From NCBI RefSeq assembly GCF_021233055.1, contig NZ_CP089540.1:62001-126000 (forward strand): a stretch of DNA of 64,000 nt. The letters run 5' to 3'. Each line of letters starts with the position of its first letter. The stretch's first letter is position 1. This document shows, one piece after another, positions 1-64,000 of the stretch. The position numbers and the translations under genes are program-made. The stretch is from Spirosoma oryzicola. Its GTDB lineage: Bacteria > Bacteroidota > Bacteroidia > Cytophagales > Spirosomataceae. The notes beneath the pieces are model-generated. The model had not been told where the DNA came from. It did no database searches and was given only the letters and a program-made list of their open reading frames with translations.

Positions 1-450
1 TGGGGACTCACCGCTTGCGATGGACCCAGCGATACACTGGTAAATGGGAAACAATTCTTTTCCTACCGGGCGCGTGGGGCAGCGAGTACACAGATCGTTG
101 ATGACGGGACGATTGCGCCTACAGCGGCTGGTGGATCGATGGCTTTTGCACCCGAAATCTGCGTCCCGGCCTTACGAGCCATGAAAACAAAATACGGAGC
201 CAAGCTTTATGGTACCTACGGGTTTCGGGATGCTTTCAACCCTACGTACCGGTATCCTGCCCGCGTGGCCAATGGTTCAACCCAAAACGGCTGGTTTGAT
301 ATTGATTACCTAGGCATTGACCAAGGACCAATTTTACTGATGGCTGAAAATCTACGAACGGGTTTTATCTGGAAACTGATGCAGAAAAACCCCCATATCA
401 AACGTGGACTCGTGAAGGCTGGGTTTACGGGAGGATGGGTAGCCAACTAA
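1..450 (+). CDS. Putative glucoamylase-type protein, C-terminal part
   Basis: The frame is open from base 1, so only the last 149 residues are present. The visible part contains GTYGFRDAFNP and then a segment with WFDIDYLGIDQGPILLMAEN, which match the C-terminal part of the bacterial 'putative glucoamylase' family (PF10091), an (alpha/alpha)6-barrel type fold. In Bacteroidota such proteins are usually exported and often sit in glycan-utilisation loci. Substrate cannot be told from this fragment, and the signal peptide and neighbours upstream lie outside the window. The gene ends 50 bases before a long hairpin and converges on the minus-strand lipid operon. Family assignment is from remembered motifs. 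Confidence 0.75.
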   Translation, partial: WGLTACDGPSDTLVNGKQFFSYRARGAASTQIVDDGTIAPTAAGGSMAFAPEICVPALRAMKTKYGAKLYGTYGFRDAFNPTYRYPARVANGSTQNGWFDIDYLGIDQGPILLMAENLRTGFIWKLMQKNPHIKRGLVKAGFTGGWVAN

Positions 451-499
451 TAAATTCGTACAGTTAGCGTAGTTGTTCATTAGGGTGTAAAACAGGATC

Positions 500-534
500 G
501 GGGAGCAAAGTGACAGCGTGTCACTTTGCTCCCC
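500..534. repeat. Perfect 16-bp hairpin, copy 1 of a repeated palindrome
   Basis: Left arm 500-515 and right arm 519-534 are perfect reverse complements separated by GCG. The central 14 bp of each arm (GAGCAAAGTGACA region) recur in the hairpin at 868-910. It lies in the gap between convergent genes. There is no T tract after it, so it is either a terminator stem or a dispersed intergenic repeat. Confidence 0.7.
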
Positions 535-619
535 GGTGTTCGTAAATGAGGAGTTTGTTATGATATCAGGTTCTATAATTTGAAATGCCAATCAAGCCGA
601 GAGTGCCAGATTTAGTGAT

Positions 620-700
620 GTCGGCGGGGCCGCCCGCGCGGTTCTCAAAACCGACGCTTGGCGTCAGCAACTGGTGTCGGTTTTAAGAAACCGACACCAC
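620..700. repeat. GC-rich intergenic element with several short hairpins
   Basis: This stretch contains an inverted repeat at 673-683 / 688-698 (GGTGTCGGTTT ... AAACCGACACC), a small stem GACGC-TTG-GCGTC just before it, and a CGGTT/AACCG pair further upstream. It is clearly more GC-rich than the flanking gap and does not code. It looks like a REP-type intergenic repeat, but no second copy was noticed in this window, so that is inference. Confidence 0.4.
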
Positions 701-867
701 CGCAAGGGATATACTGCTATGAGCTGATAGAACCACAACCAGTATCTATTCGTCAATGGATTATTGGCTATTGCTGGTAATCATGATCTCGAAATCGATG
801 TTATCCTGCCGGAAAAAACTATAGGCAAATGACAAGTCGGCTTAAGTCATTGTCACCCGATAAATGC

Positions 868-910
868 AAAATTGGAGCAAAGTGACAGCGTGTCACTTTG
901 CTCCAATTTT
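868..910. terminator. Perfect 20-bp hairpin, likely bidirectional terminator (copy 2)
   Basis: Arms 868-887 and 891-910 are perfect reverse complements with a GCG loop. The outer ends are AAAA and TTTT, giving a U tract on either strand, as expected for a bidirectional intrinsic terminator between convergent genes (stops at 450 and 926). The core is the same as the hairpin at 500-534. Confidence 0.65.
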
Positions 911-925
911 AATAAAAAGCACAGC

Positions 926-1582
926 CTAATCGCGTAAGAAAGTAAATGTTTTTCCCTGGTATTGCGGCAAACTCTCTCTGATCAGCACAAACGAACGATA
1001 GGCACTCGTCGCTGCGGCCAGGTTGTCTAACCACGCTGGTATGGAGCCACCCGGATCTACCCGACAGGTATACGTAACCTGAAGGTTTCGCTTGCCAACC
1101 GAACGCACCTGCCAGACCGCTAACCAATCAGCAACCCGAACAATACCCGTCTGAACGGGGACAACATTCGGCACCCCGACCGCCCGGATATGGAGCAGTT
1201 TAGAAGCTGGGTCCTGCACGAACGTCATTTGTATCGTCAAATCCCGGTCTTCGACGGGCCAGGGCAGCTCGTTGACTATATGATAGGTTAACTGTGTTTC
1301 GCTCGTCCGACGAACCAGATACGCTGACTTGGTCTTGTAAATAGTTTTTTTGTAGTTAGCGATGTCGGATAGCAGTGCGACCAGTTGGCTTTGCGTACCT
1401 GGCAGTGTACACTCTACTTTTAGCTCCGTCAGTCGGCTTCCTGCTACGTGACGAGAGTAAACCTGTATCTGGTCTTTATCTTTCTCCAGATGCCAATCGC
1501 CGGTTGGTTGTGCCTGTACAGTCAATGAAGACGAGCTAAACCAGCAAAGTAAAAACCACAGCAAAAACAAAAATCGGCTCAT
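926..1582 (-). CDS. START-domain lipid-binding protein, exported
   Basis: A 218-residue protein beginning with a hydrophobic signal-like segment (MSRFLFLLWFLLCWFSSSS...QAQ) and followed by a START/SRPBCC-like domain. Typical features are the DWHLEKDKDQIQVYSR opening, the central LPWPVEDRDL and the RVDPGGSIPAWL stretch near the C terminus. START domains bind single lipid molecules in a hydrophobic cavity. The start at 1582 was chosen because it places the signal peptide at the N terminus and avoids a 97-base overlap with the upstream gene that a longer reading would need. It is the last gene of the six-gene minus-strand lipid operon, 44 bases after the PAP2-like gene, which suggests a role in moving or sensing the lipid made there. 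The function in this operon is inferred. Confidence 0.75.
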   Translation of the reverse strand: MSRFLFLLWFLLCWFSSSSLTVQAQPTGDWHLEKDKDQIQVYSRHVAGSRLTELKVECTLPGTQSQLVALLSDIANYKKTIYKTKSAYLVRRTSETQLTYHIVNELPWPVEDRDLTIQMTFVQDPASKLLHIRAVGVPNVVPVQTGIVRVADWLAVWQVRSVGKRNLQVTYTCRVDPGGSIPAWLDNLAAATSAYRSFVLIRESLPQYQGKTFTFLRD

Positions 1583-1626
1583 TATTTTGTCAACGAAATG
1601 GGAAGAGGCATCAAGCATAGAATGGG

Positions 1627-2589
1627 TTAGAATGCAGTCAGAGACCGCATGCGCCCGATCAGAGATTTTAGCCAGCTTGTTTGCTGTAACAACCCGAAAA
1701 GGCCAATTCCGGTTAATGCGCACGTAAGTCCGGCCAGTACATCTAATACGTAATGGTGACTACTGTATACCGCCGAGAACCATACGCCCAGCATAACGAC
1801 GATGAAAAAAACATTGATCAACCCCATCTTTTTCCGCACGCTATGGTAAACCACAATCACCGGATAAGACGAGTGTAACGATGGCATAGCGGCAAAAACG
1901 TTGGAGCTCTTGGCGTAGATAGAATGAAAAACAGAGACACCAAAGTAGCGGTCGAAGTTAGCTAAGCCAGCCGTGTTGCCGGGAGTATGGGGATAAAAGT
2001 TAAACCCATGCTCGTGAATATACCAGGGGGGAGCGGCTGGATACGCATAGTAGATAACAAACCCGATCAGGTTGACCAGCAAGAAAGTAAACGCAAAGGA
2101 ATAGTAAGTTGATTGGTCTTTGAAAAAGAGGTAAGCGGCAAACATCATCGGTACGGGAACCCAGGTCAGGTAAAATAACCCGGTCAGCACATCCAGAAAC
2201 GCTGTTCGATGAACAAGCCAGAATTCATTGGGGGTTAACAGTACCTGGCCTTGCGTGATACCAAATAGATTTCTTTCCAGCTGGTAAAGCGATTCAATGT
2301 GAACGGAGTTGTACAGGTAGTTTGGAAACGCTTTCATGTAATCGAAAATGATCCAGTATACCGCAAAGATGGAAAAAGCGATGAGGAACTTTCGACTGAT
2401 GACAGAGCCGTAATACAGTCCGTTGACTAAGCCTGTCAAAGCAAGCTGGTCGGAGTTGAATCCGACCAGCAAATAAGAGACGACCAGATAGACAACGGAT
2501 ATTGCTGTTAAAACCAAAGAACCTTTAAGAGACCAAAAAGGAGACGTGCTTGACGATTGGGGCATAAAATAGGCAAATCGCATTCCCAT
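1627..2589 (-). CDS. PAP2/Aur1-like membrane phosphotransferase (candidate inositol phosphorylceramide synthase)
   Basis: A 320-residue polytopic membrane protein with the PAP2-superfamily residues in the arrangement of Aur1/inositol-phosphorylceramide synthases: YPAAPPW at about 183-189, PSLHS at 236-240 and SSHHYVLDV at 276-284 (H239, H279 and D283 as probable catalytic residues). Family members transfer a phosphoinositol head group to ceramide or hydrolyse lipid phosphates. It follows the phosphatidyltransferase-DUF4833 gene by 11 bases and precedes the START gene. Bacteroidota make sphingolipids, and a gene of this type is part of the inositol-lipid cluster described in Bacteroides thetaiotaomicron, so inositol phosphorylceramide synthesis is the best guess. 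Simple lipid phosphatase activity remains possible. Confidence 0.75.
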   Translation of the reverse strand: MGMRFAYFMPQSSSTSPFWSLKGSLVLTAISVVYLVVSYLLVGFNSDQLALTGLVNGLYYGSVISRKFLIAFSIFAVYWIIFDYMKAFPNYLYNSVHIESLYQLERNLFGITQGQVLLTPNEFWLVHRTAFLDVLTGLFYLTWVPVPMMFAAYLFFKDQSTYYSFAFTFLLVNLIGFVIYYAYPAAPPWYIHEHGFNFYPHTPGNTAGLANFDRYFGVSVFHSIYAKSSNVFAAMPSLHSSYPVIVVYHSVRKKMGLINVFFIVVMLGVWFSAVYSSHHYVLDVLAGLTCALTGIGLFGLLQQTSWLKSLIGRMRSLTAF

Positions 2590-2600
2590 ACGATTTAATG

Positions 2601-3890
2601 TTAAACAGGAATACGCTCTACCGTATTCTCTCCAGTGGCCGCGTTGGTGCCTTCCAGTTGAATGTATTTTACGTTAGGTACCCAGAAGGTACCGCCTTCG
2701 ATGCGGAGATAAATCCGTCTGAGGATGACCTTTTTCTTATTGACCATCGCGTATACGTAGTAGCTGGCATCCTGGTCTGATTTTGCCAGCCGCAACGGCA
2801 ATTTTTTGTACGATACAAAATTCAGCTCATACTCCTGATTGGCCAATGGACGCGATTTGATCCCATACGCAAACGTACGCTGAACGTATGAAAGCTCTTC
2901 CTGCTGACTTTGCTCGGTGTAGCGAATCCAGAATACATGCACAGGGTCTTGCTTGTCGGGTTGACCGTTTTTTAAATTCAGCGCACAAATAATTGTGTTG
3001 GTATTTGGGTCGCGCTGAAGATAAAATAACTGGTTAGGGATGTGCTGCGGAGTCGGAAAGTTTAGTTTCGTCTTGTCCTGCTTAATTCCGGTCGGCGCTT
3101 CTTTAGCTAATACGGATGGCCCGGAAATCGTCATGAGCAATAAAAGCGTAACAGCCAGCGCCTTCGTTGGGGTGGACGATTTCTCTTTCTTTTCCAGCGC
3201 TTTTTTCGCGTCGATCAATCGGTTGTAGGCCGTTATGTTGGTCATGATTGCCATGATAGTCAACGGCAGGGTAAAGATCGACATCGTTTCAAAGACGTGC
3301 ACCGGAATGCCGGGAATAAACACCTTGAAATCGGGACCTAGTAGCGGGGCAAAACAGCCGCAAGCCAGCGCCGATACGCCAATGGTGATAACCCGTTCAG
3401 GACGCTGCATCAGCCCGCCCTTGCACTCGATACCCAGACCTTCGGCGCGGGCCCGCGTGTAACTAACCATCATGGAACCAATCAGCGCGATAAAGGCGAA
3501 CAGAGAACTGAAAAAATAGTGCTGAGCAATCAGGTAATAACAGATGCCCAGAAACAATATAAGCTCGCTGTAGCGGTCAAGAACGGAATCGAAAAGCGCA
3601 CCGTAAAGCGAACTCATTTTACCCAGACGAGCAACCTGTCCGTCCAGCATATCGAACAAACCGGCAAACAACACCAGTGCACCGGCCCAGCCGATGTAGC
3701 TGAAATCGCCCCGATTACCTTGCTCGGCTCCGATGATGAAAATCAAGGCAACCCCAATATTCAGCACTAATCCAATGGTGGTAACCATGTTGGGTGTTAA
3801 CCCCAGCCGGATTAGTAAGCGAACAATTGGGTTAATAACCGAGTAGATACCCAACTGAATTTTTGTGCGAATTGGAATGGCCTGTTGCAT
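2601..3890 (-). CDS. CDP-alcohol phosphatidyltransferase fused to DUF4833 (candidate phosphatidylinositol-phosphate synthase)
   Basis: A 429-residue fusion. Residues 1-230 are a CDP-alcohol phosphatidyltransferase with the full signature D80-MLDG84-QVAR88-...-G97-...-D101-...-D105 and several membrane helices; these enzymes replace CMP in CDP-diacylglycerol with an alcohol such as inositol phosphate. Residues about 243-261 form a hydrophobic stretch (KALAVTLLLLMTISGPSVLA) that resembles a signal peptide buried in the middle of the protein. Residues about 270-429 match DUF4833, a Bacteroidota domain of unknown function that is a separate protein in related clusters. The reading frame is unbroken between the two halves. 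It sits 11 bases before the PAP2-like gene and 19 bases after the DUF5686 gene. Inositol specificity is inferred from context. Confidence 0.8.
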   Translation of the reverse strand: MQQAIPIRTKIQLGIYSVINPIVRLLIRLGLTPNMVTTIGLVLNIGVALIFIIGAEQGNRGDFSYIGWAGALVLFAGLFDMLDGQVARLGKMSSLYGALFDSVLDRYSELILFLGICYYLIAQHYFFSSLFAFIALIGSMMVSYTRARAEGLGIECKGGLMQRPERVITIGVSALACGCFAPLLGPDFKVFIPGIPVHVFETMSIFTLPLTIMAIMTNITAYNRLIDAKKALEKKEKSSTPTKALAVTLLLLMTISGPSVLAKEAPTGIKQDKTKLNFPTPQHIPNQLFYLQRDPNTNTIICALNLKNGQPDKQDPVHVFWIRYTEQSQQEELSYVQRTFAYGIKSRPLANQEYELNFVSYKKLPLRLAKSDQDASYYVYAMVNKKKVILRRIYLRIEGGTFWVPNVKYIQLEGTNAATGENTVERIPV

Positions 3891-3909
3891 AACTTGTAAG
3901 CATAATGGG

Positions 3910-6474
3910 TTAAAAATCGAACGTGGCGCGGGCTCTGATACCCAATGGCGACACGTTAGGATGATCCAGGTAGGTAAGCCGTTTTACCAGATCGATTCGG
4001 AAAAATTTTAAAACGTTAGCAACCCCTACGCTTGCTTCGAGGTAAGGTGTTTTATTCAATGTGTAGGTGTACGGAACGCCGGACGCATCGACTGGAAACT
4101 GGTACAGCGATGGATTCAGCTTTGGATCGTTCTGACTCCGCAAGCCACCGTAAAGCGCTTTGAACGAAACCGCTTCCCGCCATTTCAGCTTTTTGAATAA
4201 TGGGATTTTGTTAAAGAAAAATCCATTAAACGAATGATCGAGGTTAACACTAGCGTAGTGATCACTGACAAATTCGAGGAAGTTCATCAGGTTGTACGAG
4301 TTAAGCTGATAGGCATAGGTCTGATTGGCCCGGTGTATGTTCAGGAGCGGAAAAGGTGCCTGACCAAATATGTAGCCGCCCTGTAAAGTTACGTTCGAAT
4401 AGCCAAGTTGCGACAGAAAGAAGCGTTTACTGATGGTACCCGTCAGGTTTTGGTAGCTATATTCGCTGTTAAGCAGTCCTTTAACACCGGTGGCAAAGCG
4501 AAGACTGAAAATAGGGTAGCGGTTAGCGATAGGGGTCCGATAAATTTTACCCTGATAAAACTGCTCGTTCGGTGCCCAGCGTGCTTCGACCGAAAATTCT
4601 GTGGTTGTCAGCGTATGAGAGGGTATCGTTTCGGATTCATTCATCCGCTTAAATTCCAGCCCGCCAGCTGGCTCCTGCTGCCAGTTTTTGATGCCAAAAC
4701 TATACGAAAAGTGGTTTTCAAATTCGTGCACGTAATCAATCCGCCAGGTGTCGTTGTATAACCATTTATCGTTGACCCCGCGTTTGAACGACAGCAAAAA
4801 ATTATCTTCCTGCACGAACTGAAGCTCCTGACCCGGAATTTTGGTGTCGCGCTGGAAGCTGGCCCGGATGTAATTCTGCGGGAACTGGTAAATCGATTTG
4901 TTATTGATCGAGTACGTACCGCTCAGAAAATACTTCCAGCGCTCGTCTTTAAATCCGTAAGCCGCGTAGGTTTCAGCGTAGTAGCGTTTGCTCAATTCCG
5001 GCGTTGTCCGTCCGCCCAGTCGTAGCCGAAACCCTTCGACCGGATTGAAACTGTAGAATGTGTTTGCCGGACCGACTTCGAATGAGCCGAACGATTTATA
5101 ACCTGCAAACAGGATTGTAAAGGCTTCCATCGTGCGTTTAAACGAAGGCATCTGTTTCAGACTATCGATGTTTTTGTACACCTTCGATTCGGCGCTGGAA
5201 AGCGTATCATGCCGATTGCCAAGCCAGAACTGTTCTGGTCTACTGGCGGCATCGGCCTCTACTACCTGGGGCTGGCCATCGTAAACTTCGTCAGCTTGTG
5301 GTTCATTGACGTGATAATTTCGGTAGGAGAGGGTTCGCTGGCCGAAGACCCCGCCACCCTTGTTTTTGTTGATTCCAAAGTCGGCTAGTAAATCGCTTTT
5401 GCTGAGGTAGTACTTGCCATCGGCATGCTGTTCAAACTGCTGGCGGATCTGCAAGTCGCGAACCCAGTTCAGGTTGATCTTGGGGTTTACGGACAGATTG
5501 ATTTTCTGAACCGCGTAATTGCTGTCAAGCGTTACGTACATCTTACCCTCGAAAAGCATGTCCGTAGTATTACGAGGCACGAAATTCAGGCCAACCAGTT
5601 TGGTATTATTAACGGTGATCGTATCAGCCAGATAATACTGATAGAACGTTGGAGCGCTACCAGCAATGGGACTCAAGAACTGGTTGGTCATCAGAAAAAT
5701 CGAATTCTCGTAGATATCGATTTTCGAGTACATCCGGTTCAGATAAACACTAAGCCCATTGTTGTCAAAATACTGACCAAAGTCAACCCGTTTGTCGCCT
5801 TTAATAATGGTTTTCTCTTTGTGCGGACTTCTCCGGTTGTAATGTTGAGAAAGCTTTTCTTCGAGATAAATGGGTAGCAGCGATTTTCCCGGCAGCGTCG
5901 TCGTATCCCGGTTTTCGAGCAGGAAGCGATATTTCTGAAAAATTTTCCTGTCGGCAATCTTCGTTGATAAGCTACTTAACGAAAACTGCAACTTATCGTA
6001 CTCTTCGTAGTCCGCGTAATCGTAATGGCCAAGTTGATTCTGTTCTTTGTGGCTGATCACGTTACGGATCAGTTCAACGGCTGGATTATTCTTGTTACGA
6101 TAGCGAGCTCGTTTACCGCTACGGATTACTACTTCGTTCAACAGCTGGGAGTTGGCTTCCAGCCGGATCGTTATGGTTTGCGCAATTCCGGGGGTTATCG
6201 GTTTTATTGCTGTTTTATAACCGATAAACGAAACGGCTATCCGGGCGAAGTTTCCTTGCCCTGTCAAGGTAAAACCACCCCGCTCGTTTGTCGTTGTACC
6301 GATGGTTGTCCCTTCAAAAACGATATTCGCGAAGGGTAGAGGTTCTTTATTGGCTCCGTCCGTAACGGTTCCGGTAACCGTTGTTGTCTGGGCAAGCGTG
6401 ATATGACTCAGCAGCAACAGCCCGCTCAACAGCAGAACCGATTGGCTGAAAGCGTGGCGCAGAAATTGGTTCAT
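3910..6474 (-). CDS. DUF5686 outer-membrane protein with carboxypeptidase-like regulatory domain
   Basis: An 854-residue protein starting with a signal peptide (MNQFLRHAFSQSVLLLSGLL...LAQ). A CarboxypepD_reg-like domain follows at about residues 30-115 (TGTVTDGANKEPLPFANIVF), then a long DUF5686-type region with the alternating aromatic pattern of an outer-membrane beta barrel, ending in ...RARATFDF. The start at 6474 was chosen because it gives the signal peptide and a 4-base ATGA overlap with the GtrA gene; a longer reading to 6627 would add 51 atypical residues. Its place inside the lipid operon suggests a part in outer-membrane lipid handling, but no function is established for the family. 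Confidence 0.8.
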   Translation of the reverse strand: MNQFLRHAFSQSVLLLSGLLLLSHITLAQTTTVTGTVTDGANKEPLPFANIVFEGTTIGTTTNERGGFTLTGQGNFARIAVSFIGYKTAIKPITPGIAQTITIRLEANSQLLNEVVIRSGKRARYRNKNNPAVELIRNVISHKEQNQLGHYDYADYEEYDKLQFSLSSLSTKIADRKIFQKYRFLLENRDTTTLPGKSLLPIYLEEKLSQHYNRRSPHKEKTIIKGDKRVDFGQYFDNNGLSVYLNRMYSKIDIYENSIFLMTNQFLSPIAGSAPTFYQYYLADTITVNNTKLVGLNFVPRNTTDMLFEGKMYVTLDSNYAVQKINLSVNPKINLNWVRDLQIRQQFEQHADGKYYLSKSDLLADFGINKNKGGGVFGQRTLSYRNYHVNEPQADEVYDGQPQVVEADAASRPEQFWLGNRHDTLSSAESKVYKNIDSLKQMPSFKRTMEAFTILFAGYKSFGSFEVGPANTFYSFNPVEGFRLRLGGRTTPELSKRYYAETYAAYGFKDERWKYFLSGTYSINNKSIYQFPQNYIRASFQRDTKIPGQELQFVQEDNFLLSFKRGVNDKWLYNDTWRIDYVHEFENHFSYSFGIKNWQQEPAGGLEFKRMNESETIPSHTLTTTEFSVEARWAPNEQFYQGKIYRTPIANRYPIFSLRFATGVKGLLNSEYSYQNLTGTISKRFFLSQLGYSNVTLQGGYIFGQAPFPLLNIHRANQTYAYQLNSYNLMNFLEFVSDHYASVNLDHSFNGFFFNKIPLFKKLKWREAVSFKALYGGLRSQNDPKLNPSLYQFPVDASGVPYTYTLNKTPYLEASVGVANVLKFFRIDLVKRLTYLDHPNVSPLGIRARATFDF

Positions 6475-6848
6475 GATAGGCTGAAGACAAAATCTTTCTG
6501 AAGAAAATAGTTGTAAGTGACACCTACCAGAATACCTACGCCCGTTTTGGCTAATAGATAATGAACGCCCAGAAAATGAGTGGCAGCAAAAAGCCCGGCT
6601 GCATTGAAACCTGCATTTCCTACCCAAACCAATACAAATCGGTAAAACTGCTTACCAACGGGTTGATTGCTCTGCGTGAACGTCCATGCTCTAGCGATGC
6701 TAAAATTAGCCAAGCCTCCGGCGACAGCGCCCGTCAAACTGGCGGGTAGATACCAGCAATGCGCTAACTGAACGAGCAGAAACGTCGTCAGAAAATCGAT
6801 GCCAGTGGCGATCAGTGAGGTGGCCTGAACTTTAAAAAATGTTTGCAT
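6471..6848 (-). CDS. GtrA family membrane protein
   Basis: A 125-residue protein with four predicted transmembrane helices and the GtrA pattern: FLTTFLLVQ early, the NFSIARAWTF motif in the middle, and NYFLQKDFVF at the end. GtrA-type proteins are small polytopic membrane proteins linked to moving polyprenyl-linked sugars or lipids across the inner membrane. It overlaps the next gene by ATGA and begins 5 bases after the PgpA-like gene, so it is co-translated within the lipid operon. Its substrate here may be a lipid-linked head group, which is inference only. Confidence 0.8.
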   Translation of the reverse strand: MQTFFKVQATSLIATGIDFLTTFLLVQLAHCWYLPASLTGAVAGGLANFSIARAWTFTQSNQPVGKQFYRFVLVWVGNAGFNAAGLFAATHFLGVHYLLAKTGVGILVGVTYNYFLQKDFVFSLS

Positions 6849-6853
6849 ATAGT

Positions 6854-7300
6854 TTATAAGAGGCCGGCCAGTAAGGCGGCCCGTAACAGCAAATTTGTGT
6901 ATAGACCCGCCAACAAATCATCCAGCATCACACCCCAGCCGCCCGATACTTTTTCGAGTTTTCGGATGCCAAAGGGTTTGCTGATGTCAAACAGACGAAA
7001 TAAGAGCAGACCCGCTAATAAGCTTTTTTCGTGAATTGGAATAAACAGGAGACTAAGGCACATGCCTGCTATTTCGTCGATAACGACGCGGTAACTGTCC
7101 TTACCCCACTGTTCCTCTACTGAATCCGCTGACCAGATGCCAATGGCTGTGACAAGACCTGTAATCAGAAATGGAGCGAAAAAAGACGAATCGCCGGGAG
7201 CGAGCCAATACCAGACAAGACAGCAAGCGACGGAGGCTACCGTACCCCCCCCTTTGGGAATATAGCCAATGCCTAAACCAGTAGCGATCAGTTTATCCAT
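6854..7300 (-). CDS. Phosphatidylglycerophosphatase A-like protein (candidate PIP phosphatase)
   Basis: A 148-residue PgpA-family membrane phosphatase. It has the N-terminal GLGIGYIPKGGGTVAS motif, the central VVIDEIAGM and the C-terminal FDISKPFGIRKLEKVSGGWGVMLDD region with conserved acidic and lysine residues. PgpA removes phosphate from phosphatidylglycerol phosphate. As the first gene of an operon with a CDP-alcohol phosphatidyltransferase and an Aur1-like enzyme, it more likely acts on phosphatidylinositol phosphate, as a PgpA-like protein does in the Bacteroides inositol-lipid cluster as I recall it. No myo-inositol-phosphate synthase gene is visible nearby. A housekeeping PgpA role cannot be excluded. 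Confidence 0.8.
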   Translation of the reverse strand: MDKLIATGLGIGYIPKGGGTVASVACCLVWYWLAPGDSSFFAPFLITGLVTAIGIWSADSVEEQWGKDSYRVVIDEIAGMCLSLLFIPIHEKSLLAGLLLFRLFDISKPFGIRKLEKVSGGWGVMLDDLLAGLYTNLLLRAALLAGLL

Positions 7301-7933
7301 TGCTTATTCTATTTTTCACGGGCTTCATACACTTCAACTTCTCTCGGAGGATCAACTTTGCGCGCTGACCGTTCCCTTACTTAGTTAATACTGTTGTCGA
7401 TTGAACAGCCATTTTATTGTTAAGTGACGGTATCTAAAGCCTATCAGGCAGCCTGTTTCAATAACAGATCCTTAACGTTGATGGTCCCTCACGGGGTTAA
7501 GTATTATTGACTAGAACGCTCCAATCTAGGATTATTGCTATTTGCTATCAGCCATATGCAATATAGATTATTACTATACAATCAATAATTTTACTGTAAA
7601 ATATTTAACCATTTACGTCAAAAACTAGTTCTTACCTTTTCTGCAGGTGATAGGTCATAAAGCTGTTAATTATTACTCAATGTATTGATAATAAGCTATT
7701 TGGTAAGTAAAAATAGTTTAAATTTTTGCTTATGCAAGTTACGAAGGTGCTAATGAGTATTCGGTACATAACTCGATGGTTAACAAAAAGAATCAATTAC
7801 AACAGGGATAATGCGCATCAAATAGAGTCTATAGACTATAGGTAATTGTTATGAATGAAACTTGTTTTGTTATAATTCTTGGATAATTCCTGTACGAATT
7901 AATTTATTAACGCATACCTTTCGGACAAATAAT
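7301..7933. other. Divergent AT-rich intergenic region
   Basis: About 630 bases between the start of the minus-strand lipid operon and a small plus-strand reading frame. It is strongly AT-rich, especially 7550-7860, and has no credible reading frame, tRNA or clear repeat. It must hold the promoters for both directions; no consensus promoter could be placed with confidence. Confidence 0.5.
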
Positions 7934-8089
7934 ATGAGCGTAGCAGCTCATAGCTATCAATTAAGCCAAACAAAGGTGACGCTAACGTTATATGCTGACT
8001 CTTTAGGGATGTTGGCATCAATACGAAACAGCCTGACCTTGAATGGTTCTACCTTCAAACAACTGTTAACTAAATCTCCGGCTTTGTAA
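7934..8089 (+). CDS. Small hypothetical protein upstream of the PfkB kinase
   Basis: A 51-residue reading frame (MSVAAHSYQLSQTKVTL...LTKSPAL) ending 20 bases before the PfkB kinase gene. No domain or membrane segment is visible. The start at 7934 is preferred over an earlier ATG at 7862 because the extra N-terminal residues look like random AT-rich translation. Its stop codon overlaps the strong Shine-Dalgarno-like sequence of the next gene, a layout compatible with translational coupling. It may equally be chance; I do not recognise it. Confidence 0.35.
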   Translation: MSVAAHSYQLSQTKVTLTLYADSLGMLASIRNSLTLNGSTFKQLLTKSPAL

Positions 8090-8095
8090 GGAGGT
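8088..8095 (+). promoter_or_regulatory. Strong Shine-Dalgarno-like site before the PfkB gene
   Basis: AAGGAGGT lies 14 bases before the ATG at 8110 and overlaps the stop codon of the small upstream reading frame. Bacteroidota genes rarely use strong Shine-Dalgarno sequences, so this is unusual in its surroundings. Confidence 0.4.
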
Positions 8096-8109
8096 AACAC
8101 GTTTAAATT

Positions 8110-9009
8110 ATGTTTGACATTTGCACAATCGGGCACATATCACTAGATAAGGTCGTTACAGCGCAATCCGTGACCCACATGCCGGGTGGTACTTCGTTTT
8201 ATTTTTCTAAATCGCTCCTACAGTTTGACGTAAATTACTGCCTAGTCACAGCGGTGGCACCTCAGGAACAGCCTATTGTAGATAGTCTGCGCGCCGAAGG
8301 AATCGACGTTTACAGTTTACCAAGTGAGAATACAGTCTTTTTCGAGAATATTTACAGCGAAGATCAGAATTACCGCCAGCAACAAGTATTGCGTAAAGCG
8401 TCGCCATTTGACGTTGCTTTAATGCCAACAATTAGCGCTAAAGTATTCCATCTGGGCCCTTTACTGTATGATGACATTCCGGTGGCTCTGATTAAGGAAT
8501 TAGCGCAGAGAGGGCAGGTTTCGCTGGATGTGCAGGGGTATCTAAGAGACGTTCGCGCTAAAAAAGTAATCTATCAGGATTGGGTCGATAAAAAGCAAAT
8601 CCTGCCTTACGTGAGCATCCTAAAAGCCAATGAATTTGAAATGGAAGTGATCACGGGCAAAAAAAATGCACGCGATGGCGCAAACTACTTAGCTGATCTG
8701 GGTGTATCGGAGGTCATTATTACCTTGGGTAGCGAGGGATCACTTGTCTACACAGGAGGCACTTTTTATAAAATTCCAGCGTTCCGGCCAACGGCTGTTA
8801 TCGATGCAACAGGTTGTGGAGATACCTACATGGCAGGCTATTTGTGGAAAAAGACCAAGGGCGCTTCGATCCAGGAAGCAGGTGAGTTTGGAGCCGCGAT
8901 GGCTACGTTAAAAATCGGTTCTTCTGGACCTTTTACCGGCCATCCCGATCAAGTGACGCACGTAATGGAGCAGGCACTTTACGATCATGCCAGAATCGCA
9001 GTATCGTAA
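8110..9009 (+). CDS. PfkB family carbohydrate kinase
   Basis: A 299-residue PfkB/ribokinase-family kinase. The N terminus has the GHISLD and PGGTSFYFS elements of the sugar-binding side. The C-terminal signature DATGCGDTYMAGY begins at residue 232, with D238 as the catalytic base and the GCGD anion hole. The length is normal for the family. The enzyme phosphorylates a sugar, nucleoside or similar alcohol using ATP; the substrate cannot be read from sequence. It stands alone on the plus strand, divergent from the lipid operon and convergent with a MarR gene. Confidence 0.85.
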   Translation: MFDICTIGHISLDKVVTAQSVTHMPGGTSFYFSKSLLQFDVNYCLVTAVAPQEQPIVDSLRAEGIDVYSLPSENTVFFENIYSEDQNYRQQQVLRKASPFDVALMPTISAKVFHLGPLLYDDIPVALIKELAQRGQVSLDVQGYLRDVRAKKVIYQDWVDKKQILPYVSILKANEFEMEVITGKKNARDGANYLADLGVSEVIITLGSEGSLVYTGGTFYKIPAFRPTAVIDATGCGDTYMAGYLWKKTKGASIQEAGEFGAAMATLKIGSSGPFTGHPDQVTHVMEQALYDHARIAVS

Positions 9010-9183
9010 ATAACAGTGAGGGGGCCGGTGACTGACGAAATAAGCCTAACCGGTTCCCAACCATCTAGGCCATTATCACTAGAAACGTATCGTCATCACT
9101 AATTGAAAGGCAAAAGAGCCGTGAGCCAGACAAGGAGTCTAATTATGATACAGTTCTTAACGATATATTATTTAACTAATAAG

Positions 9184-9657
9184 TTAAAGTTGATCTCCTC
9201 TTAGATTGTTTATGACCTTGCGAAGTACCTGCATTGCATTTTCAAATTCCTGCTCGGTTATTCCTGAATTGGCAGCTGTGTACATCTCATAAATCCAAGG
9301 CAAAATTTCCTGTTTGAGTTGCTTTCCCTGATCGGTAAGAAAAATCAGTTTGTTGCGTCGGTCATTCGTATCCTCCTGTCTGTAAACCAGCTCTCGTCGG
9401 GTGAGATTGTCGATCAGGTAGGTTAGACTGGCTTTATCTTTTAACGTCGCATTGGCAATCTCCTGCTGGTTAACACCGTCGTTTTCCCACAGATACCCCA
9501 TCACCTGCAACATTTCATAGGTTAGATCGAACTTTTGCTGTTTGAGTTTTTGCTGGACAAACTGTCGAAACGCAATATTGACTTCAATCGCTATACGTGC
9601 GAACTCTTTTTGCGCTCCTGTAGACTCAGCGACATCGATCAAATTATCATTACACAT
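9184..9657 (-). CDS. MarR family transcriptional regulator
   Basis: A 157-residue winged-helix regulator. The helix-turn-helix is in NQQEIANATLKDKASLTYLI, and the wing contains RREDTNDRRNKLIFLT-like residues (actual text RQEDTNDRRNK), the hallmark DxRxK of MarR proteins. MarR dimers usually repress nearby genes and release DNA on binding small phenolic or oxidised ligands. The start at 9657 (MCNDNLID) is preferred; an upstream ATG at 9687 would add ten residues. Targets are unknown: the neighbours are a kinase and a broken two-component system. Confidence 0.85.
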   Translation of the reverse strand: MCNDNLIDVAESTGAQKEFARIAIEVNIAFRQFVQQKLKQQKFDLTYEMLQVMGYLWENDGVNQQEIANATLKDKASLTYLIDNLTRRELVYRQEDTNDRRNKLIFLTDQGKQLKQEILPWIYEMYTAANSGITEQEFENAMQVLRKVINNLRGDQL

Positions 9658-9768
9658 TCTTACTTGTTGTTTAACGTACCGCCACAAAGATGCAAATGTT
9701 AGTTAAATACTTGACCATTCCCAATTATTTAACGCTTAATGTGTGGATTCTTAGTATAGGTAAAGGCG

Positions 9769-9954
9769 TTATCTAAAACGTTCTGTTCTGATCGTGTTGT
9801 TTTCAACCGCATGAATAACATTCACAAGAACCGTTTCATAAGGTAACAGTTTTTCTAATTGTTTAAATCTTGTCTGCTCGTTGATAATAGGGGAGGAGCT
9901 TATTAGATAAAATGCTCTGATACGAGTAGTGGGACAGTAGCCACAACCAACCAA
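9769..9954 (-). pseudogene. Possible remnant of a LytTR response regulator
   Basis: A 61-residue open frame directly after the histidine kinase stop. Its second half (QTRFKQLEKLLPYETVLVNV) and the following VENNTI resemble the end of a LytTR DNA-binding domain, where a QLEELLP-type segment is followed by a conserved strand and a V-E-R/N motif. A cognate LytTR regulator is expected immediately downstream of this kinase type in Bacteroidota. No receiver domain is present. The similarity is weak and judged by eye, so this may be non-coding. Confidence 0.25.
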
Positions 9955-9957
9955 CAG

Positions 9958-11033
9958 TTATCGCTTAGTCAATTGTCTATCGGCCAGCAATGGCAGGATC
10001 ACCGTAAATAGACTATTGTTGTCAGTAATAATTGGCTCAGGCTGATCGAGTAGGCGATACTTTGTTGATATGTTAGACAACCCAACCCGGTTGGATGCCA
10101 TGCGTATACTTTTACGTTGAAGGTTGTTTTGTACCCGGAGCCAGCCCTCCGGATTGGTATCAATCGTAATGCACAACGGTTGAGTGGCTTGCACGCGGTT
10201 ATGCTTGACGGCATTTTCGATCAGTAATTGCAACGTTAAAGGTGGGAGTAGCTGGGACCGGAAATCTCCCTTGATATCGACAGTAAGCTCAATTCCCCGT
10301 TGGTGACGCGTTTTGAGCAGATAATAATACGACTCAATAAATACCAGTTCGTTATCCAGCGTTGTCAGATTACCCTCGTTGATTTGTAACAGGTAACGGT
10401 AGACTTTGGCTAGTTCATCAACAAACTGTTCGGCTTGTTTAGGCTCATCACTGATCAGCGATGAAAGCGAGTTCAGACTGTTGAACAGAAAATGAGGATT
10501 GACCTGATTTTTGAGAACTTCTAGTTGATTTAGCAAGGATTCGCGCTTGTACACTTCAGTCTGTATACTATTCTCCCGCCACTTGGTAAGTGTATAGTAC
10601 AGCTCGTACATGCACAGCGAAATAACATTGGAGCCAAGCCCTATCCAGAAGATAATGATTTTTGTTGAAGGGGTAGGTCTAAAATCGAAAAAGGGAATCA
10701 GTCCATACACGTAAAAAGCAATAACCTCGGTCGCGATGGTCATAACGATAAATACCGGAAATTCGAGCAACATACGCTTAGGCGTTTGCGACAAGTCCGG
10801 GTATTGATTCGTTATCCAACGAATAATTGCTGTTTGCGCAGCCAGCAGCAGACCAGATAAGCGATACTGGACGACAAAATTAAAATACGCCAATCGGAGA
10901 AGTAGCGTGGACCTAGCCAAACATAGTTGTCAAGCGGGACTGTCCACGAAACTAAACCAATGATGATCCAGATACTTTGCGCAGGGAGGTTAAGAAAAGG
11001 AAGTTTAAAGAGCCGACGAAAAAGGTTTGTCAT
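9958..11033 (-). pseudogene. LytS/YehU-type sensor histidine kinase, frameshifted
   Basis: The conserved C-terminal 270 residues (in one frame, from about 10850 down to 9958) hold the His_kinase domain with NQVNPHFLFNSLNSLSSL (phospho-acceptor His in PHFLFN) and an HATPase with LIENAVKHN. The family's N-terminal membrane region (MTNLFRRLFKLPFLNL... WTVPLDNYVWLGPRYFSDW) is present but in a different frame, from 11033 down to about 10815. The two frames join around 10820-10845, in a CTG-rich stretch, consistent with one lost base. A reading starting at 10920 in the C-terminal frame would replace the membrane domain by unrelated residues. It is either a true frameshift or a sequencing error. Such kinases normally pair with a LytTR regulator, which is missing here. 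Confidence 0.75.
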
Positions 11034-11180
11034 AGAGTAGGCCACCAGCAGACGAAGACCAGGCTGAATAGTTGACAGATAATGCCAATATGCAGAATAA
11101 TTTTGGGGGAATCAACGAAGTCGAGATTCTGTATAGACTTACTGACAAGGGTTTAGGCTACCTCTAGTTAATAGCCTAGC

Positions 11181-11217
11181 ACCGATGGCCGCCGTAAACG
11201 TTACAGCGGCCATCGGT
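11181..11217 (-). terminator. 12-bp hairpin after the lipoprotein gene
   Basis: Arms 11181-11192 (ACCGATGGCCGC) and 11206-11217 are perfect reverse complements with a 13-base loop. The hairpin begins five bases after the lipoprotein stop codon. There is no clear U tract, so intrinsic termination is likely but not certain. Confidence 0.55.
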
Positions 11218-11221
11218 AGTG

Positions 11222-11518
11222 TTATCTCAGTTCGGTTGGTGGTGTTGTCGAGGGTGTGATGTATGGTGGCTTAAGGGGGGCAGGTCTGTAAATGGCTCCT
11301 GTCGCGAAGTCGACAATCGTGCCTGGCCAGAACAGAATAATATCCGCAATCAAAGCACCTACTCGCACTTCCCGCTGTGGTTCTCCATCACGGGGTTTAG
11401 TAACCTGATAGCTGGTTCGGGGTCCACCGAAGACAGTCGCGCAACTGGTTAAGGTTGCGACACTGCAAACCAACAAACATCCTTGAATCAAGAGCGATTT
11501 AATCGTTTTGTGGATCAT
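11222..11518 (-). CDS. Small putative lipoprotein
   Basis: A 98-residue protein with a signal peptide and lipobox ending LTSC, giving an acylated N-terminal cysteine. The mature part begins CATVFGGPRTSYQVT, then EVRVGALIADIILFWPG and ends in a proline-rich tail. Small Bacteroidota lipoproteins with the same VGALIADIILFWPGxIVDFATGAIY core are familiar, but no function is known. The start at 11518 is chosen because it begins the signal peptide; an earlier ATG at 11575 adds 19 non-signal residues. It is a single gene with its own hairpin. Confidence 0.7.
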   Translation of the reverse strand: MIHKTIKSLLIQGCLLVCSVATLTSCATVFGGPRTSYQVTKPRDGEPQREVRVGALIADIILFWPGTIVDFATGAIYRPAPLKPPYITPSTTPPTELR

Positions 11519-11831
11519 AAGGGTATTAAATAAAGTTGGTTCAAATAACGTCTTTTTGGTGATCTGCTTAACCATAAACTAACAAATAAAACTCGGCAGT
11601 ACTCATGTTTACTGCTCTTTTGGTTGCTTTTGCCAGTAACCGTGGTGGTTAGGTGTATGAATTCTTTATGAAGAGGAGTTTTTGGTTTGTATAGTCTAAT
11701 TATAGCTATCAATTGTTGATAATTTAAACAAGCATGAACATAAATTAATAATGGCTGTATATTAGTAAATAAACTTGTCAGACTGACGGTTTATAGGCCG
11801 CTTTATCCTGAGTTCAGTTTGTTTCGACATC

Positions 11832-14800
11832 ATGAGTACCGCTTTGTTCAGCATCGTTTTTCTGTTGACGATGCCGCTATGTTTGTTGTCTTGGCAAGAC
11901 GCTGGTGGACAACCCATTAGCCAAGCTGGTGGCTGGCCACCTCTTCAAATTCTCGATGTTGAGAAAGGTTTGCCTCAATCATTCGTTTCAGGAGTCGTTT
12001 TGGACGATGATGGTTTTATTTGGGTAGGAACCCTAGATGGGTTGGCACGCTATGATGGTCGGCGCTTTGTTACGTTTCAGCATCAGGACGATGATCCGAC
12101 TTCCCCCATCGATAATGCCGTCAGTGGTCTTTGGAAAGGAGCAAAAAATGAAATTTGGGTTCACTACGAAAATGGTGAGATCGACCGGCTGGATACCCGA
12201 ATGGGCCGCTTCTGGCACCTGACCCGCCAACCTGCCTTCGCCATCATTAAAAAACTTCCCTTCACGGTTGGTTGCCAGCTGAAAGTTGACCACCAGGGAA
12301 ATCTATGGGGTACTTTACTCAACAAAGGCATATTCCACTGCGACTTCAAGCGCAATAAAATTCAGCAGTTGGGCAGGACTATTCACGGACTGGCGTCGGA
12401 TACGGTCAAAGCCATTGCAGAAGATCGGCAGCAACGTCTTTGGGTTATCACACAAAACGGCCTGAGCCAGTTCGACAGAGCAACAAATCGGTTTATCAAT
12501 ACAGCCTATCCGTTGCCACTGGTGCGTCCGGAAGGCTATACCGCTGCAGGCGCAGAGAAACTCGGCGTACTTGTACGAACTAGCGGTGAGCTGATGTTTA
12601 GTGACCGAAAAAAGCTATACTTTTTTGATCCCAATCGCCATACGTTTCGGATCGTTGATCTGTCCATTGAAGATAAAGAAGGAATACGCCACATAGCTCA
12701 AAGCCCGAAAGGAGGGGAGTGGATCGAATACGCCGGAACCGTTTACCGATATACCGATCAACAAGGGTTAACACCCGTCTGGCGTTACCAGCCTTCAAAA
12801 GATAACCTGTCTACGGGTTTATGGTGCACAGACATAAGTTTTGATCAGGCGGGAGTGCTGTGGATCGGCGGTAACACCCTGGGCTTGTTGAGGCTTGATC
12901 TGGCTGCGACACCCTTGCATACGTATTCATACAAAAAAGCGTTCTGTCAGGATGTGGTTCAGCAGGAGCTGGATGTGTCACTGATGGCTACTTACCGCTG
13001 GCCTTTTACGAATGAAACGGCTAATTCGCAAAGCTCGTATATCATGCGATCAAGCTATGACCCGTGGGGGCGACTGTGGATTGGTCTAGGCGACCAGATA
13101 GGGTGCTATCATACTCAGCAGAAAAAAATTACGCTTTTACCCACTGTACCCAGCAAAATAACGGCCTCGTTCAATAATGGTCTGCGCGGCTTATCGATTG
13201 CTCCTGATGGTAAAATATGGGTCGTTACGGAACAGGGTGAGCCGTACTGGTACGATAGTCTGACCAGTTGCTGGCAAGCATTGTTTCGTGGGCGTTTGAC
13301 CGCATTGCCGCCTACCTTAACGAATGACCTGCTGGTTGATTCGACAAGTTTGTGGGTAACGACCATCGGCAAAGGACTGTTGCATTATACGCTCGATGCC
13401 CGGCGCTACCAGGCTTTTCGATTCGGTTCGCCCGATGACAAACAAGCCAATCCAACACTTCTCGATTTAGAGCAGGACCCGACCCGTAGTCATTTGCTGT
13501 GGATCGGTAGCTATCAAGGGCTAATTTGCTTCAACAAACGCACCCACCGCTACCAACGTTTTACGACCGCGCATGGATTGCCCAACAATACTATTTACTC
13601 GGTGGTGCCCGACAGGCAGGGGTACCTCTGGCTTAGCACCAACAAAGGACTGTGCCGTTTTCATCCCATCCGACATACAGTTCTGAGTCTACAAACAGCT
13701 GACGGATTACCGGGAAACGAGTTTAACCGATTTCATCACCTTAAACTGCCGAACGGTCAGCTGGCTTTTGGTGGTATAAAAGGGTGGTTGGTGTTCGATC
13801 CTGCGCTGATTAAAGAGGACACATTACAGCCCGTTGTGGCACTAACCGAGTTGTTCATCAACAACCAGTCTGTAGCACAGTATGGAACTGACTCTCCGCT
13901 GCCAACGCCGGTTAATAATGCGTCGGACCTTCAGCTTGCCTATAATCAAAATTATGTAACGTTTGAGTTCGCTGCTTTGCATTGTCATCAGCCCGACCGG
14001 GTGGTTTACCGCTACAAACTGCGGGGGTATGATGATCGATGGACTATTAGCAATCAGCCGAGAGCCAGCTATACAAAACTTCCACCCGGTCAGTACACCT
14101 TGGAGGTGAATGCCGGCAATGAAACAGGCCAGTGGAGTCGTCACGTAAAAGAATTGAGCATCGCCGTGTTGCCACCCTTCTGGGCTGGCGGATGGGCGTA
14201 TAGTTTATACACACTACTGGCGGTTTCGGGACTGGTTGGGTTTGTCCGGTTTCGCACAAAGCGTGAACGCGAACGCAATGAACTGTTACTTCGCGAACAG
14301 CAGGCCAACGAACTGCGACAGCTTGATTTGGCCAAAACCCGCTTTTTTGCTAATGTGTCACATGAGCTTCGTACGCCACTGACGCTTATGTTGGGACCGC
14401 TGAAAAGCGTACTTCTAAGCAGAGAGCTAACGTCCAAGGATGAATACCTCGTGCAGACAGCCCAACGAAATGCGGAAAACCTGCTTGGTTTGGTGAATGA
14501 ACTGCTTGATCTAACTAAACTAGAGGCTGGCAAAATGCAACTGAACAGTCAGGCTGTACGAGTAAAATCGCTGGTCAGTGGTCTGGTTGCCAGTTTCGAT
14601 TCATTGGCGCGTCAGAAAGAAATCACGCTGACCAGCGAATTGGCTGTCCGTGATGAATTGATTGTCCAGTTGGACGAACGAAAATTGCGACAGGTGCTTA
14701 CCAACTTGCTTGCAAACGCGCTCAAATTCACTCCTACCGATGGATTTGTAAAAGTGACCCTGAACTATGTCGAACCGCAATTGCATATAGCGGTGCTGGA

Positions 14801-15887
14801 TACGGGTCGTGGTATTTCACCCGATGATTTACCGTATGTGTTTGACCGCTATTTTCAAACAAGGCAGTCGGATACACCTCTGGAAGGTGGGACAGGCATT
14901 GGTCTGGCGCTTTGTCAGGAGCTGGTACGACTTATGCAGGGTACGCTACGGGTCGAAAGCCAGCTTGGGCAAGGAAGTACGTTTAGGATAGAGCTACCCG
15001 CTCCTCTTAGCAGCATGCCGCAGCAGGAGTCCGACGCAGAAAGCCTTGTGTTGGAAGAAGTGGCAGGCGGCAATTCCACGAAACAACTCGCAGAAGAAGC
15101 AAAGGCTCATTGTGCGGATGTTGTATTGGTTGTGGAAGATAATCCAGACCTGCGCAATTACCTAGTGACCATCTTGTCACCGTTATTTACGGTACAAACG
15201 GCCGAAAATGGACAAGTAGCGTTGACACGGTTGGCCGAGCTGCCACTGCTACCGTCGCTCATTGTTTCTGACATCATGATGCCTGTCATGGATGGCTTTC
15301 AATTGCTGGAAACGCTTAAAGGAAATGATACGTACCGGCGAATTCCTGTAATAATGCTTACCGCCAGGGCCGAAATGGTTGATCGATTGCGGGCCTTACG
15401 AATTGGTGTTGATGATTACCTGCTGAAGCCGTTCGACGAGGAAGAATTAATGGCTCGAATTGCTTCGTTACTGCATAATCAACGCGAACGATCCGTTGCG
15501 TTGACAACGGAAGTTGTCGAGGTTTCGCAGAATGACGATCCATCCTTACCCACAACGGCTCTCTCGAGTGAAGACAGCTTGTGGCTCGAACGACTGGAAA
15601 TGTTAACGATGGCTCGCTTGAGTAACTTTGATCTGACCGCCGACGAATTAGCGTCCGAACTGGCAGCCAGCCGTCGCACGTTTTATCGAACCGTGAAACG
15701 ACTGACAGGAATGACTCCGGCCCAATATCTCTCCGAAGCGCGCTTTCGACAAGCTCGTTTTCTCCTGGAAACTCGCCAGGTATCGACCGTTAAGCAGGTA
15801 GCTTATCAGGTTGGCTTTCGGCAGGTGAGTCATTTTGCCCAAACGTACCAGCAACGTTTTGGTAAAGCACCGGCTGACTATTTGTAA
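11832..15887 (+). CDS. Hybrid two-component system regulator (sensor, kinase, receiver and AraC DNA-binding in one protein)
   Basis: A 1351-residue protein. A signal/anchor segment leads into a periplasmic sensor of Reg_prop beta-propeller repeats (for example DGFIWVGTLDGLARYDG near residue 60 and GYLWLSTNKGLCRF near 600), followed by a Y_Y_Y domain up to about 780. One membrane helix follows at about 785-800 (AYSLYTLLAVSGLVGFV). The HisKA domain has phospho-acceptor H844 in SHELRTP, with a GTGIGLAL-containing HATPase after it. A receiver domain carries D1147 in SDIMMP, and the C-terminal AraC-type HTH ends near residue 1350. In Bacteroidota these hybrids sense oligosaccharides and switch on adjacent polysaccharide loci. 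Here no SusC/D pair lies next to it, so its target is unknown. Confidence 0.93.
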   Translation: MSTALFSIVFLLTMPLCLLSWQDAGGQPISQAGGWPPLQILDVEKGLPQSFVSGVVLDDDGFIWVGTLDGLARYDGRRFVTFQHQDDDPTSPIDNAVSGLWKGAKNEIWVHYENGEIDRLDTRMGRFWHLTRQPAFAIIKKLPFTVGCQLKVDHQGNLWGTLLNKGIFHCDFKRNKIQQLGRTIHGLASDTVKAIAEDRQQRLWVITQNGLSQFDRATNRFINTAYPLPLVRPEGYTAAGAEKLGVLVRTSGELMFSDRKKLYFFDPNRHTFRIVDLSIEDKEGIRHIAQSPKGGEWIEYAGTVYRYTDQQGLTPVWRYQPSKDNLSTGLWCTDISFDQAGVLWIGGNTLGLLRLDLAATPLHTYSYKKAFCQDVVQQELDVSLMATYRWPFTNETANSQSSYIMRSSYDPWGRLWIGLGDQIGCYHTQQKKITLLPTVPSKITASFNNGLRGLSIAPDGKIWVVTEQGEPYWYDSLTSCWQALFRGRLTALPPTLTNDLLVDSTSLWVTTIGKGLLHYTLDARRYQAFRFGSPDDKQANPTLLDLEQDPTRSHLLWIGSYQGLICFNKRTHRYQRFTTAHGLPNNTIYSVVPDRQGYLWLSTNKGLCRFHPIRHTVLSLQTADGLPGNEFNRFHHLKLPNGQLAFGGIKGWLVFDPALIKEDTLQPVVALTELFINNQSVAQYGTDSPLPTPVNNASDLQLAYNQNYVTFEFAALHCHQPDRVVYRYKLRGYDDRWTISNQPRASYTKLPPGQYTLEVNAGNETGQWSRHVKELSIAVLPPFWAGGWAYSLYTLLAVSGLVGFVRFRTKRERERNELLLREQQANELRQLDLAKTRFFANVSHELRTPLTLMLGPLKSVLLSRELTSKDEYLVQTAQRNAENLLGLVNELLDLTKLEAGKMQLNSQAVRVKSLVSGLVASFDSLARQKEITLTSELAVRDELIVQLDERKLRQVLTNLLANALKFTPTDGFVKVTLNYVEPQLHIAVLDTGRGISPDDLPYVFDRYFQTRQSDTPLEGGTGIGLALCQELVRLMQGTLRVESQLGQGSTFRIELPAPLSSMPQQESDAESLVLEEVAGGNSTKQLAEEAKAHCADVVLVVEDNPDLRNYLVTILSPLFTVQTAENGQVALTRLAELPLLPSLIVSDIMMPVMDGFQLLETLKGNDTYRRIPVIMLTARAEMVDRLRALRIGVDDYLLKPFDEEELMARIASLLHNQRERSVALTTEVVEVSQNDDPSLPTTALSSEDSLWLERLEMLTMARLSNFDLTADELASELAASRRTFYRTVKRLTGMTPAQYLSEARFRQARFLLETRQVSTVKQVAYQVGFRQVSHFAQTYQQRFGKAPADYL

Positions 15888-15956
15888 GAGAATCCTATTC
15901 TTCTAGTAACGCTGAAATTAGTGTCAACAGAATCCTTTTTCTGCTGAGTATCGATG

Positions 15957-16562
15957 CTACTTCTTGCCGAATGTGAAGTATACACCTGCCCCAAGCAAAA
16001 AAGCCTTTCCTGTTTCGCCATCATCAAATACAATGTGATAACCCGCATCGACATTTATGCCAACAACGGGCGAGAGGGCATATTGCAACCCTACTTTGGG
16101 TGCTATCCCAAACTTGTTAGCGCTGTCAGACGCTTTAAATGTATTATATCCGTCGGAGATTTCGACCTTAGTAGCGGACCGGTACAACCCACCTTCCAGA
16201 CCAGCGTAGGGTCGAAGAGCGGATTGGGAAAAAAAGTATTCAGCCTGTCCTGTCACCATAAGAAGATTTGCCGAGGCTTTAATTGATGAGATAGCGCCTG
16301 ATTGAGGATCGAAAGGGATGATAGCTGAACTGTTTGAAGTAAAATACCGGCCATTCAATCCAATGGCGAAGTTAGGTTTAACAAAATAGCGTAGTGTAGC
16401 TCCACCCCCCCATTGACCATCGGAGAATGAAGCCCCTGATTCCGTTGATGCCAGATAGTTTCCTGTCAGGTTTGCCTGGAATTGTGCCTGTGCTTGGGGA
16501 GATAAGAGTAGTGCGCTTACAACAAGGAGCAAAGAGGCCGTTAGTTTTACGGTGTTTTTCAT
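15957..16562 (-). CDS. Small outer-membrane beta-barrel protein
   Basis: A 201-residue protein with a signal peptide (MKNTVKLTASLLLVVSALLLSPQAQAQ) and an eight-strand barrel-like pattern of alternating polar and aromatic residues. It ends in GAGVYFTFGKK, with the C-terminal aromatic typical of porin-family/OmpW-like barrels. The role is unknown; small barrels of this kind are often porins or surface proteins. The start at 16562 is used rather than 16571 because it opens the signal peptide directly. It lies downstream of the molybdopterin oxidoreductase in the same direction, but a long hairpin separates them. Confidence 0.75.
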   Translation of the reverse strand: MKNTVKLTASLLLVVSALLLSPQAQAQFQANLTGNYLASTESGASFSDGQWGGGATLRYFVKPNFAIGLNGRYFTSNSSAIIPFDPQSGAISSIKASANLLMVTGQAEYFFSQSALRPYAGLEGGLYRSATKVEISDGYNTFKASDSANKFGIAPKVGLQYALSPVVGINVDAGYHIVFDDGETGKAFLLGAGVYFTFGKK

Positions 16563-16715
16563 AAGGAGCATATTGCTTTGATTCGCGCTAAATTACAGTT
16601 GTTGTCAGGCTTTTTGTCTCCAAATGTACTCTTTCTCGAAAATTTGTTTCGGCTAATGTCTACACAGGTTGCGAACCTGTTGATTAACTTGTTGGCTATG
16701 TCTCATTAGTTACTT

Positions 16716-16758
16716 AGTTTCTTCTACATCGTTACGAGAAAGCGATGTAGAAGAAACT
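16716..16758 (-). terminator. 16-bp hairpin after the molybdopterin oxidoreductase gene
   Basis: Arms 16716-16731 and 16743-16758 (AGTTTCTTCTACATCG and its complement) are perfect, with an 11-base loop. It lies 45 bases after the stop at 16803 on the minus strand and before the barrel-protein start. No U tract follows, so it may be a terminator stem or an operator-like inverted repeat for the barrel gene. Confidence 0.5.
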
Positions 16759-16802
16759 TGATTATGGCTGCTTCGCTGATCGAAGAACTTTTTGAAATAA
16801 GC

Positions 16803-19115
16803 TTATACTTGAGTCGGTGTCACTTTAACGACAATGGATTTGGAGATCGGCGTATGGCTTTTCTCAGCCATTTGATCGATAGGTACCAGGACGTTAGTTT
16901 CTGGAAAATAAGCTGCCGTGCAACCCCTCGGAATGTCGTAAGGCACTACTATAAATCGATGCGCGGTTCTGGTCTCTCCGTCATATCGACTGTGCAGATC
17001 AACCGCTTGTTTCTCCTGTAAGCCCAGACTGGCTATGTCGTCGGGATGCATGAACACTACCCGTCGTTCGTTATGAACGCCCCGGTAACGATCCGCGTTT
17101 TTGTAGACTGTCGTGTTAAACTGATCGTGGCTGCGAATGGTCATCAACAGCAATTCATCCGATTGCAGCTCATGGGGTGTTGGTGCGTTTACCGTAAAGT
17201 GCGCTTTACCATCGCTGGTATTTTTAAACACCCGGTCGCGGGGGTCATTCGGAAGGTAAAATCCGCCCGGCTGCCGCACCTTTTGGTTATAGTTGTCAAA
17301 ACCTTTAATGGTTTGCGCAATCAGATCCCGGATTCGGTCGTAATCCGCTACAAGGCTATCCCAGTCTACGGTCGATTTTTCGCCTAGTGTGGCTTTTGCC
17401 AGTTCGCAAATGATGGCGACCTCGCTTTTCAGATAAGGAGAAACCGGGTCCAATATCCCGTGCGACTGGGCTACTACGCCGGTGGTGCTTTCGCAGCTTA
17501 TAAATTGCGGCCCAGATGCTTGAATATCGTGGTCGGTACGGCCAAGGCAGGGCAGGATCAGCGCCGTTTCACCATGAATCAGGTGGCTACGGTTTAGTTT
17601 GGTCGATACGTGCACGGTTAGTCGGCACTTGCGCAGCCCTTCGGCCGTGAAATTGGTGTCCGACATGGCCATCGTGAAATTGCCGCCCAATCCAAAGAAA
17701 ACCTTGCCTTTCCCCTCGTGCATGGCCTTTACCGAGGCCACCGCATCATAACCATTCTCGCGAGGGGGCTTGAACTGAAACACTCGTTCCAGTGCTTCCA
17801 GCAGTTCGGGTTTGGTTTTTTCCCAGACGCCCATCGTCCGGTCGCCCTGTACATTGCTATGGCCGCGTATAGGGCTGGCGCCACCTCCTTTGATACCGAT
17901 ACTGCCTTTTAAGAGCAGTAGATTAATGACTTCACTAATGGTAGCTACCCCATTCTTATGCTGGGTCAAACCCATTGCCCAGCAAATAATCAGCTTTGGC
18001 GTGTACTTGAACAAATCGACAGCCTGCTGAATCTGTTCTACCGTCAGACCACACTGGGCGGCCAGTTCGTTCAGATCGAAATGGTCCAGGCTTTTGACGA
18101 AAGATTCGTAACCGGATGTATACTGTTCAATAAAATGCAGGTCGAGTACTTTGCCCGGCTCACCCGCCATAGCCGCTTTTTTCTCTTCCGCTATCAACAG
18201 CTTGCACATCGCTTTCAGCAGTGCCAAATCCGAATTTATGCGGACTTGCAGAAAGACATCAGCTAGTTTTTCTCCGCCAAACAGCATGTCGCGCGGACTT
18301 TGCGGGTATTTGAAGGCCAGCAGACCGGCTTCGTGCAGGGGATTAACGGCAATGATTTTACCACCCTTGCGCTTCATTTCTTCCATTGGGGTCAGCATGC
18401 GGGGAGCTGTTGTTCCTGGGTTCTGCCCCATAATCATGACCACATCAGCCGTCTCGTAATCCTCGTAGGTAACCGTCGCTTTGCCTAATCCTAGGGTATC
18501 AGTCAAGGCAACCGTGGTCGATTCGTGGCACATGTTCGAACAGTCGGGCAGGTTGTTGGTGCCGAACATTTTGACGAAGAGCTGATACACAAAAGCGGCT
18601 TCGTTGCTGGCACGTCCCGAGGTGTAAAAGATGGCTTCGTCGGGTGATTCGAGCGCGTTCAGTTGATCGGCAATGAGGTCAAAAGCTTCTGACCAGTCGA
18701 TGGGTACGTAATGAGTAGCACCGGGTCGCAGGACCAGCGGCTGAGTCAGACGACCTTGCTGACCTAACCACAAATCGCTTTTTTCGATCAACTCAGCGAC
18801 CGAGTAGCGCTGAAACAGGACGGGGGAAGCAGTGTGCTTGGTCATGACCTCATCAGCCACTGCTTTGGCACCGCTTTCGCAATATTCAGCAATGGGCGAG
18901 CGCTTGCCGTCTGGATCGGGCCAGGCGCAGGAAGGGCAGTCGAAACCGTCTTTCTGATTCAGGTTAGCCAGGGCCTTCCAACCCCGGCTAACATTCGTAC
19001 CGCGCAAGACGTGTTCAAACGAAGCAACAATGGCCGACATGCCAGCCGCTTCTGTTTCGGGTTTATCCAGTTCAAGGTCACCCGTAAATTCTTCGGGAGG
19101 AGTATTCTGATCCAT
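16803..19115 (-). CDS. FdhF/YdeP family molybdopterin oxidoreductase (short paralogue)
   Basis: A 770-residue molybdopterin-dependent oxidoreductase of the YdeP type. N-terminal cysteines C60 and C63 lie in DCPSCAWPDP; a four-cysteine 4Fe-4S motif of classic formate dehydrogenases is not obvious. The bis-MGD binding core includes FYTSGRASNEAAF, LPDCSNMCHES (possible Mo-ligand Cys), MIMGQNPGTT and GHSNVQGDRTMG; the C-terminal cofactor domain has IRSHDQFNTTVY. E. coli YdeP is associated with acid resistance, but the substrate of the family is unknown. A second, longer paralogue is encoded at 26931-29483. A catalase-like gene lies upstream in the same orientation. Confidence 0.85.
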   Translation of the reverse strand: MDQNTPPEEFTGDLELDKPETEAAGMSAIVASFEHVLRGTNVSRGWKALANLNQKDGFDCPSCAWPDPDGKRSPIAEYCESGAKAVADEVMTKHTASPVLFQRYSVAELIEKSDLWLGQQGRLTQPLVLRPGATHYVPIDWSEAFDLIADQLNALESPDEAIFYTSGRASNEAAFVYQLFVKMFGTNNLPDCSNMCHESTTVALTDTLGLGKATVTYEDYETADVVMIMGQNPGTTAPRMLTPMEEMKRKGGKIIAVNPLHEAGLLAFKYPQSPRDMLFGGEKLADVFLQVRINSDLALLKAMCKLLIAEEKKAAMAGEPGKVLDLHFIEQYTSGYESFVKSLDHFDLNELAAQCGLTVEQIQQAVDLFKYTPKLIICWAMGLTQHKNGVATISEVINLLLLKGSIGIKGGGASPIRGHSNVQGDRTMGVWEKTKPELLEALERVFQFKPPRENGYDAVASVKAMHEGKGKVFFGLGGNFTMAMSDTNFTAEGLRKCRLTVHVSTKLNRSHLIHGETALILPCLGRTDHDIQASGPQFISCESTTGVVAQSHGILDPVSPYLKSEVAIICELAKATLGEKSTVDWDSLVADYDRIRDLIAQTIKGFDNYNQKVRQPGGFYLPNDPRDRVFKNTSDGKAHFTVNAPTPHELQSDELLLMTIRSHDQFNTTVYKNADRYRGVHNERRVVFMHPDDIASLGLQEKQAVDLHSRYDGETRTAHRFIVVPYDIPRGCTAAYFPETNVLVPIDQMAEKSHTPISKSIVVKVTPTQV

Positions 19116-19187
19116 ACTTTGTTTAGGTAATGTCGATTGGTAACGCGTATGAGTGATCAGACGCCAGCCTATCCGAGTGAAAAGCCA

Positions 19188-19258
19188 CTGAACTCAGGCA
19201 TGATAAACACACACAGGTAGCATCGAAGCTGTCTGTAAATACCAGTGCCTGAGTTCAG
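19188..19258. repeat. 13-bp inverted repeat between catalase-like and oxidoreductase genes
   Basis: Arms 19188-19200 (CTGAACTCAGGCA) and 19246-19258 are perfect reverse complements separated by 45 bases. The position, 73 bases before the oxidoreductase start and 115 after the catalase-like stop, fits either a long terminator stem or a regulator binding pair. Confidence 0.35.
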
Positions 19259-19372
19259 GTTTATACGTTAATAAAACAAGAACAGATTCTTGGATTCATC
19301 TGCTCAACAGGTGGGCTACCAAACGCTACCGTAGTTAACTTACTGTGAGATACGAATTAGTAAGTCCACAAA

Positions 19373-20491
19373 CTATAGTTGCTTCACTTCCTTGGGGTCT
19401 TCTGCCTTGCCGTACATATTCCGGCGGAACGTTGCCGATGCTTTGTAGGTTGCATTCCGTGCTCGCTGAATGACGCCCAGTGGACGGTGAGCTGCTAAAC
19501 CATGCCAGGGACTGAAGTACATCTTATCTTCTACCAAAGCCACCTTTTCGTCTGTCCATGCTTGCTGGGGAGCAATCGTTAGCTTTCCGACGGTGAGGTA
19601 AGGGCTTTCCTGCTCAGGCCATTCTACCGAAGCATCTTCTACCGGCATTTTTTCAATATCAGTTGACAGCTGCACACCAAATTCCCATTCTCCGCCGTTG
19701 GTAGCGAAAAAATCCTGTAATAAATGGCGTAGCGCGTCGTCATCACTGTCGATATCAATCGGCTGGTCTTTGAGAGAAGTCAGGTTGGATGTTACTGGCG
19801 TCAGAGAAAACTTAGCCATGTAATCGCCGTACAGGTACGCCCCCTGCGAATAATAGGTATCGCCCATTGGGTGCGTAGCCAATTGACCACCCATTCCTGG
19901 CATCACGCCCGCATCAGAACCGCTAACCTTTTCCACGACTTCGCCAATAGCACGCAGGGTTTTGGAGATTCCTTCTTTGAGGCCCTCGGCCTTGTTTGTC
20001 AACAGATCGAATCGTTTCAGACCACCCAGAAAATCTTTAAGCTTTTGCGGAAAAATGGGACTATTTACCAGAATAAAATCCTGCGTAGTTGATTCATCCG
20101 CACCGGGTAGATGCTCGCCTTCCACACCACCAATTTTAAAGGAAATGCCACGGGGTGTTGATACGCTATCAGGTAGTACATCACCCGGTTGAGTAGAAAT
20201 ACGCGCCGTAATCGGATAGGTGCCGGGTTTTGCAAACAAGCCCTGTGCCAAAAAAGGAGGCAGGTTATCGAATACCTGAAATTCACCCGTCAAGATAGCA
20301 TGACCTTTCGCGTGTACACTCCGTATGGCGTGCCCCTGTGACTGATACGTTTTTCGTTGGATATGGGCCATCGTATCGATAATCTCCTGAATGGTTTGGG
20401 CTTCGTCTGGCTCAGGCTGCTCGTAGGAAGGATCGTAAGGCAGTGGGTTGAAGTCTGCGGGCGCTTGTTTCATGAATAATGGTTTTGTCAT
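19373..20491 (-). CDS. Catalase family protein (y4iL-like)
   Basis: A 372-residue haem protein of the small catalase-like group. It shows the catalytic-His region SVHAKGHAILTGEF (H60), the FILVNSPIFP segment carrying the conserved Asn, and a C-terminal HRPLGVIQRARNATYKAS in which Y349 should be the proximal haem ligand. It is shorter than classical catalases and lacks their C-terminal domains. These relatives may act as peroxidases or catalases rather than true high-rate catalases. There is no signal peptide. The start at 20491 is used, with 20473 as an alternative. Next to a molybdopterin oxidoreductase it suggests an oxidative-stress setting, which is inference. Confidence 0.8.
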   Translation of the reverse strand: MTKPLFMKQAPADFNPLPYDPSYEQPEPDEAQTIQEIIDTMAHIQRKTYQSQGHAIRSVHAKGHAILTGEFQVFDNLPPFLAQGLFAKPGTYPITARISTQPGDVLPDSVSTPRGISFKIGGVEGEHLPGADESTTQDFILVNSPIFPQKLKDFLGGLKRFDLLTNKAEGLKEGISKTLRAIGEVVEKVSGSDAGVMPGMGGQLATHPMGDTYYSQGAYLYGDYMAKFSLTPVTSNLTSLKDQPIDIDSDDDALRHLLQDFFATNGGEWEFGVQLSTDIEKMPVEDASVEWPEQESPYLTVGKLTIAPQQAWTDEKVALVEDKMYFSPWHGLAAHRPLGVIQRARNATYKASATFRRNMYGKAEDPKEVKQL

Positions 20492-21301
20492 ATGATAACT
20501 TCATAAACCAATTAATGTTTTTGATTTCACTACATAGCATATAGGAGAAAATGGTATGGTATTTAAAGGTGCTTTCTTTTATGTAAGTATCTGATTGCTA
20601 AATCATAGCAGGGAATCAGCCGATTGCTCGCGCTCTAGCCTATAATGCGTTAGTTATAAGGTTCATTAGCGTATGATTCTAGGAAACGATGTTTACTTTT
20701 TCGCCAAAAGCCGTGTTGATTTTTTAGGATAATCGCTATCTATCGCTATCAAATTTAGCTGTACATTTTTCAGACGGAATTTCCTGAATTAAGGGACGAA
20801 ACACAACATTCAAACGTGCACTTGGACCAGGGTGTTTGGTAGCAGATCCAATTTGCAACCCATTTGAGTTGACAATGACTAAGTACGCCTATAGCCGATT
20901 ATAGCGCTTACATTAAGGCACTGCTTAGGTAGCTCGTTTTGATGAAGAACAATTGACTAGCAAATGTTTAGACACATAGTGTTCGTTTTAAACAACTGTG
21001 ACGACTTCTCATCGGTACCGCAGATTTAGTAAAACTACTCATCTGCATTCTGGTTGAGCATGCAGGACAATCGATGTGTAGTCGACAATCGGAATAATGC
21101 AAGGTGGAAGCGTCTTCAAATCGTTTCTATAGCATTTTGCTCATACTTGCAGTAAGACATTCCCTTCTGTAACGCGCAGCTTGATCAAACAAGCGGTCCC
21201 TTGCTACGGTTTGTCTATTCGTTTCAGAATCTAATGAACAAACTGTGTATACAATAGACAGGACAAGGCTCTGGGACTATCAATTTAAATTAAGCAAAGA
21301 A
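20492..21301. other. Long intergenic region with no recognised gene
   Basis: About 810 bases between the divergent catalase-like and DUF808 genes. Only very short open frames occur. There is a small tandem duplication (TCGCTATC twice near 20735-20750), but no tRNA, stable hairpin or clear promoter was recognised. A small RNA cannot be excluded by eye. Confidence 0.4.
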
Positions 21302-22186
21302 ATGGCATCTGGTATTTTTGCAGTTCTGGACGATATAGCGGCCCTGATGGATGATGTGGCTTTAGCGACAAAAGTAGCCACCCGAAAAACAGCCGGTATA
21401 CTAGGCGACGACCTAGCCGTAAACGCAGAAAAAGCTACGGGTTTCCTGGCCGAAAGAGAGTTACCGATACTATGGTCAATTACGAAAGGATCGTTGATCA
21501 ACAAACTTATTATCGTTCCCGTTGCGCTATTACTGAATGTGTTCTTTCCCGTTGCAATCACATTTATACTGGTGTTGGGAGGGTGTTATCTGGCTTACGA
21601 GGGGGGCCATAAAATAATAGATTACTTTTTCAAGACGGCAAAGACAGATACGCCAGCAGAAGCACCAGCAAATGAGCAGGCTGATCGAGCCGTTGATCAC
21701 GAAAAAGCGAAGATAAAATCCGCCATCATGACCGACTTTATTCTGTCAGTAGAAATCGTCATCATTTCACTGGGTTCAGTTACCGATCAACAGACAATGA
21801 TTCAGGTAGTAACGGTGTCAGCGGTTGCCGTGATAGCGACGGTCGGCGTATATGGTCTGGTAGCGCTCATCGTGCGAATGGATGATGCAGGGTACCGTTT
21901 GATTAAATGGTCAGACAATAAAGGGTTTTTCTCGATACTAGGCAATGGTCTTGTAAAGGCGCTGCCGGTTATCATCAGAATTTTAAGCGTAGTAGGAACG
22001 TTGGCTCTCTTGCTGGTTGCGGGCGGGATATTTGTGCATAACCTAGACTTCTTGCATCATCTGTACCCTGATCTTCCAGCAATAGTGCGAGAATTTGGCG
22101 TGGGGCTGGTTGTCGGATTGGTAATCGCGGGTAGTTTCGCCCTGTTTAAAATAATTCGGGGCTCAACTAAAAAAATGGCATTGTAA
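21302..22186 (+). CDS. DUF808 family inner-membrane protein (YedI-like)
   Basis: A 294-residue membrane protein. It begins with the family signature MASGIFAVLDDIAALMDDVA, followed by KVATRKTAGILGDDLAVNAE and RELPILWSITKGSLINK, all typical of DUF808/YedI proteins. At least six hydrophobic helices follow, with a charged loop near residues 110-150. Its biochemical function is unknown. The start at 21302 is chosen because family members begin exactly at MASG; an in-frame ATG at 21245 adds 19 residues without similarity. It stands alone and converges with the receptor gene at 22262. Confidence 0.88.
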   Translation: MASGIFAVLDDIAALMDDVALATKVATRKTAGILGDDLAVNAEKATGFLAERELPILWSITKGSLINKLIIVPVALLLNVFFPVAITFILVLGGCYLAYEGGHKIIDYFFKTAKTDTPAEAPANEQADRAVDHEKAKIKSAIMTDFILSVEIVIISLGSVTDQQTMIQVVTVSAVAVIATVGVYGLVALIVRMDDAGYRLIKWSDNKGFFSILGNGLVKALPVIIRILSVVGTLALLLVAGGIFVHNLDFLHHLYPDLPAIVREFGVGLVVGLVIAGSFALFKIIRGSTKKMAL

Positions 22187-22261
22187 CATGGTCCTTTCCA
22201 GCGCATTACAGAAGTTACTATATCATGGACTATTCAGGTAAATTGGTTACTACCAAGCAGA

Positions 22262-24694
22262 CTAATTCCCACTCAGGACATCGTCATTACGAATTCCGCG
22301 TTTGCTTTTTTTAATCGTTTCCTTGAGCGTCCCGAATTTGTAGTTCAAACTAGCAGTAAACGACCGGTAGTAGTCCCACCGAAAATTCGTTTGCCCAAAA
22401 TCAGGTCCGAACGTGTTTGAAAGGTATTTTCTGTAGGTGCGGAATGGGTTGCTGACCGAACCTGCCAGCACTAACTTGTCTTTGATCAGATCTTTATTGA
22501 TGCTGAGCGAAGTAGTGAGCAGACTATTTGTGTTACCCTGTAAGTTAATACTTGGGCCATTAAGCTGCACATTGGCTGTCAGCCGCCAGTCTTTGGGTAG
22601 TCTGTAATTGGTGGACACAGCAACGTTGTACATTAATCCACTATTTTTAATTAATACGCTATTGACCAGTCCCTGTACCATCCCATATGCAGCCCGGCTA
22701 TTTGCACTTAAGTTCCACTGTTTGGTGATCGGATAACTGAGGTTTACGTATAAGCTTGGGAGCTTCGCCGTACCTGTGTTTCCGTAGGAGGTCCGCGTAA
22801 TGTTTGTCGCTGAATCGTATACCGATACCGGAAAAACAAGATTCCGAAAAAACGTAAATCCCAAGCCTATGTTAAGTTGAGCTTTTGCTGGCCTGCTATA
22901 CGTTACCTGAAGGTCGTTGACAAGGGCGGGTCGAAGTTCAGGATTGCCGCTTCGCTCGAAATTTGGATTCGAACGATCCACAAACGGATTTAACTGATTA
23001 ATTCCCGGTCGTTGAATGCGCTGTGTATAGCTCAGGGTAAAGCCAGCGCTGTTCTCTAGTTTCCGATTTACAGATACGGAGGGGATCAGGTTAAAATACG
23101 TCCGTTGTAATTTGGCATCGACCGAAATAAAATCAGCATCAATAACGGTTTCTTCTATACGTAAGCCTGCTTTTACGCCCCAGCTTTTCAACGAATACTG
23201 ATACATCGCGTAAGCCCCGAACACATTCTGCGTATTCTTAAAACGATTGCTGATAGCTGGTTGAATCACATACTGGCGCGTTACAGAATCTGCTACAGCG
23301 TACTGAAAATTGCTTTGATTATCCCGTAAAATTCCTTTTATACCCGCTTCGATCTGGTGTTTTTTGATCGGGTGTACATAGTCTATCTGAAACGTTTGTT
23401 CCGCGAAAGACTGGTCATTTACTTGCTGATAGTCAGGCAGGATATAATTCATTTGTTCCGTAATGCTCAAATTACTATGCTGGCCATCCCGATAGGATAG
23501 ATAGCGGTACGAAAGGGTCAACAAACGGTTTTTATCCGCCCGAAAGCTGCGTTGATAATTCAATGAGGCATCTACACCCTGTCCATCTCCCGTACGGTTA
23601 TTTTCCAGCGTGTAGCCTTGTTGATAAACACCTGACGTTGTTAGTAAACTGGTCTGTAATGAATTGCCTGTCAATTGATTGCTATTCAGATTGAACTGAG
23701 CAGCAAGTAGATTCTGCGCATCGATTTCATAGCTCATTTCGTAGCCCAGGTAGGCTGTTCGACTTTTCGAGCCTGTAGTGCCTTCCTGTAAAAGATTAGT
23801 CGGTTGCTCGCCGGTAGTAATTCGTTGGACACCCCCTCGAACGGGAAGATTATTGTAAAGACTAGCCCCGCCAAAGGCTGAGACGCCGAATTTCCCCAAC
23901 TTAGCCGAAACGGATCCACCCAAACCTGGCCCGCCCACCGGAAAACGTTCGCTGAGGTTGATGGAACCGTTGTAACCATTGTCCAGCTTTTTCGTGGTAA
24001 TGATATCGATAATCCCTGCTAATCCCTCTGCGTCGTACTTGGCTGGTGGCGAGGTGATTACGTCAATGCGCTCAATGGATGAAGCAGGCATAATCCTGAG
24101 AATGTCTTTGTAGTTGCGCTCCATCATGCTCGACGGTTTTCCGTTGATAAAAATCTTAAAATCACTATTCCCTTTCATGAGGATATTGTTGTCGCCATCC
24201 AGCGAAAGAAGCGGTACTTTTCGCATCATCTCTAAGACGTTGACAACCTTGCTTTCAGGATCAGCCTGAAGGTCGTAGCTAATCCGGTCTATTTCCTGCT
24301 TGACAATTTGCTTGGCAGCCGTTACGATGACTTCCTGCAAACCCACGATGTCTGGACTAAGCAGCACGGTGCCCAGCTCCACCTTTTTTTGTAGCGAGTC
24401 TCTCAACTCGATTGAAATTCGTTTAGTCCTGTAGCGTACTCCTACCATCACCAGCCAGTAGCTATCCGCTTCTAAACCCATAAACGAAAAAAAGCCGTTT
24501 GCTTTGGAATAATCAACTTTCAGAGCAGTGTCTGGCCCTTTCATTAAATTAACCGTGATGAAGGTCAATGGCTTACGCGTGGCTGAATCGGCAATCGTCC
24601 CTTGAATCGAGTAACTTACTGGTTGTTTCTGAGCAATACCGATGTGCACACACAGCAGCAGTATAGCCACCAAAAGTATGGGTATGATTTTCAT
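22262..24694 (-). CDS. TonB-dependent receptor-like outer membrane beta-barrel family protein
   Basis: An 810-residue protein with a signal peptide (MKIIPILLVAILLLCVHIGIAQ), a carboxypeptidase-like regulatory domain at about 25-115, a Plug-like region (EVIVTAAKQIVKQEIDRISYD to about 235) and a C-terminal barrel of the 'outer membrane protein beta-barrel family' (PF14905) type. Members are receptor-like proteins whose ligands are mostly unknown; the NILMKGNSDFKIFINGKPSSMM segment is characteristic. There is no SusD partner. It is separated from the small membrane protein gene at 24876 by a hairpin, so it is probably transcribed alone. Confidence 0.85.
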   Translation of the reverse strand: MKIIPILLVAILLLCVHIGIAQKQPVSYSIQGTIADSATRKPLTFITVNLMKGPDTALKVDYSKANGFFSFMGLEADSYWLVMVGVRYRTKRISIELRDSLQKKVELGTVLLSPDIVGLQEVIVTAAKQIVKQEIDRISYDLQADPESKVVNVLEMMRKVPLLSLDGDNNILMKGNSDFKIFINGKPSSMMERNYKDILRIMPASSIERIDVITSPPAKYDAEGLAGIIDIITTKKLDNGYNGSINLSERFPVGGPGLGGSVSAKLGKFGVSAFGGASLYNNLPVRGGVQRITTGEQPTNLLQEGTTGSKSRTAYLGYEMSYEIDAQNLLAAQFNLNSNQLTGNSLQTSLLTTSGVYQQGYTLENNRTGDGQGVDASLNYQRSFRADKNRLLTLSYRYLSYRDGQHSNLSITEQMNYILPDYQQVNDQSFAEQTFQIDYVHPIKKHQIEAGIKGILRDNQSNFQYAVADSVTRQYVIQPAISNRFKNTQNVFGAYAMYQYSLKSWGVKAGLRIEETVIDADFISVDAKLQRTYFNLIPSVSVNRKLENSAGFTLSYTQRIQRPGINQLNPFVDRSNPNFERSGNPELRPALVNDLQVTYSRPAKAQLNIGLGFTFFRNLVFPVSVYDSATNITRTSYGNTGTAKLPSLYVNLSYPITKQWNLSANSRAAYGMVQGLVNSVLIKNSGLMYNVAVSTNYRLPKDWRLTANVQLNGPSINLQGNTNSLLTTSLSINKDLIKDKLVLAGSVSNPFRTYRKYLSNTFGPDFGQTNFRWDYYRSFTASLNYKFGTLKETIKKSKRGIRNDDVLSGN

Positions 24695-24823
24695 GAATTT
24701 AAAGGTTGATCGGTTGAAAAAGGCAAGGCAAGGCCAATAAGAGATTTAGGCTCTTTTCGAAAAATCACAGCAGTAGAATTGGATTGGTTACCGGTATCAA
24801 CCGGTAAGAATTTGGAAGAGAAA

Positions 24824-24866
24824 GGATTGTCTGGCTGTATCAGTGATTAAAGACAGTAGACAATCC
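24824..24866 (-). terminator. Hairpin after the DUF6249 gene
   Basis: Arms 24824-24832 (GGATTGTCT) and 24858-24866 are perfect, with a secondary CTGT/ACAG pairing inside the loop. On the minus strand a pyrimidine-rich stretch follows. It lies ten bases beyond the stop at 24876. Confidence 0.5.
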
Positions 24867-24875
24867 AACCGGGTA

Positions 24876-25220
24876 TCATTTTTTCTTGCTCAATCGATGC
24901 TCGATAACGAAGTTGGCTATCAAGCTAAGACCCCCAAATAAAAACACCATAGATAGGAAAGAGGTGACTTTGCTAATTCCATAATAATCGTGTAGCACAT
25001 CCCCGACGATCATGCCAATGGCAATCCCGACAAACAGCATCCCAAATTTAAGGGTAGGAGAAATCGAGTTGTTGCCTGAAAATATGGACGCATCGACCCC
25101 CCGTTCGATCATAGCCATCCGTTCCCGGGAGCGGGTCATCAGAAAGACATACACAATTCCGAAGATACCGGAAAATGCGCCCAAGGATATAAGAATATGT
25201 TTTATATCGCTACCATCCAT
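24876..25220 (-). CDS. Small membrane protein, DUF6249-like
   Basis: A 114-residue protein with three predicted membrane helices and the segment RSRERMAMIERGVDASIF between the first and second. This helix - ERMAMIE-RG loop - two helices layout is that of the Bacteroidota DUF6249 proteins, which are commonly found beside ECF sigma / anti-sigma genes. Here it is divergent from the sigma factor at 25382. The function is unknown; a role in the sigma-factor response is inferred from location. Confidence 0.7.
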   Translation of the reverse strand: MDGSDIKHILISLGAFSGIFGIVYVFLMTRSRERMAMIERGVDASIFSGNNSISPTLKFGMLFVGIAIGMIVGDVLHDYYGISKVTSFLSMVFLFGGLSLIANFVIEHRLSKKK

Positions 25221-25381
25221 ACAGCTATTCGTTTACTGATTTTATTAATTGTTTTTCGCCCATAGGACACGCAAAATGAGAAACGGGTTACAGAATTCGA
25301 CAACTATTTAATGATAAAAATTATTGAGTCAATCTGTAACCTCTTGTCAAAAACGCAGGTCTAATCTGCCAAAGCGCGCGA

Positions 25382-25960
25382 ATGGATTTCAACCTAACCA
25401 GCAAGCTCGTGAAGCAACCGGAAGATCAGGTCTATATCGATAAAATCATACATGGAGACTCTGCTTCCTACGCATTCCTTGTTGACCGCTACAAGCACAT
25501 GGTCTATACGATTGCGCTTCGAATTATGCGAAATGCTGAGGATGCTGAAGACGCGGCTCAGGAAAGTTTCGTAAAAGCGTATCAGCAGATTCACCGGTTT
25601 GAGGGCAAATCAAAGTTTTCCACCTGGCTTTACACCATTGCTTACCGGGTAGCTGTCACTAAATTAGAGCAGCAACGGGTCACAACGCTTCCGATCAATC
25701 AGGAAATCGCCGAAACCTACGCGTTTCAGCATCAGACTCCCCAACTGGAACACCTACAGGAGTCGGAGCAGCGAAAGTATATCAACGATGCGATTGGACG
25801 ATTACCGGCAACAGAAGGGTTGTTGATCACGTTGTATTACCTGGATGAAAAGTCAATCAGGGAGATCGAGGAGATCACCGGCCTGTCGGAATCCAACATC
25901 AAAGTGAAATTATTCCGGTCCCGAAAAGTGTTGGAAGAACAGCTGCGTTTTTTATTATAA
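25382..25960 (+). CDS. ECF-type RNA polymerase sigma factor
   Basis: A 192-residue sigma-70-family factor with region 2 (YKHMVYTIALRIMRNAEDAEDAAQESFVKAYQQIHRF and the KFSTWLYTIAYRVA DNA-melting part) and region 4 (EGLLITLYYLDEKSIREIEEITGLSESNIKVKLFRSRKVLEE). The length and lack of regions 1 and 3 mark it as an ECF sigma. The next gene encodes a membrane protein with cytoplasmic N terminus that is probably its anti-sigma. Which genes it controls is not visible; candidates are the flanking DUF6249 gene and the YdeP-type oxidoreductase. Confidence 0.92.
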   Translation: MDFNLTSKLVKQPEDQVYIDKIIHGDSASYAFLVDRYKHMVYTIALRIMRNAEDAEDAAQESFVKAYQQIHRFEGKSKFSTWLYTIAYRVAVTKLEQQRVTTLPINQEIAETYAFQHQTPQLEHLQESEQRKYINDAIGRLPATEGLLITLYYLDEKSIREIEEITGLSESNIKVKLFRSRKVLEEQLRFLL

Positions 25961-25993
25961 GTGAGCAAGTCGATTTGGACTGCCCGTTGTGCT

Positions 25994-26482
25994 ATGGAAG
26001 ACGAAAAAGAAGATCGTTTTAGAAGGTTGATTCAAAAAGCTGGCCATGAAAAAATTGGCACTGACTTTACCCGTGCGATTATGAAGCGGCTACAAGCTGA
26101 ATCGGAACGGGATTCGGCAACAGAAGCAGCCCTGATCCAGCTTTTCGGATCACATACTTTAGTCGAAAAGCCATCGGTTGATTTCAGTCGTCGGGTAATG
26201 AACCAGATCACCGTCTCGCAACCAAAACCATTGGAGCCCATCATTCGCCCGAGCGTATGGTATAGCATTGCGGCATCGGTACTGCTTATTGTTTTTTTCT
26301 GCATACTCCTGCTCCCATCCAATTCAACTGAGCATCAATCGTCTGGACTTGATCGCTTTCTTTCTGGCTTCGAGGGCACCCTCGACGCCCTTCCTGTCAG
26401 TTACCCACTGACTATTGTGGCCCTAAGTGTACTGATGGTATCGGATTATTTTTTAAGACGAAAGCTAACAATCAATTACTAG
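25994..26482 (+). CDS. Putative membrane anti-sigma factor
   Basis: A 162-residue protein with a charged, helical cytoplasmic part (MEDEKEDRFRRLIQKAG...), a membrane helix (WYSIAASVLLIVFFCILLL), a short periplasmic loop and a second helix near the C terminus. It directly follows the ECF sigma gene, which is the main reason for the anti-sigma call; no ZAS zinc motif is visible. The ATG at 25994 is preferred, since the alternative GTG at 25961 adds eleven residues that abut the sigma stop codon. It contains two similar segments (TDFTRAIMKRL and VDFSRRVMNQI), suggesting an internal duplication. Confidence 0.6.
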   Translation: MEDEKEDRFRRLIQKAGHEKIGTDFTRAIMKRLQAESERDSATEAALIQLFGSHTLVEKPSVDFSRRVMNQITVSQPKPLEPIIRPSVWYSIAASVLLIVFFCILLLPSNSTEHQSSGLDRFLSGFEGTLDALPVSYPLTIVALSVLMVSDYFLRRKLTINY

Positions 26483-26930
26483 TTAGTAGACCGCCAAGTA
26501 TCACGCTTCCCGTCGGCTTCGCTTTCCGTGACTAACCCACATAAACAACCAAGATCGCAGAAAGCTGGAGTGGTTGAGATCCAGGAAAATGCATGGCTTG
26601 GAGCTAGATCTACAGTACCCCTGCCATGCTAAGTCAAGCCAACTTAGCCCTGCTAATACCTGTTTCTAAAGGGCCGTTCCCTATCAGGACAATCCAATTT
26701 TTAGGGTAGCTAAACATCTTTTCCGGCAATAGGATTTAGTTAGCGAATACCCGTTCGCCGATCTGTATCGTAAGCAAACAACTGGCTCAATTATCAGTCC
26801 AGAGAGCTCGCTATTTAGTTACGTATAATAGAATACAGCTTACTTGATCAAAACGATTTTTTGAACGGGATACACGTCAGACAAACAATCTGATCAACTA
26901 GTTAAACGCATTGCCTAACTGCCTGATATC
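26483..26930. other. Intergenic region before the long YdeP-type gene
   Basis: About 450 bases with no plausible gene. No terminator with a U tract was found after the anti-sigma gene and no consensus promoter could be fixed, although the region must hold the start site of the oxidoreductase transcript. Confidence 0.4.
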
Positions 26931-29483
26931 ATGGAAAATGCCCCCAATAACGAATCAAGACCCAGTAACCCAGACGAACAGAAGGCCGAAAACAAACCAC
27001 AAAGTGGTCAACGATCTGGTCAGGGTACGGAGATGACCAACAACCACTACGATCTGCACGGAAAACCGGACGCCGACAAACGAAATTTTGTGGCTCCGGA
27101 CAATGTGAATGCCAAGCACAAAAACCCTGTACTGGCCCAACCCCCCGAAGAATTTACAGGACTTAAACTCGGCAAACCCGCAACGGTTGCAGCTGGCGTT
27201 ACCGCTGTACTTAAATCGATGGAATTTTCGTGGGGCGAAGCGGGTGTTGGTCGGGGAACGCACGCCTTGCTGAAGCTCAACCAAAAAGACGGTTTCGATT
27301 GTTCGTCCTGCGCCTGGCCTGATCCTGACGATCATCGGTCAGTGGCGGAATTCTGTGAAAACGGGGCTAAAGCAACGGCGTCCGATGCGGATACCCGTCG
27401 TGTTGATCCTGAGTTCTTCGCTAAGCACAGCCTGGTTGACTTGTCGCATATGACCGACCGGGATCTCAATAATGCAGGCCGGTTGACTCATCCGATGGTA
27501 CTTCGGCCTGGTGCTACGCATTACACCAAGATTGAATGGAGAGAAGCGTTTCAGTTGTTGGCCGCCCATTTGAATGAATTAAAATCACCCGATGAAGCCG
27601 TTTTTTACACGTCGGGGAAAGTACCTAACGAACCGGCGTATCTGTATCAGCTTTTCGTGCGGGAGTTTGGTACCAACAATATGCCTGACTGCTCGAACAT
27701 GTGCCACGAAAGCAGCGGCTCGGCACTGAGCATAAGTTTGGGACTGGGAAAAGGTTCGGTAACGCTGAACGACATTTATGACGCTGAGGTGATCATCATC
27801 ATGGGCCAAAATCCTGGTACCAACCATCCGCGCATGCTGACGGCCCTTCAGATCGCCAAGCGGAAAGGGGCTAAGATTATTGCGGTAAACCCCCTGCACG
27901 AAGCTGGGTTGAGCCATTTTAAGAACCCGCAGGACTTCATGAATCCGATCAAAGCCGTCGGAACGTTGCTCGGCCACGGTACACCCATTGCAGATCTGCA
28001 TTTACAAGTCAGAGTTAACGGCGACATGGCCGTGCTTCGTGGAATCATGAAGCATCTGCTGCGGGCAGAAGAACAGAATCCTGGAACCGTGATCGATCAT
28101 GCGTTCATCAACGAGCACACGACCAACTATGAAGCGTTCCTAGAAACAATTCAAAATACTACCTGGGAAGACATCGAACTGATGAGTGGTCTGTCGCGCG
28201 AACAACTGCTCGAAGCCGCCAATATGATTGCCCCGAAGCAGAAAATCATTACCTGTTGGGCGATGGGACTCACGCAGCAAAAAAACGCCGTGATGAGTAT
28301 TCAGGAGATCGTTAACCTGCACTTGATGAAGGGAGCCATTGGTAAGCCAGGAGCCGGTACGTGTCCCGTTCGTGGGCATTCAAACGTGCAGGGCGACCGG
28401 ACTATGGGGATATGGGAGCGACCTCACAAAGAGTTCCTGGATGCATTGGCGAACGAGTACGGATTTGAGCCGCCCCGCGAACACGGCTATGATACGGTGG
28501 AAGCCATTAAGGCGATGCACGAGGGCAAAACAAACGTGTTTATGAGTCTAGGCGGAAACTTACTCTCCGCAGGGCCTGATACCGAGTTTATCGCCGAAGC
28601 CATTCGAAAGCAGAAACTTACTGTTTTTGTCAGTACGAAACTTAACCGGGGCCACCTGGTAACCGGTCAGACTTCACTAATCCTACCCTGCCTGACTCAC
28701 CTCGACATTGATAGGCAACGTTCCGGGCACCAATTCACATCCTGCGAAAACTCAATGGGGGTGGTCAGTCAGAATAAAGGCGTTCTGCAACCGCTGGAAG
28801 GAGAGATGCTGAGCGAAGTTGCCATTATTTCAGGTATTGCACTCAGTACGTTGGGCGATCGAACAAAAGTCGATTGGGTTGGGCACACCGAAAATTACGA
28901 CACCATTCGGGATTCGATTTCCCGCGTCATTCCCGGCTTTGATAAATTTAACGAGAAGATCCGGAAACCCGGCGGCTTTTACCTACCGAACGGTCCGCGT
29001 GAACGCAATTTCACGACCGAGAACGGAAAGGCCAATTTTACGGTGACCGACATGGTCATGCATCATATCGAGCCTGATCAACTGGTGCTGATGTCTATTC
29101 GCAGCCACGATCAATTCAACACAACGATTTACGACTACAACGACCGCTATCGGGGGGTGTATGGTGAACGGCGAGTCATTTTTATGAATTCACAGGACAT
29201 GCAGGATCGCGGTATCAAAGAGCGGCAATTGGTGACGATTACGAGTTATTACGAGGGACAGCAGCGTAAGCTTGAGCGATTTATTGCTATTCCCTACAAC
29301 ATCCCTAAGGGCAATACAGCAGCTTACTACCCGGAAATGAATCCGCTGGTTCCCATGGCGAGTGTAGCGTATGTCAGTAACCAGCCAACTTCTAAATATG
29401 TAGTAATTACCGTCGAAGCCATTGGTGAGTTTCTTCCAGAAGGTAGTACATCATCTGTTCCGGTGGCAGCGCTAGCCGAGTGA
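26931..29483 (+). CDS. FdhF/YdeP family molybdopterin oxidoreductase (long paralogue)
   Basis: An 850-residue paralogue of the protein at 16803-19115. It has the same cysteine pair (C124, C127 in DCSSCAWPDP), the LPDCSNMCHES-like segment (MPDCSNMCHESSG), IIMGQNPGTNHPRM, RGHSNVQGDRTMG and the C-terminal SIRSHDQFNTTIY cofactor-domain motif. About 70 extra N-terminal residues are hydrophilic, glutamine- and asparagine-rich and low in complexity, absent from the shorter paralogue; no Tat or Sec signal is visible. The first ATG is used, but a start at residue 35 (MTNNHYD) is possible. It has its own terminator. Substrate unknown. Confidence 0.85.
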   Translation: MENAPNNESRPSNPDEQKAENKPQSGQRSGQGTEMTNNHYDLHGKPDADKRNFVAPDNVNAKHKNPVLAQPPEEFTGLKLGKPATVAAGVTAVLKSMEFSWGEAGVGRGTHALLKLNQKDGFDCSSCAWPDPDDHRSVAEFCENGAKATASDADTRRVDPEFFAKHSLVDLSHMTDRDLNNAGRLTHPMVLRPGATHYTKIEWREAFQLLAAHLNELKSPDEAVFYTSGKVPNEPAYLYQLFVREFGTNNMPDCSNMCHESSGSALSISLGLGKGSVTLNDIYDAEVIIIMGQNPGTNHPRMLTALQIAKRKGAKIIAVNPLHEAGLSHFKNPQDFMNPIKAVGTLLGHGTPIADLHLQVRVNGDMAVLRGIMKHLLRAEEQNPGTVIDHAFINEHTTNYEAFLETIQNTTWEDIELMSGLSREQLLEAANMIAPKQKIITCWAMGLTQQKNAVMSIQEIVNLHLMKGAIGKPGAGTCPVRGHSNVQGDRTMGIWERPHKEFLDALANEYGFEPPREHGYDTVEAIKAMHEGKTNVFMSLGGNLLSAGPDTEFIAEAIRKQKLTVFVSTKLNRGHLVTGQTSLILPCLTHLDIDRQRSGHQFTSCENSMGVVSQNKGVLQPLEGEMLSEVAIISGIALSTLGDRTKVDWVGHTENYDTIRDSISRVIPGFDKFNEKIRKPGGFYLPNGPRERNFTTENGKANFTVTDMVMHHIEPDQLVLMSIRSHDQFNTTIYDYNDRYRGVYGERRVIFMNSQDMQDRGIKERQLVTITSYYEGQQRKLERFIAIPYNIPKGNTAAYYPEMNPLVPMASVAYVSNQPTSKYVVITVEAIGEFLPEGSTSSVPVAALAE

Positions 29484-29507
29484 AAATAGGTTTTTCAGAC
29501 TATCCAG

Positions 29508-29548
29508 CCGGGTGGAACCATTGTTTAGGATGGTTTCACTCGGTTTTT
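29508..29548 (+). terminator. Intrinsic terminator after the long YdeP-type gene
   Basis: A 14-bp stem (29508-29521 with 29530-29543, fully paired in RNA when two G-U pairs are allowed), an eight-base loop and a run of five T at 29544-29548, starting 25 bases after the stop codon. Confidence 0.85.
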
Positions 29549-29986
29549 ATCGGTTGGGCGATGAACAAAACGAAAACCTGTTTCAGAAGTTGGACTGGGT
29601 TACGTCCACAGTAGAAGCATTTCAGAACATAACTTTCGAGGTGTAAGTGCTTAATTTGTTGGGCGTGTTTTTACTTCTAAAAAATATGGTACGATTAGCT
29701 ATAATTTATTTAAGTATACCACTCAGTTTACTTTATTTACTATACTTGTAGTTTCGGCTTTAACTTTAAAACGACTTAAAAAAAACCCATATGGCCATTG
29801 CAATATCACTAATCAACTTACATAGCCAAGTGATGACTAGGTAAGTTGAACTTTTGTGCGGATAAAGCCAAAAAACAGTATGTATAACTCTCGAAAACTT
29901 TTCATTGAGTAAGACTTCCGAACCTGATAAATTCCGGATTGCTTGCCTATAAACTACCCATTCACCATCACTTAATCTGTTCAATC
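29549..29986. other. Intergenic region before the small leader peptide
   Basis: About 440 bases, AT-rich in the middle, without a credible gene. It must contain the promoter of the 45-residue peptide at 29987. A TTTG at 29853-29856 is followed by a poor TATGTATA match at 22 bases spacing, too weak to call. Confidence 0.4.
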
Positions 29987-30124
29987 ATGCCTAAGAATAC
30001 TTTATACGTACCTCCTGCAAAAAAGATCTATCAAACGCCTACGATTAAAAAACTGGGCAATGTTAAAACGCTGACGCTAAAAGTGGGATCAAACACCGAC
30101 GGTTTCGGAGGAACCTTCGTTTAA
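29987..30124 (+). CDS. Precursor-like peptide with lasso-type RiPP leader
   Basis: A 45-residue peptide, too short for most gene finders. Residues 15-24 read YQTPTIKKLG, matching the Y-x-x-P-x-(L/I)-x-x-x-G leader motif that binds the recognition element of lasso-peptide machinery. This is followed by NVKTLTLKVG and a short C-terminal part rich in Gly, Ser, Asn and Asp (GSNTDGFGGTFV). The ATG at 29987 is preferred over 29939, which adds a histidine-rich stretch. The gene ends before its own hairpin terminator, so it is a separate transcript. No transglutaminase-like protease, asparagine-synthetase-like cyclase or ABC transporter lies nearby. If G34 is core residue 1, D38 is at position 5, too close for a known lasso ring; K32 as residue 1 puts D38 at 7 and T30 at -2. 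Confidence 0.7.
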   Translation: MPKNTLYVPPAKKIYQTPTIKKLGNVKTLTLKVGSNTDGFGGTFV

Positions 30125-30242
30125 ATAAAACCAGCCGTCGTAACCAGGTAACGCGCATGGCAATCACAAAATCGTAGAATGCACCTGGGTATTTCTCGTG
30201 CAAAAGAACACATCAGCAATAAACCGGTTGAGAGTATTCGGG

Positions 30243-30278
30243 CCCAGAAACGTGTTATATAAACCTTTTCTGGGTTTT
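30243..30278 (+). terminator. Terminator of the small peptide gene
   Basis: An 8-bp stem CCCAGAAA (30243-30250) / TTTCTGGG (30267-30274) with a 16-base loop, followed by TTTT. It lies 119 bases after the peptide stop and 60 bases before the histidine kinase start, separating the two units. Confidence 0.55.
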
Positions 30279-30337
30279 CCAGTTTAATAAGGTTCGTTAG
30301 TGCCCGTTACGTTTCCGGTAAACCTGTTTATTCTTTA

Positions 30338-33300
30338 ATGAACGGTAATTATAAGCCATTGGCTGATAAATCGCTTAATGAGCGTTTAGATATGAACTTT
30401 GCCTTGAAGGCAGCTCGATTGGGAGTCTGGGAGTTAGATCCGATTACGGACCAAGTCAGTTGGGATGAGCGATGCCAGGAGCTGTTTGGATTGAAAAAAA
30501 ATAACCCACTCTCGTATCAACAAACGCTTCAATACATCCATCCAGAAGACAGGGTTCGGATAGATGAGGCCATCAAATGGTCCATGAATCCTCAGTCAGA
30601 AGGAGGGTATGATGTAATTTGCCGAACTCTTGGAGCCGACAACGACTTACAGCGGTGGGTTCGCTTTATTGGCCAAGCGTATTTCAACGATGCAGGGCAG
30701 GCATACCGATTTACCGGAATAGCCCAGGATGTAACGAAAGAGGTTGAAAGTCAGCAACCACTGAAAGCAAGTGAAAGTCGTTTTCGTAGCCTGATCGAAG
30801 AAGCGCCCATTGCTACTTGTTTGTTCGTGGGTCGGGAAATGGTTATTGAAGTAGCCAACAAACCCATGCTTGCTTTTTGGGGCAAGGGTAACTCGGTGAT
30901 GGGCAAGCCACTGGCGCAGGCAGTTCCTGAACTGGTGGGTCAGCCTTTTCTGCAAATTCTGGCTGACGTTTTTATAACAGGTAAACCGTATTACGCGCTT
31001 GCTGATAAATGTGACCTGGTGGTAGATGGCAAGCTGTGTACGTATTACTTCAACTTCACCTATAAGCCGTTATTCGATGATCAGGGACAGGTGTATGCCG
31101 TCATGGATATGGCCGTTGACGTAACAGAAGAAGTTCTTGCCCGTAAGCAGCTGGAAGAAAGCGAATTTTATTCTCGGAACATCATTGAAAATTCACCCAT
31201 TGCCAAGATCATTTTGTCGGGTGATGCAATGACAATCAGCCGGGTAAATGGGAAGATGCTGGATTTACTGGATCGGGATGCATCCATTGTTGGAAAGACC
31301 TTTACGGACGCTTTGCCAGAATTTGCCGATACGCGTCTACCAGCGCTGCTACGAAAGGTTTACAAAACGGGGAAAACGCATCATGAACCAGAGGGAAAAT
31401 ATGAACTGGCCGGAAATGAGAAGTCTTCGATTAAATACTTAAACTTCACATTCAAAGCACTACGAAATACGGCCGGTGAAATCTACGGTGTTATCAACAC
31501 CGTGCTTGATGTGACCGATCAGGTACTGGCTCGGAAAAAAGTAGAAGCAAGTGAGGCTCAGTTAAAATCGGTTATTGCTTCCGCACCGGCTGCGATGGGT
31601 CTGTTCGTGGGTCGCGATCTGCTGGTGACAATGCCCAACAAAGCCTTTATTGATATAGTTGGCAAAGGACCCGATATCGAGGGGAAACCGCTTCGGGAGG
31701 TGATGCCGGAATTGCACAATCAACCTTTTCTTCAAATTCTGGATGATGTGTTTACTACGGGCAAGACGTTTCGGAGTTTTGGCTCGCAGGTTGATATCGT
31801 GCGGGATGGCGTAATGACTCACAATTTTTACAACATCACGTATAGTCCTCTTTTTGATGCAGACGGTAATGTATACGCTATTCTCGATATCGCCATTGAC
31901 GTAACCGAACGGGTTGAAGCGCAGCAACAAATTGAAGAAAGCCGTCTTCAGCTGCTGGCGCTGTTCGAACAGTCGCCCGTCGCTATTGCCATTATCCGCG
32001 ATCCTGATCTAACGTTTCAGATGGCCAATCCTGTCTATGGGGAACTGGTTGGACGCGCACCGGAAGACATTGTTGGAAAACCCCTGCTGGAAGCGATTCC
32101 TGAAATAGCAGGTCAGGGTTTTGATCAATTGCTTCGGGATGTCATTGCTACGGGTGTGCCTTACATTGCTAAGGAGGTTGCCGTAGACGTGGTGCGTTAT
32201 AACCAGCTTGAGACGATTTATGTCGACCTTACCTACCAGCCACAGCGGGAAGCTGACGGGACTATCTCAGGTATTTTGGCTGTTGTTGTGGATGTAACAC
32301 AGCAGGTTTTAAGCCGACGGAATATCGAAGAAGCCGAAGCGTCACTGCGGGGAGCCATCGAGTTAGCCGAGCTGGCAACCTGGACTGTAAACCTGATTAC
32401 CGGTGAAATTACCAACAGCGCTCGTATGAAAGAGTGGGTTGGTATCGACGACGTTGTACTCAGCGCGACACCTGCTTACATTCCGGAAGATGAGTATGAT
32501 CGTGTGCGCGAAGCGATGCAGCAAGCCATGCAGCCAGAGGGTAATGGGTTGTTTGACGTAGAACATACCATGATCAACATACGTACTGGTCGGCGTAGAA
32601 TCATTCACGCGCAGGCAAAAACGTATTTCGATGCGCAGGGCAAGCCCTACAAAATGGTGGGTACCGCACAGGATATTACCGAGCAACGGCAGATACAACT
32701 GGCTTTGGAGCAGCAGGTACTGGAGCGCACTGAACAACTGGCGTCTATTAATAAAGAGTTAGTCTACGCCAACGAGGAATACGCGGCCATCAACGAAGAA
32801 CTCGGAGAAGCCAACCAGTTGTTGAATCGTTCCAACGAAAACCTCCAGCAGTTTGCATACATCGCTTCTCATGACTTGCAGGAGCCGCTTCGAAAGGTAC
32901 AGTCCTTCGGCGACATGCTGAAAAATCAATATAAGGATGAGTTGGGCGAAGGCGTTTTGTATCTGGAACGGATGCAGGCAGCCGCTGGGCGCATGTCTAC
33001 ACTTATCAAAGATCTACTGAGTTTCTCCCGAATATCTACCCAGCGAAACGCAAGCGAACCTGTATCCTTGGCAAAGGTTGTTCAGACGGTCGTATCTGAT
33101 CTGGAACTAGTTGTTGAAGAAACCGGGGCGACTATCGAACTTGATGACTTACCAACTATTGAAGGTGATCGGTTGCAATTAGAGCAACTTTTTCAGAACT
33201 TACTTAGTAATGCTCTCAAATTTCGCCGGACCGATCAGGCTGGTATAACTGTTGAGCCGGTCATTCAAGTACGAGCAAAAACGTCAGGGGCGAGTGAGCT

Positions 33301-33559
33301 GCCGGTTGCCGTAAAACCCACTCGCACGGCTAAGTTTTATTACCAGATCGATGTGATTGACAACGGTATAGGCTTTGACGAGAAGTACTTGGATCGCATT
33401 TTTCAGGTTTTTCAGCGACTACACGGTAAGAATCAGTACGCCGGAACGGGTATAGGCCTGGCCATTTGCGAAAAAGTGGTCACCAACCACGGTGGAGCAA
33501 TCACGGCGAGCAGCAAGCCAGGACAGGGGGCAACCTTTAGTATATACCTACCCGTTTGA
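30338..33559 (+). CDS. Multi-PAS sensor histidine kinase
   Basis: A 1073-residue cytoplasmic-looking kinase with no clear membrane segment. Six PAS domains stand in tandem at about 18-140, 145-268, 272-395, 401-528, 531-658 and 662-790. The second and fourth are especially alike (LFVGR start, QPFLQIL middle), pointing to internal duplication. A coiled-coil linker follows, then HisKA with H845 in SHDLQEP and an HATPase ending at the C terminus (GTGIGLAIC, GQGATFSIYLPV). This layout is that of phytochrome-like kinases in Bacteroidota. The response regulator gene 134 bases downstream is the likely partner. What the PAS domains sense is unknown. The lasso-leader peptide gene lies just upstream. 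Confidence 0.93.
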   Translation: MNGNYKPLADKSLNERLDMNFALKAARLGVWELDPITDQVSWDERCQELFGLKKNNPLSYQQTLQYIHPEDRVRIDEAIKWSMNPQSEGGYDVICRTLGADNDLQRWVRFIGQAYFNDAGQAYRFTGIAQDVTKEVESQQPLKASESRFRSLIEEAPIATCLFVGREMVIEVANKPMLAFWGKGNSVMGKPLAQAVPELVGQPFLQILADVFITGKPYYALADKCDLVVDGKLCTYYFNFTYKPLFDDQGQVYAVMDMAVDVTEEVLARKQLEESEFYSRNIIENSPIAKIILSGDAMTISRVNGKMLDLLDRDASIVGKTFTDALPEFADTRLPALLRKVYKTGKTHHEPEGKYELAGNEKSSIKYLNFTFKALRNTAGEIYGVINTVLDVTDQVLARKKVEASEAQLKSVIASAPAAMGLFVGRDLLVTMPNKAFIDIVGKGPDIEGKPLREVMPELHNQPFLQILDDVFTTGKTFRSFGSQVDIVRDGVMTHNFYNITYSPLFDADGNVYAILDIAIDVTERVEAQQQIEESRLQLLALFEQSPVAIAIIRDPDLTFQMANPVYGELVGRAPEDIVGKPLLEAIPEIAGQGFDQLLRDVIATGVPYIAKEVAVDVVRYNQLETIYVDLTYQPQREADGTISGILAVVVDVTQQVLSRRNIEEAEASLRGAIELAELATWTVNLITGEITNSARMKEWVGIDDVVLSATPAYIPEDEYDRVREAMQQAMQPEGNGLFDVEHTMINIRTGRRRIIHAQAKTYFDAQGKPYKMVGTAQDITEQRQIQLALEQQVLERTEQLASINKELVYANEEYAAINEELGEANQLLNRSNENLQQFAYIASHDLQEPLRKVQSFGDMLKNQYKDELGEGVLYLERMQAAAGRMSTLIKDLLSFSRISTQRNASEPVSLAKVVQTVVSDLELVVEETGATIELDDLPTIEGDRLQLEQLFQNLLSNALKFRRTDQAGITVEPVIQVRAKTSGASELPVAVKPTRTAKFYYQIDVIDNGIGFDEKYLDRIFQVFQRLHGKNQYAGTGIGLAICEKVVTNHGGAITASSKPGQGATFSIYLPV

Positions 33560-33693
33560 GCCACATTTGCTATTTACACAGTGGGTAAAATTGGGCCAGT
33601 ACATCAGTAAAAGCGTCTAGTCTAAAATGATTAATTGGTGAACAAGCTACTTTCCTTAAATGGGTTCATCTTTACGTCCGAATTGAAAAGGGT

Positions 33694-34131
33694 ATGACAA
33701 GCAGATTTCCTATTTTACTCGTTGATGATGACCCCAATATAGCTGATGTCCTGACTCGGGCGGCAAAAACGAATTTCGAGGAGGCTACTTTCATTCACGT
33801 CAGTTCTTTTGAAGAAGCCAAACAGTACATTGAAGAATTGCAGGGGAGAGGGCCGAAACTAGTACTGCTGGACATTGATTTGCAGGATAAAGTTGACGGG
33901 CTGGATTTTTTAGCTTTACTACGGGCGCATCCTAAAGGCCGTACGCTGCCAGCCGTTATCCTGTCTGCCAGTAAAACGCCAGGCTTGGTAGAACGGGCTT
34001 ATCTGTTTGGCGCTTCTTCGTTTACCGTTAAACCGTTCAGCTATGCTGGTTGGAAAGAGTATCTGAGTAATCTGAGAGCTTACTGGTTTGAAACGGTCAC
34101 GCTCCATGATACACGGTATGATCAGGAGTAA
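33694..34131 (+). CDS. Single-domain response regulator
   Basis: A 145-residue receiver-only protein. The acidic pocket is VDDDP near the N terminus, the phospho-acceptor is D60 in LLDIDLQ, the switch residue is in ILSASK and the conserved Lys is K113 in FTVKPF. It lacks an output domain, so it acts by protein contact, for example in a relay. It follows the six-PAS kinase in the same direction, which suggests they are a pair. Similar 'Rcp1-like' regulators accompany phytochrome-type kinases. Confidence 0.9.
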   Translation: MTSRFPILLVDDDPNIADVLTRAAKTNFEEATFIHVSSFEEAKQYIEELQGRGPKLVLLDIDLQDKVDGLDFLALLRAHPKGRTLPAVILSASKTPGLVERAYLFGASSFTVKPFSYAGWKEYLSNLRAYWFETVTLHDTRYDQE

Positions 34132-34250
34132 TCTGCTTACCGAGCAACCAGATAAAGTTTTATAATTTGCCTGGTACATTAATAGGTATTTACACCTTGA
34201 GCCTAAATAAACTATATTGCTCATTGATATAACCTGTTGTTGGCTAAACA

Positions 34251-34679
34251 ATGGCTTTACAACAAAAAGACATCTTTTTAATGCGCGTAGTGTATAGTTT
34301 GATGCTAATAGGTATTGCTTTAGTCTTCTATTTGAGTTGGGTACCTAGTCCACAATTGGAAAAATTGTGGTTCATGCCAAGCTGGCTGACGCGTTGGACT
34401 GATACGCCTGGTAATGAAGACAGCCGAACCGCCGTTCCGTTCGTATTCTTAGGCTTGTTTGCCGGCTTTTTGGCGCGCGATCATCATCGCTTCTTGTACC
34501 GGCTGGTTATTTCGTGGTTCATTCTAGTTGGTGTTGTAACCATCGCCGAAGCAGGCCAGCTTGTTCTCCCTCACCGCGTTTTTCGATGGGCCGATATTGC
34601 CTGGGGAGCTGCCGGAGCGCTGCTTGGGTTACTGATCGCCAGCGTATTTATTCACATACGAAAACGCTTCAGAGCCTAA
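34251..34679 (+). CDS. VanZ family membrane protein
   Basis: A 142-residue protein with four hydrophobic helices and the VanZ-like pattern (FYLSWVPSPQL at the first helix, DxAWGAAGALLGLLIA near the end, after the FRWAD motif). VanZ proteins are small inner-membrane proteins, originally known for weak teicoplanin resistance, with unclear function. It lies 119 bases after the response regulator and converges on the MFS transporter gene. Confidence 0.8.
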   Translation: MALQQKDIFLMRVVYSLMLIGIALVFYLSWVPSPQLEKLWFMPSWLTRWTDTPGNEDSRTAVPFVFLGLFAGFLARDHHRFLYRLVISWFILVGVVTIAEAGQLVLPHRVFRWADIAWGAAGALLGLLIASVFIHIRKRFRA

Positions 34680-34736
34680 GAATTTACCCAATTTGTATCA
34701 GTTGAAAGGCTTGAAATCAGACCTTTTCGTTTAGGA

Positions 34737-36017
34737 TTAGGACGATAATTCTTTTTGTTTGGGTAAACCAACGGCAGTAGGCTTTCTAACAGCTAGTAAA
34801 GTTATCACAGCGGAGAGTAATAGGGAGCCTGCCATGAATAGGTACGACATTCCAAACCCGTTGGTCGCATCATTCAGATAACCCACAATGTAGGAACCAA
34901 TAAAAGAGCCTAAAGCACCAAAGCTGTTAATTAAGGCCATCGCTCCACCGGCCACATTCTTGGGTAAGAGGTCGGGGATGATGGCAAAAAATGGGCCGTA
35001 TGGCGCGTACATCGCTCCGCCTGCGACAACGAGCAAGGCAAAGGACAACCAGAAATTAGTCGTGCCGATGAGATACGACCCGTAAAAAGCAAAAGCGCCA
35101 ATCAACAGAAAGGGCCACACGAATGCTTTACGATTCAGCGTCTTATCTGAATAATAGGATGCACTCAGCATACCAATAATTGCTAATACGTAGGGAATCG
35201 CCGAAAGCCAGCCTGTTTTGACAATCGTCATATTGGGCGCGGCATTGATGATCGAAGGGAGCCACATGACAAAGCCATAGACACCGATGCTCCATAAGGC
35301 ATATTGTAAACTGAGCAGAAGCACAACGCGCGACTTAAAGGCTTCGGCGTAGTTTTTGACCGGCTTAATTCCTTGCTGCTCTTTTTGAAGCTGTTCTTCC
35401 AACGCCCGCTTTTCCTCGCTGGTTAGCCAGTCTGCGTCCTGGGGGGAGTCATCGACCAGCCGCCACCAGAAAAACGCCCAAACGATAGCCGGGAACCCTT
35501 CCAGAATAAACATCCATCGCCAGCCAACTGCCTGGATTAGATAACCTGATAAGACCGACATCCAGAGAATCGTGGCTGGATTTCCGAGAATTAGAAAGGT
35601 GTTGGCCTGCGAGCGCTCGGCTTTGGTAAACCATCGGCTAAGAAAAAGCAGCATCGACGGCATGACGGCGCTTTCGACAACACCAAGCGCAAAGCGTATA
35701 CCGATCAACAACGTCACATTGCTGATAATGCCCGTTGCCATGGCCAGGCCACCCCACAAAATCAATGACCAGAAGATAAGCTGTTTCGCACTTTTCTTTT
35801 CAGCGTAAATCGCTCCCGGAACCTGAAAGAAAAAATAACCAAGAAAAAAAAGCGAGCCCAGCAAGGACGACATGGCGTGGGTAATCTGTAAATCAGTCGC
35901 CATGCCGCTGGCGGCACCGAACCCAAAATTTGCCCGGTCCAGATAAGCCAGACTGTAAGTAACAAAGGCGACAGGGAGCAGTCGGTACCAGCGCGATTTA
36001 GCAATTGTGTTGTCCAT
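34737..36017 (-). CDS. MFS transporter, anion:cation symporter type
   Basis: A 426-residue protein with twelve predicted membrane helices. The N-terminal AYLDRANFGFGAA motif and the following loop are typical of the anion:cation symporter family (hexuronate, glucarate, phthalate type transporters). A central charged loop (TSEEKRALEEQLQKEQQG) separates the two halves. The substrate is probably a small organic anion such as a sugar acid, but this is only family knowledge. It is transcribed alone, with short repeats upstream at 36130-36230 that may be regulator sites. Confidence 0.9.
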   Translation of the reverse strand: MDNTIAKSRWYRLLPVAFVTYSLAYLDRANFGFGAASGMATDLQITHAMSSLLGSLFFLGYFFFQVPGAIYAEKKSAKQLIFWSLILWGGLAMATGIISNVTLLIGIRFALGVVESAVMPSMLLFLSRWFTKAERSQANTFLILGNPATILWMSVLSGYLIQAVGWRWMFILEGFPAIVWAFFWWRLVDDSPQDADWLTSEEKRALEEQLQKEQQGIKPVKNYAEAFKSRVVLLLSLQYALWSIGVYGFVMWLPSIINAAPNMTIVKTGWLSAIPYVLAIIGMLSASYYSDKTLNRKAFVWPFLLIGAFAFYGSYLIGTTNFWLSFALLVVAGGAMYAPYGPFFAIIPDLLPKNVAGGAMALINSFGALGSFIGSYIVGYLNDATNGFGMSYLFMAGSLLLSAVITLLAVRKPTAVGLPKQKELSS

Positions 36018-36129
36018 AACAGCTTGAGTGAGCAGACTGTCCAGATGGGGCCACTATCGGCATGTAGTTTTCTGGAAGTAAGGCTCAAATTCACAAAGGC
36101 TGAACCAAGCGCTTTTTAATCAAAAGACT

Positions 36130-36230
36130 TTGCAACGCTCAATCAAAATCCATAATCATAGGCGAGTGTTGCAACTCGATAATGTATGACGTTGCTGTGC
36201 AGCAGTGACCAGATGGTAAACAGATGGTAA
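36130..36230. promoter_or_regulatory. Repeats upstream of the MFS gene
   Basis: An inverted repeat TTGCAACGCTC (36130-36140) / GAGTGTTGCAA (36164-36174) with one mismatch is followed by a direct repeat CAGATGGTAA at 36210-36219 and 36221-36230 with an 11-base period. They lie 110-215 bases before the transporter start, a plausible place for operator sites, but no regulator is assigned. Confidence 0.3.
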
Positions 36231-36315
36231 CAGCCTTGAAAGACGCCACTGCATCTGCCCATGTTTGACCCGTTGTAGAAAAATTAACCTACTTGCTGAA
36301 TAGAAAATAGATCAA

Positions 36316-37065
36316 TCAGGCGATGGGCTGCCGGTAACTTTGCCAAAGTGAGATCATAAACAGACCAACACTTAAAACGGCTGATCCGGTAAACCATACT
36401 ACCGGGTTGATATGAAAAAGCAGAAGTTGATTCGATAGGGTAACGCCCACAATGGCCACCAACGATATTACTAACACCGCCCGGTCAAGTCGATGTAATG
36501 AACGATTTGTCCAGATATTGGCGTATGTGAGGCCAAAACAGACTAAACCTGGCAGGATCGTCAGATGAGCATTGTAGCGAGCGGTTATGACGGCAAGCAG
36601 GGCTATCAGGAGTACGCCCAACGGTAGCCATCGGTTCGTAAACAGCTGGTTGGTACGCGGCATTTCGTTTGAAACGGATTCGGGCACTAGAAACATCTTT
36701 AGAACCGGCCACTCATAGAGTAACACCAGTACATTCATCAGCAAAAAGAAGGCATCAATATACGGTGTCCCCTGCCATTGCTGCGATATGGTAACGGCTA
36801 GTATACAACTATTGATTGGCATCAAAGTGACTAAGCCGAGCAAGCTATACCGTTGAGAAAAGACCAGAGCTCCCGTCAAGACTTGCGCAGTAGCAATAAA
36901 TAAAGCAAAGCCCGCCAAACCGTACGGAGCCAGTGTGTTGATCAGGTGGGGCGGACCAATGAGCTGACCAAACTCACCGTCGGTCAGCTTGCAAAGACCC
37001 GAAGAGAAAAATAGGTAGCCTAAAAATAGCCGGGTAACGAGAGCGATAAAATCGATTCGACGCAT
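36316..37065 (-). CDS. DoxX-like membrane protein
   Basis: A 249-residue polytopic membrane protein. The N-terminal half (RLFLGYLFFSSGLCKLTDGEFG, then a GLAGFALFIATAQVLTGALV helix) resembles DoxX/MauE-type small membrane proteins; the C-terminal half has four more helices. The function is unknown. The start at 37065 (MRRIDF) or 37071 cannot be distinguished. A short reading frame lies 24 bases upstream on the same strand. Confidence 0.65.
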   Translation of the reverse strand: MRRIDFIALVTRLFLGYLFFSSGLCKLTDGEFGQLIGPPHLINTLAPYGLAGFALFIATAQVLTGALVFSQRYSLLGLVTLMPINSCILAVTISQQWQGTPYIDAFFLLMNVLVLLYEWPVLKMFLVPESVSNEMPRTNQLFTNRWLPLGVLLIALLAVITARYNAHLTILPGLVCFGLTYANIWTNRSLHRLDRAVLVISLVAIVGVTLSNQLLLFHINPVVWFTGSAVLSVGLFMISLWQSYRQPIA

Positions 37066-37088
37066 GAACACGATGCGTTGTTAGGGCA

Positions 37089-37355
37089 TTAGTTGAGTTT
37101 AGATACCCTGGTGTTGATGGTTGACTTATGCCGCTCTAATTCCTGCTGAACCGCTTTGGCGAAAGCCACCTTATCGGATTTGCGGTACTGCTCTACCTGC
37201 CGTTTTTTGGAGGGTGGAGCGAAATGGCGGTTGGTATTTTCACAAGCTCCCCATAGATCGGGGTTGAGTTTGATTTTATACTGTCGGATGGGCGTATCGA
37301 CGCTAAACCAAAGATTGATGATGTTGCTGACGGTTGGTTTGATAAGAACGCTCAT
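37089..37355 (-). CDS. Hypothetical small basic protein
   Basis: An 88-residue reading frame (MSVLIKPTVSNIINLWFSVD...) with a charged, helical C-terminal half (KKRQVEQYRKSDKVAFAKAV). It ends 24 bases before the DoxX-like gene start on the same strand and may be co-transcribed with it. No family is recognised. The base composition and the close spacing favour a real gene, but chance is possible. Confidence 0.45.
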   Translation of the reverse strand: MSVLIKPTVSNIINLWFSVDTPIRQYKIKLNPDLWGACENTNRHFAPPSKKRQVEQYRKSDKVAFAKAVQQELERHKSTINTRVSKLN

Positions 37356-38008
37356 GATTGCTTAGTCGTAAGTTGTTAACTGTTGATTGGCCGAAGATAT
37401 AAGCGAGTCGGCTGTTTGACAATCGATTGGGTATTAGTGGTCAGAAAACCGGTATAAACCCGCAAAATTGATACATGAACCGTTTCTGCTCTGTGTTATA
37501 AAACAACAGCTTCGACTTTTTGAATACGGTGTCTACTGTGTTAACTGAAAAACGAGTAGATAAGGACAGTTTTGTTAGGGTAACAATTTCATAATCGAAA
37601 AAGAAGTGACGTACCCTCTGATTAAGGTCTACACCGTAGGTCTACCTTTTTTAAGATGCTTTCTCATTGGATTATTGAGTTAATGAACTTGCTGGCTGGT
37701 AACAGTCGGTACGTTAGCTATTCGACTAAACAGCAGCTGGTTTTCATTTTCGGTTTACTTTTTTTTATTGGCGTTACGCTGCTTCTCTATCTCATTTGAT
37801 GATTCGACACCCGCTTGGTTCTGAAAAACTTACTACGTTAATAAGATTGATTCTATAAGCCGGCTTGGTCAATTTTTACTGTACCAGAGGTAGGCAATTA
37901 AATTTCTATTACGTATTTCGACAAAACATAACAGAGCCCTAATCAGACTGTAATACTCTAGTAATAGTTGATGAGTTGCTTTGTACAAGTGTAACCTACA
38001 ACTTGTTC
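37356..38008. other. AT-rich intergenic region
   Basis: About 650 AT-rich bases between the hypothetical basic protein and the PhoX-like lipoprotein. Apart from the 47-residue reading frame at 37656-37799 nothing is recognised: no tRNA, repeat or terminator. Confidence 0.4.
37656..37799 (+). CDS. Possible small single-pass membrane protein
   Basis: A 47-residue reading frame in a gap otherwise without genes. It begins MLSHWIIELMNLLAGNSRY, contains a short polar, basic stretch (STKQQ) and ends in one 20-residue hydrophobic helix (VFIFGLLFFIGVTLLLYLI). The positive-inside and single-helix layout is that of many small membrane proteins. There is no homology evidence available here, so it stays tentative. 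Confidence 0.4.
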   Translation: MLSHWIIELMNLLAGNSRYVSYSTKQQLVFIFGLLFFIGVTLLLYLI

Positions 38009-39469
38009 ATGCAGTCCAATAAACTTCTTCTATCGGCGACAACGGTTTTTTCTTTTCTTGCCTTAGCCGCCTGTCAGGATCATCGAGATCCAAATAGTCC
38101 AGCCATTACGTTACAAAACCGGTCGGTAACGCCTGTTTTAGCCAGAGTTCTGCCAGGTTCGGTCAGCGGTGTCAATTTGTACTCCTTGTTGAGCAGCGAT
38201 GACCAATTGGAACAATCGCCTAACTACGTTTTTGGGGGCTCGGCCGATGGAGCCGGTATTCTTCAAAATCCGGATGGCAATTACTCGGTCCTGGTTAACA
38301 ACGAAGATAACTTTGCGGTATCCCGTCTTACGCTTGATAGATCGTTCAAGCCGATTAAAGGCGAGTACATTCTCAACTCCGACGGAGGTACCTGGCGGTT
38401 GTGCTCAGCCACGCTTGCTACTCCCGTCGAACACGGTTTCGGACCCGTTTTTCTGACTTGTGGTGAAAGTGGGCAGGAGTCGCGTACGCACGCGCTTCGG
38501 GTTGATGCCGATCCTCAACAGGCCGCTATCTCGCGTGAAGTAGCCGCTCTAGGACGGTGGAGTGCCGAGAATGCCTTACCCTTGCCAAAAACGGCCTACC
38601 CAGGAAAAACGGTTATTGTCATTGGTGATGATGATTCGGACGTCAACGGTGGGCAGGTCGCTATGTACCTGACCAACTCGGTTGGCGATCTGGAAAACGG
38701 ATCGCTTTACATGCTTAAGCGGACCGACGGCAATCAGCGGGAAATGGATATGAAAGCGGGTACGAAATACGACGTTGAGTTCGTAAAAATCGAAAACCAC
38801 AAATCGCTGACCGGCGCTCAGATCAACGCTAAAGTTAACGATCTGAAAGGCATTAAATTTGGCCGCGTCGAGGACGTTGATTATCGCAAAGGTGGCGCGG
38901 CTAATGGTCGTGAAGTTTTCTTTGCCGTAACGGGACAAAATAACACGGGTGTCAATGCTGATTATTCACGCTCGAAATATGGTCGTATCTATAAGCTGAC
39001 GCTCGACGCTAACGACCCGACTAAGGCGAAACTGGAAGTAGCGCTTGACGGTGATGACCGCAATGGTATGGCGAAGACATTTCAGGACCCGGACAACATC
39101 TGCGTTACCACGAATTATGCGTACATCATGGAAGATCCTAATGAGTACGGCGACGAAAAACACGATGCCTATGTATACCAGTATGACCTGAACACGGGCA
39201 AACTAACCCCCGTACTCGAACTTGATCACCGCCGGATGGAGGCTGATGCCGCCAAGTACAACGTGGGGGGTACATCGAAATTGGGTTCGTGGGAAAGCAG
39301 TGGCATGATCGACGTTTCTGACGTGACCGGTCGTCCGAATACGTTTATGCTGGGTATTCAGGCCCACACCTGGCGTGGTGATAAATACAAAGGTGTGGAT
39401 GGCGGTTCGGTGCGGAAAAACGAAAACCAGGCTAGCCAGCTCATTCTTATCGAAGGGTTACCGCGCTAA
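38009..39469 (+). CDS. PhoX-like (DUF839) lipoprotein
   Basis: A 486-residue lipoprotein: the signal peptide MQSNKLLLSATTVFSFLALAAC ends in a LAAC lipobox, followed by a QDH-rich start of the mature chain. The body shows repeated beta-propeller-like segments (for example YSVLVNNEDNFAVSRLTLD, GRIYKLTLDANDPTKAKL and YVYQYDLNTGKLTPV) and a DPDNICVT motif, resembling DUF839/PhoX-type phosphatase-like proteins. PhoX enzymes are calcium/iron phosphatases. Whether this member is catalytic is uncertain. The start at 38009 is chosen for the signal peptide. It is followed by a good terminator and then a cytochrome c peroxidase gene. Confidence 0.6.
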   Translation: MQSNKLLLSATTVFSFLALAACQDHRDPNSPAITLQNRSVTPVLARVLPGSVSGVNLYSLLSSDDQLEQSPNYVFGGSADGAGILQNPDGNYSVLVNNEDNFAVSRLTLDRSFKPIKGEYILNSDGGTWRLCSATLATPVEHGFGPVFLTCGESGQESRTHALRVDADPQQAAISREVAALGRWSAENALPLPKTAYPGKTVIVIGDDDSDVNGGQVAMYLTNSVGDLENGSLYMLKRTDGNQREMDMKAGTKYDVEFVKIENHKSLTGAQINAKVNDLKGIKFGRVEDVDYRKGGAANGREVFFAVTGQNNTGVNADYSRSKYGRIYKLTLDANDPTKAKLEVALDGDDRNGMAKTFQDPDNICVTTNYAYIMEDPNEYGDEKHDAYVYQYDLNTGKLTPVLELDHRRMEADAAKYNVGGTSKLGSWESSGMIDVSDVTGRPNTFMLGIQAHTWRGDKYKGVDGGSVRKNENQASQLILIEGLPR

Positions 39470-39492
39470 TAAACCCTTATTCCTATGCTTAC

Positions 39493-39524
39493 CTGACCGG
39501 AAGAGATATCCGGTCAGTTTTTTT
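39493..39524 (+). terminator. Intrinsic terminator after the PhoX-like gene
   Basis: A 9-bp stem CTGACCGGA / TCCGGTCAG (39493-39501 with 39509-39517), seven-base loop and seven T at 39518-39524. Confidence 0.9.
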
Positions 39525-39542
39525 ATGTACGGTTTTTTATGA

Positions 39543-41363
39543 ATGACTATTGTGAGCAGTAAACCCGACAAAATACAACACAAGGCACGCCTTATTGCCT
39601 TCTGCCTAGCCGTAGTTGTCTGTAGTATAGCGCTGTACCTGTGGCTAAGGCCCATACCAACACCCGTACAGACGGTCAAGGCGCAGTTTATGCAGGAAAT
39701 TGACGAACTGGACAGCACCGTTAGTCACCTACAAAAGGCCATCGCACTGCGTCAGTCTAATCAAACTATTCAAGATGCGTTTCGACGGTCTCGACTTGCC
39801 TACAAACGAATCGAATTCTTATCAGCCTATTACAGTCCTGAAACGACGAAAGCGCTCAATGGTCCCAATATTCCGGACGTAGATGATGACCTGCGGGTCA
39901 ACGAACCGGAGGGATTTCAAGTATTGGAAGAACTCTTATTTCCCGGATTGGAACCCGCCAATCAAGCGGAGGCAACGCAACATGCCGCTGTATTACGGGC
40001 TAATGTCAACCGGCTACGCAAAATTTCCGAGAGCAACGACGTTACGGACAGCCATGTGTTCGACGCAATGCGCTTGGAGGTGTTTCGCGTGATCACGCTG
40101 GGGGTTACCGGCTTCGACTCGCCCGTGGCGTTTTACTCACTTCCCGAATCTGCCAGCGCTCTCGAAAGCCTGCAACAGCAACTTGCTCATTATGAGTTGA
40201 AAAAACGCGATGCCCACCTAGCGGAGCAATTGGATCAGGCATTTACCCAGGCTGTACAGTCGCTGCGTTCGGGGCAGGATTTTAATCGGTTCGACCGGTT
40301 AGGTTTAATCAAGCAGTCCGCTAATACCTTGAGCAGCTTATTGCTCGATGCCCAAGAGAGTTTGAACATTCCAGTTTTTACGGAAAGCCGTTTGCTACGT
40401 CCGTCAGCCCGGACATTGACAGACATAGATGCGTTTGATCCGAGCTATTTTGTCAACTTTACCGAGCAACGGGCAACACCGGATCGGATTGCCTTAGGGA
40501 AACAGCTGTTCAGCGATCCCATTCTGTCGGGAGGAGAGGGCCGGACTTGTGCCAGTTGTCATCAGCCGGAGCGGGCTTTTACGGATGGCGAGCAGAAAAG
40601 TCTGGCTATCGGTTTCAACGGACGCCGTGTGGCACGTAACGCGCCGACCTTGCTTAACGCTTCACTACAGGCCGTACAATTTGCCGACTCGCGCGTTGTG
40701 TTTCTGGAGGATCAGGCCAGCGACGTTATTCAGAATAAAGCAGAAATGCACGGGTCGTTACCGGCTGCCGTCATCGCATTGCAGAAAAATAAGCAGTACC
40801 GTGCGCTGTTTGCAAAATCGTACCAGGAGGGGGTAACCGAAGGTACGCTGAAGAACGCCGTCGCCAGTTACGTTCGCTCGCTGGTGAAGCTCGATTCGCG
40901 CGTTGATCAGTACCTACGTGGGCAACCAACCACCCTTTCGGCAGACGAGAAGAAAGGCTTCAATCTGTTCATGGGTAAGGCAAAATGCGCCACCTGTCAC
41001 TTTTTTCCATTATTTAACGGAACCGTTCCGCCCGCTTTTCAGGAAACGGAAAGCGAAGTGCTGGGAACGCCCGCTCACGCTAATGGCAAGCAGGTGGACG
41101 AAGACCTGGGCAAGTTTGTACTGACAAAACGGGAACCACATCGCTATTCCTTTAAGACTCCTACGGTTCGTCAGGTTTCGCAGACTGCTCCGTACATGCA
41201 CAACGGCGTTTACCGAACACTGGAAGAAGTAATCGATTTTTACGAGAAAGGGGGCGGTAACGGTTTAGGCTTTAAGCTCGATAATCAGACGTTACCCTTT
41301 GACAAGCTGGATCTGACCGATAGCGAGAAAAAAGCGCTGGTCTCTTTTCTGAAAGCATTATAA
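39543..41363 (+). CDS. Di-haem cytochrome c peroxidase with N-terminal helical domain
   Basis: A 606-residue periplasmic protein anchored by an N-terminal membrane helix (LIAFCLAVVVCSIALYLWL). Residues about 55-290 form a helical domain with a pattern reminiscent of imelysin-like proteins (weak, by eye). The C-terminal 300 residues are a MauG/CcpA-type di-haem peroxidase with two haem c sites, C336-ASC-H340 and C482-ATC-H486, and the conserved RNAPTLLNAS and a C-terminal YMHNGVYRTLEEVIDFYE segment. It reduces peroxide or oxidises a periplasmic partner. It lies between a PhoX-like lipoprotein gene and a convergent TonB-dependent receptor gene. Confidence 0.88.
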   Translation: MTIVSSKPDKIQHKARLIAFCLAVVVCSIALYLWLRPIPTPVQTVKAQFMQEIDELDSTVSHLQKAIALRQSNQTIQDAFRRSRLAYKRIEFLSAYYSPETTKALNGPNIPDVDDDLRVNEPEGFQVLEELLFPGLEPANQAEATQHAAVLRANVNRLRKISESNDVTDSHVFDAMRLEVFRVITLGVTGFDSPVAFYSLPESASALESLQQQLAHYELKKRDAHLAEQLDQAFTQAVQSLRSGQDFNRFDRLGLIKQSANTLSSLLLDAQESLNIPVFTESRLLRPSARTLTDIDAFDPSYFVNFTEQRATPDRIALGKQLFSDPILSGGEGRTCASCHQPERAFTDGEQKSLAIGFNGRRVARNAPTLLNASLQAVQFADSRVVFLEDQASDVIQNKAEMHGSLPAAVIALQKNKQYRALFAKSYQEGVTEGTLKNAVASYVRSLVKLDSRVDQYLRGQPTTLSADEKKGFNLFMGKAKCATCHFFPLFNGTVPPAFQETESEVLGTPAHANGKQVDEDLGKFVLTKREPHRYSFKTPTVRQVSQTAPYMHNGVYRTLEEVIDFYEKGGGNGLGFKLDNQTLPFDKLDLTDSEKKALVSFLKAL

Positions 41364-41364
41364 A

Positions 41365-41401
41365 AAAATCGGGTGGAACGAATGACGTTCTACCCGATTT
41401 T
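41365..41401. terminator. Bidirectional terminator between convergent genes
   Basis: A 16-bp stem (41365-41380 with 41386-41401, one G-U pair) with a five-base AATGA loop. AAAA and TTTT at the ends provide a U tract in both directions. It serves the peroxidase gene (stop 41363) and the receptor gene (stop 41431). Confidence 0.88.
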
Positions 41402-41430
41402 GGTAAAGGACATAGGAGTTACCTCCGCGC

Positions 41431-44400
41431 TTAGAAGGAGTACCGTGCTCCTAGCTGCATCTGCCAGCGTGATCCCAGCGGATCAATCGAGTAGGGGGCT
41501 GATGGACGGCTCCAGGTAAAGGTAGGATCGCCAGTAGCGGGATTCGTCGCGCGAGCCAGACCGATAGACGCTGTCGAGTTGAACGTGTTGGGCGAGAAGT
41601 AGTAGTAACCTAACTTCTTATCAACCAGGTTCAGGAAGTTCAGAATGTCGTACGAGAACTGAAGCGAGTGGCCGTTCTGCATTCTGATCTCGTGCAGGAA
41701 GCGCAGATCCATCGTGTTGTTCCAGGGGGTACGTCCGCCATTACGCTCGGTAAACGTTCCCATGCGGCTGCTCAAATATTTGTCGCTCTGAACGAAGGCC
41801 ATGAAGTCCTGAGCCTGGGTGCCGGTTGGAAGCAGACGTTGGGCTTCGCTCATATCCTTCGGAATATACGCTAGGCTGTTGGCTTGTCCCGTTCCATCGA
41901 CCGTCGAGTTTACGTAACCCCACGAGAAAGGCGAACCCGACTGGAAAGAGTAGAACAACGTAACCGTTGTGGCGTTGCTTTTGCTCCAGGTCTGGCGGTA
42001 GTTGATCGTGCCTACGATGCGGTGGCGAATATCGAAGTTCGAATATGCCAGCGTCGGATTGTTCGGCGACAGCGACTGGTTCAACTGCCAGTTCGATTCC
42101 ATCGAGTTACGAATACCGTTGGTTAAATCATACGCTTTTCCGTAGGTATAAGCAGCCGATAAGCCAAAGCCTGCGGTGTAGTTTTTCTGAATCTGCGCCG
42201 TCAGGTTGTACCGGTAACCCTGATTGGTGTTAGACAGCAGGTAAGCGTTCGCGAAGTTATTGTCGATACGCTGAGCACCGGCTGTTCCTGTTGCCGATAC
42301 GTAAATGGGCTGTTGCTGCTGGGTATCGTAGCTATAATACCGAACGGCATCTTTCGTATTTACCTGCTGGAACTTAAGGTCTTTGATCACCTTCGTGTAC
42401 AAGCCTTCTAACGTGATTTTGTAACCGGCAAGGGTGTAATCGACGGCCAGGTTACCCCGGAACATCTGCGGCATTTTGAAATTGTTATCGATCAAATCAA
42501 CCTGCGTCCGGCGAACACCACCGTTAGCCGCGTTGTTGTTGATGGCCAGAGCGCCGTTCGGTATCAGCGGATCGCCAACCAGTTTGGTCGTAGCCGTCGC
42601 GTTGTTGTTGAAATCGTAAGCACCGTAGCCAACACCGTTGTTGTAGAAAGCGTATCCTAACCACGCGAAAGGAATACGACCCGTGAACAGACCGGCACCA
42701 CCCCGGAATACCAGACTCTTGTCGCCTTTGGCATCGACGGTGAAGCCCAGTCGGGGCGACACCTGAACGTTGTTCAGATACGTGTTGGTGATCTGATTCA
42801 GCGGGGTGTAGGTATACGTTGTGCCGTAGTTCGGGTCACCAGCCGACGCGTTAACCTGTGAGCTCAGCGCCGGTTTGTTAGGCAGACCCGTATAGTCGAA
42901 ACGAACCCCCGGCGACAGTTTGATGCGGTCGGTCAGTTGAATGTCGTCCTGCGCGTACAGACTCAACAGATTTACGTTAAAATGCGCGTACGGATTGTTG
43001 AACTGGTTGTCCAGATTGTTGCTGGCATCACCGAACGGATATGAACCCCGAACCCGGTTTGGCAGTTTGCTCAGGAATTCGTCAACGGAACGGTACGAAA
43101 TCCGGCCATTGGGCGAATTGACGAAGCCGTAGTCGATGGTGTAAAACTCGTTGTGCGTACCGATGGTGAATGTGTTGATGCCTTTGTAAAACGTAAAGTT
43201 ATCCGTCAGCTCAAAGGTCTTCTGGCGCATGTTGAACACCGAAGCTTCGCGGTCGTTACCCAGGAAAATCGTACCGCCGTTGTAGCCAATTTCAACCTGC
43301 GGAAACGTCCGGACGTTGGATAGCGTCGTGCGGTAGTCATGTACTGTCGAGTAACCAGCGATCAGGCTGTTCGACGCCCGGCCACCCAACTGCGTTTTCA
43401 GCTCAGCAACCGTACTGCTCTGGTTGTTGTTCTGGCGAAAATCGATGCTGCCGAAGCGGAAGTTAGCCGCGTCGCGCTCCAGGTTCGTTGCTTCCGAGAA
43501 AACGGTATTGTTACGGATGCTCAACTGGTTGCGGGCATTGATGTTCCAATCGAGCCGGTTAAAGAACTTCGTGCTTTTCGAGTAGATCGAGTAGTTGTCG
43601 TACGAACCAGCGTCGAGGCCGTAGTTGGCTTTAACGAAGTCGGAAAGCTGCTGGGCTACCGCTGCGTCTTTAATCAGCGACGAAGGCGAACCAGCCTGAA
43701 ACTGTACGGGGTCCTGACGGTTTGTGATTTCTTCGTTGGTAAAGAAAAACAGTTTGTCTTTGATCAGGGGCAAACCTACCCGAACACCGGTCTGGTACTC
43801 GTGGAAGGTGCTGGGCAATTTTTCTTTCGTACCGGATGCGCCGTTCCAGGTTCCCGTCAGCGTTGCATTCCGACCGAATCCATACACCGAACCCGTTACT
43901 TTATTCGTACCGCTACGTGTAACGGCGTTGACCGAGCCGCCCAGAAAGTTACCCAGCCGCACGTCAAATGGGGCTACGGCTACCTGAATGTCCTGGATCG
44001 CATCTAAGCTGACCGGGTTGGTACGGGTGCTTGATCCGGGCTGTCCTGATGTTCCCGTTGAACCGCCGAGCGAAGGACTAAAGCCAATCGCATCGTTATT
44101 AATGGCTCCGTCGATGGTTACGTTGTTGTACCGAAAGTTGGTACCCGCAAACGAGTTCTGGTTATTGACCTGGGGCGTCAGCCGGGTCATATCGGTCAGG
44201 CTGCGGGAAATAGTGGGTAGACGGCGGATCGTTTCGCTGCCGACGTTGATGCCAGCCCCTTCGCGCTCGCCCCCCCGATTGCCTTTCACCACTACTTCGC
44301 TGAGGGTTGCGTTGGCATCTTCGAGAATTACGTTCAGGTTCGTTGTTTCGCCCAGTTGGAGGGTAACGCCCGACCGGACGGCATTTTTAAAGCTGACGTA

Positions 44401-44643
44401 AGAGAATGTAATTTCGTAAGGACCACCCGCGGTCATGTTGTTGATGCGGTAGCGCCCTTCGGCATCGGTGATCGTGGCGTAGCGCGCGCCGGTGGGTGTG
44501 TATAAGGCTTGAACGGTGGCCCCGATGAGGCTTTCATTTTTGGCGTCGGTGATTCGACCACTCAGGCCGCTGGTGGTTACCTGTGCCCAAGCGAACGAAC
44601 TCAACAACAAATTAACAAGTAGAACTAAGCTACAGCGTTTCAT
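41431..44643 (-). CDS. Oar-like TonB-dependent receptor
   Basis: A 1070-residue outer-membrane receptor. The signal peptide (MKRCSLVLLVNLLLSSFAWAQ) is followed by a carboxypeptidase-like regulatory domain (GLSGRITDAKNESLIGATVQ, about 25-110), a Plug domain (EVVVKGNRGG to about 235, with FDVRLGNFLGGSVNAVTRSGTN) and a large barrel ending in ...LGARYSF. The 'Oar' layout, lacking a SusD partner, is typical of receptors for peptides, phosphate esters or other non-glycan ligands. It is transcribed alone and is divergent from a Crp-type regulator gene; a close relative is encoded at 45671. Confidence 0.9.
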   Translation of the reverse strand: MKRCSLVLLVNLLLSSFAWAQVTTSGLSGRITDAKNESLIGATVQALYTPTGARYATITDAEGRYRINNMTAGGPYEITFSYVSFKNAVRSGVTLQLGETTNLNVILEDANATLSEVVVKGNRGGEREGAGINVGSETIRRLPTISRSLTDMTRLTPQVNNQNSFAGTNFRYNNVTIDGAINNDAIGFSPSLGGSTGTSGQPGSSTRTNPVSLDAIQDIQVAVAPFDVRLGNFLGGSVNAVTRSGTNKVTGSVYGFGRNATLTGTWNGASGTKEKLPSTFHEYQTGVRVGLPLIKDKLFFFTNEEITNRQDPVQFQAGSPSSLIKDAAVAQQLSDFVKANYGLDAGSYDNYSIYSKSTKFFNRLDWNINARNQLSIRNNTVFSEATNLERDAANFRFGSIDFRQNNNQSSTVAELKTQLGGRASNSLIAGYSTVHDYRTTLSNVRTFPQVEIGYNGGTIFLGNDREASVFNMRQKTFELTDNFTFYKGINTFTIGTHNEFYTIDYGFVNSPNGRISYRSVDEFLSKLPNRVRGSYPFGDASNNLDNQFNNPYAHFNVNLLSLYAQDDIQLTDRIKLSPGVRFDYTGLPNKPALSSQVNASAGDPNYGTTYTYTPLNQITNTYLNNVQVSPRLGFTVDAKGDKSLVFRGGAGLFTGRIPFAWLGYAFYNNGVGYGAYDFNNNATATTKLVGDPLIPNGALAINNNAANGGVRRTQVDLIDNNFKMPQMFRGNLAVDYTLAGYKITLEGLYTKVIKDLKFQQVNTKDAVRYYSYDTQQQQPIYVSATGTAGAQRIDNNFANAYLLSNTNQGYRYNLTAQIQKNYTAGFGLSAAYTYGKAYDLTNGIRNSMESNWQLNQSLSPNNPTLAYSNFDIRHRIVGTINYRQTWSKSNATTVTLFYSFQSGSPFSWGYVNSTVDGTGQANSLAYIPKDMSEAQRLLPTGTQAQDFMAFVQSDKYLSSRMGTFTERNGGRTPWNNTMDLRFLHEIRMQNGHSLQFSYDILNFLNLVDKKLGYYYFSPNTFNSTASIGLARATNPATGDPTFTWSRPSAPYSIDPLGSRWQMQLGARYSF

Positions 44644-44880
44644 TCAAACTAATGGTTTGTTTCGGGCTGCAAGTTATCCTGGGCATATTGCCTGTATATT
44701 ATGACAATGTTACGAATCGGTACAGATTGATTAAAAGACGATTAACAAACGCTTGTGCACCTAACATTTATTTTCGTGACGTTAGGTGTTGTCGCATCTG
44801 GCTTATCGAGCAATCGGGGTTTGTTTAACGATTTCATAATACTATCCATATGGTAACCGTGTTAAGCCGACTTAATTTTA

Positions 44881-45510
44881 ATGCTTACGTTTCCTCTTTT
44901 AGTTATGCCAATGCCCATCGTTGTCCAGCACCTGCTTGACGATTGCTCACAAGACTACTCGCTACGCACAGTAAAACCGGGTGATTTTATTTACCAGCCC
45001 GCTGACGTTGATACACACGTATACATTATAGAAAAAGGACTGGTTAAAATCGGTAGCCTGGGGGAGTGGGGCCAACGCGTTCTGTATGATTTATTAAAAC
45101 CAGGTGAACTGTTCGGCGACTTGGATTATCTGGACGAAGTCGTTTTTTTTGAATACGCTCAGGCCGCAACCAGTGCTTCCGTATATGTTATTGACCGACC
45201 CGCTTTCCGGCATGCAGTGACCCACAATCCTTTGCTGGCCGACTGGTTCAGCGAGACGGTTATTCGTCGATGGCACCGTACGGAAATCCGACTGCTGCAT
45301 CGCAATGGGTTGATCGTTGATGACCGAATTCGGCACTTGCAGGAGCAGTACAACTCCTCTGTTTTGGATGCGAACAATCAGCTGCATCGCCCCTTCGATT
45401 ATTTGTCGTATCAGGAAATTGGTGATTTAGTGGGTGCTACCCGTCAAACGGTTTCGCGTAAGATTCGTACCTCCGCCGAACCGACAGTTACCATTGTTAT
45501 GCATGTGTAA
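44881..45510 (+). CDS. Crp/Fnr family transcriptional regulator
   Basis: A 209-residue regulator. A cyclic-nucleotide-binding-type beta-barrel spans about residues 20-115 (VKPGDFIYQPADVDTHVYIIEKGLVKIG). A dimerisation helix and a C-terminal winged helix follow (YLSYQEIGDLVGATRQTVSRKI). No cysteine cluster for an iron-sulphur centre is visible, so it is not a classical Fnr. ATG codons at 44905 and 44911 are alternative starts. Its position between two divergent/tandem Oar-like receptor genes makes it a candidate regulator of them. Confidence 0.9.
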   Translation: MLTFPLLVMPMPIVVQHLLDDCSQDYSLRTVKPGDFIYQPADVDTHVYIIEKGLVKIGSLGEWGQRVLYDLLKPGELFGDLDYLDEVVFFEYAQAATSASVYVIDRPAFRHAVTHNPLLADWFSETVIRRWHRTEIRLLHRNGLIVDDRIRHLQEQYNSSVLDANNQLHRPFDYLSYQEIGDLVGATRQTVSRKIRTSAEPTVTIVMHV

Positions 45511-45670
45511 CCAACTGTTCCGGCAAACGGGCCAATCTGGTAATACATACTTAATAGTTTGTCGTGGTTATTTAAGGTTTTGTTAAGGCTGAGGCAAATG
45601 TTAAAATTTAACAGCGTCGAGCCGATGGCGTTAGCGAGTTTCGTTTTTCCGATTCTTCAAACGCAACTCA

Positions 45671-48600
45671 ATGCAGCACATTTTCGCTTCGTACAACCGT
45701 TTTCTTTTACCCTTACTCTTCTGTTGTTTATTCTTCACGCGCCTGGCCTTGGGACAAGCCACTGACGCTACGATGGCCGGTATCGTAAAGGATAAAGCCG
45801 GAAGTGCCTTACCCGGTGTAACCGTTCAGATCCGTAACGAAGCCACCGGCTTCCATACCGGCACACAGACGAGTGTTGATGGACGTTTTGCTATTCGGCA
45901 GTTGCCACTCGGTGGGCCGTACACCATTACGTTCTCGTACGTGGGCTTTACGAATCAAAGCCGCAAAGGATACCAGCTCAACCAAGGCGATCTAATAACT
46001 GTCAACGCTACGATGGCCGAAACTGATCAGCAATTGCAGGAGGTCGTCGTAGCGGGTACGAGCCTCAAAAACCGCGTAGACCGGCTCGGCGCTTCAACAG
46101 CTATAACCGCCGACAACATTGCCAAGCTACCGGTGTTTAACCGGAGCTTCACCAACCTGCTGGCGCTTTCGCCGTTGAGTAATGGCACCAGCATCGGTGG
46201 GCAACTACCGTCATCGACCAACTTTCTCATCGATGGGGCCAGTGCTCGTAATAACCTGACCAGTGGTGCTTTAGGGAGCGGGCCGTTTTCGCTTTCACTC
46301 GAAGCGATCCGTGAATTTGAAATTGTCGCGAATGAGTACGATGTAACCAAAGGGCGTCAGGGGGGCGGTACGGTGAGTGCGGTTACCAAGTCGGGTACGA
46401 ATACCGTGACGGGTACTGCCTTTACGTATTATAACGCCAACGGTCTGTCGAGTCCACGCGATATGCGGGGCAATATCCGCACGGTTGATTTCAGCCGCTT
46501 TCAGTACGGCTTCTCGTTAGGTGGACCGATCATCAAAGATAAATTGCACTACTTTGTTGCCCTCGATCGGCAAAACGAATCATCTCCATTCTACATTGCT
46601 GATATCCGCTCCGATGCGGATGCCAACGCGCTGGCGATTAGTAAGGCTGTACTGGATAGTGTCATCACCATTGGCCGTCAAAAATATGGCCTGAGCAATA
46701 CCCAGCAGGTCGGAGAATTTAACCGGAAGACAGTGGCCAACACTCTATTTACTCGGCTCGACTGGCAACTCAATGCCAAGCATACGCTGACGCTGCGCAA
46801 CAACTTCAGCAACTGGGACAATCCAAACAGCACGAACGATAATTCCGCCATCAATCTGTTCGAAGTGTACGGGGGATTCAAATCGCTGGAAAACAGCACG
46901 CTGCTATCACTACGGTCGACGTTTAAACCAACATTGGTCAACGAACTGAAAATTCAGTATCAGCACGCTACCCGGAACTACGAAGCCAACAGCCTGCTTC
47001 CATCGGCCAACATTCCCCGCGCTATTGTTACGGTCAACTCTGTATTGCCCAACGGTCGGAACGGTAGTACGTCGGTCCAGTTAGGCGGACAGCGGTTCAC
47101 ACCGGAACGCAACCTCGAAAACCAGATTCAACTGGCCAATACGCTGTACTGGACGAAAGACCGCTACAATTTTACGTTCGGCACCGACAACACGCTGACG
47201 TATCTGGACACCTACATTTCGAATGAACAAAACGGTCGGTTTGTCTTCAACAGCCTAAAGGAGTTCAACGATCTAAACCCATCACGGTACGCCCGCGAAG
47301 TGCCCATCAACGGCATTCCATCGGTGCAACAGTACGTATTGAACGCGTCGTTGTTCGGACAGGTGCAGTATAAACCCCGGTTTGACATGGACCTTCAGGC
47401 AGGACTGCGCTGGGATTTGACCAGTTACCTGACAAAGGGTGATTACAACCCAGTGGTAGAACGGGAACTGGGCCTCCGCACCGACGCCAATCCAACCGAC
47501 TGGAACAACATTCAACCCCGCGTTCAACTGACCTGGAACCTCGGCAACAAAAACCGCGACATCATCCGGGTAGGGGGTGGGGCCTTCTCGGCTTACGTAA
47601 TCAACTACGCACAGGTGAACAACATTCAGAACAGCGGGACCAAAGTGGCGTCTATTGACGTAACCCGTCCGGCTAATGCTAGCCAGCCGAACCTGGTACC
47701 CCGTCCTGATTTCGTTTCCTACCGTAACAATCCTACAACCGCGCCGGGAATTCCAGCCGGGGCCAGCTACGTGTCAACGATCAACCTCAACGATCCGAAT
47801 TTCCAGGTACCTACCATCTACAAAGCAAACGTGTCGTATAGCCACTTCTTTGGCGACAACGTTCGGTTAGGGGCTAACTTGCTTTACGCCAAAACAGTAA
47901 ATAACTACGTTTACCTGGATCGCAACCTGGTTGACCAGCCGTATTTTACGCTCAGTAACGAAGCCAACCGGGGCGTTTTCGTACCCGCTAACACCATTGC
48001 AACCAACAGCGGCCAGACAAACAACGTATTAGGTCGCAAAACGCAGGCGGTTGGCCGGACTCTGATGCTGACCAACGGGGCCAAACTGCAAACGCTGACG
48101 TTTGTGCTGGACGGCGAAATCCGGTTGCCGCGTAATGGTTCGCTGGCGTTCAGCTACACCTGGAACGATTCCCGTGATAATACGTCGTACAACGGGAACG
48201 TAGCCAATACGTCTACCTTCCGGCCCATCAAAAGTGATCCCCGCAACCTGGACGAGATCAACTATTCCGACAATCAGTTCCGGCATAAGTTAGTCGCCTA
48301 TGGTTCGTCGCCGTCGGTGGCTGGTTTGGTGTTGAGCGTACGGTTCACGGGCGTCGGCGGTTCGCGGTATTCGCTGGTCGTTGACGGTGATATAAACGGA
48401 GATTTTGTGGGTGGTCCCGGTACGGATAATGACCTGGCGTTTGTCTTCGACCCGGCTAATCCGGAGGTGCCGCAGGCCATCCGCACTTCGATGCAGCGTG
48501 TGCTGGATAACCCGGACAATCGGGCTGCCGGAGCCATCCGCAACAGCATCGGCAACATATTTGACCGCAACGGGGGCGAAAATGGCTTCTCGGGTACATT

Positions 48601-48907
48601 CGATGTTCGGCTGGCTAAATCGTTCCGCACGTTTGGTAAGCAGCAACTAGCGTTAAGCGTCGATGTATTTAATTTCGCTAACCTGCTGGGTCAGGTACTC
48701 GACGGAGTAACCACGAAGGGGGCCGAAGCGACCTCTTTTCGCAACTGGGGTGGCAATTACAACCTCAGCAACCAGACGTTGCTGACACCAAACGGTTTCA
48801 ACCCAACGACGCGTCAGTATAGCTACCGCGTCAATGAAAACGTGGGTACAACGCAGAAACAAGGAACACCTTACTCGGTACAGCTGGGTGCCCGTTACTC
48901 GTTCTAA
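45671..48907 (+). CDS. Oar-like TonB-dependent receptor
   Basis: A 1078-residue outer-membrane receptor related to the one at 41431. It has a signal peptide (MQHIFASYNRFLLPLLFCCLFF...GQ), a carboxypeptidase-like regulatory domain (GIVKDKAGSALPGVTVQ), a Plug domain (EVVVAGTSLKNRVDRLG ... YDVTKGRQGGGTVSAVTKSGTN) and a barrel ending in LGARYSF. No SusD partner follows. The next gene, 30 bases downstream, encodes a phospholipase C, so the receptor may import a product of that enzyme such as a phosphate ester; this is inference from gene order. Confidence 0.9.
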   Translation: MQHIFASYNRFLLPLLFCCLFFTRLALGQATDATMAGIVKDKAGSALPGVTVQIRNEATGFHTGTQTSVDGRFAIRQLPLGGPYTITFSYVGFTNQSRKGYQLNQGDLITVNATMAETDQQLQEVVVAGTSLKNRVDRLGASTAITADNIAKLPVFNRSFTNLLALSPLSNGTSIGGQLPSSTNFLIDGASARNNLTSGALGSGPFSLSLEAIREFEIVANEYDVTKGRQGGGTVSAVTKSGTNTVTGTAFTYYNANGLSSPRDMRGNIRTVDFSRFQYGFSLGGPIIKDKLHYFVALDRQNESSPFYIADIRSDADANALAISKAVLDSVITIGRQKYGLSNTQQVGEFNRKTVANTLFTRLDWQLNAKHTLTLRNNFSNWDNPNSTNDNSAINLFEVYGGFKSLENSTLLSLRSTFKPTLVNELKIQYQHATRNYEANSLLPSANIPRAIVTVNSVLPNGRNGSTSVQLGGQRFTPERNLENQIQLANTLYWTKDRYNFTFGTDNTLTYLDTYISNEQNGRFVFNSLKEFNDLNPSRYAREVPINGIPSVQQYVLNASLFGQVQYKPRFDMDLQAGLRWDLTSYLTKGDYNPVVERELGLRTDANPTDWNNIQPRVQLTWNLGNKNRDIIRVGGGAFSAYVINYAQVNNIQNSGTKVASIDVTRPANASQPNLVPRPDFVSYRNNPTTAPGIPAGASYVSTINLNDPNFQVPTIYKANVSYSHFFGDNVRLGANLLYAKTVNNYVYLDRNLVDQPYFTLSNEANRGVFVPANTIATNSGQTNNVLGRKTQAVGRTLMLTNGAKLQTLTFVLDGEIRLPRNGSLAFSYTWNDSRDNTSYNGNVANTSTFRPIKSDPRNLDEINYSDNQFRHKLVAYGSSPSVAGLVLSVRFTGVGGSRYSLVVDGDINGDFVGGPGTDNDLAFVFDPANPEVPQAIRTSMQRVLDNPDNRAAGAIRNSIGNIFDRNGGENGFSGTFDVRLAKSFRTFGKQQLALSVDVFNFANLLGQVLDGVTTKGAEATSFRNWGGNYNLSNQTLLTPNGFNPTTRQYSYRVNENVGTTQKQGTPYSVQLGARYSF

Positions 48908-48937
48908 TTAACGTACGCTTTTTCCAAAATAGATGTT

Positions 48938-51451
48938 ATGGATAACCGTCGAGATTTTCTAAAAAAAGCAGCCTTACTATCGAGCAGTAGCCTGCTCAGC
49001 AATACGTTACCTCCCGTCATTCAGAAGGCGCTGGCTGTTGCGCCGGAAGTGGGCAGCACCTTTTACGACGCTGAACACATCGTGTTCCTGATGCAGGAAA
49101 ATCGTTCGTTCGACCACCAGTTAGGCATGTTGCAGGGCGTGCGGGGCTTCAACGACCCACGCGCCATTCAGTTACCTGATCAGAACACGGTCTGGCTGCA
49201 AACCAACGCGCAAGGGGATACGTACGGGCCGTTTCATTTAAACGTAAAAGACACGAAAGTGGCCTGGATGGGATCGTTGCCTCACGGCTGGACCGACCAG
49301 ACTGATGCCATGAACAACGGCAAATACGATAAGTGGCTGGATACCAAAAAAGCCCGCAACAAGGCGTTTAACGACATGCCCCTGACAATGGGCTATTGCG
49401 ACCGGGAGGACTTTCCGTTCTATTATTCGTTAGCTGACGCCTTTACGGTTTGCGATCACAACTTCTGTTCGAGCATCACTGGTACGCACCCCAACCGGCA
49501 TTACTGGATGACCGGTACGGTGCGCGAGAAAAACGAACCGGAAGCCATTGCGCACCTGTGGAACGTCAACAACTACGAATACCCTACCCTGAACTGGACA
49601 ACTTATCCCGAACGACTGCAAGCGGCTGGCGTTCCCTGGAAGGTGTACCAGAACGAAATTACGATGGGTTATGGGCTTAAGGGTGAAGGAAGTGCCTGGC
49701 TTAGTAACTTCGGAACCAACGTGCTGGAATACTACCAGCAGTATAATGTCCGGCTTCACGAAGGGGGTATTGCAAACCTGCAAGCTAAAAATGAGTCGGT
49801 GCGTCAGTTGATTGCTGAACTGGAAAAGCAGCCTGCCGACGAAAAAACCGCTCAGAAGTTAGCCGCTGCCCGCAAACTGCTGACCAACATCGAAACGGCC
49901 CAGCGTCGGTACACAACCGACGGTTACGCCAACCTGTCAGCCGAAGCCAGACAACTGCACGACAGCGCATTCGTAACGAATCGGCAGGACCCGTTTTTCT
50001 ATGAGCTGACAGCTATGGCGTACTCGGAATCAGGGGCCGAACGGACCCTGAATGTGCCGAAAGGTGATGTTTTTTACCAGTTCCGGCAGGATGTTCAGAA
50101 CGGTACATTGCCGACCGTTTCGTGGCTAATGCCGCCTGCCCACTTCTCCGATCATCCCGGCCAGCCCTGGTTTGGCCCCTGGTACGTCAGTGAAGCGATG
50201 GAAATCTTGCTACAGAATCCGGAGGTATGGAAGAAAACGATTTTTATCATCACCTACGATGAAAACGACGGGTACTTTGATCACATGCCGCCTTATGTGG
50301 TGCCTAACCCGTACAAATCGAATACCGGTAAGGTTTCGGCTGGTATCGACCCCCGGCTCGACTTCGTTACCAAAGAGCAGCAGACTAACCCTTCGGCACA
50401 AACCAGTGGCCTGCGGGAAGGACCAATCGGATTAGGCTACCGTGTACCGATGATTGTTGCATCACCCTGGACGCGGGGCGGATACGTTAACTCCGAAGTA
50501 TTCGACCACACCTCGTCGCTGCAATTTCTAGAGCATTTTCTGGCGAAGAAAACAGGGAAAACCATCCGTGAGGAAAACATCACGGAATGGCGTCGGACAG
50601 TTTGCGGTGATCTAACGTCGGTTTTCCGACCTTACAATGGTGAACCCATTACCCAGCCTAAATTTCTTGAGCGGGGACCTTTCATAGAAGGTATCCACCA
50701 GGCTCAGTTCAAGAATGCGCCTGCTAACTACCAAAAACTAGCCGCCGATACGGTTAAACAGATCAACGCTCAGCCTGAGCAGTCGTCGCACTTACCACAG
50801 CAGGAAAAAGGCATCCGGTCGGCCTGCGCGCTGCCTTACGAGTTATACGTTGATCGCGTGATCGGCCAGAACAATGGGCAATTTGGCCTGAATTTTAAAG
50901 CGGGTAAGAGTGTCTTTGGCGAACAGGCTGCGGGAGCTCCGTTCCGTGTTTATGCCGTCCGACCTTATCAGGGCGAACCAATGCGGGCCTGGGATTATTC
51001 GGTAGCTGCGGGTGATTTGTTGCAGGATGAGTGGTCCGTCGGCGATTTTGATGCCAGCCAGTACCATTTACGGGTCTACGGTCCTAACGGTTTCTACCGC
51101 GAGTTCACTGGTGGGGCCACTAATCCGCTGCTTCAAATCGAGTGTCAGTATGAGCCCCAGCGTCTGCGTCGCAACAAGCTGACGGGCAATCTGCAACTAA
51201 CGGTTCACAATCGAGATACAAAAGCGCACACACTGACCCTGCTCGATAACAGCTACAAAGGGAAAAGCCAGCAGGTCCGTCTACCAGCGGGGGCAAAAAC
51301 CAGCGTGCCGGTTGATCTGAACAAGCAACACGGTTGGTACGATCTGAGCGTACAGGTCAAAGGCCACGATGGTTTTGAGGAGCGTTTCGCCGGACATATA
51401 GAAACTGGTAATTCATCAAAGACCGATCCGCTTATGGGCCGTGTGGTGTAA
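48938..51451 (+). CDS. Phosphocholine-specific phospholipase C (Tat-exported)
   Basis: An 837-residue phosphoesterase. The N terminus carries a twin-arginine signal (NRRDFLKKAALLSSSSLL). The catalytic part starts EHIVFLMQENRSFDHQLGM, the first metal-binding/nucleophile region of the bacterial phospholipase C/acid phosphatase family; further conserved segments are GTHPNRHYWMTG, YDENDGYFDHMPPY and GLGYRVPMIVASPWTRGG. Two C-terminal DUF756-like beta domains end the protein. These enzymes release phosphocholine or related head groups from phospholipids, for nutrition or damage. The gene follows an Oar-like receptor by 30 bases and probably forms an operon with it. Confidence 0.92.
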   Translation: MDNRRDFLKKAALLSSSSLLSNTLPPVIQKALAVAPEVGSTFYDAEHIVFLMQENRSFDHQLGMLQGVRGFNDPRAIQLPDQNTVWLQTNAQGDTYGPFHLNVKDTKVAWMGSLPHGWTDQTDAMNNGKYDKWLDTKKARNKAFNDMPLTMGYCDREDFPFYYSLADAFTVCDHNFCSSITGTHPNRHYWMTGTVREKNEPEAIAHLWNVNNYEYPTLNWTTYPERLQAAGVPWKVYQNEITMGYGLKGEGSAWLSNFGTNVLEYYQQYNVRLHEGGIANLQAKNESVRQLIAELEKQPADEKTAQKLAAARKLLTNIETAQRRYTTDGYANLSAEARQLHDSAFVTNRQDPFFYELTAMAYSESGAERTLNVPKGDVFYQFRQDVQNGTLPTVSWLMPPAHFSDHPGQPWFGPWYVSEAMEILLQNPEVWKKTIFIITYDENDGYFDHMPPYVVPNPYKSNTGKVSAGIDPRLDFVTKEQQTNPSAQTSGLREGPIGLGYRVPMIVASPWTRGGYVNSEVFDHTSSLQFLEHFLAKKTGKTIREENITEWRRTVCGDLTSVFRPYNGEPITQPKFLERGPFIEGIHQAQFKNAPANYQKLAADTVKQINAQPEQSSHLPQQEKGIRSACALPYELYVDRVIGQNNGQFGLNFKAGKSVFGEQAAGAPFRVYAVRPYQGEPMRAWDYSVAAGDLLQDEWSVGDFDASQYHLRVYGPNGFYREFTGGATNPLLQIECQYEPQRLRRNKLTGNLQLTVHNRDTKAHTLTLLDNSYKGKSQQVRLPAGAKTSVPVDLNKQHGWYDLSVQVKGHDGFEERFAGHIETGNSSKTDPLMGRVV

Positions 51452-51510
51452 AAACTAGTTTAATTGCAGCCTAGTAAATAATCTAATAGGCTTCGGTAAA
51501 ACGGTTATCC

Positions 51511-51563
51511 CAAGCGTCAGGATCTGCTTCCTACTTACATCTGGGAGTAAATACTGACGCTTG
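51511..51563 (+). terminator. Long hairpin after the phospholipase C gene
   Basis: Arms 51511-51520 (CAAGCGTCAG) and 51554-51563 are perfect, with a 33-base loop that can pair further internally. It lies 60 bases past the stop codon; a T-rich stretch follows only weakly. Confidence 0.4.
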
Positions 51564-51703
51564 TTCGTTGTAAAGTATCTGAATAGATCGGTTGTTAGAA
51601 ACACCGGTATCCTGATAAAAGACATTCCAGGCGGTTGTGGTCTAGTTCAAAATCAACCGGAGCAATAGCTTTGTGTGAGCGAGTTAAGATTGTTTTGGTT
51701 AAC

Positions 51704-51719
51704 TTTGAATTTTACATAA
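51704..51719 (+). promoter_or_regulatory. 16-base repeat before the AraC-type gene (copy 1)
   Basis: TTTGAATTTTACATAA ends eight bases before the ATG at 51727 and is repeated exactly at 52662-52677 ahead of the SDR gene. The preceding bases make TAACTTTG (51700-51707), an exact TAnnTTTG match, but no well-spaced -33 element was found. It may be a binding site of the AraC-type protein or a promoter part. Confidence 0.35.
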
Positions 51720-51726
51720 CCACGCT

Positions 51727-52677
51727 ATGAGTACGACTTCATTTGAGGAACTATGCCTTCGGCTTTCCAGCGGTTCTTCGACGGATTTGAGTGCATTGCT
51801 ACCCGATGGAATTCAGCATGAAGTAGGTCATTTTAACGTATTTGACCTGGGCCAGATCAATCAGACCGCTCGTGAGAAACCATCGGTGCCCCTTCCTTGT
51901 CGCGCTTTCTACAAAATAAGCTTTCTCACCGGACGCTCCCTCGTTCAATATCCGGACCGCACTATCGAAGTATCGCAACCGACGCTGATCTTTTCAACAC
52001 CCAAAAAACCATTTCAGTGGCTGCCCCTGGATCGCCAGACCGGGCCGTTTTGCGTCTTTACGGCGGATTTCCTTCACCCGACTAAAAGCGGTGTGCTTCT
52101 GGACGAATTGCCTATTTTCAAGTCGCCGGAACATCCTGTCTATGCTTTATCCGAAACCGATGCAGTGAGGGTGCAAGCCATTTTTGACCATATGCAGGCA
52201 GAGATTACGTCTAATTACGCGTACAAATACGACCTGCTGCGTGCCTACGCGCTAGAGCTAATTCACATTGGGCAAAAGTTGCAGTCAACGACGATGCTTC
52301 ATCCCAACCATAGTGCCTTCGCCCGGACAACATCGTTGTTTATTGAGTTGCTCGAACGGCAATTTCCTCTCGAAAATCCACAGCAAAAAGTAGCGCTCCG
52401 TACCGCAAAGCAATACGCTGATCAACTCGCCGTCCACGTGAATCATCTCAACAAGGTTCTTCGAGAAACCACCGGCCTTACAACGACCGAACTCATTGCT
52501 GGCAGGATGCTTCAGGAAGCCAAAGCGCTGCTGCTTCATACCGACTGGACCATCGCCGAAATTGCGGATAGTCTCGGATTCTCGGATTTTGCGCATTTCG
52601 CCAAATTCTTCAAGAACGAAACCTCCATTTCACCGGGGGCTTTTCGTAGTCAGGCAAAAAGTTTGAATTTTACATAA
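51727..52677 (+). CDS. AraC family transcriptional regulator
   Basis: A 316-residue regulator with an N-terminal cupin-like ligand domain (about 1-180) and a C-terminal double helix-turn-helix of the AraC/XylS type (QYADQLAVHVNHLNKVLRETTG and WTIAEIADSLGFSDFAHFAKFFKNETSISPGAFR). The 3' end of the gene, including its stop codon, is an exact copy of a 16-base sequence that also lies just before its start. The SDR gene begins 79 bases downstream on the same strand; such AraC-SDR pairs are common in Bacteroidota, and the SDR is its likely target. Confidence 0.92.
   Translation: MSTTSFEELCLRLSSGSSTDLSALLPDGIQHEVGHFNVFDLGQINQTAREKPSVPLPCRAFYKISFLTGRSLVQYPDRTIEVSQPTLIFSTPKKPFQWLPLDRQTGPFCVFTADFLHPTKSGVLLDELPIFKSPEHPVYALSETDAVRVQAIFDHMQAEITSNYAYKYDLLRAYALELIHIGQKLQSTTMLHPNHSAFARTTSLFIELLERQFPLENPQQKVALRTAKQYADQLAVHVNHLNKVLRETTGLTTTELIAGRMLQEAKALLLHTDWTIAEIADSLGFSDFAHFAKFFKNETSISPGAFRSQAKSLNFT
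52662..52677 (+). promoter_or_regulatory. 16-base repeat before the SDR gene (copy 2)
   Basis: Exact second copy of TTTGAATTTTACATAA, overlapping the AraC-type gene's last codons and stop, 78 bases before the SDR start at 52756. Shared sites before both genes would allow joint regulation. Confidence 0.35.
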
Positions 52678-52755
52678 AGTTGATTGTTCGGGACAAACAT
52701 CGTCGCTGTTCGTTGGAGGACATTTGTACTGTTTTTAATCTGTACAAAAAGTCGC

Positions 52756-53508
52756 ATGACAACGCAAAAAATTGCCTTAATAACTGGAGGAAGCCGTGGG
52801 ATCGGCAAAAACATAGCTTTGACCTTAGCCCAAAAAGGCGTAGACATTCTGCTTACCTATCGCAGCAACCAACGTGAAGCCGAAGTAACTGTGGCGGCTA
52901 TCGAATCACTCGGGCGTAAAGCGATTGCCTTACCACTCAATGTGTCAGACGCTAGCACCTTCGATGCCTTTTTCGGACAGGTGAGCACAACCTTACAAGA
53001 CACCTTCGGTACCGACCGTTTCGATTTTTTAATTAACAACGCGGGTACCGGTCTCGTAGCGCCGATAGCAGAAACGACTGAGGCTCAATTTGATGAAATG
53101 ATGACTGTTCATCTAAAGGGCGTTTACTTTCTGACGCAAAAGTCGTTAGGGTATCTTCGAGACGGCGGGCGCATTGTTAATATTACTTCCGGCGTTACGC
53201 GCTACTCATTTGCCGGCGCTTCCGCATACGGAATCATGAAAGGCGCGATTGATGTATTCACCCGGTATCTTGCCCTCGAGCTAGGAGGAAGGGGTATTTC
53301 GGCCAATACCGTTGCGCCTGGTGCTGTATTCGGTGGAGGTGCTATGGAAGATACCCCGGCGATGCGGAATTTCGTGGCGGGTGTTACGGCCTTGGGACGC
53401 GTCGGCTTACCAGACGATATCGGGGGCGTGGTGGCGTTCTTGTGTAGTGACGACGCCAAATGGGTGAATGGTCAACGAATTGAGGTTACCGGCGGCATGA
53501 ATCTTTGA
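52756..53508 (+). CDS. SDR family NAD(P)-dependent oxidoreductase
   Basis: A 250-residue short-chain dehydrogenase. The Rossmann motif GGSRGIG is at 11-17, NNAG follows in the middle, and the catalytic Ser, Tyr and Lys appear in NITSGVTRYS and ASAYGIMKGA. The arginine after the second strand (TYRSNQREAE) suggests NADP preference. The start at 52756 (MTTQKIALITGG) is chosen because it begins at the first strand; an upstream ATG at 52684 adds 24 residues without similarity. The substrate is unknown. It is probably regulated by the AraC-type protein upstream. Confidence 0.92.
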   Translation: MTTQKIALITGGSRGIGKNIALTLAQKGVDILLTYRSNQREAEVTVAAIESLGRKAIALPLNVSDASTFDAFFGQVSTTLQDTFGTDRFDFLINNAGTGLVAPIAETTEAQFDEMMTVHLKGVYFLTQKSLGYLRDGGRIVNITSGVTRYSFAGASAYGIMKGAIDVFTRYLALELGGRGISANTVAPGAVFGGGAMEDTPAMRNFVAGVTALGRVGLPDDIGGVVAFLCSDDAKWVNGQRIEVTGGMNL

Positions 53509-53511
53509 TCG

Positions 53512-53540
53512 ATGAGCGCTCTTTCGGGCGCTCATTCTTC
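53512..53540 (+). terminator. Hairpin terminator after the SDR gene
   Basis: An 8-bp stem ATGAGCGC (53512-53519) / GCGCTCAT (53528-53535), with an eight-base loop, followed by TCTTCT. It begins four bases after the stop. Confidence 0.65.
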
Positions 53541-53655
53541 TGTATTATGAGCAATAGTAAACAACGTCAACTTTATCGGTAAATTCTGGGTACAACGTTG
53601 GTTAACTGATTATTCGGTTGCGATCCGGACGGTTTACCCGTACACAAAACTTACT

Positions 53656-54144
53656 TTATTCGGTTTCGGAAGAAAGCCCTTCGTCACGCCATAATCGTCG
53701 CTCAACCGGGAAGATTTCTTGTTTGATGATCTCGATCTCACGGAAGCGGGGATGAGCGGGATGAAGTAAGTAGTTATAGGACATCGGAACCACAACCGAA
53801 GGCACCGCGGCTACTAAGTTCGTCGGGGCCGTGAGCCAGTCGCGCAGCAACCATTGGGTGCGCTCATAACTTTCCTCATTCCAATAGGCCGGAAGCGACT
53901 CTGCGGGGAAAAAGACTACGTCGTCGGGTACTTGCAGGGTAAACAACACCAGTTTCGGCAGCTTCTCGTACTTTACCCGAGGTTGGTGAACCAGCGATTC
54001 CACCAGGGCAAGGGCGGGGGAGGAAGTGGTGTACAACAAGGCATATCCTTTTGGATTCCACCGACCGCCAAACAAGCGCGCTCCTTCGGTAGCTAAGGGT
54101 TCCTGGCTGTATTTGGCTTTTACAGTGCGGTAAACAGTCAGCAT
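53656..54144 (-). CDS. RES-domain toxin
   Basis: A 162-residue RES-family protein. The hallmark GGRWNPKGYALLYTTSSPALALVE region (cited in part: GGRWNPKG and the SPALALVE helix) carries the conserved Arg, Tyr and Ser/Glu residues of the family. RES toxins degrade NAD+ by phosphorolysis or hydrolysis and arrest growth until their antitoxin is present. The gene follows a DUF2384-type antitoxin gene by five bases, the standard order. It is the last gene of the pair. Confidence 0.9.
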   Translation of the reverse strand: MLTVYRTVKAKYSQEPLATEGARLFGGRWNPKGYALLYTTSSPALALVESLVHQPRVKYEKLPKLVLFTLQVPDDVVFFPAESLPAYWNEESYERTQWLLRDWLTAPTNLVAAVPSVVVPMSYNYLLHPAHPRFREIEIIKQEIFPVERRLWRDEGLSSETE

Positions 54145-54149
54145 TGCCC

Positions 54150-54560
54150 TTATCCAACAATGCCGTGTTCAATACGACCCAGCACATCATCGACCAGCCC
54201 AAAGCCAGTTGTCGTATCCAGCAATTGCAGGGGCGATTGGGAATTCAGCTCACGAATGGGTGAGCGCAACCAGTCGGCGAGGGTTTCCGCATCATCGTCA
54301 AAGACATCCAGCCCATGCCGAAGCAAATTGGTCAATAGCAATAATCGTTCGGAGGTATCGCGAGACAACCGCTCCTGGGGTTTCAGGCGATGCAAATTAC
54401 GATCCGACATACTAAGGGTGCGGGCCATCTCAATATCGGTTAAGCCCACCATGTTTGCTACCTGATCGACTTCTGAACGAAGCACGCCCTGACGTGACTT
54501 GTCAATCAGCGTATAAGGCGCGTAAACAGCCGTGTGAGGAGGAAGTGTTGCGGAAGCCAT
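54150..54560 (-). CDS. Xre/DUF2384-type antitoxin
   Basis: A 136-residue antitoxin. An Xre-like N-terminal helical part (DIEMARTLSMSDRNLHRLK, with a helix-turn-helix character) is followed by a C-terminal DUF2384 (MbcA/ParS) toxin-binding domain (RLLLLTNLLRHGLDVFDD, ADWLRSPIRELN, GFGLVDDVLGRIEHG). It neutralises the RES toxin encoded five bases downstream and usually represses its own promoter. A hairpin at 54665-54699 insulates the pair from the SDR gene upstream on the same strand. Confidence 0.9.
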   Translation of the reverse strand: MASATLPPHTAVYAPYTLIDKSRQGVLRSEVDQVANMVGLTDIEMARTLSMSDRNLHRLKPQERLSRDTSERLLLLTNLLRHGLDVFDDDAETLADWLRSPIRELNSQSPLQLLDTTTGFGLVDDVLGRIEHGIVG

Positions 54561-54664
54561 AAGTAGTGACCGAAATTTGTCAGTCTTATAACCGCAATAT
54601 GGCGCATTGGGTTCATCTGGGCAACTCGCTTAGTCGGTTATCTACGTGATTTGTCTTTACTGGT

Positions 54665-54699
54665 GGGCCTTTGCCGAGCCAAAAGCCGGGCAAAGGCCC
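54665..54699 (-). terminator. 11-bp hairpin between SDR and toxin-antitoxin genes
   Basis: Arms 54665-54675 (GGGCCTTTGCC) and 54689-54699 are perfect, with a 13-base loop. It lies 53 bases beyond the SDR stop at 54752 on the minus strand and before the antitoxin start. No U tract follows on either strand. Confidence 0.5.
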
Positions 54700-54751
54700 T
54701 ATCCAGCATGCTTCGAGCAAGTGCGTGATAGCCACCGCTACGTTCTTCTCC

Positions 54752-55648
54752 CTAGATCGTTGGCGTACCACCAGTCACCTGCACGGTACTGCTCGTCATG
54801 TAGCTAGAATCATTGGATGCCAGCAGCACGTAAGCCGGAGCCAGTTCGGCGGGTTGACCTGCTCGCTTCAACGGCACATCCTGACCAAAACTTTTTACTT
54901 TTTCAGGAGGCATCGTCGAAGGAATCAATGGCGTCCAGATCGGGCCGGGCGCAACGCAGTTTACCCGAATGCCTTTTTCGGCCCATAGCTGCCCCAGATT
55001 AGCCGTAAAATTTTGAATAGCTGCCTTGGTAGCCGCATAATCCAGCAATGTAGGGCTGGGCTTGTAGGCATTGATCGATGTTGTGTTGACCACCGTACTA
55101 CCCGGCTTGAGGTGATTTTCAGCTGCTTTGCACAGAAAAAACATCGAGAAAATGTTAGTGCGGAATGTTCGCTCTAACTGTTCCTCGTTAATATCCTGCA
55201 AAGACTCCTGCGACATCTGATACGCGGCATTATTGACCAGAATGTCCAGACCGCCTAACTCATCCACGGCACGCTGCACGAGTTGCTGGCAATGCGCTTC
55301 ACTGCGGATATCGCCAGCCATCAGCACCGCTTTTTGCCCCGCTTCTTCGACATAGCGGGCGGTTTCGCGCGCATCGTCCTCTTCGTCCAGATACGCAATA
55401 AGTATGTCGGCCCCTTCGCGGGCAAAAGCAATTGCTACAGCCCGGCCAATGCCCGAATCGGCTCCGGTGATGAGCGCTTTACGCCCTGTCAACTTTCCTG
55501 AACCTTTGTACGATTCTTCCCCATGATCGGCCTTAGGCTGCAACTGATCTTCATGGCCTGGTACATCCTGTTGCTGCTCAGGATGAGGAGGTTGAGGGTA
55601 TTTTTTCAGCGGGTCCTCCATTGAGGACGTTGTGGGTTGAGCTGTCAT
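54752..55648 (-). CDS. SDR family oxidoreductase (YghA/YhdF-like, long N terminus)
   Basis: A 298-residue short-chain dehydrogenase. A hydrophilic N-terminal extension of about 50 residues (rich in Pro, Gln, His) precedes the Rossmann motif GADSGIGRA. NNAAYQMSQ and the catalytic YAATKAA follow; the C terminus (SSYMTSSTVQVTGG) is the standard SDR end. This extended group includes E. coli YghA and general-stress proteins of other bacteria; substrates are ill-defined (often a 'glucose 1-dehydrogenase' label). Gene alone on the minus strand, divergent from the LacI-type regulator. Confidence 0.9.
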   Translation of the reverse strand: MTAQPTTSSMEDPLKKYPQPPHPEQQQDVPGHEDQLQPKADHGEESYKGSGKLTGRKALITGADSGIGRAVAIAFAREGADILIAYLDEEDDARETARYVEEAGQKAVLMAGDIRSEAHCQQLVQRAVDELGGLDILVNNAAYQMSQESLQDINEEQLERTFRTNIFSMFFLCKAAENHLKPGSTVVNTTSINAYKPSPTLLDYAATKAAIQNFTANLGQLWAEKGIRVNCVAPGPIWTPLIPSTMPPEKVKSFGQDVPLKRAGQPAELAPAYVLLASNDSSYMTSSTVQVTGGTPTI

Positions 55649-56001
55649 AGTTGTTGGTTAAATTTTTGCGACCTATGGCAATAACCGCTTCGCAACCGGG
55701 ATAAGACGGTAAAATTTTCCTGAGTAAGGAAACGGTACCGCAACATTGAAAGGCTTTTAGGTCAGCATCTCTGGAAGCTGATGCGTCTTGTTACGTAGCA
55801 TTTTTGGAGAAGTTACCGATTTGCTTTTCGAGGTCAGTGTACCTGAGTAAATCGAATCTGTAGTCCTTCTTTTACCGCCGTGCTTGTCAGTAAGTCCGAT
55901 TCGTCAGCGCAGTTTTTGGGGAGAACGTCCATAATTATTGCCTAACTTTCGTGAAATACTGAACTGATCCAGGTTTCACGGCCTATCCGTTATTGCAACC
56001 A
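55649..56001. other. Divergent intergenic region
   Basis: About 350 bases between the divergent SDR and LacI-type genes. No repeat or hairpin recognised, and in particular no copy of the GGGTACGTACCC palindrome found elsewhere in this locus, so the LacI gene is not obviously autoregulated through that site. Confidence 0.5.
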
Positions 56002-57060
56002 ATGAAAAAAAAGGAGATACCAGGTGTTAAAGAAATTGCTCGTCGTGCCAACGTCGCTATCGCCACCGTCGATCGGGTAATTCATAATCGAACTGGTGTT
56101 TCGGCTAAAACGCGGGAAAAAATAAACCAGATCATCGCCGAGCTTAATTACCAACCCAACCTGCTAGCCAGGCGATTAGCTTCCAATAAGATTCTTTCCA
56201 TTGCCGTTTTGATTCCGTCGGTCACCGAAGAAACCGACTTCTGGGAAGCGCCGTTGCAGGGAGTCCGACAGGCCGAAGCCGAAATCCGACAATACGGAAT
56301 CAACGTTGATCTTTATTTTTTCAACCTAAGCGATCCCCGCACTTTTGTCGAACAGGCGAACCGAATTGTAGACGCTTCCGTCGATGGCCTTGTTTTAGCG
56401 CCCTCCTTTGTGGACGAAGCCCGTGAGTTTACCGACGCATGTCAAAAAGCCAATATCCCGTTTGTCTTCATCGACTCCACTATACCCAATCAACGGAGCC
56501 TGTCTTACATCGGTCCGCCGTTGTTTCAGAGTGGTTATCTGGCCGGAAAATTATGTACCTATCGCTTGCAGGAGCACAGTAAGTTGCTGGTTGTTAATAT
56601 CGCTACGTCGCTGGATAGCTTTACGTACCAGCAAATTGAAGAAGGATTTCGGGCTTACTTTACCGACCACAAGCTGACCTACCCAATTTTAAAGGCCAAT
56701 ATCCAGCAGACCGACTACCCCTCTATTGCTCTACACTTGCAAGATCTGTTTACCGCTCACGAAGCGATTGATGCCGTGTTTGTTAGTAATTCCCGCGTCT
56801 TCTCGGTTGCCCGTTTTCTCGAAAGTGCCGATTTACTAAAGAGACCGCTGTTGATCGGTTATGATTTCGTTAATGAAAACATCCGCTTTCTGGCTAGTGG
56901 TATCATTGATTTCCTGATTTGCCACCAGCCAAAAGAACAAGGCTACCGAAGCATCATGGCTTTATACCAACACTTAATTCTTTCGGCTTCCGTCGCGAAG
57001 GAACATTACATGCCCATCGACATCGTCACCCAGGAAAACCAGGCTTTTTATCGAAATTAA
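56002..57060 (+). CDS. LacI family transcriptional regulator
   Basis: A 352-residue repressor-like protein. The N-terminal DNA-binding domain has VKEIARRANVAIATVDRVIH (helix-turn-helix at about 5-25) followed by the hinge LNYQPNLLARRLAS. The rest is a periplasmic-binding-protein-like sugar-sensing domain (about 60-350), including SIAVLIPSVTEE and FRVFIDSTI-like segments (actual text FVFIDSTIP). The ATG at 56002 is used; TTG at 55993 is an unlikely alternative. Three CGGGTACGTACCCG palindromes with the central CpG usual for LacI operators lie downstream in this locus and are its likely targets. Confidence 0.93.
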   Translation: MKKKEIPGVKEIARRANVAIATVDRVIHNRTGVSAKTREKINQIIAELNYQPNLLARRLASNKILSIAVLIPSVTEETDFWEAPLQGVRQAEAEIRQYGINVDLYFFNLSDPRTFVEQANRIVDASVDGLVLAPSFVDEAREFTDACQKANIPFVFIDSTIPNQRSLSYIGPPLFQSGYLAGKLCTYRLQEHSKLLVVNIATSLDSFTYQQIEEGFRAYFTDHKLTYPILKANIQQTDYPSIALHLQDLFTAHEAIDAVFVSNSRVFSVARFLESADLLKRPLLIGYDFVNENIRFLASGIIDFLICHQPKEQGYRSIMALYQHLILSASVAKEHYMPIDIVTQENQAFYRN

Positions 57061-57133
57061 TTAGCTAGGGTCACAAAGCTTTAGGCCATACTTTATCGCT
57101 GTCAAACTTTATCAGGCAGAATTAAATGAAACT

Positions 57134-57164
57134 TTTGGACTGATTTATTGCTACTCTAAAAATG
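57134..57164 (+). promoter_or_regulatory. Possible promoter of the first Gfo/Idh gene
   Basis: TTTG (57134-57137) is followed after 19 bases by TAAAAATG (57157-57164), a 6 of 8 match to the Bacteroidota -7 box TAnnTTTG. The operator palindrome begins nine bases further on, which would suit repression. Confidence 0.35.
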
Positions 57165-57172
57165 TGTGTATA

Positions 57173-57194
57173 TTTACGGGTACGTACCCGTAAA
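57173..57194. promoter_or_regulatory. 22-bp palindromic operator before the first Gfo/Idh gene
   Basis: TTTACGGGTAC and GTACCCGTAAA form a perfect 22-bp palindrome with a central CpG, 45 bases before the start codon at 57239. The same CGGGTACGTACCCG core is found twice before the SusC gene. Central-CpG palindromes are typical of LacI-family operators, and a LacI gene lies just upstream. Confidence 0.75.
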
Positions 57195-57238
57195 AACGTA
57201 TTTCTCCTTCGTTCACCCCGCTATCAGCCATCCGTTTT

Positions 57239-58252
57239 ATGACTACTTTATTGCACGATCGTCGGCAATTTATCCAGAAAGCTTCGTTGGGAAGTCTGGC
57301 ACTTGGCTTATCACCAATGGCATGGTCAACAAAACAGGAATCGGCAGAAGGTAAGCGGGTGGGAATCATTGGCCTGGATACATCGCACAGCGTAGCTTTT
57401 ACGAAAGCCTTGAACGGAGGTGGTTCAGACTATGCCAATTACAAAATAGTAGCTGCTTACCCGTATGGGAGCAAGACGATTGAGAGCAGCGCGAAGCGAA
57501 TTCCTGACTACATCAACGAGGTAAAAAAATTAGGGGTTGACATCGTCGATTCAATTGATGAGCTGCTCAAAAAAGTTGACGTGGTTTTGCTGGAAACCAA
57601 CGATGGTCGGCTTCATCTGGAACAGCTTAGACCGGTACTCAAAGCCGGGAAGCGCGTTTTTATCGACAAGCCCATCGCTGCGTCACTAAGCGACGTAGTA
57701 GCCATATTTGATCTGGCTCGTTCCTATAATCTACCTATTTTCTCAGCCTCGTCGCTGCGGTATATCAAGGGCGTTGACAGCATCGATAAAAGTCAGGTGC
57801 TGGGAGCGGATACGTTTAGCCCGGCGGTATTGGAAAAAACACATCCCGACTTTTTCTGGTACGGCGTCCACGGCGTTGAAACGCTGTATACTGTTATGGG
57901 AACGGGTTGCCAGCAAGTAATTCGGGCGCACACCGATGGAACCGACGTTGTCGTCGGAACGTGGGCGGATGGTCGGATTGGTACGTTTCGGGGAACGCGG
58001 ACCGGCAAACACGAATACGGAGGAACCGTTTACACGCAGGCTGGTGCTGTCAAGCTGGGTCCTTACGACGGGTACAATGCCTTGTTGAAGGAAATCATTA
58101 CCTATTTCGAAACCGGTAAGCCTCCCGTATCGCCCGAAGAAACAATCGAAATCTTTACGTTCATGGAAGCCGCCGATGAAAGTAAACGACAGGGGGGAGC
58201 GGCTGTCGTTCTGGCGAGTGTCCTAGAAAAAGCAAAACGAAAAAATCCTTAG
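57239..58252 (+). CDS. Gfo/Idh/MocA family oxidoreductase with Tat-like signal
   Basis: A 337-residue protein with an N-terminal DRRQFIQKASLGSLALGL twin-arginine signal. It continues with a Rossmann fold (GKRVGIIGLDTSHS) and the Gfo/Idh signature KRVFIDKPIAASL, in which the Lys is the usual catalytic residue of the E-K-P motif (here D-K-P, a change at the first position). Members oxidise sugars or related polyols using NAD(P). An exported version would have to bind its cofactor before export. It is the first gene after the LacI regulator, with an operator in front, and is probably transcribed with the next three genes. Confidence 0.85.
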   Translation: MTTLLHDRRQFIQKASLGSLALGLSPMAWSTKQESAEGKRVGIIGLDTSHSVAFTKALNGGGSDYANYKIVAAYPYGSKTIESSAKRIPDYINEVKKLGVDIVDSIDELLKKVDVVLLETNDGRLHLEQLRPVLKAGKRVFIDKPIAASLSDVVAIFDLARSYNLPIFSASSLRYIKGVDSIDKSQVLGADTFSPAVLEKTHPDFFWYGVHGVETLYTVMGTGCQQVIRAHTDGTDVVVGTWADGRIGTFRGTRTGKHEYGGTVYTQAGAVKLGPYDGYNALLKEIITYFETGKPPVSPEETIEIFTFMEAADESKRQGGAAVVLASVLEKAKRKNP

Positions 58253-58293
58253 TCAACCCAGCGTTCCCAGGCATTCCTAAACCCAACTTTTAT

Positions 58294-59661
58294 ATGCATA
58301 ATGAGGAACAGACTCATTTCGACAGCGCACGCCGACGTTTCATTAGCCGTACTTTGACAGGCGCTACTGCGTTGGCTGTGGGTGGCATACTACCGAGCTT
58401 TAGCCCTAAAAGTTATGCACGTATTCTTGGAGCCAACGAAAAAGTACGAGTGGGCATGATGGGTGTAAACAGCCGGGGCCTGGCACTAGCCAGTAACTTT
58501 GCTTTACAACCCAACTGTGAGGTAATTTCGATTTCGGATGTCGATCAGCGAGCCGCTGCCAAATGCCTGACTACTGTTGAAGGCATTCAGCAAACGAAGC
58601 CCAAAAATCTGCCTGATTTCAGGAAGGCGCTGGAAAACAAAGACCTGGATGCCTTAATTATTGCTGCGCCGGACCACTGGCATGCCCCAGCCGCCCTGCT
58701 GGCGTCTAAAGCGGGCAAGCATGTTTACCTCGAAAAGCCGTGTAGTCACAATCCGCACGAGGGTGAACTGCTGGTAGCCAGTGTCAAAAAATATAAGAAT
58801 GTTGTCCAGATGGGCAATCAGCGCCGATCCTGGCCCAACGTAGCCCAGGCGATCAAGGACGTTCAAGGTGGCGTTATTGGCCGGCCTTATTTTGCGAAAG
58901 GCTGGTATACCAACAACCGCGCTTCGATTGGCACGGGTAAAGCGGTCGCCGTACCATCCTGGCTGGATTACGAACTCTGGCAGGGACCGGCTCCGCGCCA
59001 AACCTTCAAAGACAACCTTATTCACTACAACTGGCACTGGTTCTGGCACTGGGGCACCGGTGAAGCCTGCAACAACGGTACGCACATGCTCGACCTGATG
59101 CGGTGGGGGCTGGGCGTCGATTATCCGACCAAGGTAACCTCAACGGGTGGCCGTTATCGGTACAAAGACGACTGGGAAACGCCCGATACGCAGGTCATCA
59201 ATCTGGAATTTCCGAATAATACGGCCATGACTTGGGAAGGCCGAAGCTGTAATGGCCGAACCGTTGAAGGCACCAGCGTGGGGGTTATGTTTTATGGCGA
59301 ATCGGGTTCGCTTCTGATTGAATCCGGCAATTCGTACAAAGTTTTTGATCTGGAAAACAAGCTGGTGAAGGACGTCAAGAACGATCTTCAGATTGATCCG
59401 AGAAATCGGATGAATCCATCGCAGGCGCTCGATGCCATTCATATCCAGAACTTTTTCGACAGCATCAAAAAAGGCGCAACGCTAGCATCCGATATTACCG
59501 GAGGACATAAAAGCACATTGCTTTGTCAACTCGGTAACATTGCGCAGCGGACGGGCGGAATGCTCGCTATTGACCCGTCAAACGGGCACATCAAAAACAA
59601 CAAAGAAGCCGAAAAACTCTGGCGCCGGACGTACCAATCGGGTTGGGAGCCAACGATTTAA
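58294..59661 (+). CDS. Gfo/Idh/MocA family oxidoreductase with Tat signal
   Basis: A 455-residue protein. The N terminus has ARRRFISRTLTGATALAVGG, a twin-arginine signal. A Rossmann part (VRVGMMGVNSRGLALA) and the classical signature HVYLEKPCSHNPHEGE, with the catalytic EKP, follow. The C-terminal substrate domain holds HWFWHWGTGEACNNGTHMLDLMRWG, a histidine/tryptophan-rich stretch common in exported Bacteroidota members. The gene begins 41 bases after the first oxidoreductase and overlaps the space before NagA. A glycoside-cleaving GH109-like role is possible for exported members, but no diagnostic motif was recognised. Confidence 0.88.
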   Translation: MHNEEQTHFDSARRRFISRTLTGATALAVGGILPSFSPKSYARILGANEKVRVGMMGVNSRGLALASNFALQPNCEVISISDVDQRAAAKCLTTVEGIQQTKPKNLPDFRKALENKDLDALIIAAPDHWHAPAALLASKAGKHVYLEKPCSHNPHEGELLVASVKKYKNVVQMGNQRRSWPNVAQAIKDVQGGVIGRPYFAKGWYTNNRASIGTGKAVAVPSWLDYELWQGPAPRQTFKDNLIHYNWHWFWHWGTGEACNNGTHMLDLMRWGLGVDYPTKVTSTGGRYRYKDDWETPDTQVINLEFPNNTAMTWEGRSCNGRTVEGTSVGVMFYGESGSLLIESGNSYKVFDLENKLVKDVKNDLQIDPRNRMNPSQALDAIHIQNFFDSIKKGATLASDITGGHKSTLLCQLGNIAQRTGGMLAIDPSNGHIKNNKEAEKLWRRTYQSGWEPTI

Positions 59662-59696
59662 ACGGATCATCGTGTCAACCGCATATCAGCCGTAGC

Positions 59697-60896
59697 ATGG
59701 GCTATCTTAAACTTAAAAATGGAACGCTCATCACACCCTTTCGGTATATCCGGGGTGGAACAGTCGTGATGCAGGATGGGTTGATTGTCGGCGTTCACGA
59801 ACGGGATGTCGACGTACCCGGTGCCGTCGAACGGGATGTGGAAGGACGCTATGTAGCGCCGGGTTTTATTGACATTCACGTTCACGGGGGAGGAGGACAC
59901 GATTTTATGGATGGTACCGACACGGCATTCCTGAAAATCGCTGAATTGCACGCTCAATACGGAACGACATCGCTGGTACCAACTACGCTAACGGCTGAAA
60001 AAGAGGATCTGCTTAAAACGCTGGACAATTACGAGCGCGCTAATCAACAGAACCGTCAGGGTGCAAATTTTCTGGGCATTCACCTGGAGGGACCTTACTT
60101 TGCGTTAAGTCAGCGGGGTGCTCAGGACCCGCGTTACATCCGCAATCCGAACCCCGCCGAATACGAAGAAATACTGGCTTATTCATCGTCCATCGCCCGG
60201 TGGAGTGCGGCCCCTGAACTGAATGGTGCTATTTCGTTTGGCCGTCGACTACGCGAAAAAGGCATTCTAGCCGCCATTGCCCATACCGACGCCGTTTACG
60301 AAGACGTGCTCGAAGCGTATGAGAACGGGTATACACTGGCTACCCACTTGTACTCGGCTATGTCGGGCGTAACGCGCCGGAACGCGTTCCGTTACGCGGG
60401 GGCTATTGAAAGCGCTTTGCTACTCGATATGGACGTTGAAATCATCACCGATGGTATTCACCTGCCTCCTCCGTTGTTGAAACTGGTATACAAAATTAAA
60501 GGTGCAGACCGAACGGCGTTGATCACAGATGCTATGCGGGCGGCTGGTATGCCAGAAGGAGACAGCATTCTTGGCTCACTGACCAACGGGCTACCTGTTC
60601 TGGTTGAAGACGGCGTAGCGAAACTGCCCGACCGATCTTCGTTCGCGGGGAGCATCGCTACGGCTAATCAGTTGGTTCGTAACATGGTTCAACTGGCTGA
60701 CGTGTCATTGCTCGATGCCGTTCGCATGGCCAGCACTACGCCCGCCCGTATTATGAGCGTCGATTCCAGAAAAGGGTCGCTGGTTGCTGGTAAAGATGCA
60801 GACGTAGTGGTTTTCGATGAGAATATCACGATTGATACTACGATTGTCGGGGGAAACATCGTCTACTCGAAAGCGCAGGTTGCTCATACCATTTAG
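59697..60896 (+). CDS. nagA: N-acetylglucosamine-6-phosphate deacetylase
   Basis: A 399-residue amidohydrolase-superfamily enzyme. It removes acetate from N-acetylglucosamine-6-phosphate to give glucosamine-6-phosphate in amino-sugar breakdown. The metal-binding motif is D59-IHVHGG with H61 and H63; HLEGPYF follows, and the catalytic aspartate is D278 in TDAMRAAGMPEG. The start at 59697 (MGYLKLKNGTLIT) is chosen, since the TTG at 59643 would overlap the previous gene and add residues unlike the family. It lies 35 bases after the second oxidoreductase and 49 before a DUF5009 gene, in the LacI-controlled cluster. Confidence 0.92.
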   Translation: MGYLKLKNGTLITPFRYIRGGTVVMQDGLIVGVHERDVDVPGAVERDVEGRYVAPGFIDIHVHGGGGHDFMDGTDTAFLKIAELHAQYGTTSLVPTTLTAEKEDLLKTLDNYERANQQNRQGANFLGIHLEGPYFALSQRGAQDPRYIRNPNPAEYEEILAYSSSIARWSAAPELNGAISFGRRLREKGILAAIAHTDAVYEDVLEAYENGYTLATHLYSAMSGVTRRNAFRYAGAIESALLLDMDVEIITDGIHLPPPLLKLVYKIKGADRTALITDAMRAAGMPEGDSILGSLTNGLPVLVEDGVAKLPDRSSFAGSIATANQLVRNMVQLADVSLLDAVRMASTTPARIMSVDSRKGSLVAGKDADVVVFDENITIDTTIVGGNIVYSKAQVAHTI

Positions 60897-60945
60897 TGCA
60901 TACCATACTGTTCAATGCCTTACTCTCTAGCTAAATCCGAAAAAG

Positions 60946-62112
60946 ATGCTGACCGACCTTTCTGCTGAACAGGCAAAGACTGAACCTAACCAGCTGCCAT
61001 TGGATTCCTCAGCGCCATTTCGGCTGCAATCCCTGGATACATTGCGGGGATTCGATATGTTCTGGATTGCGGGGGGCGACAAGCTGGTCCATGTGTTGGC
61101 CGACGTAACGGGCTGGGGTTGGGCACTGGTGGTGGCTGATCAATTTACCCATGTTTACTGGCACGGTTTCCACGCTTATGATCTGATTTTCCCGCTGTTC
61201 CTGTTCCTGGCCGGCGTTTCTACTCCTTTTTCGTTAGGCAGCCGACTGGAAAAAGGAGTAAGTCCCAACCAGTTGATTCGAAAAGTAATCCAACGTGGGA
61301 TTGTCCTGGTTTTGCTTGGGATTTTGTACAACAATGGCTTATTCAAAACCGAATGGACGCATATGCGCTACCCAAGCGTATTGGGACGAATTGGGCTGGC
61401 GGGCATGTTTGCCCAGCTAATTTATCTATACGCGTCCCGGCGATCGCAGTACGTGTGGTTCGCCGGATTGCTCATTGGTTACTGGCTAATCATTCAGTTG
61501 GTGCCCGTTCCCGGTTGCGGAGCTGGTTTGATTACTCCTGAATGCAATCCGGCAACGTACCTGGATAAGACCTTATTACCGGGCCGAATGTACAATGAAG
61601 TCTATGACCCGGTGGGTATCTTATCAACATTGCCCGCTATTGCTACCGCTTTACTGGGAATTTTTGCGGGTAATCTGCTCCGAACACCAGAACAAACATT
61701 GTCCAAATCCCGAAAAGCGATGTGGCTTACAGGGAGTGGTTTAGTATGCCTGGTCGTTGCGCTAGGCTGGAATCAGGTTTTTCCCATCAACAAAATTCTT
61801 TGGTCGAGTTCATTCGTCATGCTGACGGGTGGTTTTAGCTTGTTGTTACTAGCGCTCTTTTATAGCATCATCGACATTCTCCACTGGCGTCGGTGGACCT
61901 TCTTTTTTATTGTTATCGGCATGAATTCCATCGTCATCTATATGATCGGCGGATTCGTTGACTTTCGGTACACCGCCAAAGCGTTGTTTGGCGGGATGCT
62001 AGGCTTTTTTCCTGAACCTGTTCAGGCCGTAGGGTTAGTGATAGCCACAATAGCGGTCCTGTGGAGCTTTATGTATGTATTGTACAAACAGAAATGGTTT
62101 CTCAGATTGTAA
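60946..62112 (+). CDS. DUF5009 membrane protein (NagX/HGSNAT-like)
   Basis: A 388-residue membrane protein with about ten helices. The N-terminal cytoplasmic stretch leads into SLDTLRGFDMFWIAGGDKLVH, the family start, then HGFHAYDLIFPLFLFLAGVS. Proteins of this type are related to heparan-alpha-glucosaminide N-acetyltransferase and to NagX, and are often encoded beside N-acetylglucosamine genes. It may transfer acetyl groups to glucosamine residues across the inner membrane, or transport them. Its place after nagA supports an amino-sugar role. Confidence 0.85.
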   Translation: MLTDLSAEQAKTEPNQLPLDSSAPFRLQSLDTLRGFDMFWIAGGDKLVHVLADVTGWGWALVVADQFTHVYWHGFHAYDLIFPLFLFLAGVSTPFSLGSRLEKGVSPNQLIRKVIQRGIVLVLLGILYNNGLFKTEWTHMRYPSVLGRIGLAGMFAQLIYLYASRRSQYVWFAGLLIGYWLIIQLVPVPGCGAGLITPECNPATYLDKTLLPGRMYNEVYDPVGILSTLPAIATALLGIFAGNLLRTPEQTLSKSRKAMWLTGSGLVCLVVALGWNQVFPINKILWSSSFVMLTGGFSLLLLALFYSIIDILHWRRWTFFFIVIGMNSIVIYMIGGFVDFRYTAKALFGGMLGFFPEPVQAVGLVIATIAVLWSFMYVLYKQKWFLRL

Positions 62113-62223
62113 GCTGTATAAGCGTAAGTTCAAACAGGAAAAATATTATGTACTTAGTTCAAGCATAAATTGCTCGTTAATTTTCTTTGAATAGAGATGT
62201 GCAAAATAAATTTCTGTCAATGA

Positions 62224-62254
62224 TTTGATTGTATTTAATTGTTTTTTACTTTTC
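62224..62254 (+). promoter_or_regulatory. Possible promoter of the SusC gene
   Basis: TTTG (62224-62227), a 19-base spacer and TACTTTTC (62247-62254), a 7 of 8 match to TAnnTTTG. The -7 box runs directly into the operator palindrome at 62251-62270, so a bound repressor would block it. Confidence 0.4.
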
Positions 62255-62270
62255 GGGTACGTACCCGAAA
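62251..62270. promoter_or_regulatory. 20-bp palindromic operator before SusC (site 1)
   Basis: TTTCGGGTAC / GTACCCGAAA is a perfect palindrome sharing the CGGGTACGTACCCG core with the sites at 57173-57194 and 62375-62408. It lies 181 bases before the SusC start and overlaps a promoter-like -7 box. Confidence 0.75.
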
Positions 62271-62374
62271 CCGTTCAAGCTAAAGTAAGAATGTGATCGT
62301 CAACGTCCCTGGAAAGGAATAGGCGAGTGGCAAATCATAAAAAAGTAAAGCGTAATCAATTCTGATTATTTTTT

Positions 62375-62408
62375 TGTCTGGTTGCGGGTACGTACCCGCA
62401 ACCAGACA
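62375..62408. promoter_or_regulatory. 34-bp palindrome before SusC (site 2)
   Basis: Arms 62375-62391 and 62392-62408 form a perfect palindrome whose centre is the same CGGGTACGTACCCG core, extended by TGTCTGGTTG. It ends 42 bases before the SusC start codon. Besides an operator it can fold as a long hairpin in the 5' leader RNA. Confidence 0.75.
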
Positions 62409-62450
62409 GACGTAAACGTAGCCTTACCTATATAGACCAATTCTACATCT

Positions 62451-64000
62451 ATGATTCGACTAAAACTACTTATCACAGGCATGCTCTGGCTCATCCTGAT
62501 AACAGCCGAGGCTCAAACGAAGCGGATATCCGGTAAGGTGCTGGATGCGCAGAATGCTCCGTTACCAGGCGCGTCGGTTCTGCTAAAAGGAAGTACGACG
62601 GGTACTGTTACCGATGCCGAAGGCACCTTCACGATTAATGCTCCTGCTAATGCAGTGCTGGTCGTTTCTTACACCGGCTACCTGGCTAAAGAAGTGCCTG
62701 TTGGTCAATCGACAACGCTGAACATTACCCTTGCTGAGTCGCCCCAGTTGTTGAGTGATGTTGTTGTGGTTGGTTACGGTACGCAGCGAAAAAGGGATTT
62801 GACCGGATCAATTGCTTCTATTTCGCAGACGGAAGTAAAGAATCTGCCCATCGCCCGGGCCGATCAGATTCTACAGGGCCGTATCAGCGGAGTGCAGGTC
62901 ACCCAAACCAATGCGGAACCGGGCGGTAACATCAGCATTCGCATCCGGGGGACAAACTCCATCAACTCGGGCAACGAACCGCTGTTTGTGATTGACGGCT
63001 TTCCGGGCGCAGGCGATCTGAATTCCATAAACCCCAGCGATATCGAATCCATTGAAGTGTTGAAGGATGCTTCTGCTACGGCTATCTACGGAAGCCGGGG
63101 GGCCAACGGTGTCGTGATCGTTACGACGAAAAAAGGGTCCAGCAAACAATCATCCATCAATTTTGAAGCGTATCACGGTGTTCAGTCCGTCAGCAAGCTG
63201 TACGATATGATGAACGCCAGAGAGTTTGCGACCTATCTGAATGACGTTCAGGGTCTGATTAATCAGGAAACGCCCGCTTCTGCGAAAGCACTGCCTTACA
63301 CCCCAGAACAGGTTGCGGCATTGGGCGAAGGCACAAACTGGCAAAAAGAAGTGCTGCGAACAGCGCCGATCAGTAACTACCAGCTTAACTTCCTGGGCGG
63401 CAACAGCGATACCCGCTACAACCTGAGCTTCAACTATTTTAACCAGCAGGGTATCGTCATCAATTCGGGCTTCCAGCGAGGCTCTATTCGGTTTAATCTG
63501 GACAAAAAGATAAGCGACAAAATCAATGTTGGCTTCACGTCACAACTGACCCGGTCGGGAGAGAACCGCGCGTTGGTCAATACTGCCGGATCGACGGAAA
63601 TGGGTGGTATTATTCTGGATGCCATGCGTTTTAATCCGGCACTGCCAGTTCGTGATCAGGCGGGAACTTATACGTACCTCAATGGTCCTGCGGGCTATCT
63701 GGAGCTAGTCGGTAACCCTGTCGCCTACGCCAACAAAGTCAAAAATCAGTACAACAACCTGCGGGGTCTACTTAATTTTTTTGCTGACTATGAGATCGTC
63801 AAAGGACTTAAGCTTAGAAGTACCGCCGGAACGGATTTTAATTATGCGTCGCTGGAGTATTATGTACCGTCCGATATTTACGCCGGTTCGAATAGCAAAG
63901 GCACCGCTACGCGCTCATCGGGAAACCGTTACAGCTGGGTTAACGAAAATACCTTGACCTACGACCGGGAGTTCAACAAATCGCACGCGCTCACGCTTCT
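62451..64000 (+). CDS. SusC-like TonB-linked outer-membrane receptor, N-terminal part
   Basis: The frame is open to the end of the window, giving 516 residues of a protein that normally has about 1000. It has a signal peptide (MIRLKLLITGMLWLILITAEAQ), a carboxypeptidase-like regulatory domain at about 25-100 (ISGKVLDAQNAPLPGASVLL), then V104-VVVGYGTQRKRDLTGSI and a Plug domain (ILQGRISGVQVTQ, NISIRIRGTNSI, PLFVIDGFPG, DIESIEVLKDASATAIYGSRG). This is the SusC/RagA type that imports oligosaccharides with a SusD lid protein, expected just beyond the window. Two operator palindromes precede it. With nagA and the DUF5009 gene upstream the imported glycan probably contains N-acetylglucosamine or similar. 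Confidence 0.95.
   Translation, partial: MIRLKLLITGMLWLILITAEAQTKRISGKVLDAQNAPLPGASVLLKGSTTGTVTDAEGTFTINAPANAVLVVSYTGYLAKEVPVGQSTTLNITLAESPQLLSDVVVVGYGTQRKRDLTGSIASISQTEVKNLPIARADQILQGRISGVQVTQTNAEPGGNISIRIRGTNSINSGNEPLFVIDGFPGAGDLNSINPSDIESIEVLKDASATAIYGSRGANGVVIVTTKKGSSKQSSINFEAYHGVQSVSKLYDMMNAREFATYLNDVQGLINQETPASAKALPYTPEQVAALGEGTNWQKEVLRTAPISNYQLNFLGGNSDTRYNLSFNYFNQQGIVINSGFQRGSIRFNLDKKISDKINVGFTSQLTRSGENRALVNTAGSTEMGGIILDAMRFNPALPVRDQAGTYTYLNGPAGYLELVGNPVAYANKVKNQYNNLRGLLNFFADYEIVKGLKLRSTAGTDFNYASLEYYVPSDIYAGSNSKGTATRSSGNRYSWVNENTLTYDREFNKSHALTL

Follow-up and report, generated by a model that had tools for sequence, protein, structure and literature searches.

A solitary lasso-type precursor gene in Spirosoma oryzicola and its probable processing in trans

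We analyzed a 64-kb stretch of the Spirosoma oryzicola genome (the window; bases 62001 to 126000 of contig C3, in a genome of 7.33 Mb and 10 contigs) that contains a small open reading frame (ORF), A2. We conclude, with a probability of about 0.8, that A2 is a working second lasso-peptide precursor and that its product is processed in trans by the enzymes encoded on contig C1, where a paralogous precursor, A1, is also found. Processing in trans of the precursors scattered through this genus is well supported by inference.

The A2 gene and its predicted product

A2 (29987 to 30124, plus strand) extends from an ATG at 29987 to a stop codon at 30122-30124 and encodes a 45-residue peptide, MPKNTLYVPPAKKIYQTPTIKKLGNVKTLTLKVGSNTDGFGGTFV; we class it as an orphan lasso-type precursor gene by its ORF, a leader model, and its paralogue and relatives. 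The original prediction had described this ORF with its lasso leader motif and had proposed a search with the lasso leader family. The NCBIfam model NF033521 (lasso_leader_L3) accepted the peptide narrowly, at 19.1 bits against a cutoff of 19, a pass by 0.1 bit, and no Pfam model matched it. Homologues of A2 were found in 26 of the 59 genomes searched, its own included, every one within its genus, and the best were the paralogue in the same genome (E 5.6e-15) and a protein of a relative (E 1.4e-13). P0001, a protein of another sequence record that is probably another strain, differs from A2 solely in a Thr37-to-Ser substitution; the reading frame, which the original prediction had wanted checked for breaks, is intact in that record.

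The leader recognition motif YQTPTIKKLG (Y-17, P-14, I-12, G-8) lies at 30029 to 30058 on the plus strand. The available text of PMC10368454 gives YxxPxL leaders the register Tyr-17, Pro-14, and Leu-12, and applying this register to A2 makes K32 residue 1, Thr30 residue -2, and D38 residue 7, which predicts a seven-residue ring between Lys1 (30080-30082) and Asp7 (30098-30100), both on the plus strand. The leader would end in L-T-L (30071 to 30079, plus strand), with Thr at -2 and a predicted B2 cut after Leu31, and the predicted 14-residue core, KVGSNTDGFGGTFV (30080 to 30121, plus strand), is the same as that of the A1 protein. A2 shows the Y-17xxP-14x(L/I)-12 trait of lasso precursors, the Thr (rarely Ile or Val) at -2 (T30), and an Asp or Glu at core position 7 to 9 (D38, position 7 if K32 is residue 1). 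The available text of PMC12670498 names Gly, Cys, Ser, Ala, and also Asn as examples of residue 1, and Lys, the first core residue predicted for A2, is not among the types named there.

The original prediction held that the acceptor Asp is too near G34 for a standard ring of seven to nine residues but added that K32 as residue 1 would give a ring of seven residues; the published leader register supports the addition and overturns the objection. Among the 66 family members scoring at least 40 bits (35 orphans and 31 others), T-2, L-1, K1, G3, S4, and D7 are each found in 66/66, and in the leader, whose conservation the original prediction had asked about, P-14 is found in 66/66 and Y-17 in 65/66; 29 such members served to build the precursor profile, so that the 66/66 conservation arises partly by selection. 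Nine weaker matches keep the pattern in three cases and lose it in six. Two weak relatives with Gly at the position of Lys32 have Asp at position 8 (G008 C22:279143 and G017 C1:2886311). Leu31 as residue 1, giving an eight-residue ring, was considered and not favored; it would place Thr at -1 and Tyr at -16. In view of its lasso-type core and of a cyclase that scores best to lasso models, we also rejected the earlier suggestion that A2 is a new RiPP class that borrows the leader.

The BsfA system of Bradymonas sediminis, as far as the available text of PMC10368454 describes it, shares the Y-17, P-14, and L/I-12 register with A2 and resembles the C1 locus in having split B1 and B2, C, a kinase, and a nucleotidyltransferase gene. 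BsfA has Gly1-Asp8 and Ile-2, whereas A2 has Lys1-Asp7 and Thr-2, and, unlike in the BsfA system, A2 is on a different contig from its enzymes. In the size of its predicted ring the product can be likened to the xanthomonins, lasso peptides with a seven-residue macrolactam ring that appear among the references of PMC13352647. The leader and first core residues of the NF033528 model (lasso_cyano) align with A2 (16 bits) and A1 (24.9 bits), both below its cutoff of 33.

An enzyme locus on contig C1 and a second copy of the core

The original prediction had raised the possibility of a precursor served by machinery elsewhere and had proposed searching the complete genome for the same leader and for B1, B2, and C homologues. 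That search found both: the genome holds one lasso locus, on contig C1, with A1, B1, B2, kinase-like, nucleotidyltransferase, and cyclase genes, and its precursor has a core identical to that of A2. A1 (47 residues; 75% identity to A2, E 5.6e-15) lies directly upstream of the B1-B2-HprK-like-NTP_transf_5 genes, all in one direction, and the cyclase gene C lies 4 kb further on the opposite strand. Precursor and enzymes are clustered for A1 but are on different contigs for A2. Two further NF033521 matches in the genome (14.5 and 12.3 bits) were discarded; they overlap larger ORFs in other frames.

Domain models assigned the proteins of the C1 locus with differing firmness. B1 (PqqD/RRE) matched PF05402 at 68.5 bits (cutoff, 23.4), and its best NCBIfam model was the lasso PqqD NF033536, at 67.8 bits against a strict cutoff of 80. 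The B2 cysteine peptidase matched both PF13471 (66.2 bits versus 26) and the lasso B2 model NF033537 (79.3 versus 33), and the NTP_transf_5 protein scored 134.5 bits against a cutoff of 31.2; the label of the kinase-like protein is weak (36.7 bits versus a cutoff of 200). The cyclase C, of the Asn-synthase fold, reached the PF00733 cutoff, and its best NCBIfam model was the lasso cyclase NF033535, at 322 bits versus a strict 525, with the asparagine synthase model behind at 172 bits; its second residue is Gly, not Cys. The genome encodes one PF13471 B2 and one cyclase of this class, and a second Asn_synthase match (24.1 bits; cutoff, 21) covers only 75 of 354 positions. No ABC transporter was recognized among the seven scanned proteins of the C1 locus. 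An arginyl-tRNA-protein-transferase-like protein (PF04377; L038 9400-10056) is encoded beside the A1 locus, and genome G032 has a copy with 71% identity (L112 5663-6313) close to a solitary precursor.

The cores of A1 and A2 are identical in sequence although 9 of their 42 bases differ, all silently, and none of 200,000 random sets of nine changes kept the core peptide; the peptide is thus subject to selection. Over the 31 residues that begin with Tyr-17, the two proteins differ at 5 positions, every one of them in the leader. The divergence of the pair is not a recent event, since in the compared DNA block A1 is nearer to the precursor of another species (84% identity) than to A2 (70%).

We infer that A2 is expressed and that its peptide is bound in trans, cleaved, closed into a ring, and threaded. 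A2 would be translated alone, its leader would be bound by the RRE protein B1 from contig C1, and B2 would cut after Leu31. The lone cyclase C would then join the alpha-amine of Lys1 to the side chain of Asp7. The resulting peptide would have a ring and a tail (GFGGTFV) of seven residues each, and the kinase-like protein and the nucleotidyltransferase of the C1 locus may then decorate it. The product of A2 would be that of A1, and A2 would add an independently regulated copy.

Precursors and enzymes across the genus

The precursor profile gave 75 matches in 27 of 36 genomes of the genus, including the host genome. PF13471 gave 31 matches, 30 of them over the cutoff, also in 27 of the 36 genomes, and with the host cyclase as query, 27 genomes each gave a single match above 690 bits. 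These coincide exactly with the 27 in which precursors were found; among the other nine, two (G005 and G007) have weak cyclase matches below 90 bits and seven have none. This co-occurrence has a Fisher P value of 1.1e-8 with phylogeny ignored. The presence of B2 agrees with that of precursors in 34 of 36 genomes, the exceptions being G011, an 80% complete draft with precursor and cyclase and no B2, and G007, which has a different lasso-type locus and no such precursor. Since a precursor close to the enzymes is also present in most of the precursor-bearing genomes, co-occurrence alone is no proof that orphans are processed.

When we sorted the 66 precursors of at least 40 bits by their surroundings, 15 had B1, B2, and C within 10 kb, 11 had C but were missing B2 or B1, 5 had B1 and/or B2 alone, and 35, spread over 18 genomes, had no modeled lasso gene in the fetched flanks (mostly 7 to 8 kb a side). 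Of these 35, 30 had flanks of 7 kb or more on either side and 32 of 5 kb or more; the remaining three, close to contig or stretch ends, had less. With the nine weaker matches included, the same classes held 15, 13, 7, and 40 of 75. A precursor search confined to the vicinity of the enzymes would thus overlook roughly one in two (35/66) of the precursors that we recovered from this genus.

Genomes G006, G016, and G022 have an enzyme locus with B1, B2, HprK, NTP5, and C (the B1 of G006 is divergent, at 66 bits), and no precursor was found in the fetched 19.5 kb of these loci. The nearest precursor in G016 is 26 kb from B2, the only one in G022 is on another contig without enzymes, and the only one in G006 lies beside an extra B1. 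With no precursor found at the enzyme loci and the precursors elsewhere, action in trans seems to be required in these genomes. In six others (G008, G013, G015, G031, G032, and G034), the class-cyclase locus consists of A, B1, HprK, NTP5, and C without B2, which is encoded elsewhere in the genome, and the leader peptidase may therefore also act in trans. The genus is a natural test of lasso processing in trans, with enzyme loci beside which no precursor was found and loci that have no leader peptidase close by.

At the family level, 90 of 222 genomes gave matches, many of them weak, and these spread over 15 of 36 genera. Named records with precursor profile matches comprised 18 Spirosoma loci, one Fibrisoma limi, and one Runella metagenome-assembled genome (MAG).

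Among known systems, prochlorosins are a precedent: a single enzyme, ProcM, acts in trans on numerous dispersed precursors. They are lanthipeptides modified by one enzyme, whereas the system here is a multiprotein lasso system, its cores are far less diverse, and most of its precursors are paired with a secreted protein. The available text of PMC8960859 describes another RiPP maturation enzyme whose gene is apart from the precursor, an unclustered protease of lanthipeptides; in the present system the scattered genes are mostly those of the lasso precursors. Several precursors can share a lasso cluster and may then compete for its enzymes (PMC13381572, available text). Among the literature matches listed, with subscription papers mostly outside the search, none treated scattered lasso precursors in Spirosoma; the sole match listed for lasso peptide and Spirosoma, PMC12636315, concerns another peptide class. 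The novelty in print of scattered Spirosoma lasso precursors is not certain.

The survey also yielded several minor observations. At L102, L109, L111, L114, L135, and L139, lasso loci have no B2 between B1 and the kinase-like gene, B2 being encoded elsewhere in the genome. The G015 precursor beside a B2-less cluster (L109, near 7988) has lost the end of its core after Phe9-Gly10 and carries 45 unrelated residues instead. At L105 and L119 (G009 and G006), a precursor and an extra B1 stand by themselves as a satellite pair, apart from B2 and the cyclase. Some Spirosoma genomes have a second lasso-type locus (L093, L095, L070, and L098), in which the genes for B2, the cyclase, the kinase-like protein, and the nucleotidyltransferase are more distant relatives; short ORFs near L093 and L095 encode a WAKPTVQ (WxxP) leader, and their ends are rich in Gly.

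The surroundings of A2 and the secreted-protein partners

A2 lies between a molybdopterin oxidoreductase gene upstream and a PAS histidine kinase gene downstream. The observation that no lasso protease, cyclase, or RRE protein is encoded nearby proved correct: profile HMMs found no homologue of B1, B2, HprK, NTP_transf_5, or the cyclase in the 64-kb window, and a Pfam scan found no lasso enzyme or ABC transporter among the 19 window proteins around A2. The accompanying statement that there is no transporter stands for the lasso D type, no ABC transporter having been found among these proteins, but not for transporters at large, since an MFS permease is encoded at 34737-36017. The window contains two molybdopterin oxidoreductase genes of one kind, at 16803-19115 (minus strand) and 26931-29483 (plus strand), with 54% identity and about 8 kb apart.

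Downstream of A2, a likely intrinsic terminator hairpin followed by a T run lies at about 30240 to 30277 on the plus strand (-14.8 kcal/mol, z = -2.96, UUUU after), and 1 of 200 shuffles folds equally well. The hairpin is missing from the output of a consensus terminator scan, probably owing to the limit of 3 to 8 loop bases in that scan. A private terminator, as first described for A2, is plausible given the hairpin. We found no convincing promoter for A2 and no motif that beat shuffles, and in the upstream DNA compared between A2 and the other modules, the best match was no better than shuffles (19/100). For synteny we compared 14 relatives in which the upstream molybdopterin gene has an orthologue (at least 77%). 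One of them was partial and gave no locus, and none of the other 13 showed A2 or the downstream kinase within 1.5 kb. Because its site is not common to these 13 relatives, A2 may be a stray copy.

Clustering of the genes surrounding the orphans brought out a secreted protein encoded directly upstream of them. Fifty-three of the 66 precursors lie just downstream of a same-strand ORF whose end matches one C-terminal domain, at a spacing of 21 to 147 bp (one at 362 bp). This partner accompanies 14 of the 15 precursors in full clusters, 9 of the 11 with C but missing B2 or B1, 2 of the 5 with only B1 and/or B2, and 28 of the 35 orphans; A2 has none. Four of five scanned partners passed the type IX sorting model TIGR04183, the fifth scoring 22.2 against 23, and one partner has a PF11999 ice-binding-like passenger. 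In 47 partners, the C-terminal 185 residues match in 1,077 of 1,081 pairs and the remainder also matches in 160 of those 1,077; the partners are proteins with a variable passenger and a constant end.

As a control, the domain of the A1 neighbor was used as the query in 12 chosen whole genomes, six with and six without precursors, and gave 49 matches. A precursor followed 17 of the 18 matches of at least 150 bits (the exception, G017 C1:3818966, had none on inspection) and 4 of the 31 weaker ones, and the six genomes without precursors had 10 matches, none above 81 bits. In four genomes examined from two other genera (L199 to L202), the domain also lies just upstream of a precursor; L199 duplicates L194, and L200 duplicates L177 (Fibrisoma limi).

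A2 might instead be a relic or silent copy, rarely or never translated and kept by chance after a duplication in which it left its cluster and lost its partner, and the missing upstream partner (present for 53/66 precursors), the absence of a promoter motif better than shuffles, and a site not common to the 13 relatives are all consistent with this. We nevertheless consider it unlikely, since the core is intact with only silent changes relative to A1 in a copy that is not recent (70% DNA identity), the frame is intact with one substitution in another record, and the gene appears to have its own terminator hairpin. A leader put to another use, as a decoy or regulator that titrates B1 or as a linear secreted peptide, would fit with the distance of A2 from the enzymes and with the occurrence of core-less leader peptides, such as the leader-only peptides ending in HAGS in G004, G020, and G027. 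Those peptides have 33 residues and end right after ITLHAGS, with almost no core, among similar neighbor genes (G004 C1:6798142, G020 C25:60247, and G027 C37:99180; L122, L132, and L145). A decoy needs no core, yet K1, G3, S4, and D7 are kept in 35 of the 35 orphans of at least 40 bits, which makes such a use very improbable. That A2 is a chance ORF, short and placed between two larger genes, is hardly credible: it is refuted by the best homologues, which reach E values of 5.6e-15 (same genome) and 1.4e-13 (a relative), by the selection on its core, and by the conserved family.

With A2 read as a working precursor, its lack of a partner means that it may simply raise or re-time the supply of the A1 peptide. 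For the other modules, the gene order suggests that the lasso peptides act with the secreted proteins, and a role of lasso peptides at the cell surface is hinted at by how tightly their genes are paired with a single type of secreted-protein domain. More speculatively, and with considerable doubt, lasso peptides in Spirosoma and its neighbors could be dedicated partners of type IX-secreted proteins, with a precursor for each module and one enzyme set for all; the lasso peptide would then bind, or be attached to, the constant C-terminal domain, and A2, without a partner, would merely add to the supply of this peptide. In its boldest form, this proposal would make the side-chain amine of the invariant Lys1, which stays free once the ring has closed, an acceptor for the type IX sortase, and lasso peptides would tag or anchor surface proteins. 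We found no paper joining lasso peptides and type IX secretion in a search that left subscription papers mostly outside. A mirror-tree comparison of 51 pairs gave a correlation of secreted-domain distance with leader distance (r = 0.55) that exceeded that with core distance (r = 0.34), which shows joint inheritance and not recognition or binding. In G026 (L118), four secreted protein-precursor modules are neighbors, and two of their precursors are identical.
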